From contig NC_051083.1 in NCBI RefSeq assembly GCF_004664715.2, forward strand, positions 115,206,534-115,270,533: 64,000 nucleotides of DNA, written 5' to 3'. This document shows positions 1 through 64,000 of this stretch, one piece after another (position 1 is the first letter of the stretch; every line of letters begins with the position of its first letter). The position numbers were made by a program, and so were the translations under genes. The notes under the pieces are model-generated. The model made no database searches and had not been told where the DNA came from. It worked only from the letters and a program-made list of their open reading frames with translations. The DNA is from Peromyscus leucopus (Eukaryota > Chordata > Mammalia > Rodentia > Cricetidae).

Positions 1-1169
1 TCCTTCACTGCACAACAGAATATATAGTGGAGAAAGTGGACTGAATAAGTAAGGATGTTAGTTGTGAGTGAATTCAAGTCTGTTTATTTCTTTTAGCCTT
101 TACTAAGTAACCAGGACCTATACTAGGCCTGTGATTACAGATAAGAAAATCAATCAAACATATTTCCATCATTCCAAAGGCATTCAGGCAAGGTAGGCAA
201 GACAAAAAATAGGTAAATCACTGAGTATTTCACTAAATATCAAAGCATCTAAGCCTACAAGAGACATGTGAAGTGCAATTAGAAAACAGGATAATTTTCA
301 CTTCTCTCTAAAACATCAGGAAAAGTTACATAGAAAACATCATGAAATTTAAGTTTGGACTTTAATGCTTACACTAGCAATGGAGACCTTTTTTTTTGCT
401 ATATCCAGGAGTGTGGAATTTGTCTTACAGAAAGGGAACACATGGAAATATTTGAAGCAGTATGGTGGATAAGAAAGGGCTACTATGATCAGACTAGTTT
501 AATTTCTAACTAGTTTTACACATTATTCAGAAGTCATATTAACCATTAACCACAGATTAAATCTATGACTGTCAGGTGAAAAGTAAATTTGATAGGACCC
601 ACAGTGGTTTCAGGTAGAAAGGATACAAAACTAGTGATCTAATCCAGGTGAGAAAGGAGAGAATCTTGATCCGGAACAGTGAAGGTGGAGGAAAAAATGA
701 ACTCAAGAGACGTTGAGAGAGAACTGATAGTGATGTGGTACAAGTTTGAATACAGGGAGTTTAGGATAGAAAAGGGAGTGTCAATGATTAAGTCTTAGCA
801 CTGGGCTTTAAAAGTTGGGTGTTATCACTTCCTTAGATGGGAAACAGGGAAAGAAGAGGAATAGGTTTAAAGATGTTCAGTTTTTAAATGTTATGTGAGC
901 TTGAGGTACTACCAAGCACTTTCAAATCTGGAATTCTCAGACTACTGCCATGTCATAACAACCAAGTAAAGTATGTCATTTTCATAAAAGCTAGGAGTAA
1001 GGAGATCATGGACAACAGACTTCTAAGATCACACAATTCTTAAAAGCAAATTCTAAAGATAAAATATGATTAGAATTCAAAGATTGTACCTGACCGTCAC
1101 ATAAATACTACCTGGATTTGGTACTTGCTGATAATAATAGGGATTTGGCATGCTTATTTTGTCTTTATT
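1..1169. other. Noncoding stretch, nothing recognised
   Basis: AT-rich sequence downstream of the olfactory receptor (the gene lies on the minus strand). I see no repeat family, RNA gene or credible coding frame. A TTTATT at about 1164-1169 would read AATAAA on the minus strand, roughly 1.1 kb past the receptor stop. It could serve as its poly(A) signal, but nothing else supports that. Confidence 0.5.
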
Positions 1170-1515
1170 TTCAAGATGTGGTCTCATTATATGGCCTAAG
1201 CTGGCACTGAACTCACTGTGCTGCTGCTGCTTCTGATTCCCAGCTGCTTTGATTTCAGGTATCTGCCGTGATCCCTGGCTCCAGCTAAATACTATTTTCT
1301 CTTTCTCCTTGCTGCTTGACCCAATAGAATTATTTTTCCACAGCTAGTTGTTAGAGTTTGGACAATTTCCTGGATTCTATTCTCATTTATAAAATAAAAA
1401 TAAGGCTTTATATTCTTTAGATTGTTTTATGAACAGGGATTTTTTTTTCTGATGTGTGGGGGTAAAGATGAAACATAGGGCATCATGTAATCCAAGCAAG
1501 TGCTTTCCTCCATGT
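1170..1515 (-). repeat. Degenerate B4-like SINE
   Basis: The left part (about 1175-1285) reads as an antisense, diverged B1: a gtctcattat segment, ggcctaagctggcactgaact, then a decayed cccagctgctttgatttcagg. The right part (about 1441-1515) resembles the antisense tRNA-derived half of ID or B4 elements (catgtaatccaagcaagtgct). B1-like and tRNA-like halves in this order fit a minus-strand B4. Heavy decay limits confidence. Confidence 0.4.
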
Positions 1516-2314
1516 ATTTAGAAAACATAACAATGGCCATATATTTGTTGCACAATTGTAAGTTCTGATGAGTAGCCATGGAGGAATGAGTTAATTGGGG
1601 TTATATTTACATTTGTGTTTCTTGTTGAAAGGATATTCAATAGTAACAATGAACTTGGTCTAGTTCCAATCAAAATTTGCATGCAGCAATTACAGATGCA
1701 ATTCAGAACTGGATGTCTCAATAAACAACAATCAATTGTCCTTTGTAAAGGATCTTGAAATTCTAATTAGTGTGTCCCCTCTATTTTGTATTTTTAAGAT
1801 TTACCCCTACAAAAGTCAATAACAATAAACAGAAAGGAGACTACTGAATCTTTAGCACAGATATAGACTGACTCTAATTTAACCTTTAGTGCACCAAGTA
1901 AGTCCTTGATGTAAGCAAATGCATGAAAGAACAATGTTATTTGCAGCCCAATTTCCATCTTTCTTCTGTAACACATGGTAAAATTAAACGTTTTCTAACA
2001 TTCCTATTATCGGGAAATTATTTTAAGTTCTAACGAATGTTATATAAGTTCATCAGTCAGACTAAAATATTGATAGTCACAAACTTAGATATTTCCTTCT
2101 TAAATATTTCTCATCAAAGAACTGTTTCAGAAAATGTAGATTATATTGTACTATAATTTATACCTACTATTTCTACTTTTCTAAACAATCACTTCTAAAC
2201 ACTTAGCCAGAGAAATGAAGTTGTTCTTAACAAGACTTCATATGTAAGCAAGGAAACCATGCAACAAAATATGAGTGTCGGTAAAATCTATTATCCTTTG
2301 AGACACAAAATAGA
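1516..2314. other. Noncoding stretch, possible olfactory receptor 3' flank
   Basis: This lies immediately downstream of the olfactory receptor stop codon and probably holds some of its 3' UTR. It is AT-rich. I see no repeat or other gene. The short open frames here have no recognisable motifs. Confidence 0.4.
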
Positions 2315-3238
2315 TTAGAGACTGTGCCTCAATGTTTTCTTTAAGGCAGCTTTCACTTCCTGATTTCTCAAACTGTAGATGAGAGGATTTAACATAGGGA
2401 TCACCATGGTGTAAAACACCGAGACCATCTGATTTCCTGCTTGAGACCCATGCCGAGAGGGCTGCAAGTACGTGTACATAGTGGTTCCGTAGTACAGAGC
2501 AACTGCAGTCAAGTGGGACGCACAGGTAGAGAAGGCTTTCTGCTTGCCAGAAACTGAAGGAATACCCATGATAGTCAGGAATATAGATGTGTAGGAGACA
2601 AGAATTACCATGACTGAGGTGACAAGGGTAAATCCCCCACAGCCAACAACCAAGATCTGGGTTACCCAGGGATCAGAACAGGCCAATGCCAGCAGTGGGG
2701 GGATATCACAGAAGAAGTGTGAGATGACATGTGGTTGGCAGAATGACAGTTGTGTGATGGAACTTATTACAGCAACCATGTTAAATAATCCACCAAAGTA
2801 ACATACTGCTATCAAAAGGAGACAGCGAACTCTTGACATGGTAATATGATAAAGCAATGGCTGACAGATGGCAGTATAACGGTCATAGGCCATGGAAGCC
2901 AAAACATTACATTCAGCAGAAGCAAAGATTATGAACAAGCCCATTTGAGCCATACATCCAAAGAAAGAAACTTCCTGTAGCTGAGATAATAAGTTGGCTA
3001 AAGTCTTTGGGGTTGTGATGGAAGAGAAACAGATATCAAGGAAAGACAGATTCGACAGAAAAAAATACATAGGTGTGTGGAGATGGTGGCTGACTTGAAT
3101 CAGTACTACCAGGCCTAGGTTCCCCAGCACAGTGATGAAATAAATAACAAAAAAGAGTCCAAAAAGTAGGACTGCAAGTTGATGGTTATCTGTCATTCCA
3201 AGTAGGATGAATTTAGTCTCTGCAGATGAATTCTCCAT
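2315..3238 (-). CDS. Intact class II olfactory receptor
   Basis: Odorant-binding seven-transmembrane GPCR of olfactory neurons, expected to signal through the olfactory G protein. The frame is complete at 307 residues, normal for the family, and has no internal stop or frameshift. Visible hallmarks are an N-glycosylation site N3-S-S; GN at 39-40 in TM1; LHTPMYFFLSNLSFLD at 53-68 (intracellular loop 1/TM2); Cys95 at the start of TM3; MAYDRYTAIC at 116-125 (the DRY region); extracellular loop 2 cysteines 167, 177 and 187; SY at 215-216 in TM5; KAFSTCASHL at 234-243; and PMLNPLIYSLRN at 281-292 in TM7. Short extracellular loop 2 and HTPMYFFLS indicate class II. The start was chosen because the MENSS N-terminus is family-typical and lies 49 nt after a strong splice acceptor. 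Coding in one exon is normal for these genes. The subfamily is uncertain (the family 5/8/9 clade is my guess), so no symbol is given. It is the only receptor in the window. Confidence 0.96.
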   Translation of the reverse strand: MENSSAETKFILLGMTDNHQLAVLLFGLFFVIYFITVLGNLGLVVLIQVSHHLHTPMYFFLSNLSFLDICFSSITTPKTLANLLSQLQEVSFFGCMAQMGLFIIFASAECNVLASMAYDRYTAICQPLLYHITMSRVRCLLLIAVCYFGGLFNMVAVISSITQLSFCQPHVISHFFCDIPPLLALACSDPWVTQILVVGCGGFTLVTSVMVILVSYTSIFLTIMGIPSVSGKQKAFSTCASHLTAVALYYGTTMYTYLQPSRHGSQAGNQMVSVFYTMVIPMLNPLIYSLRNQEVKAALKKTLRHSL

Positions 3239-3310
3239 TGATGTGACTGAGAATCACTCCTGACTTGTTAAAAACTCTTTTGACATGCTGTGAGAAAATA
3301 AGAGAAAACT
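3239..3310 (-). promoter_or_regulatory. Predicted splice acceptor and 5' UTR start of the olfactory receptor exon
   Basis: Read on the minus strand, a pyrimidine tract (ttttctcttattttctcac) ends in AG at 3289-3288. This predicts an exon beginning at 3287 with a 49-nt untranslated segment before the ATG. Olfactory receptor genes usually have one or more noncoding 5' exons spliced just upstream of an intronless coding exon, so position and quality both fit. The ATG context is tca-ATG-G: a weak -3 base but a good +4 G. Upstream exon(s) and the promoter are not identified. Confidence 0.65.
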
Positions 3311-4565
3311 AGCTGATATGGGTGAAATAATAGTCCTACTCAAAATACGTAAATCAGGGACACCATTCAACCCTTCCCCTTTCTTATAGTCACATATCAG
3401 AGCCCTTTCCATATAGTAGTACCATTTCCAGATAAAATGTGTGATATGGAAAGGCTGAAGAGAAAGAGGAAAGCAAAAAAGGATTAATGAAACTCAGCAG
3501 AGAACAAAGCAGCAAAGAGCTAGGAGGTAAATGGGACCTGATACTATTTGTCAAAGGAATAAGTGAGGGTTAATACTTACAGAACTACACATTCTTACAA
3601 AAAATAAATAAGGTGCAATCAAATTATATCTCATTCTTCCTCCCATGCCAATGGAATGGAAATAAGGCTATAAACTGGCAAATAGGTGATAATTTAATGA
3701 TAGACCACCTATCCCCACACCTTCAGAACCTGAAACATTATTTGACATAAGAGGAGTCACCGTTACTCACCATTTGTGTTGGTAAGCAAAGCATTTTCCA
3801 AAGCCATGGTTATCTTATCAATGAAATACTATTGAAGGCATTAGAATACCCCCAAGTGACCACAAGATGTTGAGTGCAAATGTGAAGGTACCATCCTGTG
3901 AAAGGGCAAAAAAGGGCAAATCCCTTAGAGTTCATTTCAGCTGCTCGATCATTGCTCTAGGATTCCTTTGACTACTCCTAAACCAAAGGGAATGCAGGTA
4001 CAAAATGAACTATGACTCCCAAGTGCACTTAGTGAACAGCTGTATCTAGGCAAAGTGCCGAATAATAAATTAGTTGGTGTCAGATAGTATCAAGAGTACT
4101 TAGGTTCTAGCCCTCACTCTTGTAATCACAATCTATTTCTGATACCATCTTGCTACCTTACACAAATACCAGGCCCTTGCCCTAGGTAAAGATCAGACAA
4201 CAGAATGTGTGCATCTATGCAGCTCCATCTCCATGTATAGAAGCTAAGCCAACTCCCATTCCCTCTTAATCATTGGACAGCATGGTGCAATGGAGTCTAG
4301 AGGAGGTTCCTCAGTTTGCTTAGGAGCAGGGCAAAAGGACTGCAGAAGAGTGATCCCAACCTTGCCTAAAAGGAAAGTCCCAGGACTAGAACATATAGAT
4401 AAATGCTAAAGATTTGGGACCCTGGATTTGAATCCCAGAAATTAAAAAGAGAATGTTTTCTGTAATTATAATCCATCAGAAGATATAGGTTCATTACTTG
4501 GGATAACAGTTAACATTTCTGATCCTGCATGACATAGGCTGAGTCCTCCATGACCAAGGACTCAG
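3311..4565. other. Likely olfactory receptor upstream intron or flank, no repeat recognised
   Basis: Single-copy-looking sequence upstream of the receptor acceptor site. A noncoding first exon and promoter could lie here or further right, but I cannot place them from sequence alone. Confidence 0.4.
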
Positions 4566-4705
4566 CCTATGTCACCTTTAGTTCACTCTGTAAAAGGATG
4601 ACAAGGGTAGCATCTATGCTGTGGAACTATTGTGAAAATTCAATGACATTATTTTTTAACTACTTGGTTTGTAGTAAACGCTTACTAAATTATTTCCTCT
4701 ATTCT
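4566..4705 (+). repeat. MIR SINE fragment
   Basis: The core pattern ctctgtaaaaggatgacaa, followed by attgtgaaaattcaatgac and then gtagtaaacgcttactaaat, follows the MIR 3' half (ctgtaaaatg... tgaggattaaatga... agtaagcgctcaataaat). Old and diverged. Confidence 0.6.
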
Positions 4706-5199
4706 TCCAGAACCACTCATATCTGTGTTATGTATTTTCTGCTTTGCTTGTCCGTATTTCACTGAATACAAACAGAGGCATCATGTATGTCATTAATATC
4801 ATTGCAGATAGTCAGAAGAGAGCCTTCGGTGACTAGCTAAAATATAAACCTTCAGGCTCCACAAGCTCCACTCCCTTAGCATGCCATCCTCCCAGTCCAT
4901 ACACACTCACCTTTTATCAGAGCAGATGAAAAGGGGCCTGTCAGTTGTGCTTGTGTGTACTAACACTTTACTGGTTTTGTTTGAGACTCTTTAGGTTGCC
5001 TTCTGCTGCTGTGGTGTTGCATGGTACATCCCTCCATGTCTGCCTTCAAATGGAGAGACAGGAGGAGAAAGTTGGAGGGGGAAGGAGTGAGTGGAAAGAA
5101 AGCTGTTTTCAGAAAGAAACAGAAGGGTTAAAATCCTGGAACTAATTTATTTTGTCAGTTGATGGTGAAAAACAACAAACAAACCCACAACTGCTTTGA

Positions 5200-5335
5200 G
5201 TCCCATGTTTTGTCATCTCTGAAACCAGAAAAAAAGAACAGCCACTATTCCTCTTTGAGGGTTGGCATGAAGATCAAAGAAGATAATGAATGTGGAAGTG
5301 CTCTGTAAACTCTTGAAGCGTGATACAATACACAT
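5200..5335 (+). repeat. MIR SINE fragment
   Basis: Contains agccactattcctctttgag, then gaagatcaaagaagataatg and gtgctctgtaaactcttgaa, which parallels the MIR 3' region. A short CA tract lies nearby at 5453-5469. Confidence 0.55.
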
Positions 5336-6117
5336 GGAACAGATCCCTACTATTATTCTATCTCAGAAGGTGGGAGAGGGAGGAAGAACCCGTCAATACG
5401 CTCGTTTCTGCTGCCTGTTCCAGCTCCCGCTCACAGAGTGCACTCCCACTCCCCCCCACACACACACATCATCTGCCGTGCCGCTCCACTGTGAGCGTTT
5501 CAACTTGTGACGACTTCAACCCACAGCTCTAGGCTCTTCACATACCTGAGATCTTAAGAAAGTCAGCTTCCTTTCAATGCTATTCTCACATTCTTGTGTC
5601 ATTTTTTTAAAAAATTCCCATTTTAGGATAACTCTTTGCCTTGGTATCTGCATGCATTGTAAGCATTCAATAAGTACACTTGAATGAGTAAGTGACTGCC
5701 AGTCTTAAAAAAACTGTGAAATCTTTTTTTTTTTGAATTTAAAATAAGATTGAATTGCTTTTTCTTCCCAAAGGAAATAAACATAAAAAGTAAGGCTTTT
5801 ATAAAAGAATGATTTGATACTCCCATCCACACATGCTACTGCATTAACTACTGTCATGATGACAACTGAGCGGGTTTATTATTACCTTGGATGATGTGTC
5901 TTGACTATTTACTTGTTGGAAATTCTCCGGCACTCCTATTTGTTGAAGAAGTGACCTTTTATAGGTATTTTTAATGCATTCCTGTGCTTGTTCGTACAGG
6001 CATTTACATTTACAGTACCTATTCTTCAAAAAGTTCATTACCTTTTTTCTGTTCTTCAGTTAGGCAGTTCGCTGTGACTCTTCTAAATATAACTAAGCAT
6101 TTGGAATTTAAAGAAGT

Positions 6118-6318
6118 CTTCACTAAAGTGTTTTGAGTGTTTACTAAGTGCCAGGCTTCTAAAAGTCATCTATTCCAACCCACTAATTTTTAGTTAAAGT
6201 AAAAAACAAGCGTCCAAAAAGGACGTGGTCAAGGAGTCAGTAAATGAGGGGCAGTGCTGGTGTTGAAACCCAGATCTTCTGGCCGGATGCAGTGCTCTTT
6301 ATACAATAGCATTTTTTA
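6118..6318 (-). repeat. MIR SINE, antisense
   Basis: The antisense MIR layout is readable in order: gtgtttactaagtgccaggc, then gtcaaggagtcagtaaatga, gttgaaacccagatcttctg and gcagtgctctttatacaata. These correspond to the known antisense MIR landmarks. Confidence 0.7.
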
Positions 6319-6394
6319 TTTATTCTCAACTTGTTTTCTGAAGGTATTCTAGAGGGAACATTCTCCTTTGGTGCATTCATTCCTCTAATAATGA

Positions 6395-6550
6395 GTGAAA
6401 GTTAATTCTCTGTCACTGCATTTCAGCTATATGACCAGGAGAAAATTGCTAGCTTGTTGCAGGCCCTAGTGTTTTCGTCAGTAAAACAGAACAGCTAAAC
6501 TAGGTGGTCTCTGAAGCTCTTAGCAGCTTTGCTCTCTAATTTCCCATGGC
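6395..6550 (+). repeat. MIR SINE fragment
   Basis: Pattern agctatatgaccaggagaaa, then tcgtcagtaaaacagaacag and ctaggtggtctctgaagctc, matches the sense MIR core and 3' tail in diverged form. Confidence 0.6.
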
Positions 6551-6979
6551 TCTGTGAGTCATACTGTTCAAAGGTCACCAGCCATTCTCAATATCTGATG
6601 AAGGGAAGTAGCAAGAGCAAATTTCTATGGTTATGTGCATCTGTGCTCTACAAACCTTTCTGCCCTTCACTGCCTTTTCCTCCCTCGGTACCAGAGATGT
6701 TCTATTGGTATTTGTTCTTCTTGTAAGTCACTGAAGACCACTGAGGCAAGAGCCTAATGGGAGTGTTTCCAAATTTCCTCCTGACCTTAAAATACAAAAT
6801 GTGTGCCCAAAGATCTAGTAATATCCTAACAATATGACTGAGCAAATTGATCAACCTCTCTGAAACCCAATTACTTATCTAAAGTTGAAAATAAGACTAC
6901 TTAAATTTAGTGTCTATCTTTATGGAGATTATAACAGAGATCCATAACTTGTCAAAATTCAGAGAAGAGGTATTGCAGA

Positions 6980-7385
6980 GGGCCCAGCCACAACTGATAA
7001 ATCTGCAATGTAACCCCTAAACCTAAGGCTCAGGGAAAAGATTGTAAGAGCCAGAATACCAGAATACCTGCTACTAGTTAATGTAATCTAGATATGGAAA
7101 GGAAACTGCACCCATGAAATCTCAATGATGAGGTTGCGTGAGCAAGACATGCATAATGACAACACCAGTTGATATGCCAATGTGGACAGGGGAAATTCCA
7201 AAAAGTCCAGTGTTTGTGTGAAGAGATGCTGAGAGAGGTACAATCAGTTTTTTCCCGGGACAAGCTCAAACATAGGTTGTTGAATCCCCAGCAATCAATC
7301 ATGGACACATGTACATACATACTACACTAAATAACTCATTTGGATCATTGGTGGTTTTGTTGGTTTTTTTGTTTTTATTTTAAGG

Positions 7386-7432
<47 letters not shown>

Positions 7433-7560
7433 TGTATAATAATAAGAATTAAGGAACTGGTCATGAATTTTGGAGGGAATTGTGGAGATATGAAAGGTAT
7501 TGAAAGGCAGAGGGAAGAGCTAGAGTGATGTAGATACAATGCATGAATTCATGCATGAAT
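6980..7560 (+). mobile_element. Lx-type L1 3' UTR fragment
   Basis: Diverged copy of the rodent L1 3' UTR seen repeatedly in this window: cctaaggctcagggaaaaga, ttgtaagagccagaatacc, cccatgaaatctcaatgatg, and later ctggtcatgaattttggagg. The (TG)n tract at 7386-7431 sits where other copies have a TATATGTATATAC-like run, suggesting microsatellite growth from that seed. Confidence 0.6.
7386..7431 (+). repeat. (TG)n microsatellite
   Basis: Uninterrupted TG dinucleotides of about 46 bp inside the L1 3' UTR fragment; probably polymorphic. Confidence 0.97.
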
Positions 7561-7724
7561 CTCTAAAAGTTTAAATAAATATAAATAAAGTACTTGTCGG
7601 ATATTTAGATGCCCAATATATGAACATTTGCATATAGTTAAAGTCCATTTGTAGTGTGTGCTTCAGTAAGTATACTAGTTCTTTTCAGGGTCTTGAAGGT
7701 GCTAAAATTAAGGGTATGGGATTT

Positions 7725-7875
7725 CATTTTTGGATGATGATGAGAATGTTCTACAAATAGCCACAGTGATAGCTGTGCAAGTGTGAATACACTAAAAAAC
7801 CATTGCACACTTTTAGATGTATGAATTTCATGATATATGAATTATATCTCAATAGAATTTTTTACCAAAAAAGTT
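7725..7875 (+). mobile_element. Ancient L1M 3' end
   Basis: Contains gatagctgtgcaagtgtgaa, aaaccattgcacacttttag, and tatatgaattatatctcaat, the widely shared 3' terminus of mammalian L1M subfamilies, ending in a short A/T-rich tail. It predates the rodent radiation. Confidence 0.75.
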
Positions 7876-8404
7876 ATGATAAATACTGAAGAGAAGAAAT
7901 GCAATGTAGATCAATTACCCTTTGCTGTGTCTACATTCTTCTAGTGACCTATGACAGAAAGCCTTATACATGAGATGCCATCATCAGTTCAGCAGTGCTT
8001 TGAAAAATGTAATAATAACAAAACAAACATATTTAAATGAATCATAAAATTATAAGAGTAGACATAAAGACTTGAATAAATAGAAAGGCATAATATATCT
8101 GACAATATTATTTAAACAAAAGTACAGAATTCATATGATGTAAATTTACAAGTTCAGAATATATATGTGCAAACTAAAAATTGATGCTATTCACTTATAA
8201 GAAGAAAACAAAAATGTTATGAGATTATTTTAAGTGATAGAGGTTAAAATCATCTCAGATTAAACTTTATTGCAAAGCCATCCATATAAAACACTGTTTA
8301 GCATCAGGATCAAAAGCAAAGACTAATCAAAGAAATTAGCATATTTTAGAAAACAAAGAACCAAATTTGAATTGTTACAAAAAACATCTCAGGGAGGTTA
8401 GAGC
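7876..8404. other. AT-rich noncoding sequence, nothing recognised
   Basis: No coding frame, RNA or repeat landmark is visible between the L1M end and the dinucleotide tract. Confidence 0.4.
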
Positions 8405-8456
8405 ATGCGCGCGCGCGCGCGCGCACGCGCGCGCGCGCACACACACACACACACAC
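8405..8456 (+). repeat. (GC)n-(CA)n alternating purine-pyrimidine tract
   Basis: About 34 bp of mostly GC dinucleotides (one CA step inside) runs straight into about 18 bp of CA dinucleotides. The tract alternates purine and pyrimidine throughout. Long pure GC alternation is rare in mammalian DNA because CpG is depleted. Confidence 0.95.
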
Positions 8457-10870
8457 AAAGACATAAACACTTCTAATTGAAACACTTCAATAAATATTGC
8501 AAAACTGTAGTAGTAAGATGAGAATGAATTAGGGTAAGTAATTTGAATCATACGCTTCATTAAGTTTCAGACAGATCAAAAGTTAAACAAACAAATTGAT
8601 CCTGAGAAATTAGAAAGTGAGAACAAAAGCAGAAGAACACTGTTACTCTTGTGTGGATTCTGGAAGGCTGAGGAATCATCAAGAAGGAATGCTGTACCCA
8701 GAATCAGGATGATGTGCTAAAACTGATGATGACCATTCTTTGGAATACTTTGCTTTAAAATGAGACAATAACTAAAATCCATAAGATGTAGTAAGCAGAA
8801 TTTTTAAAACATACTACTTAAAACACTAAGATGGCAATGTAAATAGCCCATTTGCTCAATTCTCTTAGTCACATAGAACAGGCAGCATGCACAGTAAGGA
8901 ACACACTGACTAGGTAATCATATGACAGGACATACAACCTCAGAAAAGTATGTATTGTAACACAAAATTTCTCCTAAGAGAGTGTGTGTGCGCACCATAA
9001 AGGTCATGGTTTGTTCTTTTCCTAAATCATTCCATTTTCAAAAATATACACACAAAGATATGATGGCAAATAAATGTTAACTATTCCAAAAAGTTCATCA
9101 CATCATTGTTAAGGTACACATCTTCTGTATTTGTAAGTCATAACAGTATACGCTTGGGTGATTCCTTTATGTATAAATCCTAATTGTTACCTTAAAAGAA
9201 CATGTAATATATGTATTATTACTATTACTATTACTATTATGCTATTAATTCTGTATGGCAATATTATACCTCTTACTTTAATGGCCATGTCAAGTCAAAT
9301 ATATCTAAGATGTCTTGATATTTATAATGGCGAAAAAGTACAAAGAGCCATTAAAAAAAAAAAAGAAAAGGGGCTGGTTTCATTCCTGGTAGTGGAGCAG
9401 GGTGAAGGGAGGGAGAAGGAAACTTTCACAGATGAGGGAAGACTGAACACAGACCTTCAAAGGCAAGAAGAGTTTGATGAAAGATGTGAACAGTTGAAAG
9501 AGAAAAGGGCACTATATGAAAAATTTTAAGTTCCCAGTACCTGGAGTAGAGCTAAACATACTATTTGATATTATCAGGTTAGATGGCCATGTAATCACTA
9601 GAAACAATGAAAAGAAATATATTTGTGATATAACCTCAGGCCACATAAAAGCATGACTGTACCTTAAAAAGGTCAGACAGGCACTCAGAGTGCTGGATAT
9701 CTGCAATGTATGACTCAGTAAAGTTCTGCAATTTTAAAAAGTCAACACTATATAAAGGTGAGTGTTAAGTCAAACCTGAAAGTATTTGCTCTGGTCCTTG
9801 TTGGGGATTAAACTGTCATTGTCAGGATAGCTATGGGCCCTGAGTTCCTCCAGTATCTTCCAGAAATGAGAAGATGTAGTAGCTGCTTGTTGGTTCCTGC
9901 TTAAGGCTGGAATCTGTGCATCTTCCCTTTTCATATCTCCTATCAACACAAGGCATCTGTTTGATATGCTGCCTTCCTCTCTTCAGCCTCTCTCCCATCT
10001 CACATTCTAACCCACTAAATCCTATTCTATTTCACCAAAGCAATCACAATGCCTAGTCTTCAAAATCCCAGAGTAATAGGACAGGAGTTAGAAGGACTCA
10101 GAACATCTGTCTTGTTTTACTAAGTCTACTGACAGGGAGAAAGAAAAGCACACAGGATTGTGGACCTTAGTTTATGTAAGCTTGGAATTCATCAACTCTG
10201 ATTTCTGCCTGCTACATTCTTACCCAAATTTATTGTGTGTTCCCTCTGCAGGCATAAAATAGAAATGTGAAAAGCAATTTAGAGTTACTTGAAGAAAAAC
10301 TGTCTGCCTGAAGTTTTTCGAGGTATATGCCCTAGGCAAGCATGTCAAAATAGATCCATTTTTATTGTATGGCCAAAATCAGTAGTTCTCCATGAAAGGA
10401 CTGAGCCAGTCTTTGCTCCCTTCTACACTGTGATTACAACAAAAGGCACAAGGCCACTCTACTCACCTACAATTTCTTGAGATTTATCCCAAGGAGACTG
10501 TTAGCATTTCATTCATCGCCTTGAACTGTTTCTCCTGGAAAGAATGAGGCATTTAGTCTTTGGAATCCTCTCCACATTAAATAGCCAATCGTATGCCAAA
10601 TGTGGCTGGGGAGTATATAATATAATATAGGGTTGTTTTCCCCTAAGAGAAGTTTAGCTTAATTGAAGGATATCATGTAACTAGGTTCTCTTTGCTTCAT
10701 CACGTCTTCTGCTTGTGCAAATATTCCTCCATCAACTTTGTTCCCACACTGCAACATGTTGACTGTCCTAATTCCCTGGGAGACATGTACTTTTCATTAG
10801 AATTAATTAGCATAGGGCCCTACCTTTAAAGTCCCTAATTGGAAAGAGCAATGGGCAGGTAAGTTAATAG
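8457..10870. other. Noncoding stretch with one unclassified duplicated segment
   Basis: No gene or known repeat could be assigned. A 123-codon frame around 9158-9529 begins in an AT microsatellite-like patch and runs through an A-run; it has no recognisable domain and I regard it as chance. Positions about 9200-9330 are similar to 47440-47565 (see findings). Confidence 0.4.
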
Positions 10871-10876
10871 ATAGGC

Positions 10877-11148
10877 TGTAGTGGGTAGCCATTCCAGCTT
10901 GGATCTGGAAGTTTTAACCCCCATTGAGACTCTGGCAACTGTCATGCCTACGAGGCGGGGCCAGGGGAGGCGCCTAGAGACCCAAGAGCTGGATGGGCCA
11001 GTGCTCTCTCTGTGTCGGGATGCTGAACGGTGAAGGTGGACTGTGTAGAGCTCCGGAGAACACCGTTGGATTGTAATACACCTTCCCCAGACCCTGCGAC
11101 CTACCTTTTACTTAATATGTGAGTTACGCCATTAAATAAATATCCTTT
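10877..11148 (+). mobile_element. Left LTR, 5' portion (U3-R)
   Basis: Reads from TGTAGTGGGTAGCC through ggcggggccaggggaggcgc to the cattaaataaatatcc region, which carries an AATAAA-type signal. It is interrupted at the T-run by an L1 3' UTR and resumes at about 12008 (aactacgtggagtggcc). Confidence 0.8.
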
Positions 11149-12007
11149 TTTTTTATTTACAACACCATTCAGTTCAACATAATAGCCACAGATTCCCCTG
11201 TTCTCCCCCTTTCACCCCCCTCCCCTCCCCCCAGCCCACCCCCATTCCCACCTCCTCCAGATCAAGGTCTCCCCCAAGGACCGGGATCGACCTGGTAGAC
11301 TCAGTGCAGGCAGGTCCATTCCCCCCCTCCCAGACTGAGCCAAGTGTCCCTGCATAAGTCCCAGGATTCAAACAGCCAACTCATGCAACGAGCCCAGGAC
11401 CCGGTACCAACGCACAGCTGTCTCCCAAACAGATCGAGCCAAATGACTGTCTCACCCATTCAAGGGGCCTGATCCAGTTGGGGGCCCCTCAGCCTTTGGT
11501 TCATAGATCCTGTGCTTCCATTCATTTGGTTATTTGTCCCTATGATTTATCCAACCTTGGTTTCAACAATTCTCGCTCATATAGCTCATATAAACCCTCT
11601 TCTTTCTCACTAATTAGACTCCCAGTGCTCCACCAGGGGCCCAGCCGTGGATGTCTGCATCCAGATTCCTCAGTCCTTGGATGGGGTTTATGGCACAACT
11701 ATCAGGGTGTCTGGCCATCCCTTCACCAGAGTAGGTCAGTTCCTGCTGTCTCTCGACCATTGCCAGCAGTCTTTTGCGGGGGTATCTTTGTGGATCTCCG
11801 TGGGCCTCCCTAGCTCTCTGCTTCCTCCCCTTCTCAGGTGGTCTTCATTTACCATGGTCTCCTATTCCTTGTTCTCCCTCTCTTTTCTTGATCCAGCTAG
11901 GATCTCCCACTCTCTTTCCCTCAACCTTCGCCCTTCATTGTTCCCACTCCTGACCAGGCTGTTCATGTAGATCTCGTCCATTTCTCCGTGTCTTTTTTGG
12001 GGTCCCG
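11149..12007 (-). mobile_element. 5'-truncated L1 (3' UTR only), antisense
   Basis: Poly(T) at the left, then a C-rich tract (complement of the L1 3' UTR G-rich tract), then landmarks shared with the complete sense copy at 22275-23170: gacctggtagactcagtgca, gggggcccctcagcctttgg, tttcaacaattctcgctcat, gaccattgccagcag. It is inserted inside the left LTR of the inverted-LTR element, so it is younger than that element. No clear target-site duplication is visible because both junctions lie in T-runs. Confidence 0.85.
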
Positions 12008-12067
12008 TTTTTAACTACGTGGAGTGGCCAAAATAATTTCTCCAAAATCTGGCGCCCAACGTGGGGC
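12008..12067 (+). mobile_element. U5 end and tRNA-Lys primer binding site
   Basis: The rest of the left LTR (aactacgtggagtggcc...) ends at 12049. It is followed by TGGCGCCCAACGTGGGGC (12050-12067), exactly complementary to the 3' 18 nt of tRNA-Lys(CTT) including CCA. After 18 nt the sequence diverges from the tRNA complement, which is what normal reverse transcription gives when it halts at the methylated A58. Confidence 0.85.
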
Positions 12068-12112
12068 AAACCCCAAAGGCCTGGGTGGCTCTCGCCCTCC
12101 CCCCCACCTTTT

Positions 12113-12259
12113 GAGAGAGCGCACAGAGAGAGCACTGGCCCATCCAGCTCTCGGGTCTCCAGGCACCTCCCCTGGCTCCACCTCGTAGGCGTGACAGTTG
12201 CCAGAGTCTCAATGGGGGTTGGAACTTCCAGATCCAAGCTGGAATGGCTACCCACTACA
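12113..12259 (-). mobile_element. Right arm: inverted partial LTR (U3)
   Basis: About 147 bp, reverse-complementary to the first half of the left LTR (ctctcgggtctccaggcacc, acagttgccagagtctcaat, ctacccactaca). It stops in the ctctct region of the LTR. The 45 bp between the primer binding site and this arm (12068-12112) includes a C-rich run and I cannot assign it. Confidence 0.8.
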
Positions 12260-12364
12260 ATAGGCCTCAAATACGACACTAAGTAGTTATCTTCCTTTTG
12301 GCTAATAAAACCTGTTTTCTTATCTACTGCTTCTCCATTTAAAAACTAAGAGACTGGTGTTGGC

Positions 12365-12570
12365 AATAGGGCACAGAAGGTAAAAGAGCCTGCTTTGGAG
12401 GGCTTGATGACTTGTGTCTGAACTCAGGAACCCAGAGTGGAAGGAGAGACTGGTTCCTTGAAAATTATCCTCTAAGCTCCATATGATCTTATGAACACAC
12501 TCAAAAACACATGTATTACACACACACACACAGAGGAAGAGAGAGAGATAGAGAGATAGAGAGAGATCAC
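12365..12570 (+). repeat. B3/B2-type SINE with (CA)n and (GA)n tail
   Basis: Diverged rodent B3 landmarks: taaaagagcctgctttggag, gatgacttgtgtctgaactc, agagtggaaggagagactgg, gaaaattatcctctaagctc, then a CA tract (about 12518-12531) and GA-rich repeats (about 12540-12567). Confidence 0.6.
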
Positions 12571-12694
12571 AATAATGGGCAGAAAATTTGCAGTCCTTTT
12601 CCATCTTAGAAGATATAATAACTCTAATTTACTGACATTTCAGAGGCAACATGCTATGTACAAAAGCCTATAGAAAATACACAGGCTTTGCAGG

Positions 12695-12890
12695 AAAACA
12701 AAATTGGCTCAAGTTTTTGGATTTACTGCTAACTACTAGTATGACTTTAGCTAACTTAATCTTTCTGACTTTCATCTTTTCTCTATAAGATGGACATAGT
12801 AATACCTTATAGAAATGCTGTGTTTAAATTTTAAAAAGTTAGGTAAAGGCAATGGTGCATGATAGAGTATCATTCAATGGAACACATTGT
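12695..12890 (+). repeat. MIR SINE
   Basis: gctaactactagtatgactt, ctttctgactttcatctttt, and tataagatggacatagtaat follow the sense MIR core order. Confidence 0.65.
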
Positions 12891-13124
12891 AGCTTTCTAT
12901 CACAAACCTGTTTTAACATTACTTATTTATAAGTACTCTTAGCACTCAAAATAAACATGGATGCAGAACTTCTACACTTCCTTGGAGAATAGATTAGCAA
13001 GACTGCAATTGTTATATAAACAGCCTGATTTTTATATACAAGAAAACCACAGTTAGATGACAAGTTTAGTCATACAGTGAATGGACACTGTGGAACTTCA
13101 CAGTCATTCACTGAATTTTGATCA

Positions 13125-13690
13125 ATTGAGGCTTTCTGTAAAAATCTCTGTCTTTGATGAGTGGTGAGAGTTATACATATCATGAGGGCATAAGGGGTAT
13201 GTATTTAGAATGTAATTCAGAATTATGCTTGTCTACAAATGTAGTGGTAGTAGCTTCCCCTCTAGGATCTATGACCTCTCTAGCTAGGAGTTGTTGGCTA
13301 GGTTTGCAGGACCAGGCATGAGTTCCTTCCTATTGCTCAGGCCTTACGTCCAATTAGACAGCTCGTTGTTGTCCCCAAGACAGAAGTATCACTATTGAAA
13401 CTCTGGATATATCACATTGGGCTGGCTTACAGGCTTTAGAGCTGGGTAGATGGCTTGTGTCCCTTGTCAGCTTGCATGCTGATACTATGAAAGCTAGAAT
13501 TCAGAGAGGAAGCTTCTAGGTCAGTTATAGCTTGATTTCTCCAATTCTTGGGTCCAAAGCATATGGTGTCTTCAGAAATAGTGTCTTACTTTCAACTTAT
13601 AGGAGGCAACCAAAGGTAGAGGAAGTAGCAGGTATTGTTATGGAATTCTCTTACTCCCAAACAACAACTTGAATGGAGGTATCTCTTGCC
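13125..13690 (-). mobile_element. Lx-type L1 3' UTR, antisense (copy a)
   Basis: Antisense 3' UTR landmarks: ctctgtctttgatgagtggt, cagaattatgcttgtctaca, gagttccttcctattgctca, ccaattagacagctcg, ggtgtcttcagaaatagtgt and aggaggcaaccaaaggtag. It lies left of another antisense copy whose 3' end starts at about 13700, so at least two L1 insertions abut here. Confidence 0.8.
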
Positions 13691-13699
13691 TGACACTGA

Positions 13700-14640
13700 G
13701 AACTTTTTTCAAATTATTTTGACATTATAATGTAAATACATCATTTCCTCCTTCCTCTTCCTTCCTCCAAATCTCTCAGTATAACCCTCCTTGCTGTTTC
13801 AAATTCATGGTCTTGGATGTGAGGGCAATCTGGCTACAACATGTGTCACCCCATTAATCACCCAGGGTCAGTTGAGCTGATCTGGCTCATAGACAGCTGT
13901 CCTCTTCCTCCCTCATCACTCCATGTGCATCCCTCCTGAAATGGCACCCTGGCTCAAAGAGGACTAACTTCCCAAGTAGAGCAGGACTGGTCTTTGGTCA
14001 AGGATAGCTGCACTCCCCTCCTAGAATCTCCAAACAAGCTTTCAAATTCATGGCCTCTTTTTCCCATTGTACTCTTATCAGTAATTGTTACACACACACA
14101 CACATTTCTAAATGCATAAGTCTGACCTCATGCATACAGACTGAGCAGTCTGTATAATGTTGCTCACAATGTTCCTCATATATATGTTTTCAGGGCTGAC
14201 CATTGGTATTGAATAACCAGTTGGTGTGCTCTTCACTGGGAAAGACTTTCTTCCCCACTTTCAGCAGTCTGTAGTTTCTTGTACTTTCCTGTATAGGATT
14301 GAGGCCTCCTGGGATTTCACCCATATACTTTAACATATTGTTGATCTTGTTCAGCTCACTGTTAGGCAGTCAGGTTGGTAAGACTTTATGAAAGTAGCTT
14401 CTGCCACTACTAGGAGACACAGTCTCACAGTAAACTCCCCGATCTTCTGGCTCTTACAATATCTCCTCTTCCATAATCCACAACAATCACTGAGCGTTAG
14501 GTATAGGAGTTTCATTGTAGCCACAGGAACTGGTCTCCACACTCTGCATTTTGATTGTTATCATTTGTAGTTTTCTTAAATGGTCTCTGTTGCAGAGAGA
14601 TGTTTCCTTGATGAGGGTATAAAGACATATACTTAGGATG
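13700..14640 (-). mobile_element. Lx-type L1 3' UTR, antisense (copy b), host of the 7SK insertion
   Basis: Starts with the antisense 3' terminus (gacattataatgtaaataca, tcatttcctccttcctct) and runs upstream through ggctgaccattggtattgaa, aaccagttggtgtgctcttc and ggtctctgttgcagagagat. It is interrupted at 13815-14039 by a 7SK retropseudogene, with the L1 sequence ttcaaattcatgg duplicated on both sides. Confidence 0.85.
13815..14039 (+). pseudogene. Rn7sk-ps: Tailless, 3'-truncated 7SK snRNA retropseudogene
   Basis: Begins precisely at the 7SK 5' end (GGATGTGAGGGC) and follows the RNA: atctggctacaacatgtgtc, tgagctgatctggctcatag, gtcctcttcctccctcatca, gaggactaacttcccaagta, aggactggtctttggtcaag, ctagaatctccaaacaagc. 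It lacks an internal gtatacgag-like segment near 14010 and all of the 3' part of 7SK. There is no poly(A) tail and no terminal T-run. It is flanked by a duplication of host L1 sequence: 14 exact bases, TTTCAAATTCATGG, at 13797 and 14040. 7SK RNA normally controls P-TEFb; this copy cannot be functional. It matches the described class of tailless retropseudogenes made from 3'-truncated small RNAs by L1 machinery. Confidence 0.93.
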
Positions 14641-14644
14641 TATT

Positions 14645-14975
14645 GTCCTCACCATTGTCAAAGAAACTTTTCTTTTCAGCAGAAAGCGACCAATACAGAA
14701 AATCACAACTGAACAAAATGTAGGGCTGTAGCTCTCAGTTCCAAGTGACACATCTATAACCCAACTCCAACACCTAAGACTCAGGGATCATTGTAGAAGA
14801 GAGGGTGGGAAGATTGTACTGGCTAGAGGAGGAGGAAGTGTGCTGTGAGCTTGCATCTCCTAGCAATGACAGGGAAGTTATACCCATAAAGTCTCACAAA
14901 GAAGGCTGCCAGAACATAAGCTTAGCAAAGATGACACCAATATATATGCTAACATAGAAGGGGAAAGGCTCACTT
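14645..14975 (+). mobile_element. Lx-type L1 3' UTR, sense segment between two antisense segments
   Basis: gtcaaagaaacttttctttt, caccaatatatatgctaaca, cacctaagactcagggatca and cctagcaatgacagggaagt are sense 3' UTR landmarks. The flanks (to 14640 and from 14975) are antisense and would be nearly continuous with each other if this block were removed. Confidence 0.75.
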
Positions 14976-15595
14976 ATCTTGGGGATAAGGACAAATATTT
15001 AGAATGTATATAGTTATCAGGCTGTAAAGTGGCAGTTGTAGACTCTCCCCCGAGATTTGTGACTTCACCTGCCCTGGGGAGTTGTATGTATTTCTACTAT
15101 TGAGCATGATTTCCCTCTTGTTGAGCAGGTCCTAGGCCCATGTAGAAAGCTGTTCATTATGTCAAAGGTGCCACCACTTCAACCTTAGTGTTACCATGCC
15201 ATACTGATTGTTGATGTGGTTCATAGGCATCATAGCTGGTAGGATTGTGGGATGCTTCCCTCATGTGGAAACTTACATCGTACCTTCTGCTACCATGGAA
15301 GCTAGTCTTCAGCGAGAAGGCTTTCAGGTCACTTCCAGCTCAGAGGCCTTTGAGCCTTGTGTCTGAAGTACAGAATGTCTTCAGTACCTGGGGGTTGGAG
15401 GACACAACCAAGGGCAATAGCAAACACTTTGCATGTTTTGAGGGACTCTTGGAGAATGCTGACCAAAAACTCAAAATGAAGCTTCTTATGTCTGGTGTTG
15501 GGGTTTTGTTGGACAGTCTTTGGTTCTTGGAGGGATCACTGTCAGCCCTGGTGGGAAAATTTCAATTAAACTGCATGTGCATATTTATATACTGA
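14975..15595 (-). mobile_element. Lx-type L1 3' UTR, antisense upstream portion
   Basis: gacaaatatttagaatgtat, ccctcttgttgagcaggtcc, ggttcataggcatcatagct, gctaccatggaagctagtct and acaaccaagggcaatagcaa are in antisense 3' UTR order. A 116-codon frame here is fortuitous. Confidence 0.85.
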
Positions 15596-16103
15596 TTACA
15601 GGTATTATTAACATTTTGGGGTAGGCTATAGGGATTTTATTAGATAAGCTGCAACTTGGAGTCACCCTGTTTGGAGTAACTATTTATTCTATAATATATA
15701 CATAAAATGTTTCCCTATGGACATTTTCAAACATATTTAGGGCTATTTATATCCTCTTCCATTTTCTCCCTCTTTATTTCCATCCTCTCTCCTCCCCTGT
15801 TAAATGCTCCCCCATTTTTCAGATTGACTCTTTCAAAGCACCTGTATGTGATCTCTTGCATTTAGTAATGTTTGCTTCCATAGGTATGGTTAGAGGGGTT
15901 ATATATATGGACAAGAGGAAATTACCAGTACCAACATCACTGAACATATATGAATCTATCCTCTAGAACGCATTAACTGCCTATAGCTCTTCAATGAGTG
16001 TTATGGCCTCATGAATCTATCCACCATCCACAATGAAATGTTGACAGACCCAGCTGTGAGTAGGCCTTATGCAGGTAGCCACCATTTCTATGAATTTGTG
16101 GGT

Positions 16104-16117
16104 GCAATGGCCATTTT
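16104..16117 (+). repeat. Target-site duplication, left copy
   Basis: GCAATGGCCATTTT, 14 bp, identical to 17798-17811. It flanks the twin-primed L1. Confidence 0.93.
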
Positions 16118-17797
16118 TTAAATTTATTTATTTATTTTTCTTTATTAAGAAATTTTCTACTCACTCCTCATGCTATCCACAGACCCTCCCCTCCTCCCAC
16201 CTCCCACCCCCAGCCCTCTTTCCAAAGCCATCCCACATCCCCATACCCCCCAAATTGAGGTCTCCCATGGGAAGTCAGCAGAGCCCAGCACACTGGGCCT
16301 AGGCAGGTCCAAGCCCCTTCCCACTGCACCAAGGCTGTGCAAGGTGTCACACCAAGGCACCGGATTCACAGAAGCCTGCCCATGCACCAGGGACAGATCT
16401 CGATCCCCCTGCTTGGATGCCCCCCAAATAGTTTGAGCCAAACAACTGTCTTCCATGTCCAGAGGGCCTAGTCCAGTCCCATGGGGGCTCCACAGCCACC
16501 AGTCCACAGTTCATGGGCTTCCACTAGTGTGGCCGGTCATCTCTGCATGTCTTCCCATCATGGTCTCGACGTCCCTGGCCTGCAGTATCTCTCCTCTCTC
16601 TCATTAGTTGGATTCCTGGAACTCAGCCTGGTTCCTGGCCGTGGATCTCTGTAACTGCCTCCTTCAGTCACTGGACAAAGACTCTATGATGACAGCTAGG
16701 TTATTTGCTAGGCCGGTCACCAGAGTAGACTGGTCCAGGCACCCTCTGGACCACTGCCAGCAGACCAAGGTGGGGTCAACCTTGTGGATTCCTGAGAGCC
16801 TCCTCAGCACCCTGCCTCTTCCTATTCCCATGATGTCCTCATCTATCATGGTATCTTCCACTCTGTCCTCTCACTCTGTCCCTGTTCCAGCTTGACACTC
16901 CCATTTCCCTATGTTCTCACCCCCCACTCCTTGCCCTCTGCCACCCCCCCCACTCCCAGTCCACCCGTGTAGATCTCACCCACTTCTCTTTCACAGGGTC
17001 ATCCATGTGTCCAAACAACAGCCTACAGAATGGGAAAGATCTTCACCAACTCCACATCTGACAGAGGGCTGATCTCCAAAATATATAAAGAACTCAAAAA
17101 GCTAGACATCAAAATACTGAAAAATCCAATTAAAAAATGGGCTACAGAGCTTAACAGAAAATTTTAAACAGAAGAACCTCAAATGACTCAAAGACATTTA
17201 AGGAACTGCTCAACATCCTTAGTCATCAGGGAAATGCAAATCAAAACAACTCTGAGATACCATCTTACACCTGTCAGAATGGCTAAGATAAAAAACACTG
17301 AAGGCAGCTTATGTCGGAGAGGATGTGGAGTAAGGGGAACACTCCTCCACTGTTGGTGGGAATGCAAACTTGAACAGCCCCTCTGGAAATCAGTATGGCG
17401 GTTTCTCAGAAAATTTGGACTAAGTCTTCCTCAAGACCCAGTTATACCACTCTTGGGCATATACCCAAGAATGCTCAATCATACCACAAGGACAAATACT
17501 CAACTATGTTCATATCAGCATTATTTGTAATAGCAAGAACCTGGAACAACCTAGATGCCTCTCAACTGAAGAATGGATAAAGAAAATATGGCACATATAC
17601 ACAACTACTCAGCAGTAATAAACAATGATATCATGAAATTTGCAGGCAAATGGATGGAACTAGAAAATATCATCCTGAGTGTGGTAACCCAGACTCAGAA
17701 GGACAAGCATAGTATGTACTCACTCATAAGTGGATACTAAATTGGAGGGAAAGGATGGCCAGACTGCAACCCACAACTTCAGAGAGGCTAGCTAATA
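16118..17797 (-). mobile_element. Twin-primed (5'-inverted) L1 insertion
   Basis: Left half (16118 to about 17005): an antisense L1 3' UTR beginning with an A/T-rich tail complement and a C-rich tract (16180-16215). Right half (about 17008-17797): the C-terminal ORF2 region in the opposite, sense orientation, from aaaatatataaagaactcaa through ggagaggatgtggag, ccactcttgggcatataccc and ggatggaactagaaaatatc to just past the ORF2 end. A 14-bp perfect target-site duplication encloses both halves, so they arrived as one event. Inverted 5' segment plus normally oriented 3' segment is the signature of twin priming during target-primed reverse transcription. The ORF2 part carries stops and encodes nothing. 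Confidence 0.9.
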
Positions 17798-17811
17798 GCA
17801 ATGGCCATTTT
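17798..17811 (+). repeat. Target-site duplication, right copy
   Basis: GCAATGGCCATTTT, matching 16104-16117 without mismatch. Confidence 0.93.
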
Positions 17812-18334
17812 ATATCCAGGACACAGCTTTTACTAGCATTTGTCTTCATTACTCAGCTCTTACATTGTTTCCACACCCTTTTCTGCAGTGTCCCCTGAGC
17901 CTTGGATGGAGTGATATATACATCCCATTTAAGGCTATGCATTCAACAATTTTATCCTCCACAATTTGATAGGTTATGAGTTTCTGCCTTCACCATCATT
18001 CACTGAAAAAAGAAGGTGCTCTGAATACCAATTCTTTCTACACTAAGAAGTCACAGTCTTTTCTCACTTCAGTTAGTGCAACAACCTCTTAACTCATCTC
18101 TGTTTGGTTAATATTCTCTTTCTCACATAAATATATTAAGTAGAGCCAGTAACTATTTTAAATAAAAAATTGAAGTACGCTTTGAAAACTTAAGCTATAT
18201 AAATATACACTCTTAAGGACCTTTACTCCTAAGTAAAAAATTACCTAACATGCATAAATGCATGTTATATACCTATTGTTATTTTATCCCACAAGTTATA
18301 CTAAGTGTTGTTCCTGAAAACATAATTATGGAAT

Positions 18335-18725
18335 CAGACTAACTATGCATCAGTAGATGGATGGATAAAGAAAATGTGGTATATACACATGCTAGAGTGT
18401 TATTACACCACAAAGGAAAATGAAATCATGTCATTTGGAGGAAAATGAATGAAAGTGGTAATCACCATGTTAAGCAAAATAAGCAAGACTCAGAAAGACA
18501 AATATGGCATAACTTCTCACATATATAGACTACACATATTTTAAAAATATATAAGACGTGGAAGCAGAGAGAGTAGTATTCAGGAGGAAGGAGTGGGGAA
18601 GAAAATAGAAGGTAATAGAAAAGGAAAGCTATAATCAAGGTACATTGTATACATGTGTGAAAATGACATAATGGAATATATTGTTTTATACAGTGTTCAT
18701 ATATTAAAAAGAAAAAATAACCAAA
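18335..18725 (+). mobile_element. Old L1 ORF2 3' end with short 3' UTR
   Basis: tagatggatggataaagaaa, atgtggtatatacacatgct, gaaatcatgtcatttggagg and gcaagactcagaaagacaaa mark the ORF2 C-terminus, followed by a purine-rich 3' end and A-rich tail. Decayed. Confidence 0.75.
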
Positions 18726-18879
18726 TAAACAATGGTTAAAATAAAATACAAGCGTATTCAACAAATATATACTCTCTATGACATCCTAGGTACTAGGAAA
18801 ATACAGAGAATAGCAGAAAAAATTCCTAGTCCTCATAATAGTGCCATATTGGTGAATAGAGACACATTATGTGTAAACA

Positions 18880-19395
18880 GGAAGGCAGTCTTATTTCCAA
18901 TAGCTACAGAAAAATAAAATACCTAGGAATAAATTTAACCAATGAGGTGAAAAATCTCTGTAATGAACTGAATACAATTAAAGTTGACACAAGAAATAAA
19001 AGGTATCTATCTATTCCTCATAGATTGGAAGAGTCAGCATGGAGAAAATCCTATCTTACACAAAGCAATCTATAGGTAATCTAATAGGTAATCTTTATTG
19101 AAATACCAATGATGCTCAGGAAATTAGGGGGGAAAAGATGCTATAATTACTATGGAGTCACACTGAAACCTAAATAGTCCAAACTCTTATGAAAATAACA
19201 AAACAGAAGACATTACACTATGTGACTCAGTAAGGCACAGTAATCAAAAACAGCATATAATTGATAAAAAAGCAGACACACAGGCCAATGGAAAGAGGGA
19301 GTATAGAAATGAGTCCATGAATCTACATTAAACTGGCTTTTGACAAAGGTGCTAAGAATATGCAGTGGAAAAAAGATAGGCTTTTTTCACTTTGT
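18880..19395 (+). mobile_element. Decayed L1 ORF2 fragment
   Basis: Encodes remnants of the segment after the reverse-transcriptase domain (a KIKYLGINLTNEVKNL-like stretch at about 18910-18960, and later ggcttttgacaaaggtgcta). Multiple stops. Confidence 0.75.
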
Positions 19396-19624
19396 TTTTC
19401 ACTGTGTATAACAAGGACATTCTCATATGAGTCCATATTGTAAGTTGAGTATATTCCACTCTTACATCTCTACTCTCTATTTCAGCCTCTCTCCTTCCTG
19501 TTAATTGACTTTGTTTCCCTGGAAAGCTCCTCTTCGTGTCATATAAACATACTTGTTTTTATGTATCTCCATAAAATCTAGGGACAAAATTGAGAGATAT
19601 ATTAAATATTTGTCTGTGTGGGTC

Positions 19625-20165
19625 TTTTTAATTTTTTTCCTTTTATTTTATTTTACGATACCATGCAGTTCTACATATCAACCACAGATTCCCTTGTTCC
19701 CCCCACGTCCCGCCACCCTCCCCTTCCCCCCAGCACACCCCCTATTCCCACCTCTTCCAGGGCAAAGCTTCCCCAGAGGACTGAGATCAACCTGGTAGAC
19801 TCAGTCCAGGCAGGTCCAGTCCCCTCCTCCCAGACTCAGCCAAGCGACCCTGCATAAGCCCCAGGTTTCAAATAGCCAACTCATGCACTGAGCACAGGAC
19901 CCAGTACCACTGCCTAGATGCCTCCCAAACAGATCAAGCCAATCAACTGTCTCACCTATTCAGAGGGCCTGATCCGATGGGGGCCCCTCAGCCTTTGGTT
20001 CATAGATCATGTGTTTCCATTCTTTTGGCTATTTGTCCCTGTGCTTTATCCAACCTTGGTTTCAACAATTCTCGCTCATATAAACCCTCCTCTTTCTCAC
20101 TAATTAGACTCCCAGAGCTCCATCTGGGGCCTAGCCATGGATCTCTGCATCCAGATTCCTCAGTT
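19625..20165 (-). mobile_element. L1 3' UTR, antisense, 5'-truncated
   Basis: T-rich start, C-rich tract (about 19695-19745), then gaccctgcataagccccagg, gatgggggcccctcagcctt and ctcgctcatataaaccctcc. Same subfamily as the copies at 11149-12007 and 22275-23170. Confidence 0.85.
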
Positions 20166-20720
20166 CAATTTATTATTTAAGAATTTCATACTTCTATACA
20201 ATGAAAGTATGATCATATCAACTGTCTTTTTTGCCCTCTACCCCCACCCTCACAATACCGCTATCTCTTGATTTCCTGTCCTTTTTATCTTTATTTTTGA
20301 AAATTGAACACGTTTATAAAATTAAATATAATTATATCTAACATCATTTATCCTCATAATGGCTACATACCCCGTCCGAACTTCATGTCTTTTTTTTAAA
20401 ATAACCCACTAATTCTAATTAGTGCTTCCCATGTGTGCATGGGCCTGGAGCCATCCACAAGAGCACAGAAAACCTACCAGTGGCCCTGTGCTGTAGAAAG
20501 AATAGGCCTCCTTCCCTGAACTATCAATAGCTTCTCAGATAGGGATCAGTCCTCATGAGCACCTCCCCACTTCATGATAGAATTTTGTCCAGTTTGATCG
20601 TGAATGAGTAACCATAGTTGCTACAAGTTCATAAAAGAAATACCCACACCCTGCTTAGAAAAAAGAATTTGAAAGCAAATTCTCTGGCATTTATATTCTT
20701 TCTACCTCTTCCTCCATGAT
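20166..20720 (-). mobile_element. Older L1 3' UTR, antisense
   Basis: Contains attctaattagtgcttccca, tgtgcatgggcctggagcca, gaactatcaatagcttctca, and gatagggatcagtcctcatg, antisense landmarks of an older rodent L1 3' UTR also seen at 26325-26550. Confidence 0.7.
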
Positions 20721-20859
20721 GTTCTCAGAGTCTAGGTAGGGAAGGGTTGGAAAAACATGTTCCATTTAGGGCTACCGACTCATGGTCACTTATTCTCAGC
20801 TTGTTGACTAGTTATGATTCTCTACATTTATAACTGCTTACTGCAAAAGGAAAACTTCT

Positions 20860-23665
20860 TTAAAGTCCTCTTTTGAGCTCTTGGTTAGGGATGTCCAAGA
20901 GCCTCCAAAAGCATACATGCTATTTCTATTACCCTTAGTTGTCCCCTGGAGGTTGAAGGTAAATCCACATTACTGAAGACACCATGCACTTCAGAGAGAG
21001 GGGCCAGAGGCCTCTGAATAGGAACAGACCTGAATGTCTCCTCCCTGAGGGCTAGATTTCAAGGTACCAGAAAGTGCCAGTGAAAGCTTCTAGAGGAGTG
21101 AAGTAAACAACAATCATACCCAGCTGTAACACTTATGATCCACAACAATGTCCAGTATGGCACAATAACTGTAAGGGTGAGGTAATTGCATGCATACTTT
21201 GTTGGTAACCTATAGATGTCTAATTGAATCTAAGACTCACCCAAGAGGGAAAAGTTCCTAATACTGGAAACTTAGTCAGCTACTCAACTACTCAGGCAAG
21301 TGAAGTCATGGATTTTGGAATATAGCTGGCAATCACCATTTCATTAAACCAGTATGCCCCTTAACTACACTCTAAATATCTGTTCTTACACCCACAGATA
21401 AGTATGGTCCTCACCTCTCATCAAGGAAACTTCTCTTTGCAATAGAGAGAGAGAGCATTACAAAAAGCCACAAGCAATCACATGCAGAGTTATGGAGTCC
21501 AGTATCAATGGGTGCATCTACAAAGCACACCCATATCTAAGGCTCAGGAAACATTGTGAAAGGAAACAAAGTGACTTTAAGAGCCAAAGGAGATCCTGCC
21601 CCAGACTTCCCTTCAATTCTCAACAGAGGAAACTCAAATGGCTGAAAGACATTTAAGGAATTGATCAACATCCCTAATCATCGGGGAAATGCAAATCAAA
21701 ACAACTCTGAGACACCACCTTACACCTGTCATAATGGTTAAGATCAAATACACTGAAGATACCTTATGCTGGAGAAGATGTGGAGCTAGGGGAACTCTCC
21801 TCCACTGCTGGTGGGAATGCAAGCTTGCACAACCACTTTGGAAAATTAGAAAATTTTAGAAAATCTTAGAAAATTGGCAATTAATCTTCCCCAAGATCCA
21901 GCTATACCACTCTTGGGCATATACCCAAGGAATGCTCAATCATACCACAAGGGCACTTGCTCAGCTATGTTCATAGCAGCATTGTTTGTAATAGCCAGAA
22001 CATGGAAACAACCTAGATGCCCTTCACCTGAAGAATGGATAAATAAAATGTGGTACATATACACAATGGAATACTACTCGGCAGAGAAAAACAATGACAT
22101 CCTGAGGTTTGCAGGCAAATGGATGGATCTAGAAAAAATCATCCTGAGTGAGGTAACCCAGACTCAGAAAGACAAACATGGTATGTACTTACTCATAGGA
22201 GGATACTAGATGTGGAACAAGGATGACTAGACTGCTACTCACAACTCCAAGGAGGCTACCTAGTAAAGAGGACCCTAAGAAAGACACAGTGATTGCCCAA
22301 TAATGGAGAAATGGATGAGATCTACATGAACAGCCTGGACGTGAGTGGGGGTAATGAAGGGTGAGGGTCGAGGGAAAGAGAGCTTGGGGGAGCGGGAGAT
22401 CCCAGCTGGATCAAGAACAGAGAGGGACAACAAGGAATAGGAGACCATGGTAAATGAATACCACATCAGAATAGGAAGAATCCAAGTGCTAGAGGGGCCC
22501 ACAGAAATCCACAAATATACCCCCACAATAAACTGCTGGCAATGGTCGAGAGACAGCCTGAACTGACCTACTCTGGTGATAGGATGGCCAAACACCCTAA
22601 TTGTCGTGCTAGAAACCCCATCCAATGACTGAGGGAACTGGATGCAGAGATCCATGGCTAGGCCCCAGATGGAGCTCCAGGAATCCAACTGGCAAGAAAG
22701 AGGAAAGTTTATGTGAGCGAGAATTGTTGAGATCAAGGTTGGATAAAGCACAGGGACAAATAGCCAAACGAATAGAAACACATGAACTATGAACCGAGGG
22801 CTGAGGGGCCCCCAACTGGATCAGGCCCTCTGGATAAGTGAGACAGTTGATTAGGTTGATCTGTTTGGGAGGCATCCAGGCAGTGGGACTGGGTCCTGTG
22901 CTCAGTGCATGAGCTGGCTGTTTGAAACCTGGGGCTTATGCAGGGACGCTTGGTTCAGCCTGGGAGGAGGGGACTGGACCTGCCTGGACTGAGTCTACCA
23001 GGTTGATCTCAATCCTCAGGGGAGTTTTTGCCCTGGAGGAGATGGGAAGGGGGGGTGGGCTGGGGGAAAGGAGAGGGGGGCAGGAGGGGGGAGAATAAGG
23101 GAATCTGCGGCTGATATGTAGAATTAAATGATATTGTAAAATTAAATTAAATTAAATTTAAAATAATAAAACAGTCTTAAAAACTAAAGAGCCAAAGGAA
23201 TAGGGAGTTTATTTGAGACATTGTCTACTAGTAATATTAGAAGCTAGACTCATAAAGTCTCACCGGTATGACTGCCTAAATATAAGCTGAACAAGCACAA
23301 CAAATAGACATGACAAAGCAGACAGGGAAAATCCCAGGAGGCCCCAGTCCTGCACAAAAAAGTACAGACAAATAAGAATGCTGATGATGGGAGAAAGAGT
23401 CTTCCCCAGGGAAGAGCACCCCAGTTGGTAATCTAATACCAAATGGTCAGCCCTGAAAACAAACATAAAAGTAATATCGTGTGGACAGAACAGGTTATAT
23501 TTTTGGCTATAAATGTATATACATATATGCATGTAACAAAAAATAGTGAAAAAAAGGCCATGCATTTGAAGGATAGTAGGAGAAATGTATGAGAAAACAA
23601 CTGGAGAGACAAAAGGAGAGGGAGAAATGGTATAATTATAATATGATCTTAAAAAGAATAAAAAG
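20860..23665 (+). mobile_element. Lx-type L1 3' UTR, sense, split by a younger L1
   Basis: First part (20860-21591): ggttagggatgtccaagagc, gacaccatgcacttcagaga, atacccagctgtaacactta. Second part (23187-23665): taaagtctcaccggtatgac, agagtcttccccagggaaga, catgcatttgaaggatagta, then an A-rich end. The younger L1 at 21592-23186 sits between them. Confidence 0.85.
21592..23186 (+). mobile_element. 5'-truncated L1 with complete 3' UTR
   Basis: About 23 bp of unassigned sequence (gatcctgccc...) precedes the ORF2 C-terminal region, which runs to about 22230. Visible are [29 protein letters not shown] codons at the end of a 111-codon frame (21874-22209). A 3' UTR of about 900 bp follows, with a dense G-rich tract (23045-23095) and an ATTAAATTAAATTAAA tail. 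Target-site duplication AAGAGCCAAAGGA lies at 21579-21591 and 23187-23199. This is the best-preserved reference copy of the youngest-looking L1 subfamily here. Confidence 0.88.
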
Positions 23666-24200
23666 GGAGGCTTCTCTGACTAAAATTGAGAACAGTATGA
23701 GTCTATAGATACCAACATATATATTTAGAAGGTAGTTAGACAACATGTCCATGTAGAAAAATAACAATATCCCTTTCTACCCTAGGACCCATAACCTACA
23801 AACGAATAATTTTTGACTTGTGTTACACTACTAGGCATGAATTTGAAGCCTGCAAATCCAAACAGAAAGAGATTAGTTCCTCAATAACAGTAATTCCACT
23901 ATTGCACCAGTGGGCACATCTTGATGGACAGGTCATGACTGTAACATTCAGGTTCTGGTGCTAGGTAAGACCACGGATGACCCCCTTCCCGTACCTTGCA
24001 TGGCACCTTCTAGAACCATGAAAGCTAGACTCCAGAGAGAAAATGTCTGTCAGTTTGAGATTGATTTCTCTATGTCCTATAGCCAAAGTGTGTGGTGTCT
24101 TCTGGAGTAAGTTGTACTGTGTAGTGATGTGGGCAACCAAGAGCAATGGCAGTAGCTTGTGCTGTTTTGCTGACTTCTGGGGCCTCTCTGACAAATAAAT
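23666..24200 (-). mobile_element. Lx-type L1 3' UTR, antisense
   Basis: gaggcttctctgactaaaat, ggcaccttctagaaccatga, gtgtggtgtcttctggagta and gggcaaccaagagcaatggc in antisense order, abutting the sense copy that ends at 23665. Confidence 0.8.
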
Positions 24201-24309
24201 AAATCTGATTATTTTTATCATTCTTTTAATATGAAGATCTTCACTTGCATATATTTTTCACAAACATAACTTTGCTTCCATTTATGCTGGGAGAGAAAGG
24301 TTCTGTGGG

Positions 24310-24735
24310 TAGGCGTATTTTTCCATTCTTCTGTTATTGGAAACCTACGTTGGTTCTATAACTTAGCTATGGTGAGTAATGTTGTAATAAACATTGATGT
24401 GCAAGTACCTCTCTGATACGTTGACTCAGAATCCTCTGGGTCAATTCTCAGGAATAATATAGCTGGGTCATACAATATATCTAGTTTTAATTTTTAAGGC
24501 AAGCACATATTATCATAGTGGCTGGGTTGGTTTACATTTCCACCAGCTTTCTATAAGAGTGTCTCTTCATAAACATCCTTGTCAGCATTTGTTCTTATCT
24601 GTTTTTTCAGTGATTGCCATTATGACTGGAATGAAATAAAATATCAAGGTAGCTTTGATTTTCATCTCTTAGACACTTAGTCAAGTTAAACATTTTTCAT
24701 ATGTTTGTTGGCCATTTGTACCTCATTGGGTTTTT
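24310..24735 (-). mobile_element. Old L1 ORF2 3' region, antisense
   Basis: gtaatgttgtaataaacatt, ggtcaattctcaggaataat, agctgggtcatacaatatat, ggtttacatttccaccagct and gtttgttggccatttgtacc are antisense ORF2 C-terminal landmarks conserved across mammals. Confidence 0.8.
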
Positions 24736-24990
24736 GTTATTTTTATTCTTCTATCATATATTACCTCTTGACCTCAGTTTCCCCTCCCTTCTCTCCTCCC
24801 AGTCCCTACCACACAGCTCTCCTCTCCTCTAGATCCATTCCTCCTCCATTTATGTTCAGAAAAGAGCAGGCCTTTCACAGGGATATCAACCTAACATGGC
24901 ATATCAGGTTATAAGAAGATTAAGCACAAACCCTCATGTCAGTGCTGGACAGGGCAACCCAGTAGGACCTCATCTATTCAGAATTCTTGT
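24736..24990 (-). mobile_element. Rodent L1 3' UTR fragment, antisense
   Basis: Pyrimidine-rich start followed by gatccattcctcctccattt, agaaaagagcaggcctttca, cagggatatcaacctaacat, ggacagggcaacccagtagg. Confidence 0.7.
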
Positions 24991-25029
24991 CATTTCTTTA
25001 AGCATTTAAAGAAATGCTTTATTTATTTA

Positions 25030-26025
25030 TTGGACCGTATGCTGTTTAGTTTTTGTTTGTATTCACTTCTTTGAATAATCTACATATTAATCCCTGTCAA
25101 ACAAAAGGGTAACAAACATTCTCATTTTATAGGCTGTTCATTAACTTAATTAGTCATTTCTTTATCCTTGTAGAAGTTTATTTATCTCATGAGTTCCTAC
25201 TGGTGTCCTACTCTGAGTGTTTTTGCCTAGCCTATGTCTTGAAGTATTTTCCTCTAGCAGCTGCAGAGTCTCAGTTCTTACAGTAAGGTGTTTGCAACAT
25301 ATGGAGCTCTTTTGTACAGGATGAGACATAGATAAAGTTTCATTCTTTTTCATATAAATATCAAGTATTCTCAACACAATTTGTTGACAATGTGTAGCAT
25401 GAATCTTAAAAGTTCTTATTAATAAAATCAAACCCGAGGCCAGTTATTGGGGTCCATGCTGGTAGATCAGAGAGACAGAACAAGCCACAGCTATCTCACC
25501 TTGCCGGATCCTCAGCTGGTCTTGTCTCCTCAGACTGGAGGCCTCTGAGTCCTCATCCGGAATGGGTCTCGGCTGAATTACTGCTCAAAAGCCTGAAGCT
25601 TAACCAGGCCAAATGCTTAACCAGCCAAAATCTTCTAGTTTCTGGTCCTCACGCCTTATATATCTTTTTGCTACCACCACTCCCTGGGATTAAAGGCTGG
25701 CTTTCTGGGATTAAAGGCGTGTGTTACCATGCTTGGATATTTGCAATGTGGCCTTGAACTCACAGAGATCCAGAGGGATTTCTATCTCTGGAATGCTAGG
25801 ATTAAAGGTGTGAGTGCCACCATTTTCTAGCCTTTGTATCTAGTGGCTGTCTGTTCTCTGACCCCAGATAAATTTATTAGAGTACACAATATTTTGGGGA
25901 ACACAATATCACCACAACAATGATATCTACTCTCGACTGTATATTTTAGGTATCTCCATCAAAAAAATCAAGTAACTGTTGCTGAATAGGCTTATTTATA
26001 TAACTCTGTGGAAAAACAATTTTTT
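25030..26025 (-). mobile_element. Old L1 ORF2 fragment, antisense, split by a solo LTR
   Basis: Left part to 25392: ttagtttttgtttgtattca, aagtttcattctttttcata, caacacaatttgttgacaat. Right part from 25917: gactgtatattttaggtatc, aaaaatcaagtaactgttgc, tgaataggcttatttatata. Reading order is continuous once the LTR at 25393-25916 is removed. Confidence 0.75.
25393..25916 (-). mobile_element. Solo LTR with embedded B1-derived modules, copy 1
   Basis: Plus-strand ends are TGTAGCATGA... and ...ATATCACCACA. Six-base duplications ACAATG flank it (25387-25392, 25917-25922). On the minus strand a TATATAAGG box (around 25663-25672) sits about two-thirds of the way along, so minus is taken as sense. Inside are B1-like segments (ggattaaaggctggctttct, ggattaaaggcgtgtgttac, cttgaactcacagagatcca). 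A near-identical copy lies at 60222-60748. Confidence 0.85.
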
Positions 26026-26027
26026 CT

Positions 26028-26235
26028 GTGTGTGGATTGCCTGTCCACATGTGGCTTGTCTACTACATGCAGCTTACCCTCGAGATTGTACACTTAACTC
26101 ATGTGATTCCTCTTAACCCACAGAGTATAAATTGCTTGATGCTCTGAATAAAGTTGGCTATTTCATAAAACTTCAGTCCACCTCATTTCTCCAGGTCCAA
26201 CTTCATTCTCCCAGATCCAATAGCCCCTAAAGTGG
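26028..26235 (+). mobile_element. Possible ERVL/MT2-like LTR fragment
   Basis: gagtataaattgcttgatgc contains a TATA box and ctctgaataaagttggctat an AATAAA signal in LTR-like spacing, preceded by acatgcagcttaccctcgag and ctcatgtgattcctcttaac. It resembles rodent ERVL-type LTRs from memory. Ends are not defined. Confidence 0.5.
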
Positions 26236-26324
26236 TAAACAGTCCACAACCTCCTTCCAATTACCCTGAGACCCCTCCAATACATATTCCTTGCAATTTC
26301 ATGTCCTCCTTTAAAAATACTTAA

Positions 26325-26555
26325 CAACTGAGCCAAATTATTGCTACCCATGTGCGCACGGGGGGAGGGGGGGGAGTCATCCATTGAGGAACACATTACC
26401 TACCAGTAGCCATGTCTCCAAAAGAGAGTGATTATCCCTCCCTCTGCAGCCATCAACTGAGAATTGTTACCCCAAGCCAGGGATGAGGCCTTGGAGATGC
26501 CGCCATACTCTGTGCTAGAATTTTTAACTGGATTGTTGCTGTATCAGTCTAACAG
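26325..26555 (-). mobile_element. Older L1 3' UTR fragment, antisense
   Basis: ctacccatgtgcgcacgggg, cattacctaccagtagccat, gcagccatcaactgagaatt and agccagggatgaggccttgg parallel the copy at 20166-20720. Confidence 0.65.
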
Positions 26556-26559
26556 TTAT

Positions 26560-29500
26560 GCAAAGCTTCAGACATCATAACTCCAGATTCCTAGACTCAA
26601 ATGCAAAAAGAAAGATATGAACAACCAAGAAAATATGCCTTCTCCAGAATCCAGAAACTCTAACATAATAGGCCCAGGGAAATCAATTTAATGGAAACAT
26701 AAGACAGGAACTCAAAAAAGCAATTATGGAAATGTTTGAGGACCTTGAAAAGGATATAAATAAGTGCCTTAATGAAAACACATAGTTTAATGAAATTCTT
26801 AAAACAATTCAAGTCATAAAATTTTAATTTAACAAAGAAGTAGAATCACTAAAGAAAGCACAAGTGGAAAGTGAAAAACTCAGGATATCAACTAAAACCC
26901 CTGATGTAAGCCCCATCAACAGATTAAAAGACATGGAATAGAGAATTTTAGATCTTGAAAATAAGGTAGAAGAAATGTATAGCTCAAAAAAATGTTAAAA
27001 CTAAAAAAAGGCACAAAACATCCAGGAAATCTGGGGCATTATGAAAAGATAAAACCAATCAGTCATAGGAATAGAGGAAGGAGAATAAAGCCAGTTCAAA
27101 ACTATAGAAAATAATTATAGAACAAACTTATAGAAGGCAATGTCCTGAATTTAAAGAACAAGATGGCCATCAAGATGCACGAAGCATATGGAATACCAAA
27201 TAGACAGGGCCAGAAAAGAAACTCCCCACAACACATAATAATTGAAACACTAAATGTACAGAACAAAGAAAGAATGTTAAAAGTCTCAAGGGAGAAATAC
27301 CATGTTCCAGATATAGGCAAGCCCGTTAGTATAACAGCTGATTTGTCAAGGGAGATTCTAAAAGCCAGGGAGTCCTGGAAGGATGTTCTATGAGTTCTGA
27401 GAGACCAGAAAAGCCAGTCCAGAATGCTATACCCAGCCAAACTACCAATATAACAATCAACAGACAAAAAAACCCATTTCACAATAAAAAGAGATTTAAG
27501 CTACTTCAGTCCACCAATCCAGCTATTCAGAAGACATTAGAAGGAAAACCTCAGTGTGAAGATAAGGTTAACTACACCCAGGAGGATATAAGGAATAAAA
27601 AATATCAGCTTAGCATATCAAAATTGGGGGGACCCATATCACAACAAAATAATAGAAATCAACAAACACCACTCATCGATAATTCTCAATCAGTGATCTC
27701 AATTCCCCAATAAAAAGACTCAGACTAATAGACTGGATTAGAAAACAGGATCCCCCTTTCTGTTTCACCCAAGAAAATATCTCACCATCAAGGATAGACA
27801 TCACCTTGGGGAAATAGAATGGAAAAGGATATTCCAATCAAATAGAACCAAGAGTCAAAAAGGAAGAGCTATTTTAATATCTGTAAAAAATAGACTTCAA
27901 ACTGAAACAAATTCAAAGAGATAAGGAAGGACACTACACAATCATTAAAGAAAAAATTAAAAGGGTATTACAGTTCTAAATATTTATGCACCAAACACAA
28001 GACACCCAAATTCATAAATGAAACACCACTACAGATAAAAGTCACATATTAACTCTAAGACAGTGACAATGGGTGACATCAATACCCCGCTCCTACCAAT
28101 AAGTCATTCAGAAAAAACTAAACAGAGATATGTTGGAGTAAAACATAATAACATAAATCAAATGGACCTAGCAGACATCTAGAGAACATTCCACTAAACA
28201 CTAAAGAATATCTTTCTTTTCAGGACCTAACAGAAGCAAGTCTCAATAGATATAGAAAAGAAGTTGCAATAAAACCCTCCATTTTACCTGACCACTGTGG
28301 AATTTAAAGCTAAATACCAGCAGAAAATATATAAACTTATGAAAAATGAACAACTCACTACCGAATGGAAATTATAAGACATTAACCGAGAAGGAAATTA
28401 TAAGCCGTTCAGAATTGAATGAAAAAGAAAATATAGCATACATAAAAAATTGGAGAAATCTCATAACTTAATGACACACTTAAAAGCTCTAGAAAAAGAA
28501 GTGGAAATAATACCAAAGGGAAGGAATGGGAAAAAAATACTCAAACTCAGGCCTGAAATCAAGGAAATTGAGACAAAAAAATACAAGCACTCAATGAAGC
28601 AAGCAATTGGATCTTTGGGGAAAAAAAAACATTGACAAACTTTTAGCCAAATTAATGAAAAGATGAAGAGAAAAGATCTATTAAAGTTAGAGATGAAAAG
28701 GGAGACATTACAACAGATACTGAGGGCATTCTGAAAATCATAAAAAACATACCTTAAACTGAATTGTATCAAACTGAAGAAGCTAAAATAAATGGATGAG
28801 TATCTTGATACACTCAACCTACCAAAGTTAAAACAACATGAAATAAACAATTTGCACACACTCATAACCCCTAATGAAATAGAAGAAGTAATTAAAATTC
28901 TCCCAAGCAAAAAGAGTCCAGGGCCATACAGATTCAGTACAAATTTCTACTAAATTTTCAAAGAGAAATTAACTCTAATAATCCTCAAACTATTCTGCAA
29001 AATAGAAACTGAAGGGACATTTCCTAATTTTTTTAAATCCACTGTTGCCGTGATACTAATACTATACAAAAACCCAAGAAAAAAGAAAATTATAGAGCAA
29101 TATCCCTTATGAAAATAGATGCAAAATTTCTCAAGAAATGCTTACAAAAGTCATTTTGGAATACGTTAACAAGACTATCTACCACAATCAAATAGAATTC
29201 ATTCCAAAGATGCAGGGATGTTTCAACCTATGTGAAAGAATAAATGTAAAATATCACATAAACAATTTAAGGGTAAAAAGAACATGAACACCTCATTAAA
29301 TGCAGAAAAGGTCTATGACAAAATTCAATATACCTTCATGAAAAAATCCTGGAAAGACTAGGGACACAAGGGACATACTTCAACATAATAAAGGCAATTT
29401 ACCCAAAGCTCGTAGCCAGTATCATTCTAAATAGAGACAAATTCAAATAATTCCCACTAAAATCAGAAATAAGTCAAAGATGCCCACTCTTACTGTATCT

Positions 29501-31145
29501 ATTTAATACAGTACTTGAAGTATTAGCTAGAACAGTTAGACAACAGAAGATTATCTAAGGAAAAGAAGAAGTCACACTGTCCTTATTTGTGGATGATATA
29601 ATTATATGCATAAAAGATTCAAAAGACTTCACCAGGAAATAACTGATAAACGCTTTCAGCAAAGTAGCAGAACACAAAATTAACACACAAAACTCAGTAG
29701 CTTCCCTATACAAAGAAATGACAAATGGACTGAGAAAGAAATCAGAAAACAATAACTCTCACAATAGCATCAAAACATATCATGGGATAATTTTAACCAA
29801 GTAAGTAAAAGACTTGAATAATTAATAAAATATTGAAGAAAGAAATTAGATAAGACACCAGAAGACAGAAAGACATACTGTGCTCATGGAACCTTAGGAT
29901 TAATATTGTGAAAATAGTGACCCACAAAAAGGAATCTATAGATTCAATGCAATTTTCATCAAAATCACAACACAGTTCTTCAAAGAAGTTCAAAAATTAT
30001 CTTCAGTATCATGTGGAAACACTAAGAAAAACAATAAGATGCTAAAATAATTCTGAATAATAAAAGAATTGCTGAAGAAATCATTGCCCCCAATCCAAGT
30101 TGTGCTATAGAGCTATAGTAACAAAAATAGCATGATATTGACATGAAAACAGACCAATGGAATCAATCTGAATACCCAGACATAAGTCCACACCTATGGA
30201 TACCTCATCTTTGATAAAGAAGCCAAAAATTCAAAGTGGAGAAAATATATAATCTTCAACATATGGTACTGGTCAAACTGAATAGCTTCATGTAGAATAG
30301 TGGTTCTCATTCTTCCTGTAGTTATGACCCCTTAATACAGTTCATGCTGTTGTGACCCCCAATCAAAATTATTTTCATTGCTACTTCATAAATTTAAGTT
30401 TGCTACTGCTGTGAATTGTAATATAAATATCTGATATACAGATGGTCTTAGGCAAACCCTATGAAAGGTTCATTTAACCCTCAAAGAGACTATGACCCCC
30501 AGGATGAGAACCACTGATGTAGAAGAACATAAATATCCATATTTACCACTCTCCACAAAACTTAATTCCAAATGGATCAAGTATCTCAACATAAAACAAG
30601 ATTATCTAAAGGTTTTAGAAGATAAAGTAAGGACTGTGCTTGAACTTACTGGCAATGCAAAGAACTTTCTCAAAAGGATACTGATAGCACAGGTAATAAG
30701 ACCAACAATTAGTAAATAAGACCTCATGGAGCTAAATCAGCTTCTATATAGCAAAGGACACCATCATGTGAGTAAAGAGGCAGCCTATAGAACAAAGAAA
30801 AACCTTTAGTAACTAGACCTCTGTTAGATGGTTAGTATCTAGAATATATGAAGAACTAAAATAACCTGAATGCCAAGAAAAAAAAACTCAATTTGAAATG
30901 GGGTATAGAACTAAACATGGAGTTCTCCAAAGATGAAACACAAAAGGCTGATAAAAAAAAGTTCTAAAAATGTTCAACATCCTTAGTCATCAGGGAAATG
31001 CAAATAATAACTACTTTGATATTTCATCTCACCACAGTTGGAATGGGCAAGATCAATAAAACAAATGACAGCTCATACTGGCAAGGATGTAGGGAAGGGG
31101 GACCACTTATTCATAGCTGGTGGGAGTGCAAACTTGTGCAGCCAT
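26560..31145 (+). mobile_element. Decayed near-complete L1 (ORF1 and ORF2)
   Basis: ORF1 remnant spans about 26600-27450: a coiled-coil-like lysine/glutamate-rich region, then an RRM/C-terminal segment (GQKRNSPQHIIIETLNVQNK at about 27210-27260; PVSITADLSREILKARESW later). ORF2 remnant spans about 27790-31145: an endonuclease stretch (MGDINTPLLPISHSEK-like near 28070), reverse transcriptase (LPSKKSPGPYRFSTNFY near 28900) and a decayed catalytic box (LFVDD near 29590, where FADD is expected). Stops and frameshifts are everywhere, so it is inactive. No promoter or 5' UTR could be recognised upstream. A hAT MITE sits inside at 30298-30516. Confidence 0.88.
30298..30516 (+). mobile_element. URR1-like hAT-Charlie MITE
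   Basis: 219 bp with terminal inverted repeats (TAGTGGTTCTCA at the left, TGAGAACCACTG at the right; hAT consensus CAGTGGTTCTCA with one change). A perfect 8-bp target-site duplication ATGTAGAA lies at 30290-30297 and 30517-30524. The interior (gttatgaccccttaatacag, attgctacttcataaattta, tgacccccaggatgagaacc) matches the rodent URR1 family as I remember it. It has no coding capacity. It lies in the ORF2 sequence of the older L1. Confidence 0.93.
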
Positions 31146-31154
31146 GATGGAAAT

Positions 31155-31330
31155 ATTTAATGAAGTGGTCAATATCCTTAGCAATTGGGGAAATGAAAAA
31201 TTAAAACTACTTTAATGCCCCATCTCACATCAACGTGGTCATCATCAAGAATACTAGTAATAACAAACACTAGCATGGATTTGACAAAGATAGAACATTT
31301 TTATACTGTTGGTGAGAGTGAAAAAATCAT
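31155..31330 (+). mobile_element. L1 ORF2 C-terminal fragment, second copy
   Basis: ggtcaatatccttagcaatt, ggggaaatgaaaaattaaaa and tatactgttggtgagagtg repeat the ORF2 segment already present at 30970-31140. Confidence 0.7.
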
Positions 31331-31504
31331 CATCAAAGGATAATTTCACTATAAAAATATAGTAGTAGTAAAAAAAACACCTCTTAAATGCCAGTCATTT
31401 TAGAAAGTAGGGGACTATTTTGTGTAATTTAAAATTATCATAGTTTATTATGGTTGCCATGAGCTATGTTGATATGTTTTTTTTGTGGGGGAGGATTTTT
31501 GTTT

Positions 31505-31625
31505 GTTTTTTCTATTTCTATTTATTTCTTCCTTCTACTCAAAAAAATTTTTTTTCATGTAATATATCCTGATTACGGTTTCCACTGCTTCTTCTCCTCC
31601 CCACATCCCCTCCCATCCACAGCTG
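31505..31625 (-). mobile_element. L1 3' terminus, antisense
   Basis: T-run, then catgtaatatatcctgatta, cggtttccactgcttcttct, and ccccacatcccctcccatcc. This is the reverse complement of the 3' end found in sense at 33410-33520. Confidence 0.75.
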
Positions 31626-33545
31626 TTGGCCAAAGGGGTCCCATGGGAACCCCGGAAACAGGTTGTTGTCAAGCCTATAGGTTGCTCTCCACAAACTGAC
31701 AAGACTCTGTTGCTGAATACTGTACCTACATAACTAATTAAACATAGAGACATTGATTTGGTGCCTACACAGATAGAGTGTTTATCACTACATTCCAGTG
31801 TCTTTGGTACAGGAAGGTATTCTGAACACTATCAAAGGAGAAACATAAACACCAAATATTTACAAAATCGTCGATCCACACTGGTGTGCTGCCTGTAAGA
31901 TATGTTAGTGCAATGGTGGCACAAAGCTTGTGGGAGTAACCAACCTATATCTGATTTGACTTAAGGCCTGCTCCAAAATATGGAACCCATGCCCAACACA
32001 GCTTGGTTGACCAAGAACCCGAGAACAGATATCCTAGGAACATAAGGTGAAATCATATATATAGCAATAAAATGACTCCTGCTGGCATTCTGCCTTACTC
32101 ATAGTTCATTGCCTTGTTGATATATAATCAGAGAAGCTGCCTCCTGCAAAAGATGGGGAGAAACACAGAGACCCACAGCCAGACAATATGTGGAGAGTAA
32201 GAGACTTTGGAACACTAAGGCCTAGATGAGACGTCTCCATCAAATCCCCCTCTCAGTGCCCAGGGACCTCTAAGGAGGAGGTGGTGGAATGAATGTAAGG
32301 GCCAGCAGGGAAGCAAGACACCAAGGAAATAAGACCCTCTAAAACAGACTGAGGCAGCATGCACAGGGCCTTCACAGGTCTGTGCCAGATGGGTTCCTAC
32401 AACAGAAAGGATCAAAAGAAGGAAGTCCCTATCTAACCCAAAAGCTATCTCCAACTGATAACCACTTGCAAATGAAAATTTAGTTTCCTGAAAGGTAGTC
32501 TCACTGGGGAAACAAACTATTCTTAAGAGCAAGCCACATGCCCACCAGTAGATGGCAAACAGAAAACTGAGACAGTGGCAACTTTGGAATAAGAAACTAT
32601 TGATAGAACTGTATACACTAATCTGTTAGTTGCAATGAATCTAAGCTGAAAGTAAAAATTCAGTGTAAGACTAATCATTAGTATTTATTGATAACAATGA
32701 AGATGAGGTGAAAGTAAACACGCAATAGTAGATAAAAGACAGAAATGAATGGTTGGGCATGGTGGCACATGCCTATAATCCTAGCACTTGAGAAGCAAAG
32801 GCAGGCACATCTCTGTGAGTTTGAGGCCCACCTGATCTATAAAGCAAGTTCCAGGATAGCCACACAGAGAAACCCTGTCTTGAAAAAAAGACGGAGATGA
32901 GGAACGTTAGGGTAGATAAGATAACCTAAAATGGTCCCACCACACAGGAGGCTGAGACATGGATTCCCTACAACAGTCTATATTCTGAAAAAGAAAGAAT
33001 AGGGATATCTCAGTCAAAACTCAGGAGCTCAGAAAACCCCATGCAAGAGGAGGCAGGAAGAGTCTAAGAGTTAGAGGGGATGGAGGACACAAGGAGAACA
33101 AGACCCCCTAAATCAACTGTGCAAAGATCATCTGAAGTCATAGTTACTGGAACTGCAACCACGGGGATATCATGGGTCTGCACTAGTTCCTCTGTGGATA
33201 TATTATACCTCTCAGTTTAGTATTTGTATGGGAATCCTGAGTGTGTGAATGAGTGTGTCTCTGATTCTTGTGCCTTCCCTTGGGGTTCTTTTTCTTCTCT
33301 TTGTTTGTCTTGTCCAACTTGGATATGATGGGTTTCGTTTTATCTTTTTATATGTTATTTTATGTTTTGTTATCTCTTAGAAGCTTGTTCTTTTCTTATG
33401 AGAGACAGAAATGGAGCAGATCTGGATGGGAGAGGATGTGGAGAGGAACTTGGAGGAGCAGAAAGAGAAGAAACTGTGGTAATCAGGATCTATTGTATGA
33501 GAAAAGAATCTATTTTCAATAAAAGAGAAAAAGAATAAACGTGGC
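31626..33545 (+). mobile_element. Rodent L1 3' UTR (second subfamily), sense
   Basis: Landmarks in order: tgtgctgcctgtaagatatg, gtggcacaaagcttgtggga, ggagaaacacagagacccac, agacgtctccatcaaatccc, gaatgagtgtgtctctgatt, ttatctcttagaagcttgtt, agaatctattttcaataaaa, then an A-rich end. It is interrupted by a B1 at 32752-32898. It separates two parts of the surrounding L1 debris. Confidence 0.8.
32752..32898 (+). repeat. B1 SINE
   Basis: gttgggcatggtggcacatg, ctataatcctagcacttgag, catctctgtgagtttgaggc, cagagaaaccctgtcttgaa plus A-run. Full-length and moderately diverged. Confidence 0.92.
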
Positions 33546-33549
33546 TAAG

Positions 33550-35640
33550 AAATACTTCAAAAATGTTCATCGTTCCTACCAACTAGGGAAATTAATTTTC
33601 AATTAAAACAAAATTGCTATTTCATGTTACTCCAGTCAGAATGGCAAAAGGATCAACAAAACAGCTTACAATAAATGCTGGGGTGGATGCTAGGAAAAGG
33701 GGAACCCTCATTCACTGTTGGCCAGATTGTAATCTGGTGAAGGCACTATGAAAATTAGTATGGAGAATTCTCAAAAAGCTAAAAGCAAATCTAGTCTTTG
33801 ACCTAGCTATACCACTCCTTGGCATATGCTGAAAGAAGTTAACATCCTTCTCCACAGATTCTTGCTCAGCTATGTTAATTGCTGCTCTATTCACAATATC
33901 TAGGAAATGTCCTTCAACTGATGTCGGGATAATGAAAGTGGTATAGATACAATGTGGAATACTATTCAGCTGTAAAGAAAAATGAAATCATGTACTTTGC
34001 AGGTAAATGGATGGAACTAGAAAAGATTATATTGAGGAAGATAATCCAGACCCAGAAACAAATGTTCGCATGTTCTTTCTTACTGGAAGCTCATAGCTCT
34101 AAATCTTCAGATGCAAACAGTTATCCTGGAGTAACTGTCTAAACCAGGAAAGTAAAAAGGAACCATTTCCTGGATATAATGGTAGGGCAACAAAGAAGTG
34201 TACAGGGATCTAATTGGGGAAATGGGAGCCACTAATTCAGAGGGAGATCAGTACAGAAGAAGGAGAAAAAAAGGTGAAGTTACAGTAAGGATATTTGGAA
34301 AAGTCAAGGGAACTATGCTGTTAACTTCCTACCTAAAAAAATAACTATAAAACAGTTAAGTGAATTTTTTTCTTCTGGGCTGACAATGGTACGTCCAAGA
34401 TTCAAAGACTACATAACAAAAAACCCCAATAGCAAGCATGAGAACTCTTCTTTTGTGTTTTTGGTCAGGATTGCCTAAGAGACTCCCAAAACATTACAGG
34501 CTATTATTATTGTCTTTGGTTTTCTCCCAGAAGTAGAAATTAAGTCCCTGTTACTGTTGACACCATGCACTTCAGACACAGGGCTCAGAAGCCCCTAAGC
34601 TGTAACTGACCTGAATTCTTCCTCCCTGAGGACTAATTTTCATGGTACTGGAAAGTGTCATGCAAGCTTCCAAAAGGAGGAAGCAATCCACAGTCCTACC
34701 CAGCTATGATGCCTATGAACCACAGCAATGTTCAGCACGGCACAAGAAACCTAAGGGTTCAATAGTGGCATGCATATCGTTGAAGTAACCATCAGGTCTC
34801 CAATTGTACTTAAGATCAGCTCAACAAGGAAGTCATGCTTGGTAATAAAAAGCTAGCCAACTACTCAGGGCTAATAAAGTCACAGATCTTGGAGGAGTAT
34901 CTACAATCACCAATTTATTAAACCAGCAAAATCCCTTACTACACTCTTAATATTTATCTCTATGCCCACAGATAAGTGTAGTCCTCCGTTTCATCAAGGA
35001 AACTCATGTTTGCAATGGAGACCATCACAGAAAACCACAACTAATGAAAATACAGAGTTGTGGAGCCCAGCCCCAGTGGATAAGTCTACAAAACAACTCC
35101 TGTTCTTAGGTCTAGAGGATTATTGTAGAAGAGGGGACACAGTGATTGTAAGAGCCACAGGAACAGGGAGTTTGCTGTGAGACTGTGTATCCTGGAATTG
35201 TCAGAAGCAACACCTATGAAATCTCACCAATATGACTGGCTAAACATGTGTTGAAAAAGGACAACAATGGACATGCCAAAGTGGATGTGGAAAAGCCCAG
35301 GGGTCCTCAACCTCACAGAAAGAACTACAGGCAACTAATAAATACTGAGAGTGGAGACACAGACATTTCCCAGAAAGAGCACACCAATTGGTTATCCAAT
35401 TCCATAAAAATATACATACAAGTAACATTATATAGACTAAGTATGTTATGTTTAAGAACATATGTACACACATATATGAATGTAACAAGAGTTAATGAAA
35501 GAAGAGGCTATGAATTTGAAAAAGATTCAATAGGGGAATATGGGAAGATTTGGAGGGATGAAAGGAAAGGGGGAAAATGGTATATTTATATTGTAATCTC
35601 AAAAATAAGAGGAAAATATTTTTAAATGAATGAGTTAAAT
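33550..35640 (+). mobile_element. L1 ORF2 3' end and Lx-type 3' UTR
   Basis: ORF2 C-terminal debris (33550-34070): cactccttggcatatgctga, ggatggaactagaaaagatt. It is followed by an L1 3' UTR of about 1.5 kb: caccatgcacttcagacaca, cctacccagctatgatgcct, ctactcagggctaataaagt, agagcacaccaattggttat, gaagaggctatgaatttgaa, and an AATAAGAGGAAAA end. This is the most complete Lx-type 3' UTR in the window and a useful reference for the fragments elsewhere. Open frames here are non-genic. Confidence 0.85.
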
Positions 35641-36594
35641 GCAAAAAAGAAACTATTGACATCATCTCCATCTAGCTGCAACAATTTTTATTCATAATGA
35701 GTTTGACATTTCCACAGATCTGTCATAGAACATAATAGACCATAATAGCAAAAAAAAGCACTGTAACTTTAAAGTGTGAAAAATTGTTTGGGATAAGTGG
35801 CCACAACAGAATATAGTGGGGAAATCTTTCTAATAATTCACAAGAACCATAGTTATGTATCTTACAGAGAAGCTCCAGATACTGATGGAGAAATTTGTGA
35901 GAAAGCAGAGGTAATTCAATATGGATAACAGCAATGAGAATATTAGCCCATGACATGCAGTAGATGAATGATATTGCAGAAAAGAAGAGGAACTTCAATA
36001 CAGCCTGTCAAAGGATCCCACCAAAGTGAACTCCATCACCATCTAGCATTTTTCTCACGTGTAGGCATCTCCATCTTTTTTTTGAAGAGAACAGTGGTAA
36101 AACAAAGAAGGAATCAAAGAAAGTTCAGAGCTGAAAGTTGAAGGGGGAATTTTACCCCAAGGGGGAAGAAATCCAGAGTCTACCCCACTTCCTATGTTCC
36201 TTTGAGTCTTCTTTCAGCCTTGGTTAGGGAAATCGCCAATGCCAATGAGAGATTGTACTGCCTCATCCTCTCACACAGGCTATCTACACTTGAACAGGCA
36301 GGGCCACACCACCTTTATAGACTATATTAACAGAAATTTCCTGAGGGATTGAACTTGATTTGTGTATATACTAAGGGTTTTACTAGTGAAACACAGCCCT
36401 TGAAAGGAATTTCTATGCCCGCCAAAGCATTCACTTAGTCTAGAATGATGCTTAGATGCCTTCAGATAAAAGGATAAATAATTCAAAATCTAAATGAAAC
36501 AGTTCCCTTATTTTAGCCTCTACAAGAAAATTTAATTTATTTTTTTCTTGTTATTGTTCAAGTTTTGAGCACTAATTGTGTATAGAAAAGAATG
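35641..36594. other. Noncoding stretch, no repeat recognised
   Basis: Single-copy-looking sequence with scattered purine-rich segments. A 91-codon frame (35723-35998, minus) shows no recognisable domain. I see no gene. Confidence 0.4.
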
Positions 36595-37030
36595 TTTTAA
36601 AAACATATTTTAATTAAAATATTATTATGTCACTTCCCCCTTCTCTTTTATCCCTCTAAACCCTCTCATGCCACCTCACTGTCTCTCAAGTTGATGACTT
36701 CTTTTTTTTTTTGCTTTTTAACAATATAGATAGATAGATGATGATAGATAGATAGATAGATGATAGATAGATAGATACAACCTGCTAAGTTAGTTTTTTT
36801 GTTTGTGTGTATATAAATTCAGGGTTGACAACTCTGTATTAGATAATCAGTTAGAGGACTCATCCTTGGGAGAAGCTAATTTCTCCACTCTCAGCAATTG
36901 TTAGTGGAGAGAACATTACAGAAGAGGAGGCAAAAAGATTTTAAAAGTGGAGGACCAAGAAGTGTGCTGTGAAATTTTGTCTCCTAGTAACAGCTGTCAA
37001 AACAAGACCTGAACAATGACAGTATCAACG
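36595..37030 (-). mobile_element. L1 3' UTR with inverted 5' segment (candidate twin-primed)
   Basis: Antisense 3' end first (attattatgtcacttccccc, ctctcatgccacctcactgt), a GATA microsatellite, then antisense ggttgacaactctgtattag to about 36900. Sense 3' UTR follows (gaagtgtgctgtgaaatttt, gtctcctagtaacagctgtc). The order matches the proven case at 16118-17797, but I could not find a target-site duplication. Confidence 0.6.
36725..36778 (+). repeat. (GATA)n microsatellite
   Basis: Imperfect GATA/TAGA repeats with a few GATGATAGATA interruptions, sitting within the antisense L1 3' end. Confidence 0.95.
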
Positions 37031-38227
37031 GAAATCAAATTCTTTGACACAATAGGATGAGAGATGGAGTAGAACTTGAGTATCTTGTCATCAAACTCAA
37101 GGAATTTAAAGAGAGATTTGATCATGATGAGGCATCAGAGATGTACCAAGTGAAATTGCAATCTTTGTCCAGGATAGCTCTATTGTGAAGTAGCTAAATT
37201 ATTATTCAAAGAATCAGTGAGGATTCTAGCAAAGAATGCTAAAGCAGGTGCATTTTAGTTGATTATGTTTTTGCTGTATTGATACACAGGAGCTGTGTTT
37301 TTATTATCCATAGAATGACACACAATAAATACATGTCTTTCCTGCCTCAAAGTTGAGACTTTCCAATAAAACGATGGTTGAGTGAAAATATATGAACGTA
37401 CAAAGATATGCTAATGCAGGTGATGGCTGTTTCTGGGGGAAGGAATACAGTAAGATTTCCTCCCAGTCAACTTCGTTGTCTCTTTTCAAAGTGTATGGAC
37501 CTTGGGAATTCAGTAGCTGCATTTGTGAACATCTTTCTTTTCTGCCTGGTACTAGGAACAGTATTCAGTCATGGAAGAGCTTTATAAATGGTTGAAATGT
37601 TGGGATCTATTTCCTACCCTCTTTGTATCCTTGCCAATAAACACCTCTAAGAGCACATGGAAAACCCATTCAGTACTGCCAGGAATGCCCAGGAGACCTT
37701 AAGCAAGAGTAGTGTTGAGTGATGTTTTCTTAGCCACTTTACTCCCCTAACTAAGGCTCATAGATCTATTACCTTGGTACTTGGTATTAAATTATGCTTA
37801 AGCAGCTTTTTCGTACCGAGGGTAACTAACTTAACTTTTATTTATCAGCCAGGGCCCATACAAAAGTAAAAAGCAGCTTAACTTTTTTTAAAATAATCTC
37901 TCTTGCAAAGAAAAAATGGTTTTAAAAAATAATCCTCTTTTTTAATGTAAATGTGTTTCTTATTTTAAGTAGACTAAAACTTTACACCACAGGTCTCCAA
38001 CCCCCCTCATATCCCCACATATACTCAGCCCCTCATACTTCCACATCTCCCACAACCCCACACTTACAACTCTTGTCCTCACATACCCCATAGTAATTTA
38101 AAATATATATGAAGCTATGTTCTTTTTAGGGTTAAAAATATGCTGTTCTGTATAAGCAAATTTCCTAAGTACTGACACAAATGAGGAGCCAGGTAGAGAG
38201 CAAGGAATGAGAGAAGAGAGGAGAGAC
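37031..38227. other. Noncoding stretch, nothing recognised
   Basis: No repeat or gene identified. A C-rich patch (about 37990-38095) with accccacac-type runs is the only compositional feature. Confidence 0.4.
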
Positions 38228-38365
38228 TTTTGAGACTTTCGGTATGTAGTTTTGATGGCATAGAACTCATTGTGTAGACCATGATGGCCCCAAATTCACA
38301 GTGATGTACTTGCTTCTGTCTCCCCAGTCCTGGAATTAAAAATGTGCATCATCAGGTTCAGGTAA
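38228..38365 (-). repeat. Old B1 SINE, antisense
   Basis: tgagactttcggtatgtagt, tagaactcattgtgtagacc, gtctccccagtcctggaatt are decayed antisense B1 landmarks. Confidence 0.65.
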
Positions 38366-39794
38366 TCTATTTTTAAAATAGTTAGAGGGCCATTAAGAGA
38401 AAATTAAAATTGAGAGGTGACAGTGTACAATAAATTGGAGTAGACAGAAGAAAGAGAACATGCATATCAAGTTGGGATATAGAATAAAGAAACTTTTTGG
38501 GTGTGGTAAAAGAGAGTCAAGCTATAGCTGGAAGAAAATTATAGGATGGTAAAGTTATGCTTAGTGGGAGATCAAATTGTTCTGTCTAAGTAAAACTAGT
38601 TATCTTATAATGATGACATAGGTTGTTTCATGCATTAGTAGGCTCATTGATGCCACATCCAACTCCACCTGGATCTGAGGTCTAGGAGCACAGAGTGAAT
38701 GAACTTGGGATATTCTGTATGATGCCATCATTATGAGAATGAAGGAGATACAGGGAAATAGGAGCATATCTCGAGAGAGTAGGAGAGAATTGGCATACTG
38801 AAGAGAATGAGCTAAGCAGGAAGATAAGCCAAGGGACCAGAGAGGAAGAAAGTGAGCTAAGAGGAACAGCAAGAGAGGCAGTGAGTGCTTGAGCACTCCT
38901 CCTCCCCAAGATGTCTTTAGTAATTCACTGCACTTCCACACTCCCTGCTAGTTCAACCCACTGCTTATATCTCTATCACACAACTGAGCTTATTAGAAAG
39001 TGACCCAATGGGTTACTAGTGATCAAATCCAGTATTCTTTGTCATTGCTGTAATGTGACTTCTTACTTTGATTTCTTCTAAGAACCGTTGTATTTTGATT
39101 TCCTCCTCATGTCCCTGATTACATTCCTTTATTATATTTTTCACATCTGTAGTTAAGTCACCAAGATTTAATGCAGGTCTCTGCTTCGTCTCCAGTGTAG
39201 CTTCCCTTGTCACCTTCCTTATGTCTAACTTGTAAATATATGCATCTCTTAAGTTTGAGTGACATTTAAGATAAAATAGTCACAAACACTGAATTTTAGT
39301 GGCCTGACATGAAACAGGTTCATTTTTTGTTCATGCTACATATCCATAAGCAATGGGGCTCTGTGCATTGAAATTCAGGCACCAAGCCTGACAGGAGATT
39401 CCACTTGACATGTACTTTAATGATGACAGAGGCAGGACAAGAGAAGCTTAGAGGAATCTGTACTGCCCTTTAAGCTTCTATCTGGAAGTGACAGAGCCTT
39501 TTTATTTCCTGACACAGAGCTGGCTAAAGCAGTGGTGTGATGATGCTGCCTTGTACATGGAAGAATATGGGGACTGGAGTAATTGTAAAAAAAAATCCCA
39601 GTGATCACCGTTATGTTTCCTACTCATTTCTATAACCTTGTTCTTTATATAGATTGTCATATCTGGCATTATGAGTCTATCCAGTTCTTCATACCAGTAA
39701 CTCCTGAAAGTTATAGCTAGAAATCTTTAAGAATAACATGATTGTATGGTTTCTTGAGCCCTAAACTGTAAGAAATCTTAAAAAGTAATTTTTG
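38366..39794. other. Noncoding stretch with an unexplained minus-strand open frame
   Basis: No repeat recognised. On the minus strand a frame stays open from about 39270 to 39016 (about 85 codons from stop to stop) and ends in ...MTKNTGFDH. Its composition is protein-like (EEEIKIQRFLEEI) but I recognise no family. It could be an old processed-gene remnant or chance. Confidence 0.35.
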
Positions 39795-39945
39795 GTTTAT
39801 TTGAGAGACAAGGACTCTATGTAGTTCTGGATGAATAGACACACATTATGTAGCCCAGGCTGGTCTCAAACTCATGACAGTTATCCTGCCTAGGTTTCCT
39901 GAGTGCAAGGACTGCAGGATGAACTGCTATGCTTTGCTAAAATAA
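39795..39945 (-). repeat. Old B1 SINE, antisense
   Basis: tgagagacaaggactctatg, tatgtagcccaggctggtct, caaactcatgacagttatcc, and then an A-run. Confidence 0.75.
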
Positions 39946-40163
39946 AAAAAATTAAAATGTATCTGTAATTATTCCATTACATTCTAAAATATCATTGTTT
40001 TTCCTGTACTTCTGCTAAAGACACTTAAGTTTTCATAATAAAGCATACTAAGAAACTTAATCACCATCCTTCCTTATTGCAATTTCCCCATCAGTCACTA
40101 AGTACACCGAGTCTCACTATACATCTCTCCTTTACTGATGTATATTCATTAAGATAGCATTGA

Positions 40164-40385
40164 TGGGGCTAGAGAGATGATTCAGAAGTTAAGAGCAATT
40201 GCTGCTCTTCCAGAAGACCTGGGTTTGATTCCCAGCATCCACATGGCAGCTTATAACCATCAGTAACTATAGTTCTAGAGAATCTGATGTACTTTTCTGG
40301 CCTCATCCCATACCAGGCACACATTAGGGTGAATAAACATACATGCAGACAAAATACTCAACAATGTTAAAAATAGGGTTGAATT
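40164..40385 (+). repeat. B2-family SINE
   Basis: ggggctagagagatgattca, gaagttaagagcaattgctg, ctcttccagaagacctgggt and tgattcccagcatccacatg are the tRNA-related B2 head with pol III box regions. The body and an A-rich end follow. Confidence 0.9.
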
Positions 40386-40399
40386 ATATAAAGACATTT

Positions 40400-40800
40400 C
40401 AGACAAGTACATCTTGTACTTTGACCATATTATGCCCTTGACACACTCCCTTTTCTCTCCTCCCCTTTCCTAGTGTCCTTCCTTCCCTGTCACCATGTGT
40501 ATGTGTGTGAACATATACATGGTTTTATGTCTCAGATTCACAAATGAGAACATATATGATACTTGTCTTTCTATGTCTAGCTTACTTTGCTTGATATGAA
40601 GATTTCCATTCCATTCACTTTCAAGTAAATGACATTTTTTCTTCTTTATGCCCAAATAAAGCATTATAATATATATGAGCCACATTTTCTTTATTCTTTC
40701 ATCAGTTGCTGGACACCTAGGCTGATTCAAGGAATTGGCTATTCTGAATAGCATGCAATGTCTCTTTAATATGGATGCTGGTTTTTGTCTTATCAAATTA
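40400..40800 (-). mobile_element. Old L1 ORF2 3' end, antisense
   Basis: cttactttgcttgatatgaa, tttattctttcatcagttgc, tggacacctaggctgattca and ctattctgaatagcatgcaa follow the antisense ORF2 C-terminal order. Confidence 0.7.
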
Positions 40801-40869
40801 TCTTTTGTCAAAGTCCTCTGTTTGTCTTTTACATGGACTCTTTTTCTGCCCTGTTCCTCTATGTTAGAC

Positions 40870-41210
40870 ATTTCTGCCAGAGTAATTTTATGTTTCGATT
40901 ATATCTCCCCCATACTTCAAAACCTTGTTTCATTTTCAACTTCCTACAGAGCTAAACCCTTCCTCTCCTTGAGTAAATGAAATTTAACAGGCGGATATTG
41001 AACAACTATAATGTGTGTGACACAGCTAACTGCTATATTTTAAAGCATTCTGTGCATATTTCTATTAAAGCACTCTTTATTAAATTGCCACTGTTAGTTT
41101 AGAGATCCATTTGGCTGCTAGGTTAAGGTAGAGACTGTGATTTCCTTTCATGTGTATCCAGTGCTTAGTATAATATTAAGGACAAAAATGGCACTCTATA
41201 AATCTAGGAA
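40870..41210 (+). mobile_element. L2 (LINE-2) 3' fragment
   Basis: cttcaaaaccttgtttcatt with a cctacagagctaaaccctt-like segment, then gtagagactgtgatttcctt and cagtgcttagtataatatta followed by actctataaatc, in L2 3' end order. Ancient. Confidence 0.55.
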
Positions 41211-42184
41211 AACTAATATGTTAAAAGAAACAGACACAGAGGGAAGACACCTGCCTGGGAAGAGGAATCCATGTAGTAGGTAGGAAAGATGAATTCTGAA
41301 GACATAGAAGTTTAAATGAGACCAATAACCAGCTTTGCCACTCCATGGTATAAAATTCAGTCAGAAAGGGATGCATTTTGATCAGAAGTGCTTTTGTTCC
41401 TTTCCAATTTATTTCTATATAATTATAACTATTTGTGGTTCCAAATTTCCAGTATTTTTGCAAGAGGTTTTTAATGTTTCAGAATTCCAGGATTTGATGG
41501 CCAGATTTATATTTCTGCTAGCTAACTATGTTTTCTTATGATAGGCTGAAGAATAAATACTATAAAAACAAAGTAGTTTTGTGGTGATTTGGGAGAAAAT
41601 GAGGGAAAGGAAGGTAGAGTCAAACAAGTTTTCTGAATCCTGTACTCATATAGATTGCAAAGGATGAGATAGCTTTTTAGAAACCAAAGTGGATGCTGGG
41701 CCCTCACTGGGACTCCTCTTGGTTATCCTGCTGTTGCCCTGTGTTGTGGAAATCCTGCAGCTTTGGATCTGTGTTCCAGCAGATCACAGATGGGGTGGAT
41801 CAACTTGTAAAACCCTGGTTCTGGGCCTGAGTAGTTGCAGGTCTCGAACCAGACCAATGACTCTTTGCAATGAACACTTGCAAGTAAAGATATATAGACA
41901 AAAGGATTTGCTTCATGACTCACTAAGGGACACCACAGCTTCTGTGATGAGATTTTCCCCCTTTTTTTCTCTTCAATTTTATCGGGGGGAGGAGGCTGCA
42001 AGGATACAGGGTGGATATGCAAGGACAGGAAATGAATGGGATCTAGGTGCATGATATGAAAGACACAAAGAATAAATAACATGAAAGTTAAGAAAAAGAA
42101 GCCAAAGTGGAATATCTGAGGTTAGAATTATCCTACATATTTTAATTATGAGAAACAATAGGATATGCAAAGGTATAGGTTTTG
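41211..42184. other. Noncoding stretch, nothing recognised
   Basis: Overlapping open frames on both strands at 41689-42082 (about 120 codons each) share the same bases, have no recognisable motifs and begin in different contexts. I treat them as chance. Confidence 0.4.
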
Positions 42185-42385
42185 CACACAGACCTGGATC
42201 TGAGTCTTGCTACTTCCAAGTAAACTTGGTCTAGCCACTTAAGCTCTCGAATAAAGTTCTGCCATTTTTAAAACAATTTCTAACTCAAAGTGATGTTATG
42301 AATATTAAATGAGATTATGCAGAAATGCTACTTTGGGTATACAGTAAACAGTCAGATTAATTTTTAGCCTACTATTGTTATAGGA
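42185..42385 (+). repeat. MIR SINE
   Basis: gacctggatctgagtcttgc, aacttggtctagccacttaa, gtgatgttatgaatattaaa and acagtaaacagtcagatta match the sense MIR order. Confidence 0.7.
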
Positions 42386-43444
42386 GCCTCAGTGTGCTGC
42401 TTAGGTGACATAGGTTTTAACTGGAAGCTAGAGAAAATGACCTTTTAGGTTATTACAGGCCTATGATTCTGACTTTGTAATTCTTTGGCTAGGAGCAAAA
42501 TAAACTTTACTCACCAAGCCCTGTGCTGATCTGATAACCCCAAAGCCCAGACACACTGCATAATTCTCCGACAGCAATAACTCAGCTGCCAGTTCCCAGG
42601 CAGAGGGTAGGAGAAAGTCCAATATCCGGGCAGTGTTAGGATCTACAACTTCCTGTGCTTGGCCTAGTGAAATCTGACCAGATAAGAGCAGTCAATAAGA
42701 ACATCTCCTGACAGCAAAGCTCCTGTTATATCTGACTATGAATATATTGATGTTAAATACCTGAATCAATAAGGTTCATTTGAATAGTCACCTATGATTA
42801 TAAGAAATCTGGGGGAAAGTCTTCATAATTGTGGCACAAACTGAAAGGTCTCTTTCTATAAAGAGTGATATCTTGCTTGTTATGTGAGGAGAGATGCCTT
42901 AGCTTTTAGAACTTGCACCGAGTCATCTCCATGTGATATCCAAAATGAAACCAAGTCTCAGTTCCTGATCCTGAAAATCACATGATGTTCTCATCAAGGC
43001 TTTCACTTGAAGGTCAGAAGTTTTTCCAACATTAGTCACACACTTGAATAAGAAAGCAAGCATTGCTTTGAAGATGCTTACTACCTATACATTCAATTTC
43101 CAAGGGGTTCTTGTCCTTTAGAAACCCAAGGGACCAAATGCCTGGGGCATAACTTATTGTTTCCCTTGCCTGTTCTACAATGACTACGGATACTATCCAG
43201 GTAAACATTTTGATAACTAGATTCTTCAAGTGAGTCATCCCGCTTTCTTCCCTTGAAGCAATTTCCTAAGTGTGATCATATGCCTCCTTTTCTCCAAATG
43301 TCATAGAGAAGTGAATTGTATGGTTTTGACTATAAAATGTCAGGAGCTCACTTATGAATCCTGTTCCTTTTGTAAGAAGCCCGGGCTATGGACATGATAA
43401 ACACTTAAAAAAAAAAAAAGCGGCATGGCTTCAGTATTTGGCTG
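42386..43444. other. Noncoding stretch, nothing recognised
   Basis: Single-copy-looking sequence. A 13-base A-run lies at about 43407-43420. No gene, RNA or repeat could be assigned. Confidence 0.4.
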
Positions 43445-43645
43445 CAAGCTCATTGTTGTCAGGCAAGTCTCAGTTGAAATTCTCTCTTTGCAACTTCCTA
43501 ATTGTGTGAACTCAAACAGAAGTTACAGATTTCAGCTTTTCACCTGGAAAATGAATGTGACTATATTAATACTAGGGTAGGAAAGTGGCTTGGGGGATAA
43601 ACTAAAACAATGCACAGTAGTGTCTGATTCAAGGGTTCACTAAAT
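43445..43645 (+). repeat. MIR SINE
   Basis: gcaacttcctaattgtgtga, cagcttttcacctggaaaat and gaatgtgactatattaatac align with the MIR core and 3' half. Confidence 0.65.
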
Positions 43646-43808
43646 TGGACTGGCTGTAATAAGAATACAATTGAGCTCATTTCTTTCGGGATTCACTGAG
43701 AGAATGTAACTGTATGGTAACTGTGTTTATAAACATTTTATTAAGTTTGAGAAAATTAGGAAAGTATTTCATCAATCATCCATATACATGGCATATCTTA
43801 TGTCTAGA

Positions 43809-43810
<2 letters not shown>

Positions 43811-43850
<40 letters not shown>

Positions 43851-43870
43851 CTTGTGTGTGTGTGTGTGTA
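43811..43870 (+). repeat. (TG)n microsatellite
   Basis: Two TG blocks separated by a tcttg interruption, about 60 bp in all. Confidence 0.96.
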
Positions 43871-44814
43871 CATACACAGAAAGGTGCAGCTCCTGTGAGA
43901 CTGCAGCTATAATCCCTTAAGACTCCATAAACTTCTTAGGTCTAGCTGTATTGGGAGGTACATGTACAGTAGGAATTTGAAATTCCAAAAGTCTTATCAT
44001 TAAAGGACAGCAGGGGATGGTGTCCCCTTAGTTGTGTTATAGTGCGACAGGATAAGCCCTGAGACATGATGTACTTTTACTTTTCTAGCCATAGTTTGAT
44101 AATTCCCTATTTCACTTTTCCTCGTTATATTGTTAACTCACTGAGAAAATGGAAATGTATGTCTAATTCTTCCCACTGGAAAAAAAACAGCCAGGATACA
44201 TTGGGGAGCAAATTTAAAGCATTCTTTACAGAAGGTCCATGATACCAAGACTTGGTAACATAGCTGAACTTCTCTGTCTGAAGAAGACAGAAATCTAGAA
44301 GAAAGGATAACTTGGACTTGAAGGGCTAAGAATATGGAACTACTTTCACTTTATGAATGTCAGTTACCTGGTATTAGAAGTGCTTCTTAAGTCAATGGGA
44401 CTCTAGGTTTATCTGTGTCTGTATGTCCTTGAAACATAACTTTAAGCATTGAATTTTGCCTTATTGAAAGAGTTTCCTTTCAAGACTGAGGTGAAATTTG
44501 CATTGAATGAAACATAAAATAAAAAATGTAAATTTTCAAAATGTATATGCATTTGTAACTACAATTTTACCAAAATATGCAACCTGTCTATATGACTCAT
44601 TTCTTTGTATCACATTACAATCTCCACACTCATAAACAGCCACTGCTCTGTTTCCTCCCTCCCAGAATGATTTTGGTAGTCTTTGAACTTCATATGCATA
44701 GAGACACACACCATGCATATTTCCTTATCTAGCTTTTTCACATAGCAGTTTTGAGATTTATTGATGCTACTGCATGTGACAGTTTTTTTAATTAGTTTTG
44801 GATGGTTTGACATA
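43871..44814. other. Noncoding stretch, nothing recognised
   Basis: AT-rich single-copy-looking sequence between the TG tract and the L1 fragment. Confidence 0.4.
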
Positions 44815-46180
44815 TGGAAATCAATAATTATAATAAACCACAGAAATGGATATGAAGACAAAAATCATACCATCACCTCAATAGTTGCAGAAAAAGCCTT
44901 TTATATATTATAATGCGTCTTTATGATAAAAATCCTAGATAATGTAGGATGAGAGGGAACACATGTCAACATAATAAAAGCTATTTATGAGAAACCCACA
45001 GCCAACATCATCCAAAATAGAGAAAAATTTGAAGTAATACCACTGAAGAAGTCAGGACTGAGACAGGGCTGTCCACCTTACCCACTCCTTTTCAATAGAG
45101 TGCTCAAAATACTAAGTTGCACAATAAGGCAAGACAAAGAAATTATAGGGATACAAATAAGGAAAGAAGTCAAACTACCCCTATCTGCAGATAGCATGCT
45201 ATTACATATAAGGAACTCTAAAATTCTACCAGAAATCTTCTAGAAATGATAAACAAATTCAGCAATGTGGCATCACAAATCAATAGTTTTTCTATGCATC
45301 AACAACAAATATACAGAGAAAGAGACAGGGCTGTCCACCTTCCCCACTCAAAGAAAATAAAATATCTGGAAATAAAACTAACAAGAGAGGTAAATGACCC
45401 CTACAATGAAAATTTTAAACATCTGAAGAAAGAAATAGAAAAGTGACTAGAAAATGGAAAGACAGCCCATGCTCATGGGTTTGTTGAACTAATATTGTGA
45501 AGATGAACATTAACCAAAAGCTATTAATGCAATCCCAATGGAAACTCCCATATCACTCTTCACAGACATAGAAAACAATATCCTAAAATAAGTATGTAAC
45601 AACAACAACAACAAATAAAACAGAGTTAGCCAAAACAGTTCTTAGCTGAAAGATATATCACAGCACCATAGTAATAAAAACAATGTGGTATTGGTACAAA
45701 AACAGACATGTAGACAAAAGGAACAACAATCAGAGGCCCAACATGGACACATGTAACTTCAGCCACTTAATATTTGACAAAGATGCTGAAAACATATGCT
45801 GGAGGAAAGAAAGCCTTTTCAACAAATGGTGCAGGGAAAACTGGTGTTCACAGGTAGAAGAATGACATTAGATTCATATATATCACATTGCATAAAGACT
45901 AATTCCAAATGTCTCAAAGACAAATGTGAAACCTGAAACAGTGCAAGAAAAAATAGGCAGTACCCTACATGATATAGGTGTAGGAAAGAACTTTCTGAAT
46001 AGGACTCCATCTGCCCAAGCATTAAGACCATCAATTGAGAAGTGGGGTATCAAAGGACTAAAAATCTTCTGTACAGCTAAAGAAACAATTTGGTAACATG
46101 GAATAAGACAAGATGGCAGAGAATCTTGGATGTGACAGAGGGTTAATACCCAGAACTTAAAAATATAGAATCAAAAACAA
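44815..46180 (+). mobile_element. Decayed L1 ORF2 fragment (reverse-transcriptase region onward)
   Basis: Starts near the segment before the RT catalytic core (atagttgcagaaaaagcctt). Runs through a TGQGCP-like block (gactgagacagggctgtcca at about 45056), a catalytic box decayed to LSADSM (near 45185-45200, FADD expected), the KYLEIKLTREVNDPYNENF region and the FDKDAENICW/LFNKWCRENW region (45780-45850). Both ends are truncated and there are many stops. A 28-bp segment from 45060 recurs at 45322 with one mismatch. Confidence 0.85.
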
Positions 46181-46289
46181 CAACAGAACATACAACACAC
46201 ACAAACACACAAAAATCAAAATTTCTCTCTTGCAGCTCTGGCAGGTTGTTTTTGTGTGGTTCACAAGCTACAATTGCTATTTAATAAAA

Positions 46290-46295
46290 GAGAAT
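46290..46295 (+). repeat. Target-site duplication, left (GAGAAT)
   Basis: Six bases directly outside the left U3 end, matching GACAAT at 47375-47380 at five of six positions. Confidence 0.7.
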
Positions 46296-46618
46296 TGTAG
46301 TGGGTAGCCATTCTAGCTTGGATCTGGAAGTTCCAAGCCCCATTGAGACTCTGGCAACTGTCACGCCTATGAAGTGGGGCCAGGGGAGGCGCCTGGAGAC
46401 CCAAGAGCTGGATGGGCCAGCGCGTTCTCTGTGTGCTCTCTCTGTGCCGGGACCCTGAACGGTGGAGGTGGACCGAGCAGAGCTCCAGAGAACACCGCTG
46501 GATTGTGATACACCTTTCCCAGACCCTGCGACCTACCTATCACTTAATTTGTGAGTTACACCATTAAATAAACATCCTTTTAACTACGTGGAGTGGCCAT
46601 AATAATTTCACCAATATC
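46296..46618 (+). mobile_element. Left LTR
   Basis: TGTAGTGGGTAGCC, ggggaggcgcctggagaccc, cgggaccctgaacggtggag, ccattaaataaacatccttt (AATAAA signal), aactacgtggagtggccata, ending ...ccaatatc. It is directly followed by T-rich sequence rather than the primer binding site found in copy 1. Confidence 0.88.
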
Positions 46619-46945
46619 TTTTATTTTTTTTTTATTTTTTTAATGTTGACTTCTTTACTGGCTGCTCTGTTCTTTCTTTTCCACATTAACTACCCTGTCC
46701 ACAGTTATTCCTATGTCCTCCAGTGACAAGCCTCCCTCCGCATCCAGAGGCCTTCTGGGAAAGGAAGTGGAAAGGCTGTATAGGGATTTGTGGTACCCAA
46801 TTTTCATCATCCAGTCAAATAAGACTTGTGAATTCCATGACTTGAAAAATCTCCTCCTCAAAACTTGCCCACTTGGGAAGCGAAGGGCAACAGTAACTAC
46901 CTCTTCAGCTGTTTCTGAGGGTTCTTCAGGTAAATTTGGTTTTAA
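46619..46945 (-). pseudogene. Ubxn8-ps: Ubxn8 processed pseudogene fragment (UBX domain)
   Basis: On the minus strand a cDNA-like segment encodes the C-terminal end of UBXN8, an ER-membrane UBX-domain protein that recruits p97/VCP for ER-associated degradation. The frame runs from a LPEEPSETAEEVVTVALRF-like lead through the UBX domain (FPRRPLDAEGGLSLEDIGI) to a stop at 46655-46657. About 16 nt later comes an A-rich tail on the minus strand (T-rich 46619-46641 on the plus strand). It is intronless, 5'-truncated, and open over the visible part. No target-site duplication surrounds it. Its poly(A) end abuts the U5 end of the left LTR, and its truncated 5' end abuts a partial B1. The family assignment is from memory of the UBXN8 C-terminus and is fairly firm. 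Confidence 0.8.
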
Positions 46946-47018
46946 GCCGGTGGTGGTGGCACATGCCGGTAGGATTTGTTGAAGGAGGTGGAGGCAGGAG
47001 GATCACAAGTTCGAACCA
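46946..47018 (+). repeat. Partial, diverged B1 SINE
   Basis: GCCGGTGGTGGTGGCACATG, then a disrupted middle, then ggaggcaggaggatcacaag and ttcgaacca. It ends where B1 would read ccagcctgg; the overlap GCC/GCCYGG with the tRNA 5' end is a microhomology at the junction. Confidence 0.7.
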
Positions 47019-47094
47019 GCCCGGCTAGCTCAGTCGATAGAGCATGAGACTCTTAATCTCAGGGTCGTGGGTTGGAGCCCCACGTTGGGCGCCA
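47019..47094 (+). tRNA. tRNA-Lys(CTT)-like sequence with CCA, fused to LTR U5 (pseudo-tRNA)
   Basis: 73 nt from G1 (GCCCGGCTAGCTCAG) through anticodon loop ACTCTTAATC (CTT anticodon) to discriminator G at 47091, then CCA (47092-47094). It matches mammalian tRNA-Lys(CTT) along its length, with two visible changes: a G to A in the D loop (TCGATAG) and a C to G in the T loop (GGGTTGGAG, damaging B box position C56). The 3' 18 nt equal the primer-binding-site complement. CCA is not genomically encoded in mammalian tRNA genes; here it leads without a gap into LTR sequence GATATTGGTGATA. This is best read as a reverse-transcribed copy of the primer tRNA, not a resident gene. Transcription is doubtful given the B-box change. 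Confidence 0.88.
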
Positions 47095-47374
47095 GATATT
47101 GGTGATATTATTATGGCCACTCCATGTAGTTAAAAGGATATTTATTTAATGGCGTAACTCACAAATTAAGTGATAGGTAGGTCGCAGGTTCTGGGAAATG
47201 TATATCACAGTTCAGGGTCCCAGCACCGAGAGAGTGCACAGAGAACGCGCTGGCCCATCCAGCTCTCGGGTCTCCAGGCGCCTCCCCTGGCCCCACCTCA
47301 TAGGTGTGACAGTTGCCAGAGTCTCAACGGGGGTTGGAACTTCCAGATCCAAGCTGGAATGGCTACCCACTACA
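47095..47374 (-). mobile_element. Right LTR, inverted
   Basis: Reverse complement of the left LTR from its U5 end (GATATTGGTG) to its U3 end (CTACCCACTACA). It lacks about 43 bp in the middle relative to the left arm (the segment around ggaggtggaccgagcagagc). Confidence 0.88.
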
Positions 47375-47380
47375 GACAAT
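47375..47380 (+). repeat. Target-site duplication, right (GACAAT)
   Basis: Partner of GAGAAT at 46290-46295, with one mismatch. Confidence 0.7.
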
Positions 47381-47654
47381 GATACCACACCATTTGCAGA
47401 ATTTGAAATGCTATGTAGTCCTTTTTACAACAAGTTTGCCTATGCTGTTTTATATTACTATTATCATCATTATTATATTATTACATGTCATTAATTCCAT
47501 ATGGTAATACTTCTTAATTTAATTATATCAAAATATATCTAAGATAGCTTGATGTTTATAATGTCCAATACTTTTCATTCCATTCTGAAAATCTGTTTCT
47601 ATCTGTTCGTTTTCACTCAACGTGAGGAACTTATTTATTTCTCCTAAGGAAGTT

Positions 47655-48207
47655 TGTAGCTGGGGTTATCTACTGGTCTTGCCTGGCCCACGGTCAAGAC
47701 AAATCTCTCTCACCCACCAGTCCTGCAGCCAAGTAAACACACAGAGATGCTTATATTATTTAAGCTGTTTGGCTTAATGGCTCAGGCTTCTTGCTATCAG
47801 TTCTTATATCTTAAATTAACCCATTTCTATTAATCTATACCTTGCCACATGGCTCATGGCTAACTGGTACTTTACATGCTGCTCCTCATGGCAGCAGCTG
47901 GCAGCATCTCCTGACTCAGCCTTCTTCCACCCAGCATTCTCCTCTCTCCTTGTCCCACATACACTATCCTTCCTGCCTGGCTACTGGCCAATGAGCATTT
48001 TATTTATCAATCAATCATAGCAACAAGCTGGGCGGTGGTGGTGCACGCCTTTCATCCCAGCACTCGGGAGGCAGAGCCAGGCGGATTTCTGTGAGTTCAA
48101 GGCCAGCCTGGACTACCAAGGGAGTTCCAGGAAAGACACAAAGCTACACAGGGAAATCCTGTCTTGAAAAACAAAAAAAAAAATCATAGCAACATATATT
48201 TACAGCA
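47655..48207. mobile_element. Solo LTR related to 57859-58246, with a B1 insertion
   Basis: Starts TGTAGCTGGGG; shares cacccaccagtcctgcagcc, cttatatcttaaattaaccc, taatctataccttgccacat, and the final cagca with the element at 57859-58246. It is interrupted near its right end by a B1 (48026-48181). No clear duplication was found at its outer ends. Confidence 0.7.
48026..48181 (+). repeat. B1 SINE with target-site duplication
   Basis: gctgggcggtggtggtgcac through aaagctacacagggaaatcc and an A-run. AATCATAGCAACA precedes and follows it (about 48013-48025 and 48182-48194). Inserted into the LTR. Confidence 0.93.
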
Positions 48208-48404
48208 TACAGGAGTTCTATTGGGAAAAAAATGTTACTTCAATTTTCTTCCATTTGAAGTTGCTTTTCCTTTGTTTTTGGCTTAAGGAACATTTTCTTT
48301 GGAGGAGAAGGTTAGGTTGATGGTTTGTTTCATTATTTCAAAACTTTGATGATATCATTCTGACTACTTTGTGCCCTCTATTCTTTGAATAGATTTTTTT
48401 TGAA

Positions 48405-48890
48405 TTTTTAAGGTCATAATAGAATCCCATCATTTCTTCCTTCCATTTTTCTACCTCTTACCCCTCCAGTGTACCTCCTTTGCTGCATTTACTTCCATGG
48501 CCTCTTTTTTTTTTAATTTTTGTTACAAGTATATAGGCACCAGTAGGTACCATGTAAGCTTCCAAAGTCAGGAAGCACCTTCCAGTCCTACCCAGCTATG
48601 ATTCCTATAAACCACAACAGCTAGCTTGGCACAATAATCCTTAGGCTACAATATTGGCATGCATGTATTGATGATACCCAGCAGATCTCTAATTGGAGTT
48701 TGGCCTGTTTAACAAGAGGGAAATCATGCCTAATACTGGAAACATAGCCAACTACTCAGGGCTAGTGAACTCATGGACCTTGGAGGAGAACCTACAACTG
48801 CTACTTTATTAAACCAGCATAATTCCTAACTATGGTCTCAATATTTATACTTATAATAACAGGTAAGTGTACTCTTAATTTTCATGAGAA
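48405..48890 (-). mobile_element. L1 3' UTR with inverted 5' segment (candidate twin-primed)
   Basis: Antisense 3' terminus on the left (cataatagaatcccatcatt, ttccatggcctctttttttt, gttacaagtatata). From about 48540 sense 3' UTR follows (gtaagcttccaaagtcagga, cctacccagctatgattcct, ctactcagggctagtgaact). The order is as expected for a 5' inversion with loss of about 0.5 kb at the switch. No duplication was found. Confidence 0.65.
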
Positions 48891-49009
48891 TTTGAACATT
48901 AGTCTACTTTTCATAAGTATGTAAAGCCATTTTTTCTCTTCTTGCACTTGAGATTTTCTGTTCTTCCTTGGATAAGAATAAGTTGACAATTATTTTCTTC
49001 TGCATGGTC

Positions 49010-50950
49010 TTTTTCATGCTTACTCCACTTCATGATTTTAGATATCTAGGATTTACAAATTGATGCCTGACCATGTTTGGAAAATTTTCAGACATTTTAT
49101 CCCCAAATATTTTCTCTGTTCCATTTTCTGTCTTTAATTATATTATGTCTACAATTACATTCAACACTTGGACATTCTCAAGCAGATCACTGAGAAGGCT
49201 TTCTTCATTTTCCTTACCTGTGCTATTTTTCCTGTGTTCTTTCACATTGGTCCCTCTTCAACTTAAATAAGTTCTTCCTTTGCCATCCCCATCTGCCTTT
49301 AAGTATGGTCAGTGAATTCAATTTCAGGTATTGCATTTTCAACAATTTCATTTGGCATTGCTTTTTTTTTCCATTTTTTTCCCCTGAAACTTTCTTTTTT
49401 ATTTGTTCGATGCTCTTCTTCACTGAGAATAGCTAGAAATGATATTCAAAAAGTATCTGGCAATTCTATCCTTTATATCAGCTTGAGTTGGTACTTAGTT
49501 GCTTTTGTTCTGCTTTCAGAGTAAATGATGTCTCCTATTTTTTAATATGTTGGGTGATTTTTTTTGGATCATCTCACACACATTGCAAATGCTGAACCAT
49601 AGACGATGTAAACTTATTTTTCATTCATGAATGCTTCTTTTGTTTTAGCTGATAATTGTCTTGCTTGGACTCAAGCTACATATGATAATTTTGGGATGCA
49701 CTCTGCCATCTTATTTCATATCTTTTATATTTGACTGAGCTTCTTTGAACCTTCTCTATGGTTCAGCATCAGCCAAGTATGTGCTCAGATACAATTTAGG
49801 GAATCATTTCCTTTGTATTGTCCTCCTGGCATATGCCCTCTTACCAGTATGGTAGTTCTGCTAGATTCAGTCTTCCACATTCCCAGAAGAGAAACAGTGC
49901 TCCCATCATGATATTTATGCACGGCATTGGGAATAATCCTATGAAAATTGGAGTGCATGCTGGAAACACATTTTCTTTAAGAGTGGCTCTTCTCCAGATT
50001 ATGCCTTTGTTTCCTCCCTAGTGTCTCCACACAGCAGCATTTAAAAATTGTATCTGGAAATTTCTGCTGCAGTGTTATTCTAATATGATTTTAGACAGCC
50101 ATTCCCAGAATCAGAAATCATCTCTCTTTAATTTTTCCATGACCTGAAAAAACAGGGTAATCTTAATCATTTTATTAATATGTTCAAAGGAAAATTTTAG
50201 TTCTGTTCATTTTCTGTTTTATACTTCATTTGTGTCTCTCATTTATATTAATTTCTCACTTCTATTTACTCTGTATTTAGTCTACTTATCTTTCCCAGAT
50301 CTTTGTAACTGAAGTGCAGATAATTAATTTTACATTGATTTGAAATCTTTCCTCTTTTGAAAACTAAAAATTATAAATATCCCTTGAGAAACTGCTTTAG
50401 CTTTAACCCTTGTTAACATTTGTGTTGAATGTGGATTTTCTTTAAGTCTGGGCTCTAATGCTTCCCGAGATGTTCCTTTATATGTGTGTAATTTAATATG
50501 TGTTCTTCAGTTTCTGAATATGAAGGGATATTTGAGGATGTCTACTGTAGTTGATTTCTAATTTATTTCCTTTGTGACCAGAAAATACATTTTTAAGGCT
50601 TCAATACTTGACATTTATTAAGATGTTTTATAGGCCACTGGAATTTTAAAATTTTGAATTAGGTCAATATGATTGACAGTCATATAAAGCTCTTCTTAAT
50701 ATTTTCCCATATAGTATAATTTGTAATACTCTATCTCTGAATTTATTAACCACTTTTATATCATCTCCAAGGAGTAAAGTTTTATTTTTAATATAAATTT
50801 TGTTCTTATTGTTTCTGTTACATTCTTTGTAATTGTCTGGATGTCTATTCTTATTCCTATTGATCCACATATTTCAACTATCATTTTTAAGTCATTTAAC
50901 ATACTAATAAAAGCTTTCACACATCACTGAGTAATTCAACATCTGTATCA
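49010..50950 (+). mobile_element. Ancient L1M-type 3' UTR (tentative)
   Basis: Long T-rich region with cagacattttatccccaaat, attttctctgttccattttc, gatcactgagaaggctttct, gatttctaatttatttcctt and tgaattaggtcaatatgatt, in an order resembling mammalian L1M 3' UTRs. Strand and limits are uncertain. Open frames here have no motifs. Confidence 0.45.
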
Positions 50951-51110
50951 TTGTAGTCCCTATTTCTCTTAATTTTTTCTTATGTCTTCTTGATCTGTGT
51001 TTCCATTTATTCATGTCTTAAAACATTTAATTTTTGGTCAATCCCTGTGATGATATTTTGTACAGATTACTGTTTTCCATACTTTCTTTTCTTTTTTGAT
51101 TTTGTTTTTT

Positions 51111-51240
51111 TTTTTTTTTTTTTCAAGACAGAGTTTCTCTGTGTAGCTTTGGAGCCAGTCCTGAAACTCACTTTGTAGACCAGCCTGGCCTTGAACTCAC
51201 AGAGATCTGCCTGCCTCTACCTCCCAAGTTATGGGCACAT
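51111..51240 (-). repeat. B1 SINE, antisense, 5'-truncated
   Basis: T-run, then agacagagtttctctgtgta, gaaactcactttgtagacca, gcctggccttgaactcacag; it ends before the usual gcccggc. Confidence 0.9.
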
Positions 51241-51509
51241 GCTATTTCCATATTTTCTTTTTCTCACACTTCAAACTTTTTATTAGCACATAATGTGACT
51301 CATTCACTCTCAGGTTAACTAATTCTTCCTTTGAAAACTCTAACCTTGCAATCCCATCCAAAATACTCACCCATTACTCTTTGTTCAAGTTCCTTGTTTA
51401 TTTCCTTCAAGAGTATTTTAAATGGTCTTTCATTTGGTTGTTTTATTTTTATATGTGATAATCTGTAAATATCTATATTTTTACTAAAATGTGTTGTCGG
51501 CATCCTACT

Positions 51510-52795
51510 CCATGTTCAGACAAGTTCATTGCTGGTATGTTCACAATAGCTAGGAAATGAAAACAACCTAACTGTTCTTCAACTGATGAATGGATAATGA
51601 AAATGTGGGACATACATCTTATGGAATAGTATTCAGCAGTAAAAAGGGAAAAAAAGGAAATCATGAATGTTACAGGTAATTAAGACCTGCTCATCAAGAG
51701 GGAAATCATTTCTGGAACTAGAAAACTACCAAACTACCTAGGGCGAGTGAGGTCATGCATCTTGGAGGAGAACCTATAACCACTACTATACTAAACCAGC
51801 ATAATCCCTAACTATTCTCTCAATATTTCTAGACCAACACCCGTGGAGCCTCCCTGGGACTGGACTAGACCCTCTGCATAAGCCTGATGATTGTGTAGCT
51901 TGATCTGCTTAAGGGATTCCCAGGTAGTAGGATCAGGATCCTACCCTAGTACATAAACTGGCTTTTTGGAGCCCACTACCTATGGTGGGACACCTCCAAC
52001 AGCCTTGATGCAGGGGGAAGAGCTTGGACCTAACTCTACTGAATGTGCCAGGCTCTGTTGACTCCCCATGGGAGGCCTTACATTCTTGTGGGAAGAAATG
52101 GGGGGTAGGTTGGGCGAGAAGGCTGGAAGGGCAGGAAGAAGGAAAAGGGGGATCTGTGAATGGTATGTAAAATGAATAAAACATTTCTTAAAAAATATTT
52201 TTCCTTATACCAACAGGTAAGTGTAGACCTTACCCCTCATCAAAGAAACTTCTCTTTAAACTGAATAGATTCCATTATAGAGAGCCACAACCAATCAAAA
52301 TATAGAGTTGTAAAACCCAGTCCCAACAAATATCTTTACTACACAACTCTTGCACCCAAAGCTCAGCAATCATTGTCAAAGTGGGGGAGGAAAGATTGTA
52401 AGGGCCAGAGAAATGGGGAGTTTGCTGCGAGATTGTGTGTCCTAGAAATGTCGGAAGGTACGTCTATGACATTGCACTAACATGGCTGCCTACACATTAG
52501 CTTAACAGGGACAAAAACAATAGACCTGATAATGTGGGCAGAGGAAAGCCAAAGAGACCTAGACAAAGAACTACAGGCAACCAAGGAATGCTGAGAACAG
52601 GAGACAGTCGTTCCTGGGGAAGAGCACACCAACTGGTCCATGATGAAAATGTATACACAAGTAACATTATATAGATTGCCAAGAAGCTGAAAGAAAGCAA
52701 AGAGAGGTGTATGGGAGTGTTTGAAGGGAGGTAAATGAAGAGAGAAATGATGTAATTATGTTATGACCTCAGAAAAATAATTAAATTAAAAAAAC
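51510..52795 (+). mobile_element. L1 ORF2 3' end and Lx-type 3' UTR, sense
   Basis: ORF2 end (51510-51680: atgttcacaatagctaggaa, gatgaatggataatgaaaat). The 3' UTR to 51831 continues at 52196 (accaacaggtaagtgtagac, cagagaaatggggagtttgc, cttaacagggacaaaaacaa, gagagaaatgatgtaattat) and ends A-rich at about 52795. It is interrupted by another L1 3' end. Confidence 0.8.
51832..52195 (+). mobile_element. Short L1 3' end inserted in the Lx 3' UTR
   Basis: gtggagcctccctgggactg, gatgcagggggaagagcttg, ccccatgggaggccttacat and gggggatctgtgaatggtat, followed by aaaatgaataaaacatttc. Same subfamily as the antisense half at 16118-17005. A possible AATATTT duplication flanks it. Confidence 0.75.
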
Positions 52796-54041
52796 TTGTG
52801 GTTATGGGTCTCACATGCATTTTCTTCATCCAGCTGTTTCCAGTGCACTGTATGAAGTATCTGTGTTGTTGATTTTAACAGGTCAGGTCAACCTCCAAAG
52901 GTTTGCCCTGTGATTTTGACCCATCCTATGAGGAGATAGCATGCAGAGAGGCAGCGTTGCCTGTTATCAGCTGCAAGTCATTAAGTGTTGATTGCCGTAG
53001 ACAAGAAATTTAAACAAGTTTCCCCAACAAGAGGGAATTTGCAATGATTTCCTGTTGAGTACCTGGCAAACACAAACAGTAATACAGAAAAGATTTGAAA
53101 ACATTGAATATAAAGGTCACTATCACACTACCACACATATCTCTATCTGATAAGGTGTTTTTTTTTTATCTTTTCTTACAAATTTTGTTCATCGAGAGTC
53201 TTGATTTTGTGTCAAAAACCTTCCTGCAGCTTTTTCTCTGCTTCCAGATGTGGCATATTTCTCACTCTAGAGAGAATCCTGCTTAATCTCTCCCAGTGGT
53301 AATCAAAAGGAAAGACATTAGTTTACCTGTCTAATTTTCTCTCACAGCTAAAAAGGTCCCTGCGTCTCCCCAATAAATCTCTCTCTGTCAGCAAAAGGCA
53401 CATCTCATTGCCTGTTCTTCTGAACCTTCTCTTAGACCCTAATGAAAATGATCAAACTCCAATAAGTCTGAGTCTGGCGGTTTTCTTCCTCTCCCTGCTT
53501 TTCATTTGAGGAATCATGTTTGTCCTACCTCCACCTGTGCCGCTTGACTTTGCCTGCTTGCTGTGTCTCGTTAGTTATTTAATAGTCGATCTCCTTTACC
53601 TTCAGAAGTGCTTTTAGTTAAATGAAAAAGATTAGAAAACACCAGAAATTAAATTTATGCAAGAATCTGTTCACTTTGTAAATTGGCAATACTACATACA
53701 GCAAAACTTGCCCAATAGAAGAGAGTCTCTTTTAGCAGCATTTTTTTTTTAAAATCAGAGTTTCCATGGGTTTCTCTGATCGGTGTGCATTTACAAGACT
53801 CTCCAGTTAATTTATTTTATTAATGAATATTTATTATTGATAAATAAAGTATTTATTCCAGGAATTCTGAGCAGAGTGAAAGGGAAGGGCCCAGATTGTG
53901 TGTCTGTCAGAATGTGTCTCAAAGCAATGATACATTCAATTAATGTTGAAAAACATTAAAGACTTTTGTCAGTCATTTGTCATTAAATGTAGCATTAGTT
54001 TTTGTTTGTTGTCTAGAGTTGGAGTGGTTCATTGTCATTTT
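52796..54041. other. Single-copy-looking noncoding stretch
   Basis: No repeat recognised apart from A/T runs. The higher complexity and absence of transposon landmarks make 52800-53720 the best place in the window to test for conserved noncoding sequence. I see no gene. Confidence 0.45.
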
Positions 54042-54211
54042 TTTTTTTTTTTTTTTTTTTTTTGGTTTTTTCGAGACAGGGTTTCTCTGTGTAGCTTTGC
54101 GCCTTACCTGGAACTCACTTGGTAGCCCAGGCTGGCCTCGAACTCACAAGGATCCGCCTGCCTCTGCCTCCCGAGTGCTGGGATTAAAGGCGTGCGCCAC
54201 CACTGCCCGGC
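54042..54211 (-). repeat. B1 SINE, cricetid-type, antisense, with target-site duplication
   Basis: T-run, gagacagggtttctctgtgt, agctttgcgccttacctgga, gccaccactgcccggc. The agctttgcgcctt variant is, from memory, characteristic of cricetid B1. TTGTCATTTT occurs before the T-run and again right after the element (about 54213-54222). Confidence 0.93.
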
Positions 54212-54343
54212 GTTTGTCATTTTGATTTAATTTCAATCACCTTGAAGCTTGAAATACAAGTGATCAATGTAGTTCTCAGGACCTGTAACAGCTCATTGTC
54301 ATTTGGACTTGACTTCAAATACCTTGAATTTTCAAGTACAAAT

Positions 54344-54857
54344 TGAAAAGGTTTTGCACCCTGAAACGCCTCTCTGCTAATGCAGCATTCCAAATCAGAT
54401 TAAATTAGAAAAAGCCCCAGTTTAATGAGTAAAGCATTCCCAGGTGATTCTCCAGCCCCCCAGAGAGGAGACAGGGATGAGACACTGGAAAACCATGTGT
54501 CTGTTTTCTGGGACCAGTTTAAATACCCTATGGGAGTCGTCTTAAGCATCTCTGAGGGAAGAGCCATGTTTGGTAGGACTTTCTGAGGGGCAGGGTCTGG
54601 GCAGAGAGATGAGGCTTCCACCAGATCATTCCAGACTCTTTGGGTATATGGATGCCAAGGTGCCAGGGGCTGAGGTGGAGCTTCCACCAGAACATTCCAG
54701 ATGTTTTGGGTATAGGGGTGCTGGTTCAAGTCTGGCTACTTCCTGGGGGTGTGGGGCAAACTGGAGAGGGGGGAGTCAGGAGTTGGTGGGCTCACATTCA
54801 GCAGAAGGTGTGAGTGGAGGAGCATCCACTTAATTGTCATCCTGGAGACCTCAGGCA
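54344..54857 (-). mobile_element. ERV 3' LTR
   Basis: Ends tgaaaaggttttgcaccctg on the plus-strand left and ...gagacctcaggca on the right. It shares aaaccatgtgtctgttttct, agccatgtttggtaggactt and ttctgaggggcagg with the 5' LTR. A TATA-like atttaaa lies near 54520. U3 contains a tandem duplication (54616-54730): gcttccaccagatcattcca and gcttccaccagaacattcca, each followed by a tttgggtata segment, resembling duplicated retroviral enhancers. Confidence 0.8.
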
Positions 54858-54929
54858 TTTGTTTCTTGAGAAAACAGAGAAGGCAGGTTTCTATGAAAAA
54901 AAAAATAGATTGTTAATATCTGCCCTAGT

Positions 54930-55790
54930 TATACTGACAAAATGAATGCACATGGCAGAAGAGCAAATAGGCCCTTCTTTGGGACATCTTGGAAAACCAG
55001 AGGGTGGAGGGTTCCAGCTGCTAGACAGACCATGTGTCCTGAATAGGTGCCCATTTGAGCCTGGAGAGATGGTACCAGCATGGATGTCCCAGGAGCTTGG
55101 CAGCTGAAGGGATGGTAAGGAACACAGTATAAGGTCCTGTCCATCAGGGCTCCAGAGACTTAGGAGCTAGTTGTTTGAGGATCACTCTGTCACCCAGGGC
55201 GAGTAGGGCAGGCCCAGGGGAAGTTGGTTCTGTTGATGTTGGGTCAGGGAGACAGCTGTCAGCATGTGAACAGAAAAGGGACCTCAGAAGGGAAAGGTAG
55301 AGGAGGTACCCAGCCAGTGGGAGAGTTTGGGCTGGAAGGTGGTGATTGAGGAAGGCCTTTTGTAAAGGAGCTCAAAAGGACTCAGTCCTATAGAAGAGAG
55401 TCAGGTGGCCTGGAGGTGGGTAAAGGCAATGGGGAGAAGGGAGGGCTAAGATAATCTGAGTTCAATGCAGAGCTTGGTAAGCTGTTGTTTGATGAGTCCA
55501 TTGGCCTTCTCAAACTTTCCAGAGGATTGTGGGCAATAAGGAATGTGGAGCTTCCAGAAAATGTTGAGAGCTTCAGACATGAGCTCCATGACCCTGGAAG
55601 TGAAGGCTGATCTATTGCCCATTTGTATGGTCTGTGGCAGGACAAATCTAGGAAGGATATGTTCCAGGAGTACTTGGGCCACCATGTCTGCTGTTTCCCT
55701 ACCAATCCTTGACTGGTTGGTGTCCTGAAAGCTGGTGTAAAGGCTGATGTATCTAGAGGGCCTCCTGTGAATTGGCCTTGGCACATGTCT
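54930..55790 (-). pseudogene. ERV integrase remnant
   Basis: Core domain in a 112-codon frame (55446-55784): LPRFVLPQTI, then WKLHIPYCPQSSGKFEKANG, the region with the catalytic Glu. The second catalytic Asp (normally in a TDNG-type motif) is replaced: it reads QMGNRSAF. The C-terminal domain lies at 54930-55200 (WTGPYTVF-like, and HPCWYHLSRLKWAP in a shifted frame). The N-terminal zinc-binding part is absent. Inactive. Confidence 0.8.
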
Positions 55791-55829
55791 GGCAGAATAA
55801 ATGGACCTATGAAATACTCAGGAGAGTGG

Positions 55830-56100
55830 GGGGGCAAGATGAGTGTGGTGGCCCCAAAGTGGCTGAAAATATTGTGACGAAGCAGAAGTGCAGGGCAAGC
55901 AGGTATGACCAGAAAACTGTGAGAAAAATCTTCCTCCAAGAATGCAGGGAAGTATCAGGGTCTTAAGTGTGAATGAAGGGGTCCTGTCCACCCCTGTGAC
56001 AGAAATTGGAGAGGGAACTGTAGGACCCGAGTGAGATGTCAAAACAATAGTTAGCTCCCATGTCCAAAAGAAAGTCAATGGACATAACCCCTACCTGCAG
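55830..56100 (-). pseudogene. ERV protease remnant
   Basis: Encodes FLLDMGANY at about 56055-56085, the aspartic protease active-site region with DMG in place of DTG. A frameshifted C-terminal part follows (FLVIPACPALLL region near 55890-55930). The fold cannot be active. Confidence 0.75.
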
Positions 56101-56149
56101 CATCACCCTAGGCTCGGAGAGAGCAATGGGAGTCACCAAGTCTAGGCCA

Positions 56150-57095
56150 TGTCAGTCCTCCACCAGGCTTAGGAGTTCAAATGCTGGAAGAGTCTCAGTT
56201 GCCAGTGTTGGTTGGGCTGGACTTCTGTGGCATGGCATAGAGGATAAGTCTGCATGGGGGCATTCAGATCTCCACTGTCCAGGCTGTTGGCAGATAGGGC
56301 ATGGCTGCCTGAGTAGCTGATGGCCACATTTGATGCAGGCTTCTGGCACAGTTGACTTGGACTGAGCTCCAGCAGGATGGAGCCTTGTGGTTGACTTCCC
56401 TTGTCCCTGTTGTGGGGGCCTTGGTGGCCTCAGGGCAACTGCTAAGGCTTGGGCCTGAAATGTAGCCTTCTGTTATAGTCTTGTCTGTCAGGATGACTCA
56501 GCCGTCATTAAAAACTTTAAAAGCCATTATCACCAATTCCAGTAGGGGAGTTTGGAGACCATCCTCAGCCTCTTTTAACTTTTTCCTACTATCTGTCACT
56601 GACTGAGAAATGGGTGGCCAGGACTGTGGCTCCTGCTGGAAACCCTGGGTCAAGGTGAGTATATTGAACCATGGTCTCTTGTAACTGGTTTAGAAAAATG
56701 GCCAGGTTTTCATCAACTAGATGTGTAATCTCTCAGAGCTTATCAAAATTAACAATTTTGCCTGAGACCATTTCCATACCTTGGATGAGGCAATGAACCA
56801 TGAGGTCTCTTCTCTGGCAGCCATTTTGACCTGCTTGGTAATCCCAGTAAGGCTCTGTAGCTGGCACCACCATGGCACCCATGGGGACCTTATTGTCTGC
56901 TAGGTGTATTTTGTCTGCATACTGCCTAGCTGCTGCCTGAATTCTAGTTCATTCCTTTGGAGTGAGAGTGGAGGCCTAGACCACATAAAGGTCACACCAG
57001 GTCAGACTGTAGGCCTGGGACAGATAATAGAACCTCTTGATATAAACAGAAGGATTAGTAGAGAATGAACCCAATTGATTTTCTTCTTGTGAGAG
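56150..57095 (-). pseudogene. ERV gag remnant (capsid and nucleocapsid)
   Basis: Capsid-like segment (about 56780-57060): SQAYSLTWCDLYVV, then AARQYADKIH and a YWDYQAGQ block, typical of gammaretroviral capsid. The nucleocapsid zinc knuckle CPICQQPGQWRSEC lies at about 56257-56300; the CCHC histidine position holds Gln. A proline/pyrimidine-rich region (57100-57400) corresponds to the matrix/p12 side. Several stops. Confidence 0.75.
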
Positions 57096-57437
57096 GTCCT
57101 GAAGAGAGAAGGACATGTGGACTCATACACAATTCCATTGGTTCCAGCTACCTCTCAGAGAGGGAAGAGGAAGGCAGGAGCTTTGTGAGACCAAGTATGA
57201 GAAGAAACTGGGAAAATTCAGGGGTGTTGGGCCAGTGTGTAGAAGGGGACCAGGATGTAGGTTGAGGCATTGGGGGATAGGGAGGAGCAGTGGAGGGGAG
57301 GGGAGGACAGGGAGGTGGGTAAGGAGGAAGAATTTAGTCTTCCAACTTTGTCCTAGAAGGAGAAGAAGGGAGGAGGGAGGAATATGAGGAATGTTGGCCT
57401 CTGAATGGAACAGGTGGCATCATAGAAACGGTGGTGG

Positions 57438-57590
57438 TGAGCCAGGCAATGATGGCACACACCTTTAATCCCAGCACTCGGGAGGCAGAGGCAGGTGGAT
57501 CTCTGTGAGTTCAAGGCCAGCCTGATCTACAGAGCGAGATCCAGGAAAGGCACAAAGCTACACAGAGAAACCCTATCTCAAAAAACCAAA
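57438..57590 (+). repeat. B1 SINE
   Basis: gagccaggcaatgatggcac, tttaatcccagcactcggga, ggatctctgtgagttcaagg, aaagctacacagagaaaccc, then tail aaaaaccaaaaaagaagaag that grades into the GAA tract. Confidence 0.95.
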
Positions 57591-57685
57591 AAAGAAGAAG
57601 AAGGAGGAGGAGGAGGAGAAGAAGAAGAAGAAAAGAAGAAGAAGAAGAAGAAGAAGAAGAAGAAGAAGAAGAAGAAGAGAGTAGA
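57591..57685 (+). repeat. (GAA)n/(GGA)n purine tract
   Basis: Nearly 100 bp of uninterrupted purines grown from the B1 tail: GAA units, a GGA block at about 57600-57620, then long GAA repeats. Confidence 0.97.
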
Positions 57686-57858
57686 GAGACTTGGGGTGGG
57701 GGAGGGGCCAGTGTCCCTGGCAGCATGGTCAGAGTGGAATTTTCAGGGTCCCAGTTCCCAGATAGGCCAGAATCTGGAGGCGCCATGACCTAGCCAACAA
57801 CACCAGTGCTGTGGGACATTGGCTGCTGTAGGGAGGGTGGGAATGCAGAACCCACAAC

Positions 57859-58246
57859 TGTAGCTTGAGTTTTCCTGACTTGCCCACAGTCAGGACAAAT
57901 CTTTGTCACCCACCAGTCCCACAGCCGCTCAGACCCAGCCAAGTAAATACAGAGAATTATATTGCTAACAAACTGTATGGCCGTGGCAGGCTTCTTGCTA
58001 ACTATTCTTATATCTTAAATTAATCCATTTCTATAAATCTATACCTTGCCACATGGCTTGTGGCTTACCGGCATCTCCACATGCTGCTGGTCATGATGGC
58101 GGCTGGCAGTGTCTCCTTCTGCCTTCCTGTTCTTTCTTTTCTTCTCTCTGTTAGTCCCACCTATACTTCCTGCCTAGCCACTGGCCAATCAGTGTTTTAT
58201 TTATTGACCAATCAGAGCAATTTGACAAACAGACCATCCCACAGCA
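57859..58246 (-). mobile_element. Solo LTR with perfect 6-bp target-site duplication
   Basis: Ends TGTAGCTTGAG...CCCACAGCA (plus strand). CACAAC lies at 57853-57858 and 58247-58252. Interior: agtcaggacaaatctttgtc, cacccaccagtcccacagcc, ctataccttgccacatggct, ggccaatcagtgttttattt. Orientation is taken as minus from memory of the family. It sits in the leader of the deleted ERV, so it is younger than that ERV. Confidence 0.88.
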
Positions 58247-58821
58247 CACAACCCTAGGTCATAGGGCAGTTCTGTCCAATTATCTCCAAGCTGACAAACA
58301 TTTTCAAGGTGGAGGAGGATGTTAAATTTTAAGTTTTTCTCTGGAGATAACCTTGACTGGTTATCAAGAGCATACTGCTCAGAGATCAGGACAGATGGTA
58401 TCAAATAGCTCCAATTTAAAACATACTCCAGGGGCATTTGGAGATCTGGCTTCAAATTGCAAGTGTGCCCATTTCTCAAGTCTATGCTGGGACCAAAGCC
58501 TAGAGCAATGCATCCACTGTGGTAGGCCTTGGGCCAAAAAACAGGGTGTGTGGGAAATTCCCTTTAACAGACGGTCTTCTAAAGAAGGGGTCCCATGGAA
58601 CAAAGGCAGGTCTTTGATCCAGAATGGGTTAGAGGTCTGGTGTGGCCTCATCTTTGGCAGGACACCCCAATATCAGATGAGGCCCAGGACCTCCAAGGTA
58701 ATGACTTGGAAAAGACAACTTACCCAGTCAAAAGCTGATCTTAGTTTGGTAGAAAGCAGATGTGGAAGAGAAGGGTGTTTTCCCACCATGCAGCCCTAGG
58801 CTGGTGGAGAAAAATCAACCC

Positions 58822-58839
58822 TCCTTGGTAGAACCTCCA
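58822..58839 (-). other. ERV primer binding site, tRNA-Gln-like
   Basis: On the minus strand TGGAGGTTCTACCAAGGA follows the LTR end by two bases. The complement of the tRNA-Gln 3' end would be TGGAGGTTCCACCGAGAT; 14 of 18 positions agree, and two of the changes are transitions in a CCACCG context. Confidence 0.65.
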
Positions 58840-58841
58840 GG

Positions 58842-59105
58842 TGAAAAGTTTTTTGCACCTTAATAAGCCTCTCTGCCGATGTAGCAATCCAAATCAGACC
58901 AAATTAGAAAAAGCTCTGTTTTAATGGGTAAAGTGTTCCCAGATGATTCTTTGGCCTTTGAGAAAGGAGACAGGACTAGAGACTGAAAAACCATGTGTCT
59001 GTTTTCTGGGAGGCAGTTTAAATATCCTGTGGAAGTGGTCTTGAGCATCTCTGGGGAGGAGCCATGTTTGGTGGGACTTTCTGAGGGGCAGGTTTTTGGC
59101 AGAAG
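58842..59105 (-). mobile_element. ERV 5' LTR, truncated
   Basis: Matches the 3' LTR from its U5 end (tgaaaagttttttgcacctt) to ttctgaggggcagg, then diverges. Most of U3, including the duplicated block, is absent. Confidence 0.8.
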
Positions 59106-59109
59106 ACAA

Positions 59110-59299
59110 ATGACTAATTTAGATCTGAAAACTTGTGAGCATATCTTGAATTAGTATATTTCTTTTTTTCCTCAGTCTAGAATGTTACTTTTATTTATTT
59201 ATTTATTTTTTAAATTATACTCATGATATGAATCACATTTGTGGTATTCATAGATTACATTTGCAGTATTCATTCATATATATATAATTTTAAATGTTT
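59110..59299. other. AT-rich sequence, nothing recognised
   Basis: Contains ttatttatttatttattttt and a short TA run; it separates the ERV from the next ERV-like block. Confidence 0.4.
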
Positions 59300-61195
59300 A
59301 ATGTCATTTCTTGAAGGGGGTAGGAGGTCTTAATTACAGGCTTACAGCACAATGGGAGGACCCTGGAGGGCAGAAGTTCGCTACTGATGTTTTACAATCT
59401 TGCATCCAAGGTGTTAATGCCCATTATTCAGGATACACAGACAAGGAACTTCCCTTAAGCATTCAGGAGGGTAGAACCTGGCAGGCAATTAGCATTGGGA
59501 GCATATCAAGGTGAAGATCTGCAAGCAAGGCAACAGTTACCCAAAATGGGGGCCAGGCCCTGCAGGTCCCACTTTTATTAAAAAATGAGCTTCTGACTTC
59601 GATTGCATGGGACGTCATCAGGTCACCTTACCCATCATGGAGACACCTGCCCAGGCCACACAGGTGCTCTCTCTTAGGTTGGTGAGTGCCCCCCAGGTAT
59701 TACCCATCTCTGAATACTCATTATCATACCGGCTCAATCGTGTGTGAACTGTATGGTTAATTGCTGCCAAAGATGTCAAAGTGGCACTGGACTTGCAATC
59801 TGTATGTTCAATACAGAAAAGACCAACAGAGGTCCTATCTCACCCATAGCCAGTAGGCTAAAGGCAACTGAGCCATTCCCTTCCTTAATGAGCCATACTG
59901 TACATTGGAGTCCTTGTAAGATAGTATCCCAAAAGCAACTGGAACTTGAGTTTATAAATTTATAATTTTCAAAGCCAATCGAGATGTATATAACTATTGA
60001 ATTAAATTTATCATGCCCAATAGAATGAAAGATTAATTAACTGTTGTAGCTACTTTTGCTGCCAGGGTCTCCACTGTGCTAGCTGTAGTAAGCAATTATG
60101 AAATGGTAATCCCAGAAATAGTAGCAGCGGTGTGTGCCATTGTTACAACAGCAACAGCGGCAGCAGCAATGTCAAATTCTCTTCTGGATTGTGTGGACAA
60201 CCACTGGCATGGATACAACTCTATAGTAGGATTCTTAAAGGTACTTATTAATAAAATCAAACCTGAGGCAAGTTATTGGGGTCCACGCTGGTAGATCAGA
60301 GAGACAGAACAAGCCACAGCTATCTCACCTCGCCAGATCCTCAGCTGGTCTTGTCTCCTCAGACTGGAGGCCTCTGAGTCCTCATCCGGAATGGGTCTCA
60401 GCTGAACTGCTGCTCAAAAGTCTGAATGCTTAACCAGCCAAAATGTTTAACCAGCCAAATGCTTCTAGTTTCTGGTCCTCACGCCTTATATATCTTTCTG
60501 CTTTCTACCACTACTCCCTGGGATTAAAGGCTGGCTTTCTGGGATTAAAGGCGTGTCACCATGCTTGGCTATTTCCAATGTGGCCTTGAACTCACAGAGA
60601 TTCAGAGGGATTTCTATCTCTGGAGTGCTAGGATTAAAGGTGTGAGTGCCACCATTTTCTAGCCTTTGTATCTAGTGGCTGTCTGTTCTCTGACCCCAGA
60701 TAAATTTATTAGAGTACACAATATTTTGGGGAACACAATACCACCACACAACTCCAGGAACACAAACCACCAAAGCCCGTTTTTCTTGATCCGAGCATGA
60801 CTTTGGCTGGCAGCTCTTCTCGAGAATGCAATCTCATGGCTACAGTTTGTAGGCTTACATTAATGCTTGCCAAAGCTGGCCATATTGGGCTCTCAATCTC
60901 CATTGGCATCAGAAGGGTAGATTTTTTTCATGATGACCCATTAGGTCTCTGTCATGTTGGGCTTCAGCAGCAGCCACGGGGCATGTTCAGTGCTCAGGAA
61001 TCCAAAAAGGAACTTATTTGTCCTGAGGAAAGACATAAACCAAACTCCGGGGCCACACCAACACTAGATCAGGTCTCCTCCACGTGCTAGTAGAAAGATA
61101 CTTCCATCGCTCCAGAGGGTGATTTGCAACAGGAGCCCTCCAGTGCTTATCTGCACAGGATCCTCCACCAGAATCCACCAATAAACTCCAGCATA
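59300..61195 (+). mobile_element. Possible degenerate ERV-derived remnant, split by a solo LTR
   Basis: 59300-60221 and 60749-61195 have coding-like composition in several short plus-strand frames. One (60055-60200) reads as an alanine/valine/threonine-rich hydrophobic stretch ending AAAAMSNSLLDC, reminiscent of a retroviral transmembrane fusion-peptide region. I cannot name the family and the evidence is thin. Confidence 0.3.
60222..60748 (-). mobile_element. Solo LTR with embedded B1-derived modules, copy 2
   Basis: Near-identical to 25393-25916. Starts TATAGTAGGATTC (first dinucleotide changed from TG) and ends ...TACCACCACA. CAACTC flanks both sides (60216-60221 and 60749-60754 by one-base phase, CAACTC ending at 60754). 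It carries the same B1-like blocks and TATATAAGG box (minus strand). Confidence 0.85.
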
Positions 61196-61439
61196 ATCCA
61201 CTGATAAAAAAATTTAAAATAAGGGAAAGAATATAATGTGGAGAGGAATGATGAGTCCCTAGTTCTCCCTTTTTTTAACTTTAGTAAAATGATTGTTTGT
61301 TTGTTTAATATTTCAAATTTTTCTATTTTTATTTATTTATTATTGTTTAAAATTAATTAATTAATTTATTTTTCTATTATCATCTTGATAGAGTATGTAT
61401 TCTTATCTTAATAGTGAGATGTTTCATTGAGGCTTGCTC

Positions 61440-63385
61440 AGTAATTGAGTAAAACTGAAATTTATTATAAGCCACAGTTGTCCTAGGGACCTCCATGCTA
61501 TATATATAGCCTCCATGGTTCTGTGGGTTGTAGTCCGATTATTCTTTATTTTATATCTAGAATCCACTTATGAGTGAGTACATACCATGACTGTCTTTCT
61601 GGGTTTGGGATACCTCACTCAGGATGATATTTTTCTAGTTCCATCCATTTGACTGCAAATTTCATGCTTTCATTGATTTTCTCTGCTGAGTAGTACTCCA
61701 TTGTGTATATGTTCCACATTTTTTTCATCCATTCTTCAGTTGATGGGCGTCTAGGTTGTTTCCAGGTTCTGACTATTACAAATAGTGCTGCTATGAACAT
61801 AGCTGAGCATGTATCTTTATGGTATGAATCAGCATTCCTTGGGTATATGCCCAAGAGTGGGATGGCTGGGTCCTGAGGTAGTTCGATTCCTAATTTTCTG
61901 AGAAACTGCCATACTGATTTCCACAGAGGTTGTACAAGCTTACATTCCCACCAACAGTGGAGGAGTGTTCCCTTTGCTCCACATCCTCTCCAACATTGAC
62001 TGTCATTGGTGTTTTTGATCATAGCTATTCTGACAGGTGTAAGGTGGTATCTCAGAGTCGTTTTGATTTGCATTTCTCTGATGATTAAGGATGTTGAGCA
62101 TTTCTTTAAATGTCTTTCAGCCATTTGTAGTTCTTGTTTTGAAAATTCTCTGTTTAGCTCTTTAGCCCATTTTTTAATTGGACTGTTTAGTATTTTGATG
62201 TCTAGTTTCTTGAGTTCTTTATATATTGTGGAGATCAACCCTCTGTCAGATGTGGGGTTGGTGAAGATCTTTTCCCATTCTGTTGGCTGTCTTTTTGCTT
62301 ATTGACAGTGTCTTTTGCCCTGCAACAGCTTCTCAATTTTGAGAGGTCCCATTTATTAATTGTTGTGCTCAGAGTCTGTGCTGTTGGTGTTATATTTAGG
62401 AAATGGTCTCCGGTGCCATTGTGTTCAAGAGTGCTTCCTACTTTCTTTTCTATTAAGTTTAGTGTAACTGGATTTATGTTCAGGTCTTTGATCCACGTGG
62501 ACTTGAGTTTTGTGCCTGGTGACAGATATGGATCTATTTGTAATCTTTTACATATTAACATCCAGTTATGCCAGCACCATTTGTTGAAGATACTTTCTTT
62601 TTTCCATTGTATAGTTTTGGCTTCTTTGTCAAAAACCAGGTGTTCATATGTGCATGGATTGATGTCAAGGTCTTCATTTCGATTCCATTGGTCCGTATGT
62701 CAGTTTTTATACCAGTACCAAGCTGTTTTTATTACTATAGCTCTATAGTAGAGTTTGAGGTCAGGCATGGTGATGCCTCCAAAGGTTGCTTTATCGTATA
62801 GGATTCTTTTAGCTATCCTGGGTCTTTTGTTTTTCCATATGAAGTTGAGTATTTTTCTTTCCAAGTTTGTGAAGAATTGTGTTGGGATTTTGATGGGGAT
62901 TGCATTGAATCTGTAGATTGCTTTTGGTAAGATTGCTATTATTACTATGTTAATCCTACCTATCCATGAGCATGGGAGATCCTTCCATTTCCTGATATCT
63001 TCTTCAATTTCTTTCTTTAGAGATTTAAAGTTCTTATCAAAAAGGTCCTTCACTTGTTTAGTTAGTGTTATCCCAAGGTATTTTATGTTATTTGTGGTTA
63101 TTGCAAAGGGTGATGTTTCTCTGACTTCTTTCTCAGCCCTTTTTATCATTTGTGTATAGGAGGGCTACTGATTTTTTTGAGTTGATCTTGTATCCTGCCA
63201 CTTTACTGAAAGAGTTTACCTGCTGTAGGAGTTCCCTGGTAGAGTTTTTGGGGTCACTTATGTATACTATCATATCATCTGCAAATAGTGAAAGTTTATC
63301 TTCTTCCTTGCCAATTTGTATCCCTTTGATCTCCTTTTGTTGTCTTATTGCTCTAGCTAAAACTTTTAGTAGAATTAGTGTGTTT
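61440..63385 (-). mobile_element. 5'-truncated L1, antisense, relatively well preserved
   Basis: The minus strand holds the ORF2 C-terminal half in long frames: 61615-62238 (207 codons: [20 protein letters not shown], then [20 protein letters not shown] and the [10 protein letters not shown] region), 62235-62561 and 62700-63149 ([35 protein letters not shown]). The frames are broken only by a few shifts, so this is one of the younger copies. 5' truncation falls near 63385, shortly after the RT core. The 3' UTR is nearly absent (61440-61560) and no clean poly(A) is seen. Confidence 0.88.
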
Positions 63386-63449
63386 TTTAACCTTCAACAA
63401 AGAAGTTTCATTTTACATTGGAAGGCAATTAATAAAAAACAAACAATTG

Positions 63450-63990
63450 GTATTCATGTAGAGAGTGTAAACTGTGGGTCTAAAAGGGACACCTATTTTA
63501 CCCATGTCACTCCAAGAGTCAAGAATCACTGTGAAGAGAGGGTAGAAAGATTGTAAGAACCAGAGGTAGTGGACATTTGTAGTGAAACATTATTTGTGAG
63601 ACATGACAGGATTCTTGCACAATGACGTTACAGCAGTGGCAACTGTGGACATAAGACTCACACAAGATCAAACCAAGTAAAAATTCCTCCATGGATGGGG
63701 AGAAGGACTCTTGAAGTCCCAATTTGAGTAACTACTGACAGATGATGGCTTCTCAGGGAAGGAGAGCCAGTTTTCTTCAGGGGTGAGGCCACTTAGTAGG
63801 TTGCTCTTGCTCCATTTGATGATCCTCTTCCTGTGAGAATAGTAGAAGCAATAAATAGACTGGATGGGTTTTAAAAACAGTTCATGAAGTTGGCACAGAA
63901 AAGTAGTCATTGGAAGTGAATGAGTGGAGGTATATTTGATTAAAACATAGTATATGCATATATAAAATTCTCAAACAATATATTAAAAAA
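63450..63990 (+). mobile_element. Rodent L1 3' UTR fragment, sense
   Basis: gggtctaaaagggacaccta, ttgtaagaaccagaggtagt, ggagagccagttttcttcag and catatataaaattctcaaac, followed by an A-rich end reaching the window edge. It belongs to a third L1 3' UTR type in this window. Confidence 0.65.
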
Positions 63991-64000
63991 GAAAAAGAAA

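Follow-up and report, generated by a model that had tools for sequence, protein, structure and literature searches.

Within the window, that is, the whole stretch of 64,000 nucleotides of Peromyscus leucopus DNA that was analysed, positions 46296–47374 are occupied by an inverted-LTR structure, termed element A below. A reading made from the sequence alone had described it as a plus-strand LTR, an antisense UBXN8 cDNA, a partial B1, a tRNA-Lys(CTT) with its CCA and a minus-strand LTR, and this composition proved to be real as judged from the sequence, BLAST, ARAGORN and Rfam. The left arm, an LTR with U3, R and U5 (46296–46618, plus strand), ends at the last base before the position of the primer-binding site (PBS) (..CCAATATC). 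It is followed by a T-rich run (46619–46641, plus strand), which we take for a poly(A) tail copied in complement, the UBXN8 cDNA in antisense orientation (46642–46944, minus strand), the 5′ part of a B1-like SINE (46945–47014, plus strand), the letters ACCA (47015–47018, plus strand; TGGT in the direction of tRNA copying) and a 76-nt tRNA-Lys(CTT) with CCA (47019–47094, plus strand). The right arm (47095–47374, minus strand) is an inverted LTR with a 43-nt internal deletion, and has the complement of the U5 end directly after the tRNA copy. As inverted repeats, the two arms show 93% complementarity over 169 and 122 nt. The tRNA is complete, as had been claimed: the ARAGORN span is exactly 47019–47094, and the Rfam tRNA match scores 57.5 bits (E = 2.9e-11). 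The near-identical flanks of the earlier description were also found, namely GAGAAT (46290–46295) on the left and GACAAT (47375–47380) on the right, which agree at 5/6 positions, one base being different.

Two details of that description fared less well. The SINE piece has at least 36 genomic matches at 87–96% identity, which begin at query positions 311–328 and end at 391–394, so a SINE fragment is indeed present; the plain label of a partial B1 does not hold, however, the identity to one ordinary B1 being 76% over 45 columns. The switch through a 3-nt GCC microhomology, proposed for the junction with the tRNA, is not supported, since the SINE matches stop at 391–394 (47012–47015 of the window) and ACCA precedes tRNA base 1.

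The identity of the cellular cDNA was confirmed by a UBX domain in the antisense frame (PF00789, 61.6 bits) and by 12 protein matches, in which the named proteins were UBXN8 and the others hypothetical proteins. Query positions 26–204 and 203–281 match contig C15 at 97% and 94% in two blocks 2.24 kb apart; as these blocks are contiguous in element A, with the junction near 46825, the template of the cargo was spliced. The match to the parent gene begins at query 26 (46647), so the T run at 46619–46641 falls outside it. An intronless UBXN8 copy at C7:110093482-110093752, 94% identical to the cargo over query 42–313, is probably an independent retrocopy; because of this match a transcribed retrocopy, rather than the spliced mRNA of the parent gene, could conceivably have been the source of the cargo.

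A BLAST search of element A against the window revealed a second inverted pair of the same LTR at 10877–12259, element B, between exact ATAGGC duplications (10871–10876 and 12260–12265, 6/6). Its left arm comprises U3 and R (10877–11149, plus strand; 86.7% to element A over 286 columns) and is separated from U5 (12005–12049, start approximate, plus strand; 93% to element A over 42 nt) by the 3′ part of an L1 in antisense orientation (11150–12004, end approximate, minus strand), which is 81% and 85% identical to two other L1 stretches in the window. U5 is followed by the 18-nt PBS (12050–12067, plus strand), by about 45 nt of the start of the family 5′ leader (12068–12112, plus strand), resembling the sequence after the PBS in loci L053 and L056, and by the right arm, the first 147 nt of U3 in inverted orientation (12113–12259, minus strand; 93.9% to element A over 147 nt). 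The right arm forms with the left one a 138-nt inverted repeat of 94%. The L1 lies at TTTT/AA, which is a typical L1 target, and about four to five T are repeated on its far side; it may be a later ordinary L1 insertion, and with such a site and only these few repeated letters we set it aside, undecided, as proof of template capture. Rfam gave two matches in the leader region of element B, both below the gathering score. Element B has no full tRNA copy and nevertheless has U3 at its ends, from which it follows that U3-U3 products do not need complete read-through of the tRNA.

In both elements the PBS position adjoins U5 as in standard LTR elements, as the PBS itself at 12050–12067 in element B and as the tRNA joined to the right arm in element A. 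The overall layout is not that of a provirus, in agreement with the earlier claim: direct LTRs with one U3 and one U5 outside are absent, and elements A and B, as well as nine others described below, are inverted with U3 outside. When the outer flank of each arm of A and B was compared with the 6-mers at the inner end, as would be appropriate for a solo LTR, the matches did not exceed 4/6; hence the flanks of A and of B point to one event each, with two outer U3 ends. All five LTR stretches detected in the window (nhmmer, E up to 1) lie within A or B. Elsewhere in the window we noted an inverted repeat pair at 54050–54211 and 57441–57602 (162 nt, 85% complementary, 3.2 kb apart) and a minus-strand ORF of 307 amino acids at 2315–3238 that looks, by eye, olfactory receptor-like.

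To place the two elements within their family, the LTR was used as a query against the 2.475-Gb assembly, where 40 scored candidates out of 4804 found at first look gave 41 matches. Thirteen of these are solo LTRs whose U3 and U5 ends are flanked by an exact 6-bp duplication; L043 and L045, two of the thirteen, have identical flanks. Further matches are 3′ LTRs that follow a purine tract or 5′ LTRs that precede a PBS and leader, and at least three belong to U3-U3 elements (the left LTR of element A and both arms of L057 on contig C11). In ordinary genomic copies the LTR ends with CAATA, two bases (TC) before the PBS. We considered that the U5 end of this family might be unable to integrate, so that only U3-U3 products would insert, and rejected it on the evidence of the solo LTRs that end with CAATA and have exact 6-bp duplications. 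Some copies are of other kinds. L060 (C8:60146300-60150300) and L061 (C18:60970500-60975500) are very short copies with direct LTRs: in the former the 5′ LTR runs into the 3′ interior without a PBS, in the latter the left LTR breaks off at base 163, where the 3′ interior takes over, and L048, with its left LTR cut at 149, resembles L061. These three look like other aberrant strand-transfer products. L031 and L033 were marked for an inverted U3, with one mismatch each. A scan for relatives elsewhere gave one match with 18-mers in viral contigs and 25 with 16-mers in genome contigs, none of which aligned to element A at E ≤ 1e-3.

Copies of the tRNA primer extending past A58 are common in this genome. 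A 35-nt pattern that runs from the PBS through A58 to tRNA base 42, and whose count covers this span only and not the rest of the tRNA or the adjoining LTR, occurs at 372 genomic places with at most two mismatches; its reversed control occurs at none. A 117-nt query consisting of the tRNA, CCA and the U5 side yielded 2917 candidates, of which 40 were scored and 30 loci returned. The LTR stretch adjoins the tRNA copy in 30/30 loci, and the tRNA was copied from its 3′ CCA to base 1 in all of them except L098, L099 and L101, which are one or two bases short; this completeness is partly selected, because the 30 loci are the best matches to a query that holds the whole tRNA. Locus L058, found through its LTR, has a tRNA copy five bases short. 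After the tRNA copy the sequence differs in most of the 30 loci, which speaks against a single inherited LTR-tRNA unit. The exceptions are L093/L094 and L086, L098 and L100, the last three of which land in the same leader region. L093/L094 (C3:141144037-141144991) is one tandem array of units made of an LTR and a full tRNA copy, and L094 was omitted both from the comparison after the copy and from the table of letters opposite A58 as part of the L093 array. Poly(T) stands directly after tRNA base 1 in L082, L105, L107 and L057. In 8/31 copies tRNA base 1 is followed by TGG, the complement of CCA, versus 0.5 expected for random letters, which may reflect copying of a tRNA 3′ overhang during a jump.

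The far ends of the 30 loci fall into seven U3-U3, seven U3-U5 and 16 without a far end found within 1.5 kb. The U3-U3 cases are element A with 5/6 in its duplication and L085, L086, L087, L092, L098 and L101, all with 6/6, the duplication of L085 being the low-complexity match GGGGGG. The U3-U5 cases are L081, L084, L096, L097, L103 and L105 with 6/6 and L088 with 5/6. No duplication was found at the ends of L100 and L107. The tRNA copy of L087 leads into the final 11 bases of an inverted U3 and no more, and then into the duplication; the right arm of this locus has 14 matching nt. L057 consists of U3-R-U5, PBS, a complete tRNA copy, a long T run and inverted R-U3, all between exact TATGAC repeats. 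Two further elements, L109 and L110, fetched for close inverted matches to the 117-nt query and counted outside the seven of 30, are 92% and 91% identical to their own reverse complements. The left arm of L110 ends exactly at the U5 terminus; next come the letters ACACA, then the complete tRNA in sense orientation and the whole of an inverted LTR, an arrangement equal to that of element A without cargo; L109 has a short irregular junction. L083 goes beyond a U3-U3 element in complexity: after its LTR with full tRNA comes an inverted LTR that is bordered by leader at one end and by the complement of a purine tract at the other. In L102 the flank 6-mer recurs five bases after the tRNA.

The sequence-only reading of element A presupposed that inverted-LTR copies exist elsewhere, and ten further U3-U3 elements were found, element B in the window and nine outside it. 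U3 is present at both ends in 11/11 elements, and the 6-bp duplication is exact in 10/11, element A being the one with 5/6. When flanks were crossed between elements, 0/110 pairs agreed within one mismatch and the best had two, hence the matching 6-mers outside the two U3 termini are not due to chance. The arms likewise pair within elements: over 110 nt, their mean divergence is 3.0% within an element versus 8.5% between elements, and 0/20,000 random re-pairings gave a value as low (nine elements; L087, with its short right arm, and L110 were left out). The arms of L098 differ by one mismatch and one gap in 341 columns and those of L086 by three mismatches and one gap, and as such arms are almost identical, some of the U3-U3 elements must be young. 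If the proportion of 7/30 held for all 372 places, about 87 such elements, or about 0.002 per 64-kb window, would be expected, with the reservation that the 30 loci were not sampled at random; the presence of both A and B in one 64-kb window is far above this genome-wide estimate and was unexpected.

The tRNA copies are marked by the letter that stands opposite A58. In 31 copies (33 rows minus the two rows of L094) this letter is A in 23, C in four, the correct T in four and G in none, i.e. it is wrong in 27/31, and departures are concentrated in this one column, the other 57 copied columns having 23 departures in 1767 cells (1.3%). Exact 35-mer counts over the whole genome are A 90, C 11 and G 0, and the first 100 exact matches listed have A in 82, C in 10 and T in 8. 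Three places found with a pattern that excludes CCA-bearing copies, putative tRNA genes, all have T (genes with a preceding G fall outside this pattern). Base 59 of the tRNA is G in these copies; for m1A followed by G, PMC4787781 describes a low C signal in template letters, i.e. few G in cDNA, and the zero count of G genome-wide is what would be expected in such a context. For HIV-1, PMC13191261 states that synthesis of the plus strand usually halts ahead of m1A58, that a tRNA lacking the modification is copied as far as its 5′ terminus, that extension beyond A58 takes place in cells with a mutant m1A58 methyltransferase, and that only the shorter products serve as active templates, the full-tRNA product (P1) being unusable in the next step. 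On the strength of these statements and of the letters themselves, the wrong letters probably are a fossil signature of m1A58 misreading, and their mixture suggests that the template of read-through was mostly modified tRNA. The sequence-only reading of element A is supported; element B, the hundreds of read-through copies and the A58 signature common to them lay beyond it.

Considering the U3 at both ends, the 6-bp duplications, the complete tRNA copies, the spliced cargo of element A, the recurrence and the odd base opposite A58, all of which were observed directly, we regard it as quite probable that A and B are single integrations of aberrant reverse-transcription products of an endogenous retrovirus with a tRNA-Lys(CTT) PBS, whose inner parts arose by read-through and template jumps and which had two U3 ends. 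In such a mechanism, reverse transcriptase making plus-strand strong-stop DNA would read through m1A58, misinserting mostly A, and continue to tRNA base 1, giving a product unfit for the normal second strand transfer. On reaching the end of the template it could jump to the U3 of another strong-stop DNA or to an RNA, be it a poly(A) tail, a few bases of a tRNA 3′ overhang, a SINE RNA or leader RNA. Elements of the U3-U3 type would be completed when synthesis ran off a second plus-strand strong-stop DNA at its 5′ terminus, and the resulting double-stranded DNA, bounded by U3 on both sides, could be inserted by integrase with the usual 6-bp stagger. The jumps at template ends, the run-off on the second strong-stop DNA and the use of two U3 ends by integrase are steps that we infer, the last of them from the ends and the 6-bp duplications. 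In element A, the left arm would have reached as far as the U5 terminus and then proceeded along the tail of a UBXN8 mRNA, and on the right side copying would have covered the full tRNA and then a SINE RNA up to the 5′ terminus of the latter, both arms meeting in the middle; in element B, the left part may have proceeded into the PBS and leader and then switched into an inverted U3. The central idea of the earlier reading, in which the inner ends of two plus-strand strong-stop DNAs became joined, one DNA having copied the full tRNA and the other having continued at the poly(A) of a UBXN8 mRNA, and their two U3 ends served for integration, is favoured by the wider evidence, and the order of the steps given here is a conjecture. 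Against the reading of A and B as single integrations of such products stand the 5/6 flanks of element A, the 16/30 loci in which a far end was not found, the purine-tract complement after the second LTR of L083, the ends of L100 and L107, the partly selected completeness of the tRNA copies, the lack of a full tRNA in element B, whose L1 may have come later, and the unexpected presence of two elements in one window.

The main rival to template jumps is host end joining: two U3-ended DNAs would have been completed separately and their inner ends joined by the host, as in 2-LTR circles, with cDNA fragments caught between them, before integrase acted on the two U3 ends. The 5-nt ACACA between the exact U5 end and tRNA base 1 of L110 and the short irregular junction of L109 are of the kind that end joining can make; by contrast, the poly(T) directly after tRNA base 1 in four loci, the TGG in 8/31 copies and the SINE piece of element A, which starts at or near its own 5′ end, would fit the copying of template ends better, and we consider host joining rather unlikely as the general route. 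That the arms are two independent LTR insertions, or a rearranged provirus, which face away from each other by chance is a possibility of very low probability. Ordinary solo LTRs of this family are common, yet the outer flanks match each other in A and B while the outer and inner ends agree at no more than 4/6, the arms pair within elements, and the tRNA copy is joined directly to the LTR, all of which contradicts independent insertions. Inverted terminal repeats with exact duplications would also suit an inherited transposon-like family with long terminal inverted repeats. The right arm, however, ranges from 14 matching nt in L087 to a full LTR, the interiors differ and the arms are closest to their own partners, which makes this explanation extremely improbable; a DNA transposon with terminal inverted repeats was rejected for the same variation in arm length and interior and the same pairing of arms, inherited repeats of fixed extent with related interiors being absent.

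The letters opposite A58 could have a source other than misreading of m1A58, namely a variant tRNA gene with T58 or G58 or a genomic leader sequence. The first base after the 18-nt PBS is in fact A in L053, L056 and element B, and only three gene-like tRNA-Lys(CTT) places were seen. All three have T, however, the letters in the copies are a mixture (as counted above), tRNA sequence continues beyond A58, and the scarcity of G fits the m1A-G context as described in PMC4787781; such a source is accordingly improbable. An assembly artefact deserves mention for inverted repeats, which are hard to assemble, the more so with one assembly only. It is nonetheless hardly credible for eleven places that lie on different contigs or far apart and have exact duplications.

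Taking single integration of aberrant reverse-transcription products as the preferred reading, we find it fairly likely that the genome preserves, as an archive, hundreds of records, many of independent origin, left by retroviruses that read a single host tRNA, with the misreading of m1A58 retained down to the letter. In this archive DNAs described as dead ends would regularly have been rescued into the germ line, U3-U3 about as often as U3-U5 (seven and seven of 14 among the 30 loci), and would have been able to carry host mRNA. Strong-stop DNAs with the whole tRNA, placed head to head, with a copy of a host mRNA between them in one case and inserted by two identical viral ends, appear to be DNA fossils of a step that has been regarded as a dead end. 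With numerous natural events available in a single genome, two retroviral rules become testable, the stop at m1A58 that defines the plus-strand end and integration by U3 plus U5. In the A58 column, nature would have recorded the way in which an ancient reverse transcriptase dealt with a modified base of a tRNA, and the junctions would show which templates were available in the particles, i.e. poly(A) RNAs, SINE RNA, leader RNA and other strong-stop DNAs. LTR palindromes and chimeras of LTR and tRNA, which might pass in annotation as solo LTRs plus tRNA pseudogenes, could also be explained by such a class. Among the titles and abstract openings listed from the open-access literature, we found neither U3-U3 inverted endogenous insertions nor integrated tRNA copies with the A58 signature, though a prior report may exist, for instance in preprints or subscription papers, and a search of paper texts for strings of the LTR sequence gave 0 matches.

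Solo LTRs and direct-LTR proviruses of the same family share with the elements described here the LTR and the 6-bp duplication, and differ from them in having one U3 and one U5 end. Damage to the U5 ends of retroviruses reportedly leads to aberrant integrations in which one or both ends are not the normal U3/U5 pair; the family described here, in contrast, has a normal U5, and its inverted elements carry a proper U3 with duplication at either end. DIRS-like elements also have inverted terminal repeats; they employ a tyrosine recombinase and are not known to make a target duplication, whereas the present elements have a 6-bp duplication and a tRNA-primed LTR. In LTR-mediated retrocopies, as outlined in PMC5408686, template switching likewise connects a spliced host mRNA with the DNA of an LTR element, and this trait is present in element A; their cDNA, however, lies between direct LTRs formed by the normal scheme, whereas element A combines inverted LTRs and two U3 ends with a complete tRNA. 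A further product to compare is P1 of HIV-1, which, according to PMC13191261, is made on a template unmodified at A58 and is unusable for strand transfer; in this genome, by contrast, 27/31 wrong letters suggest a modified template, and such products, with mixed letters opposite A58, were integrated in the germ line.
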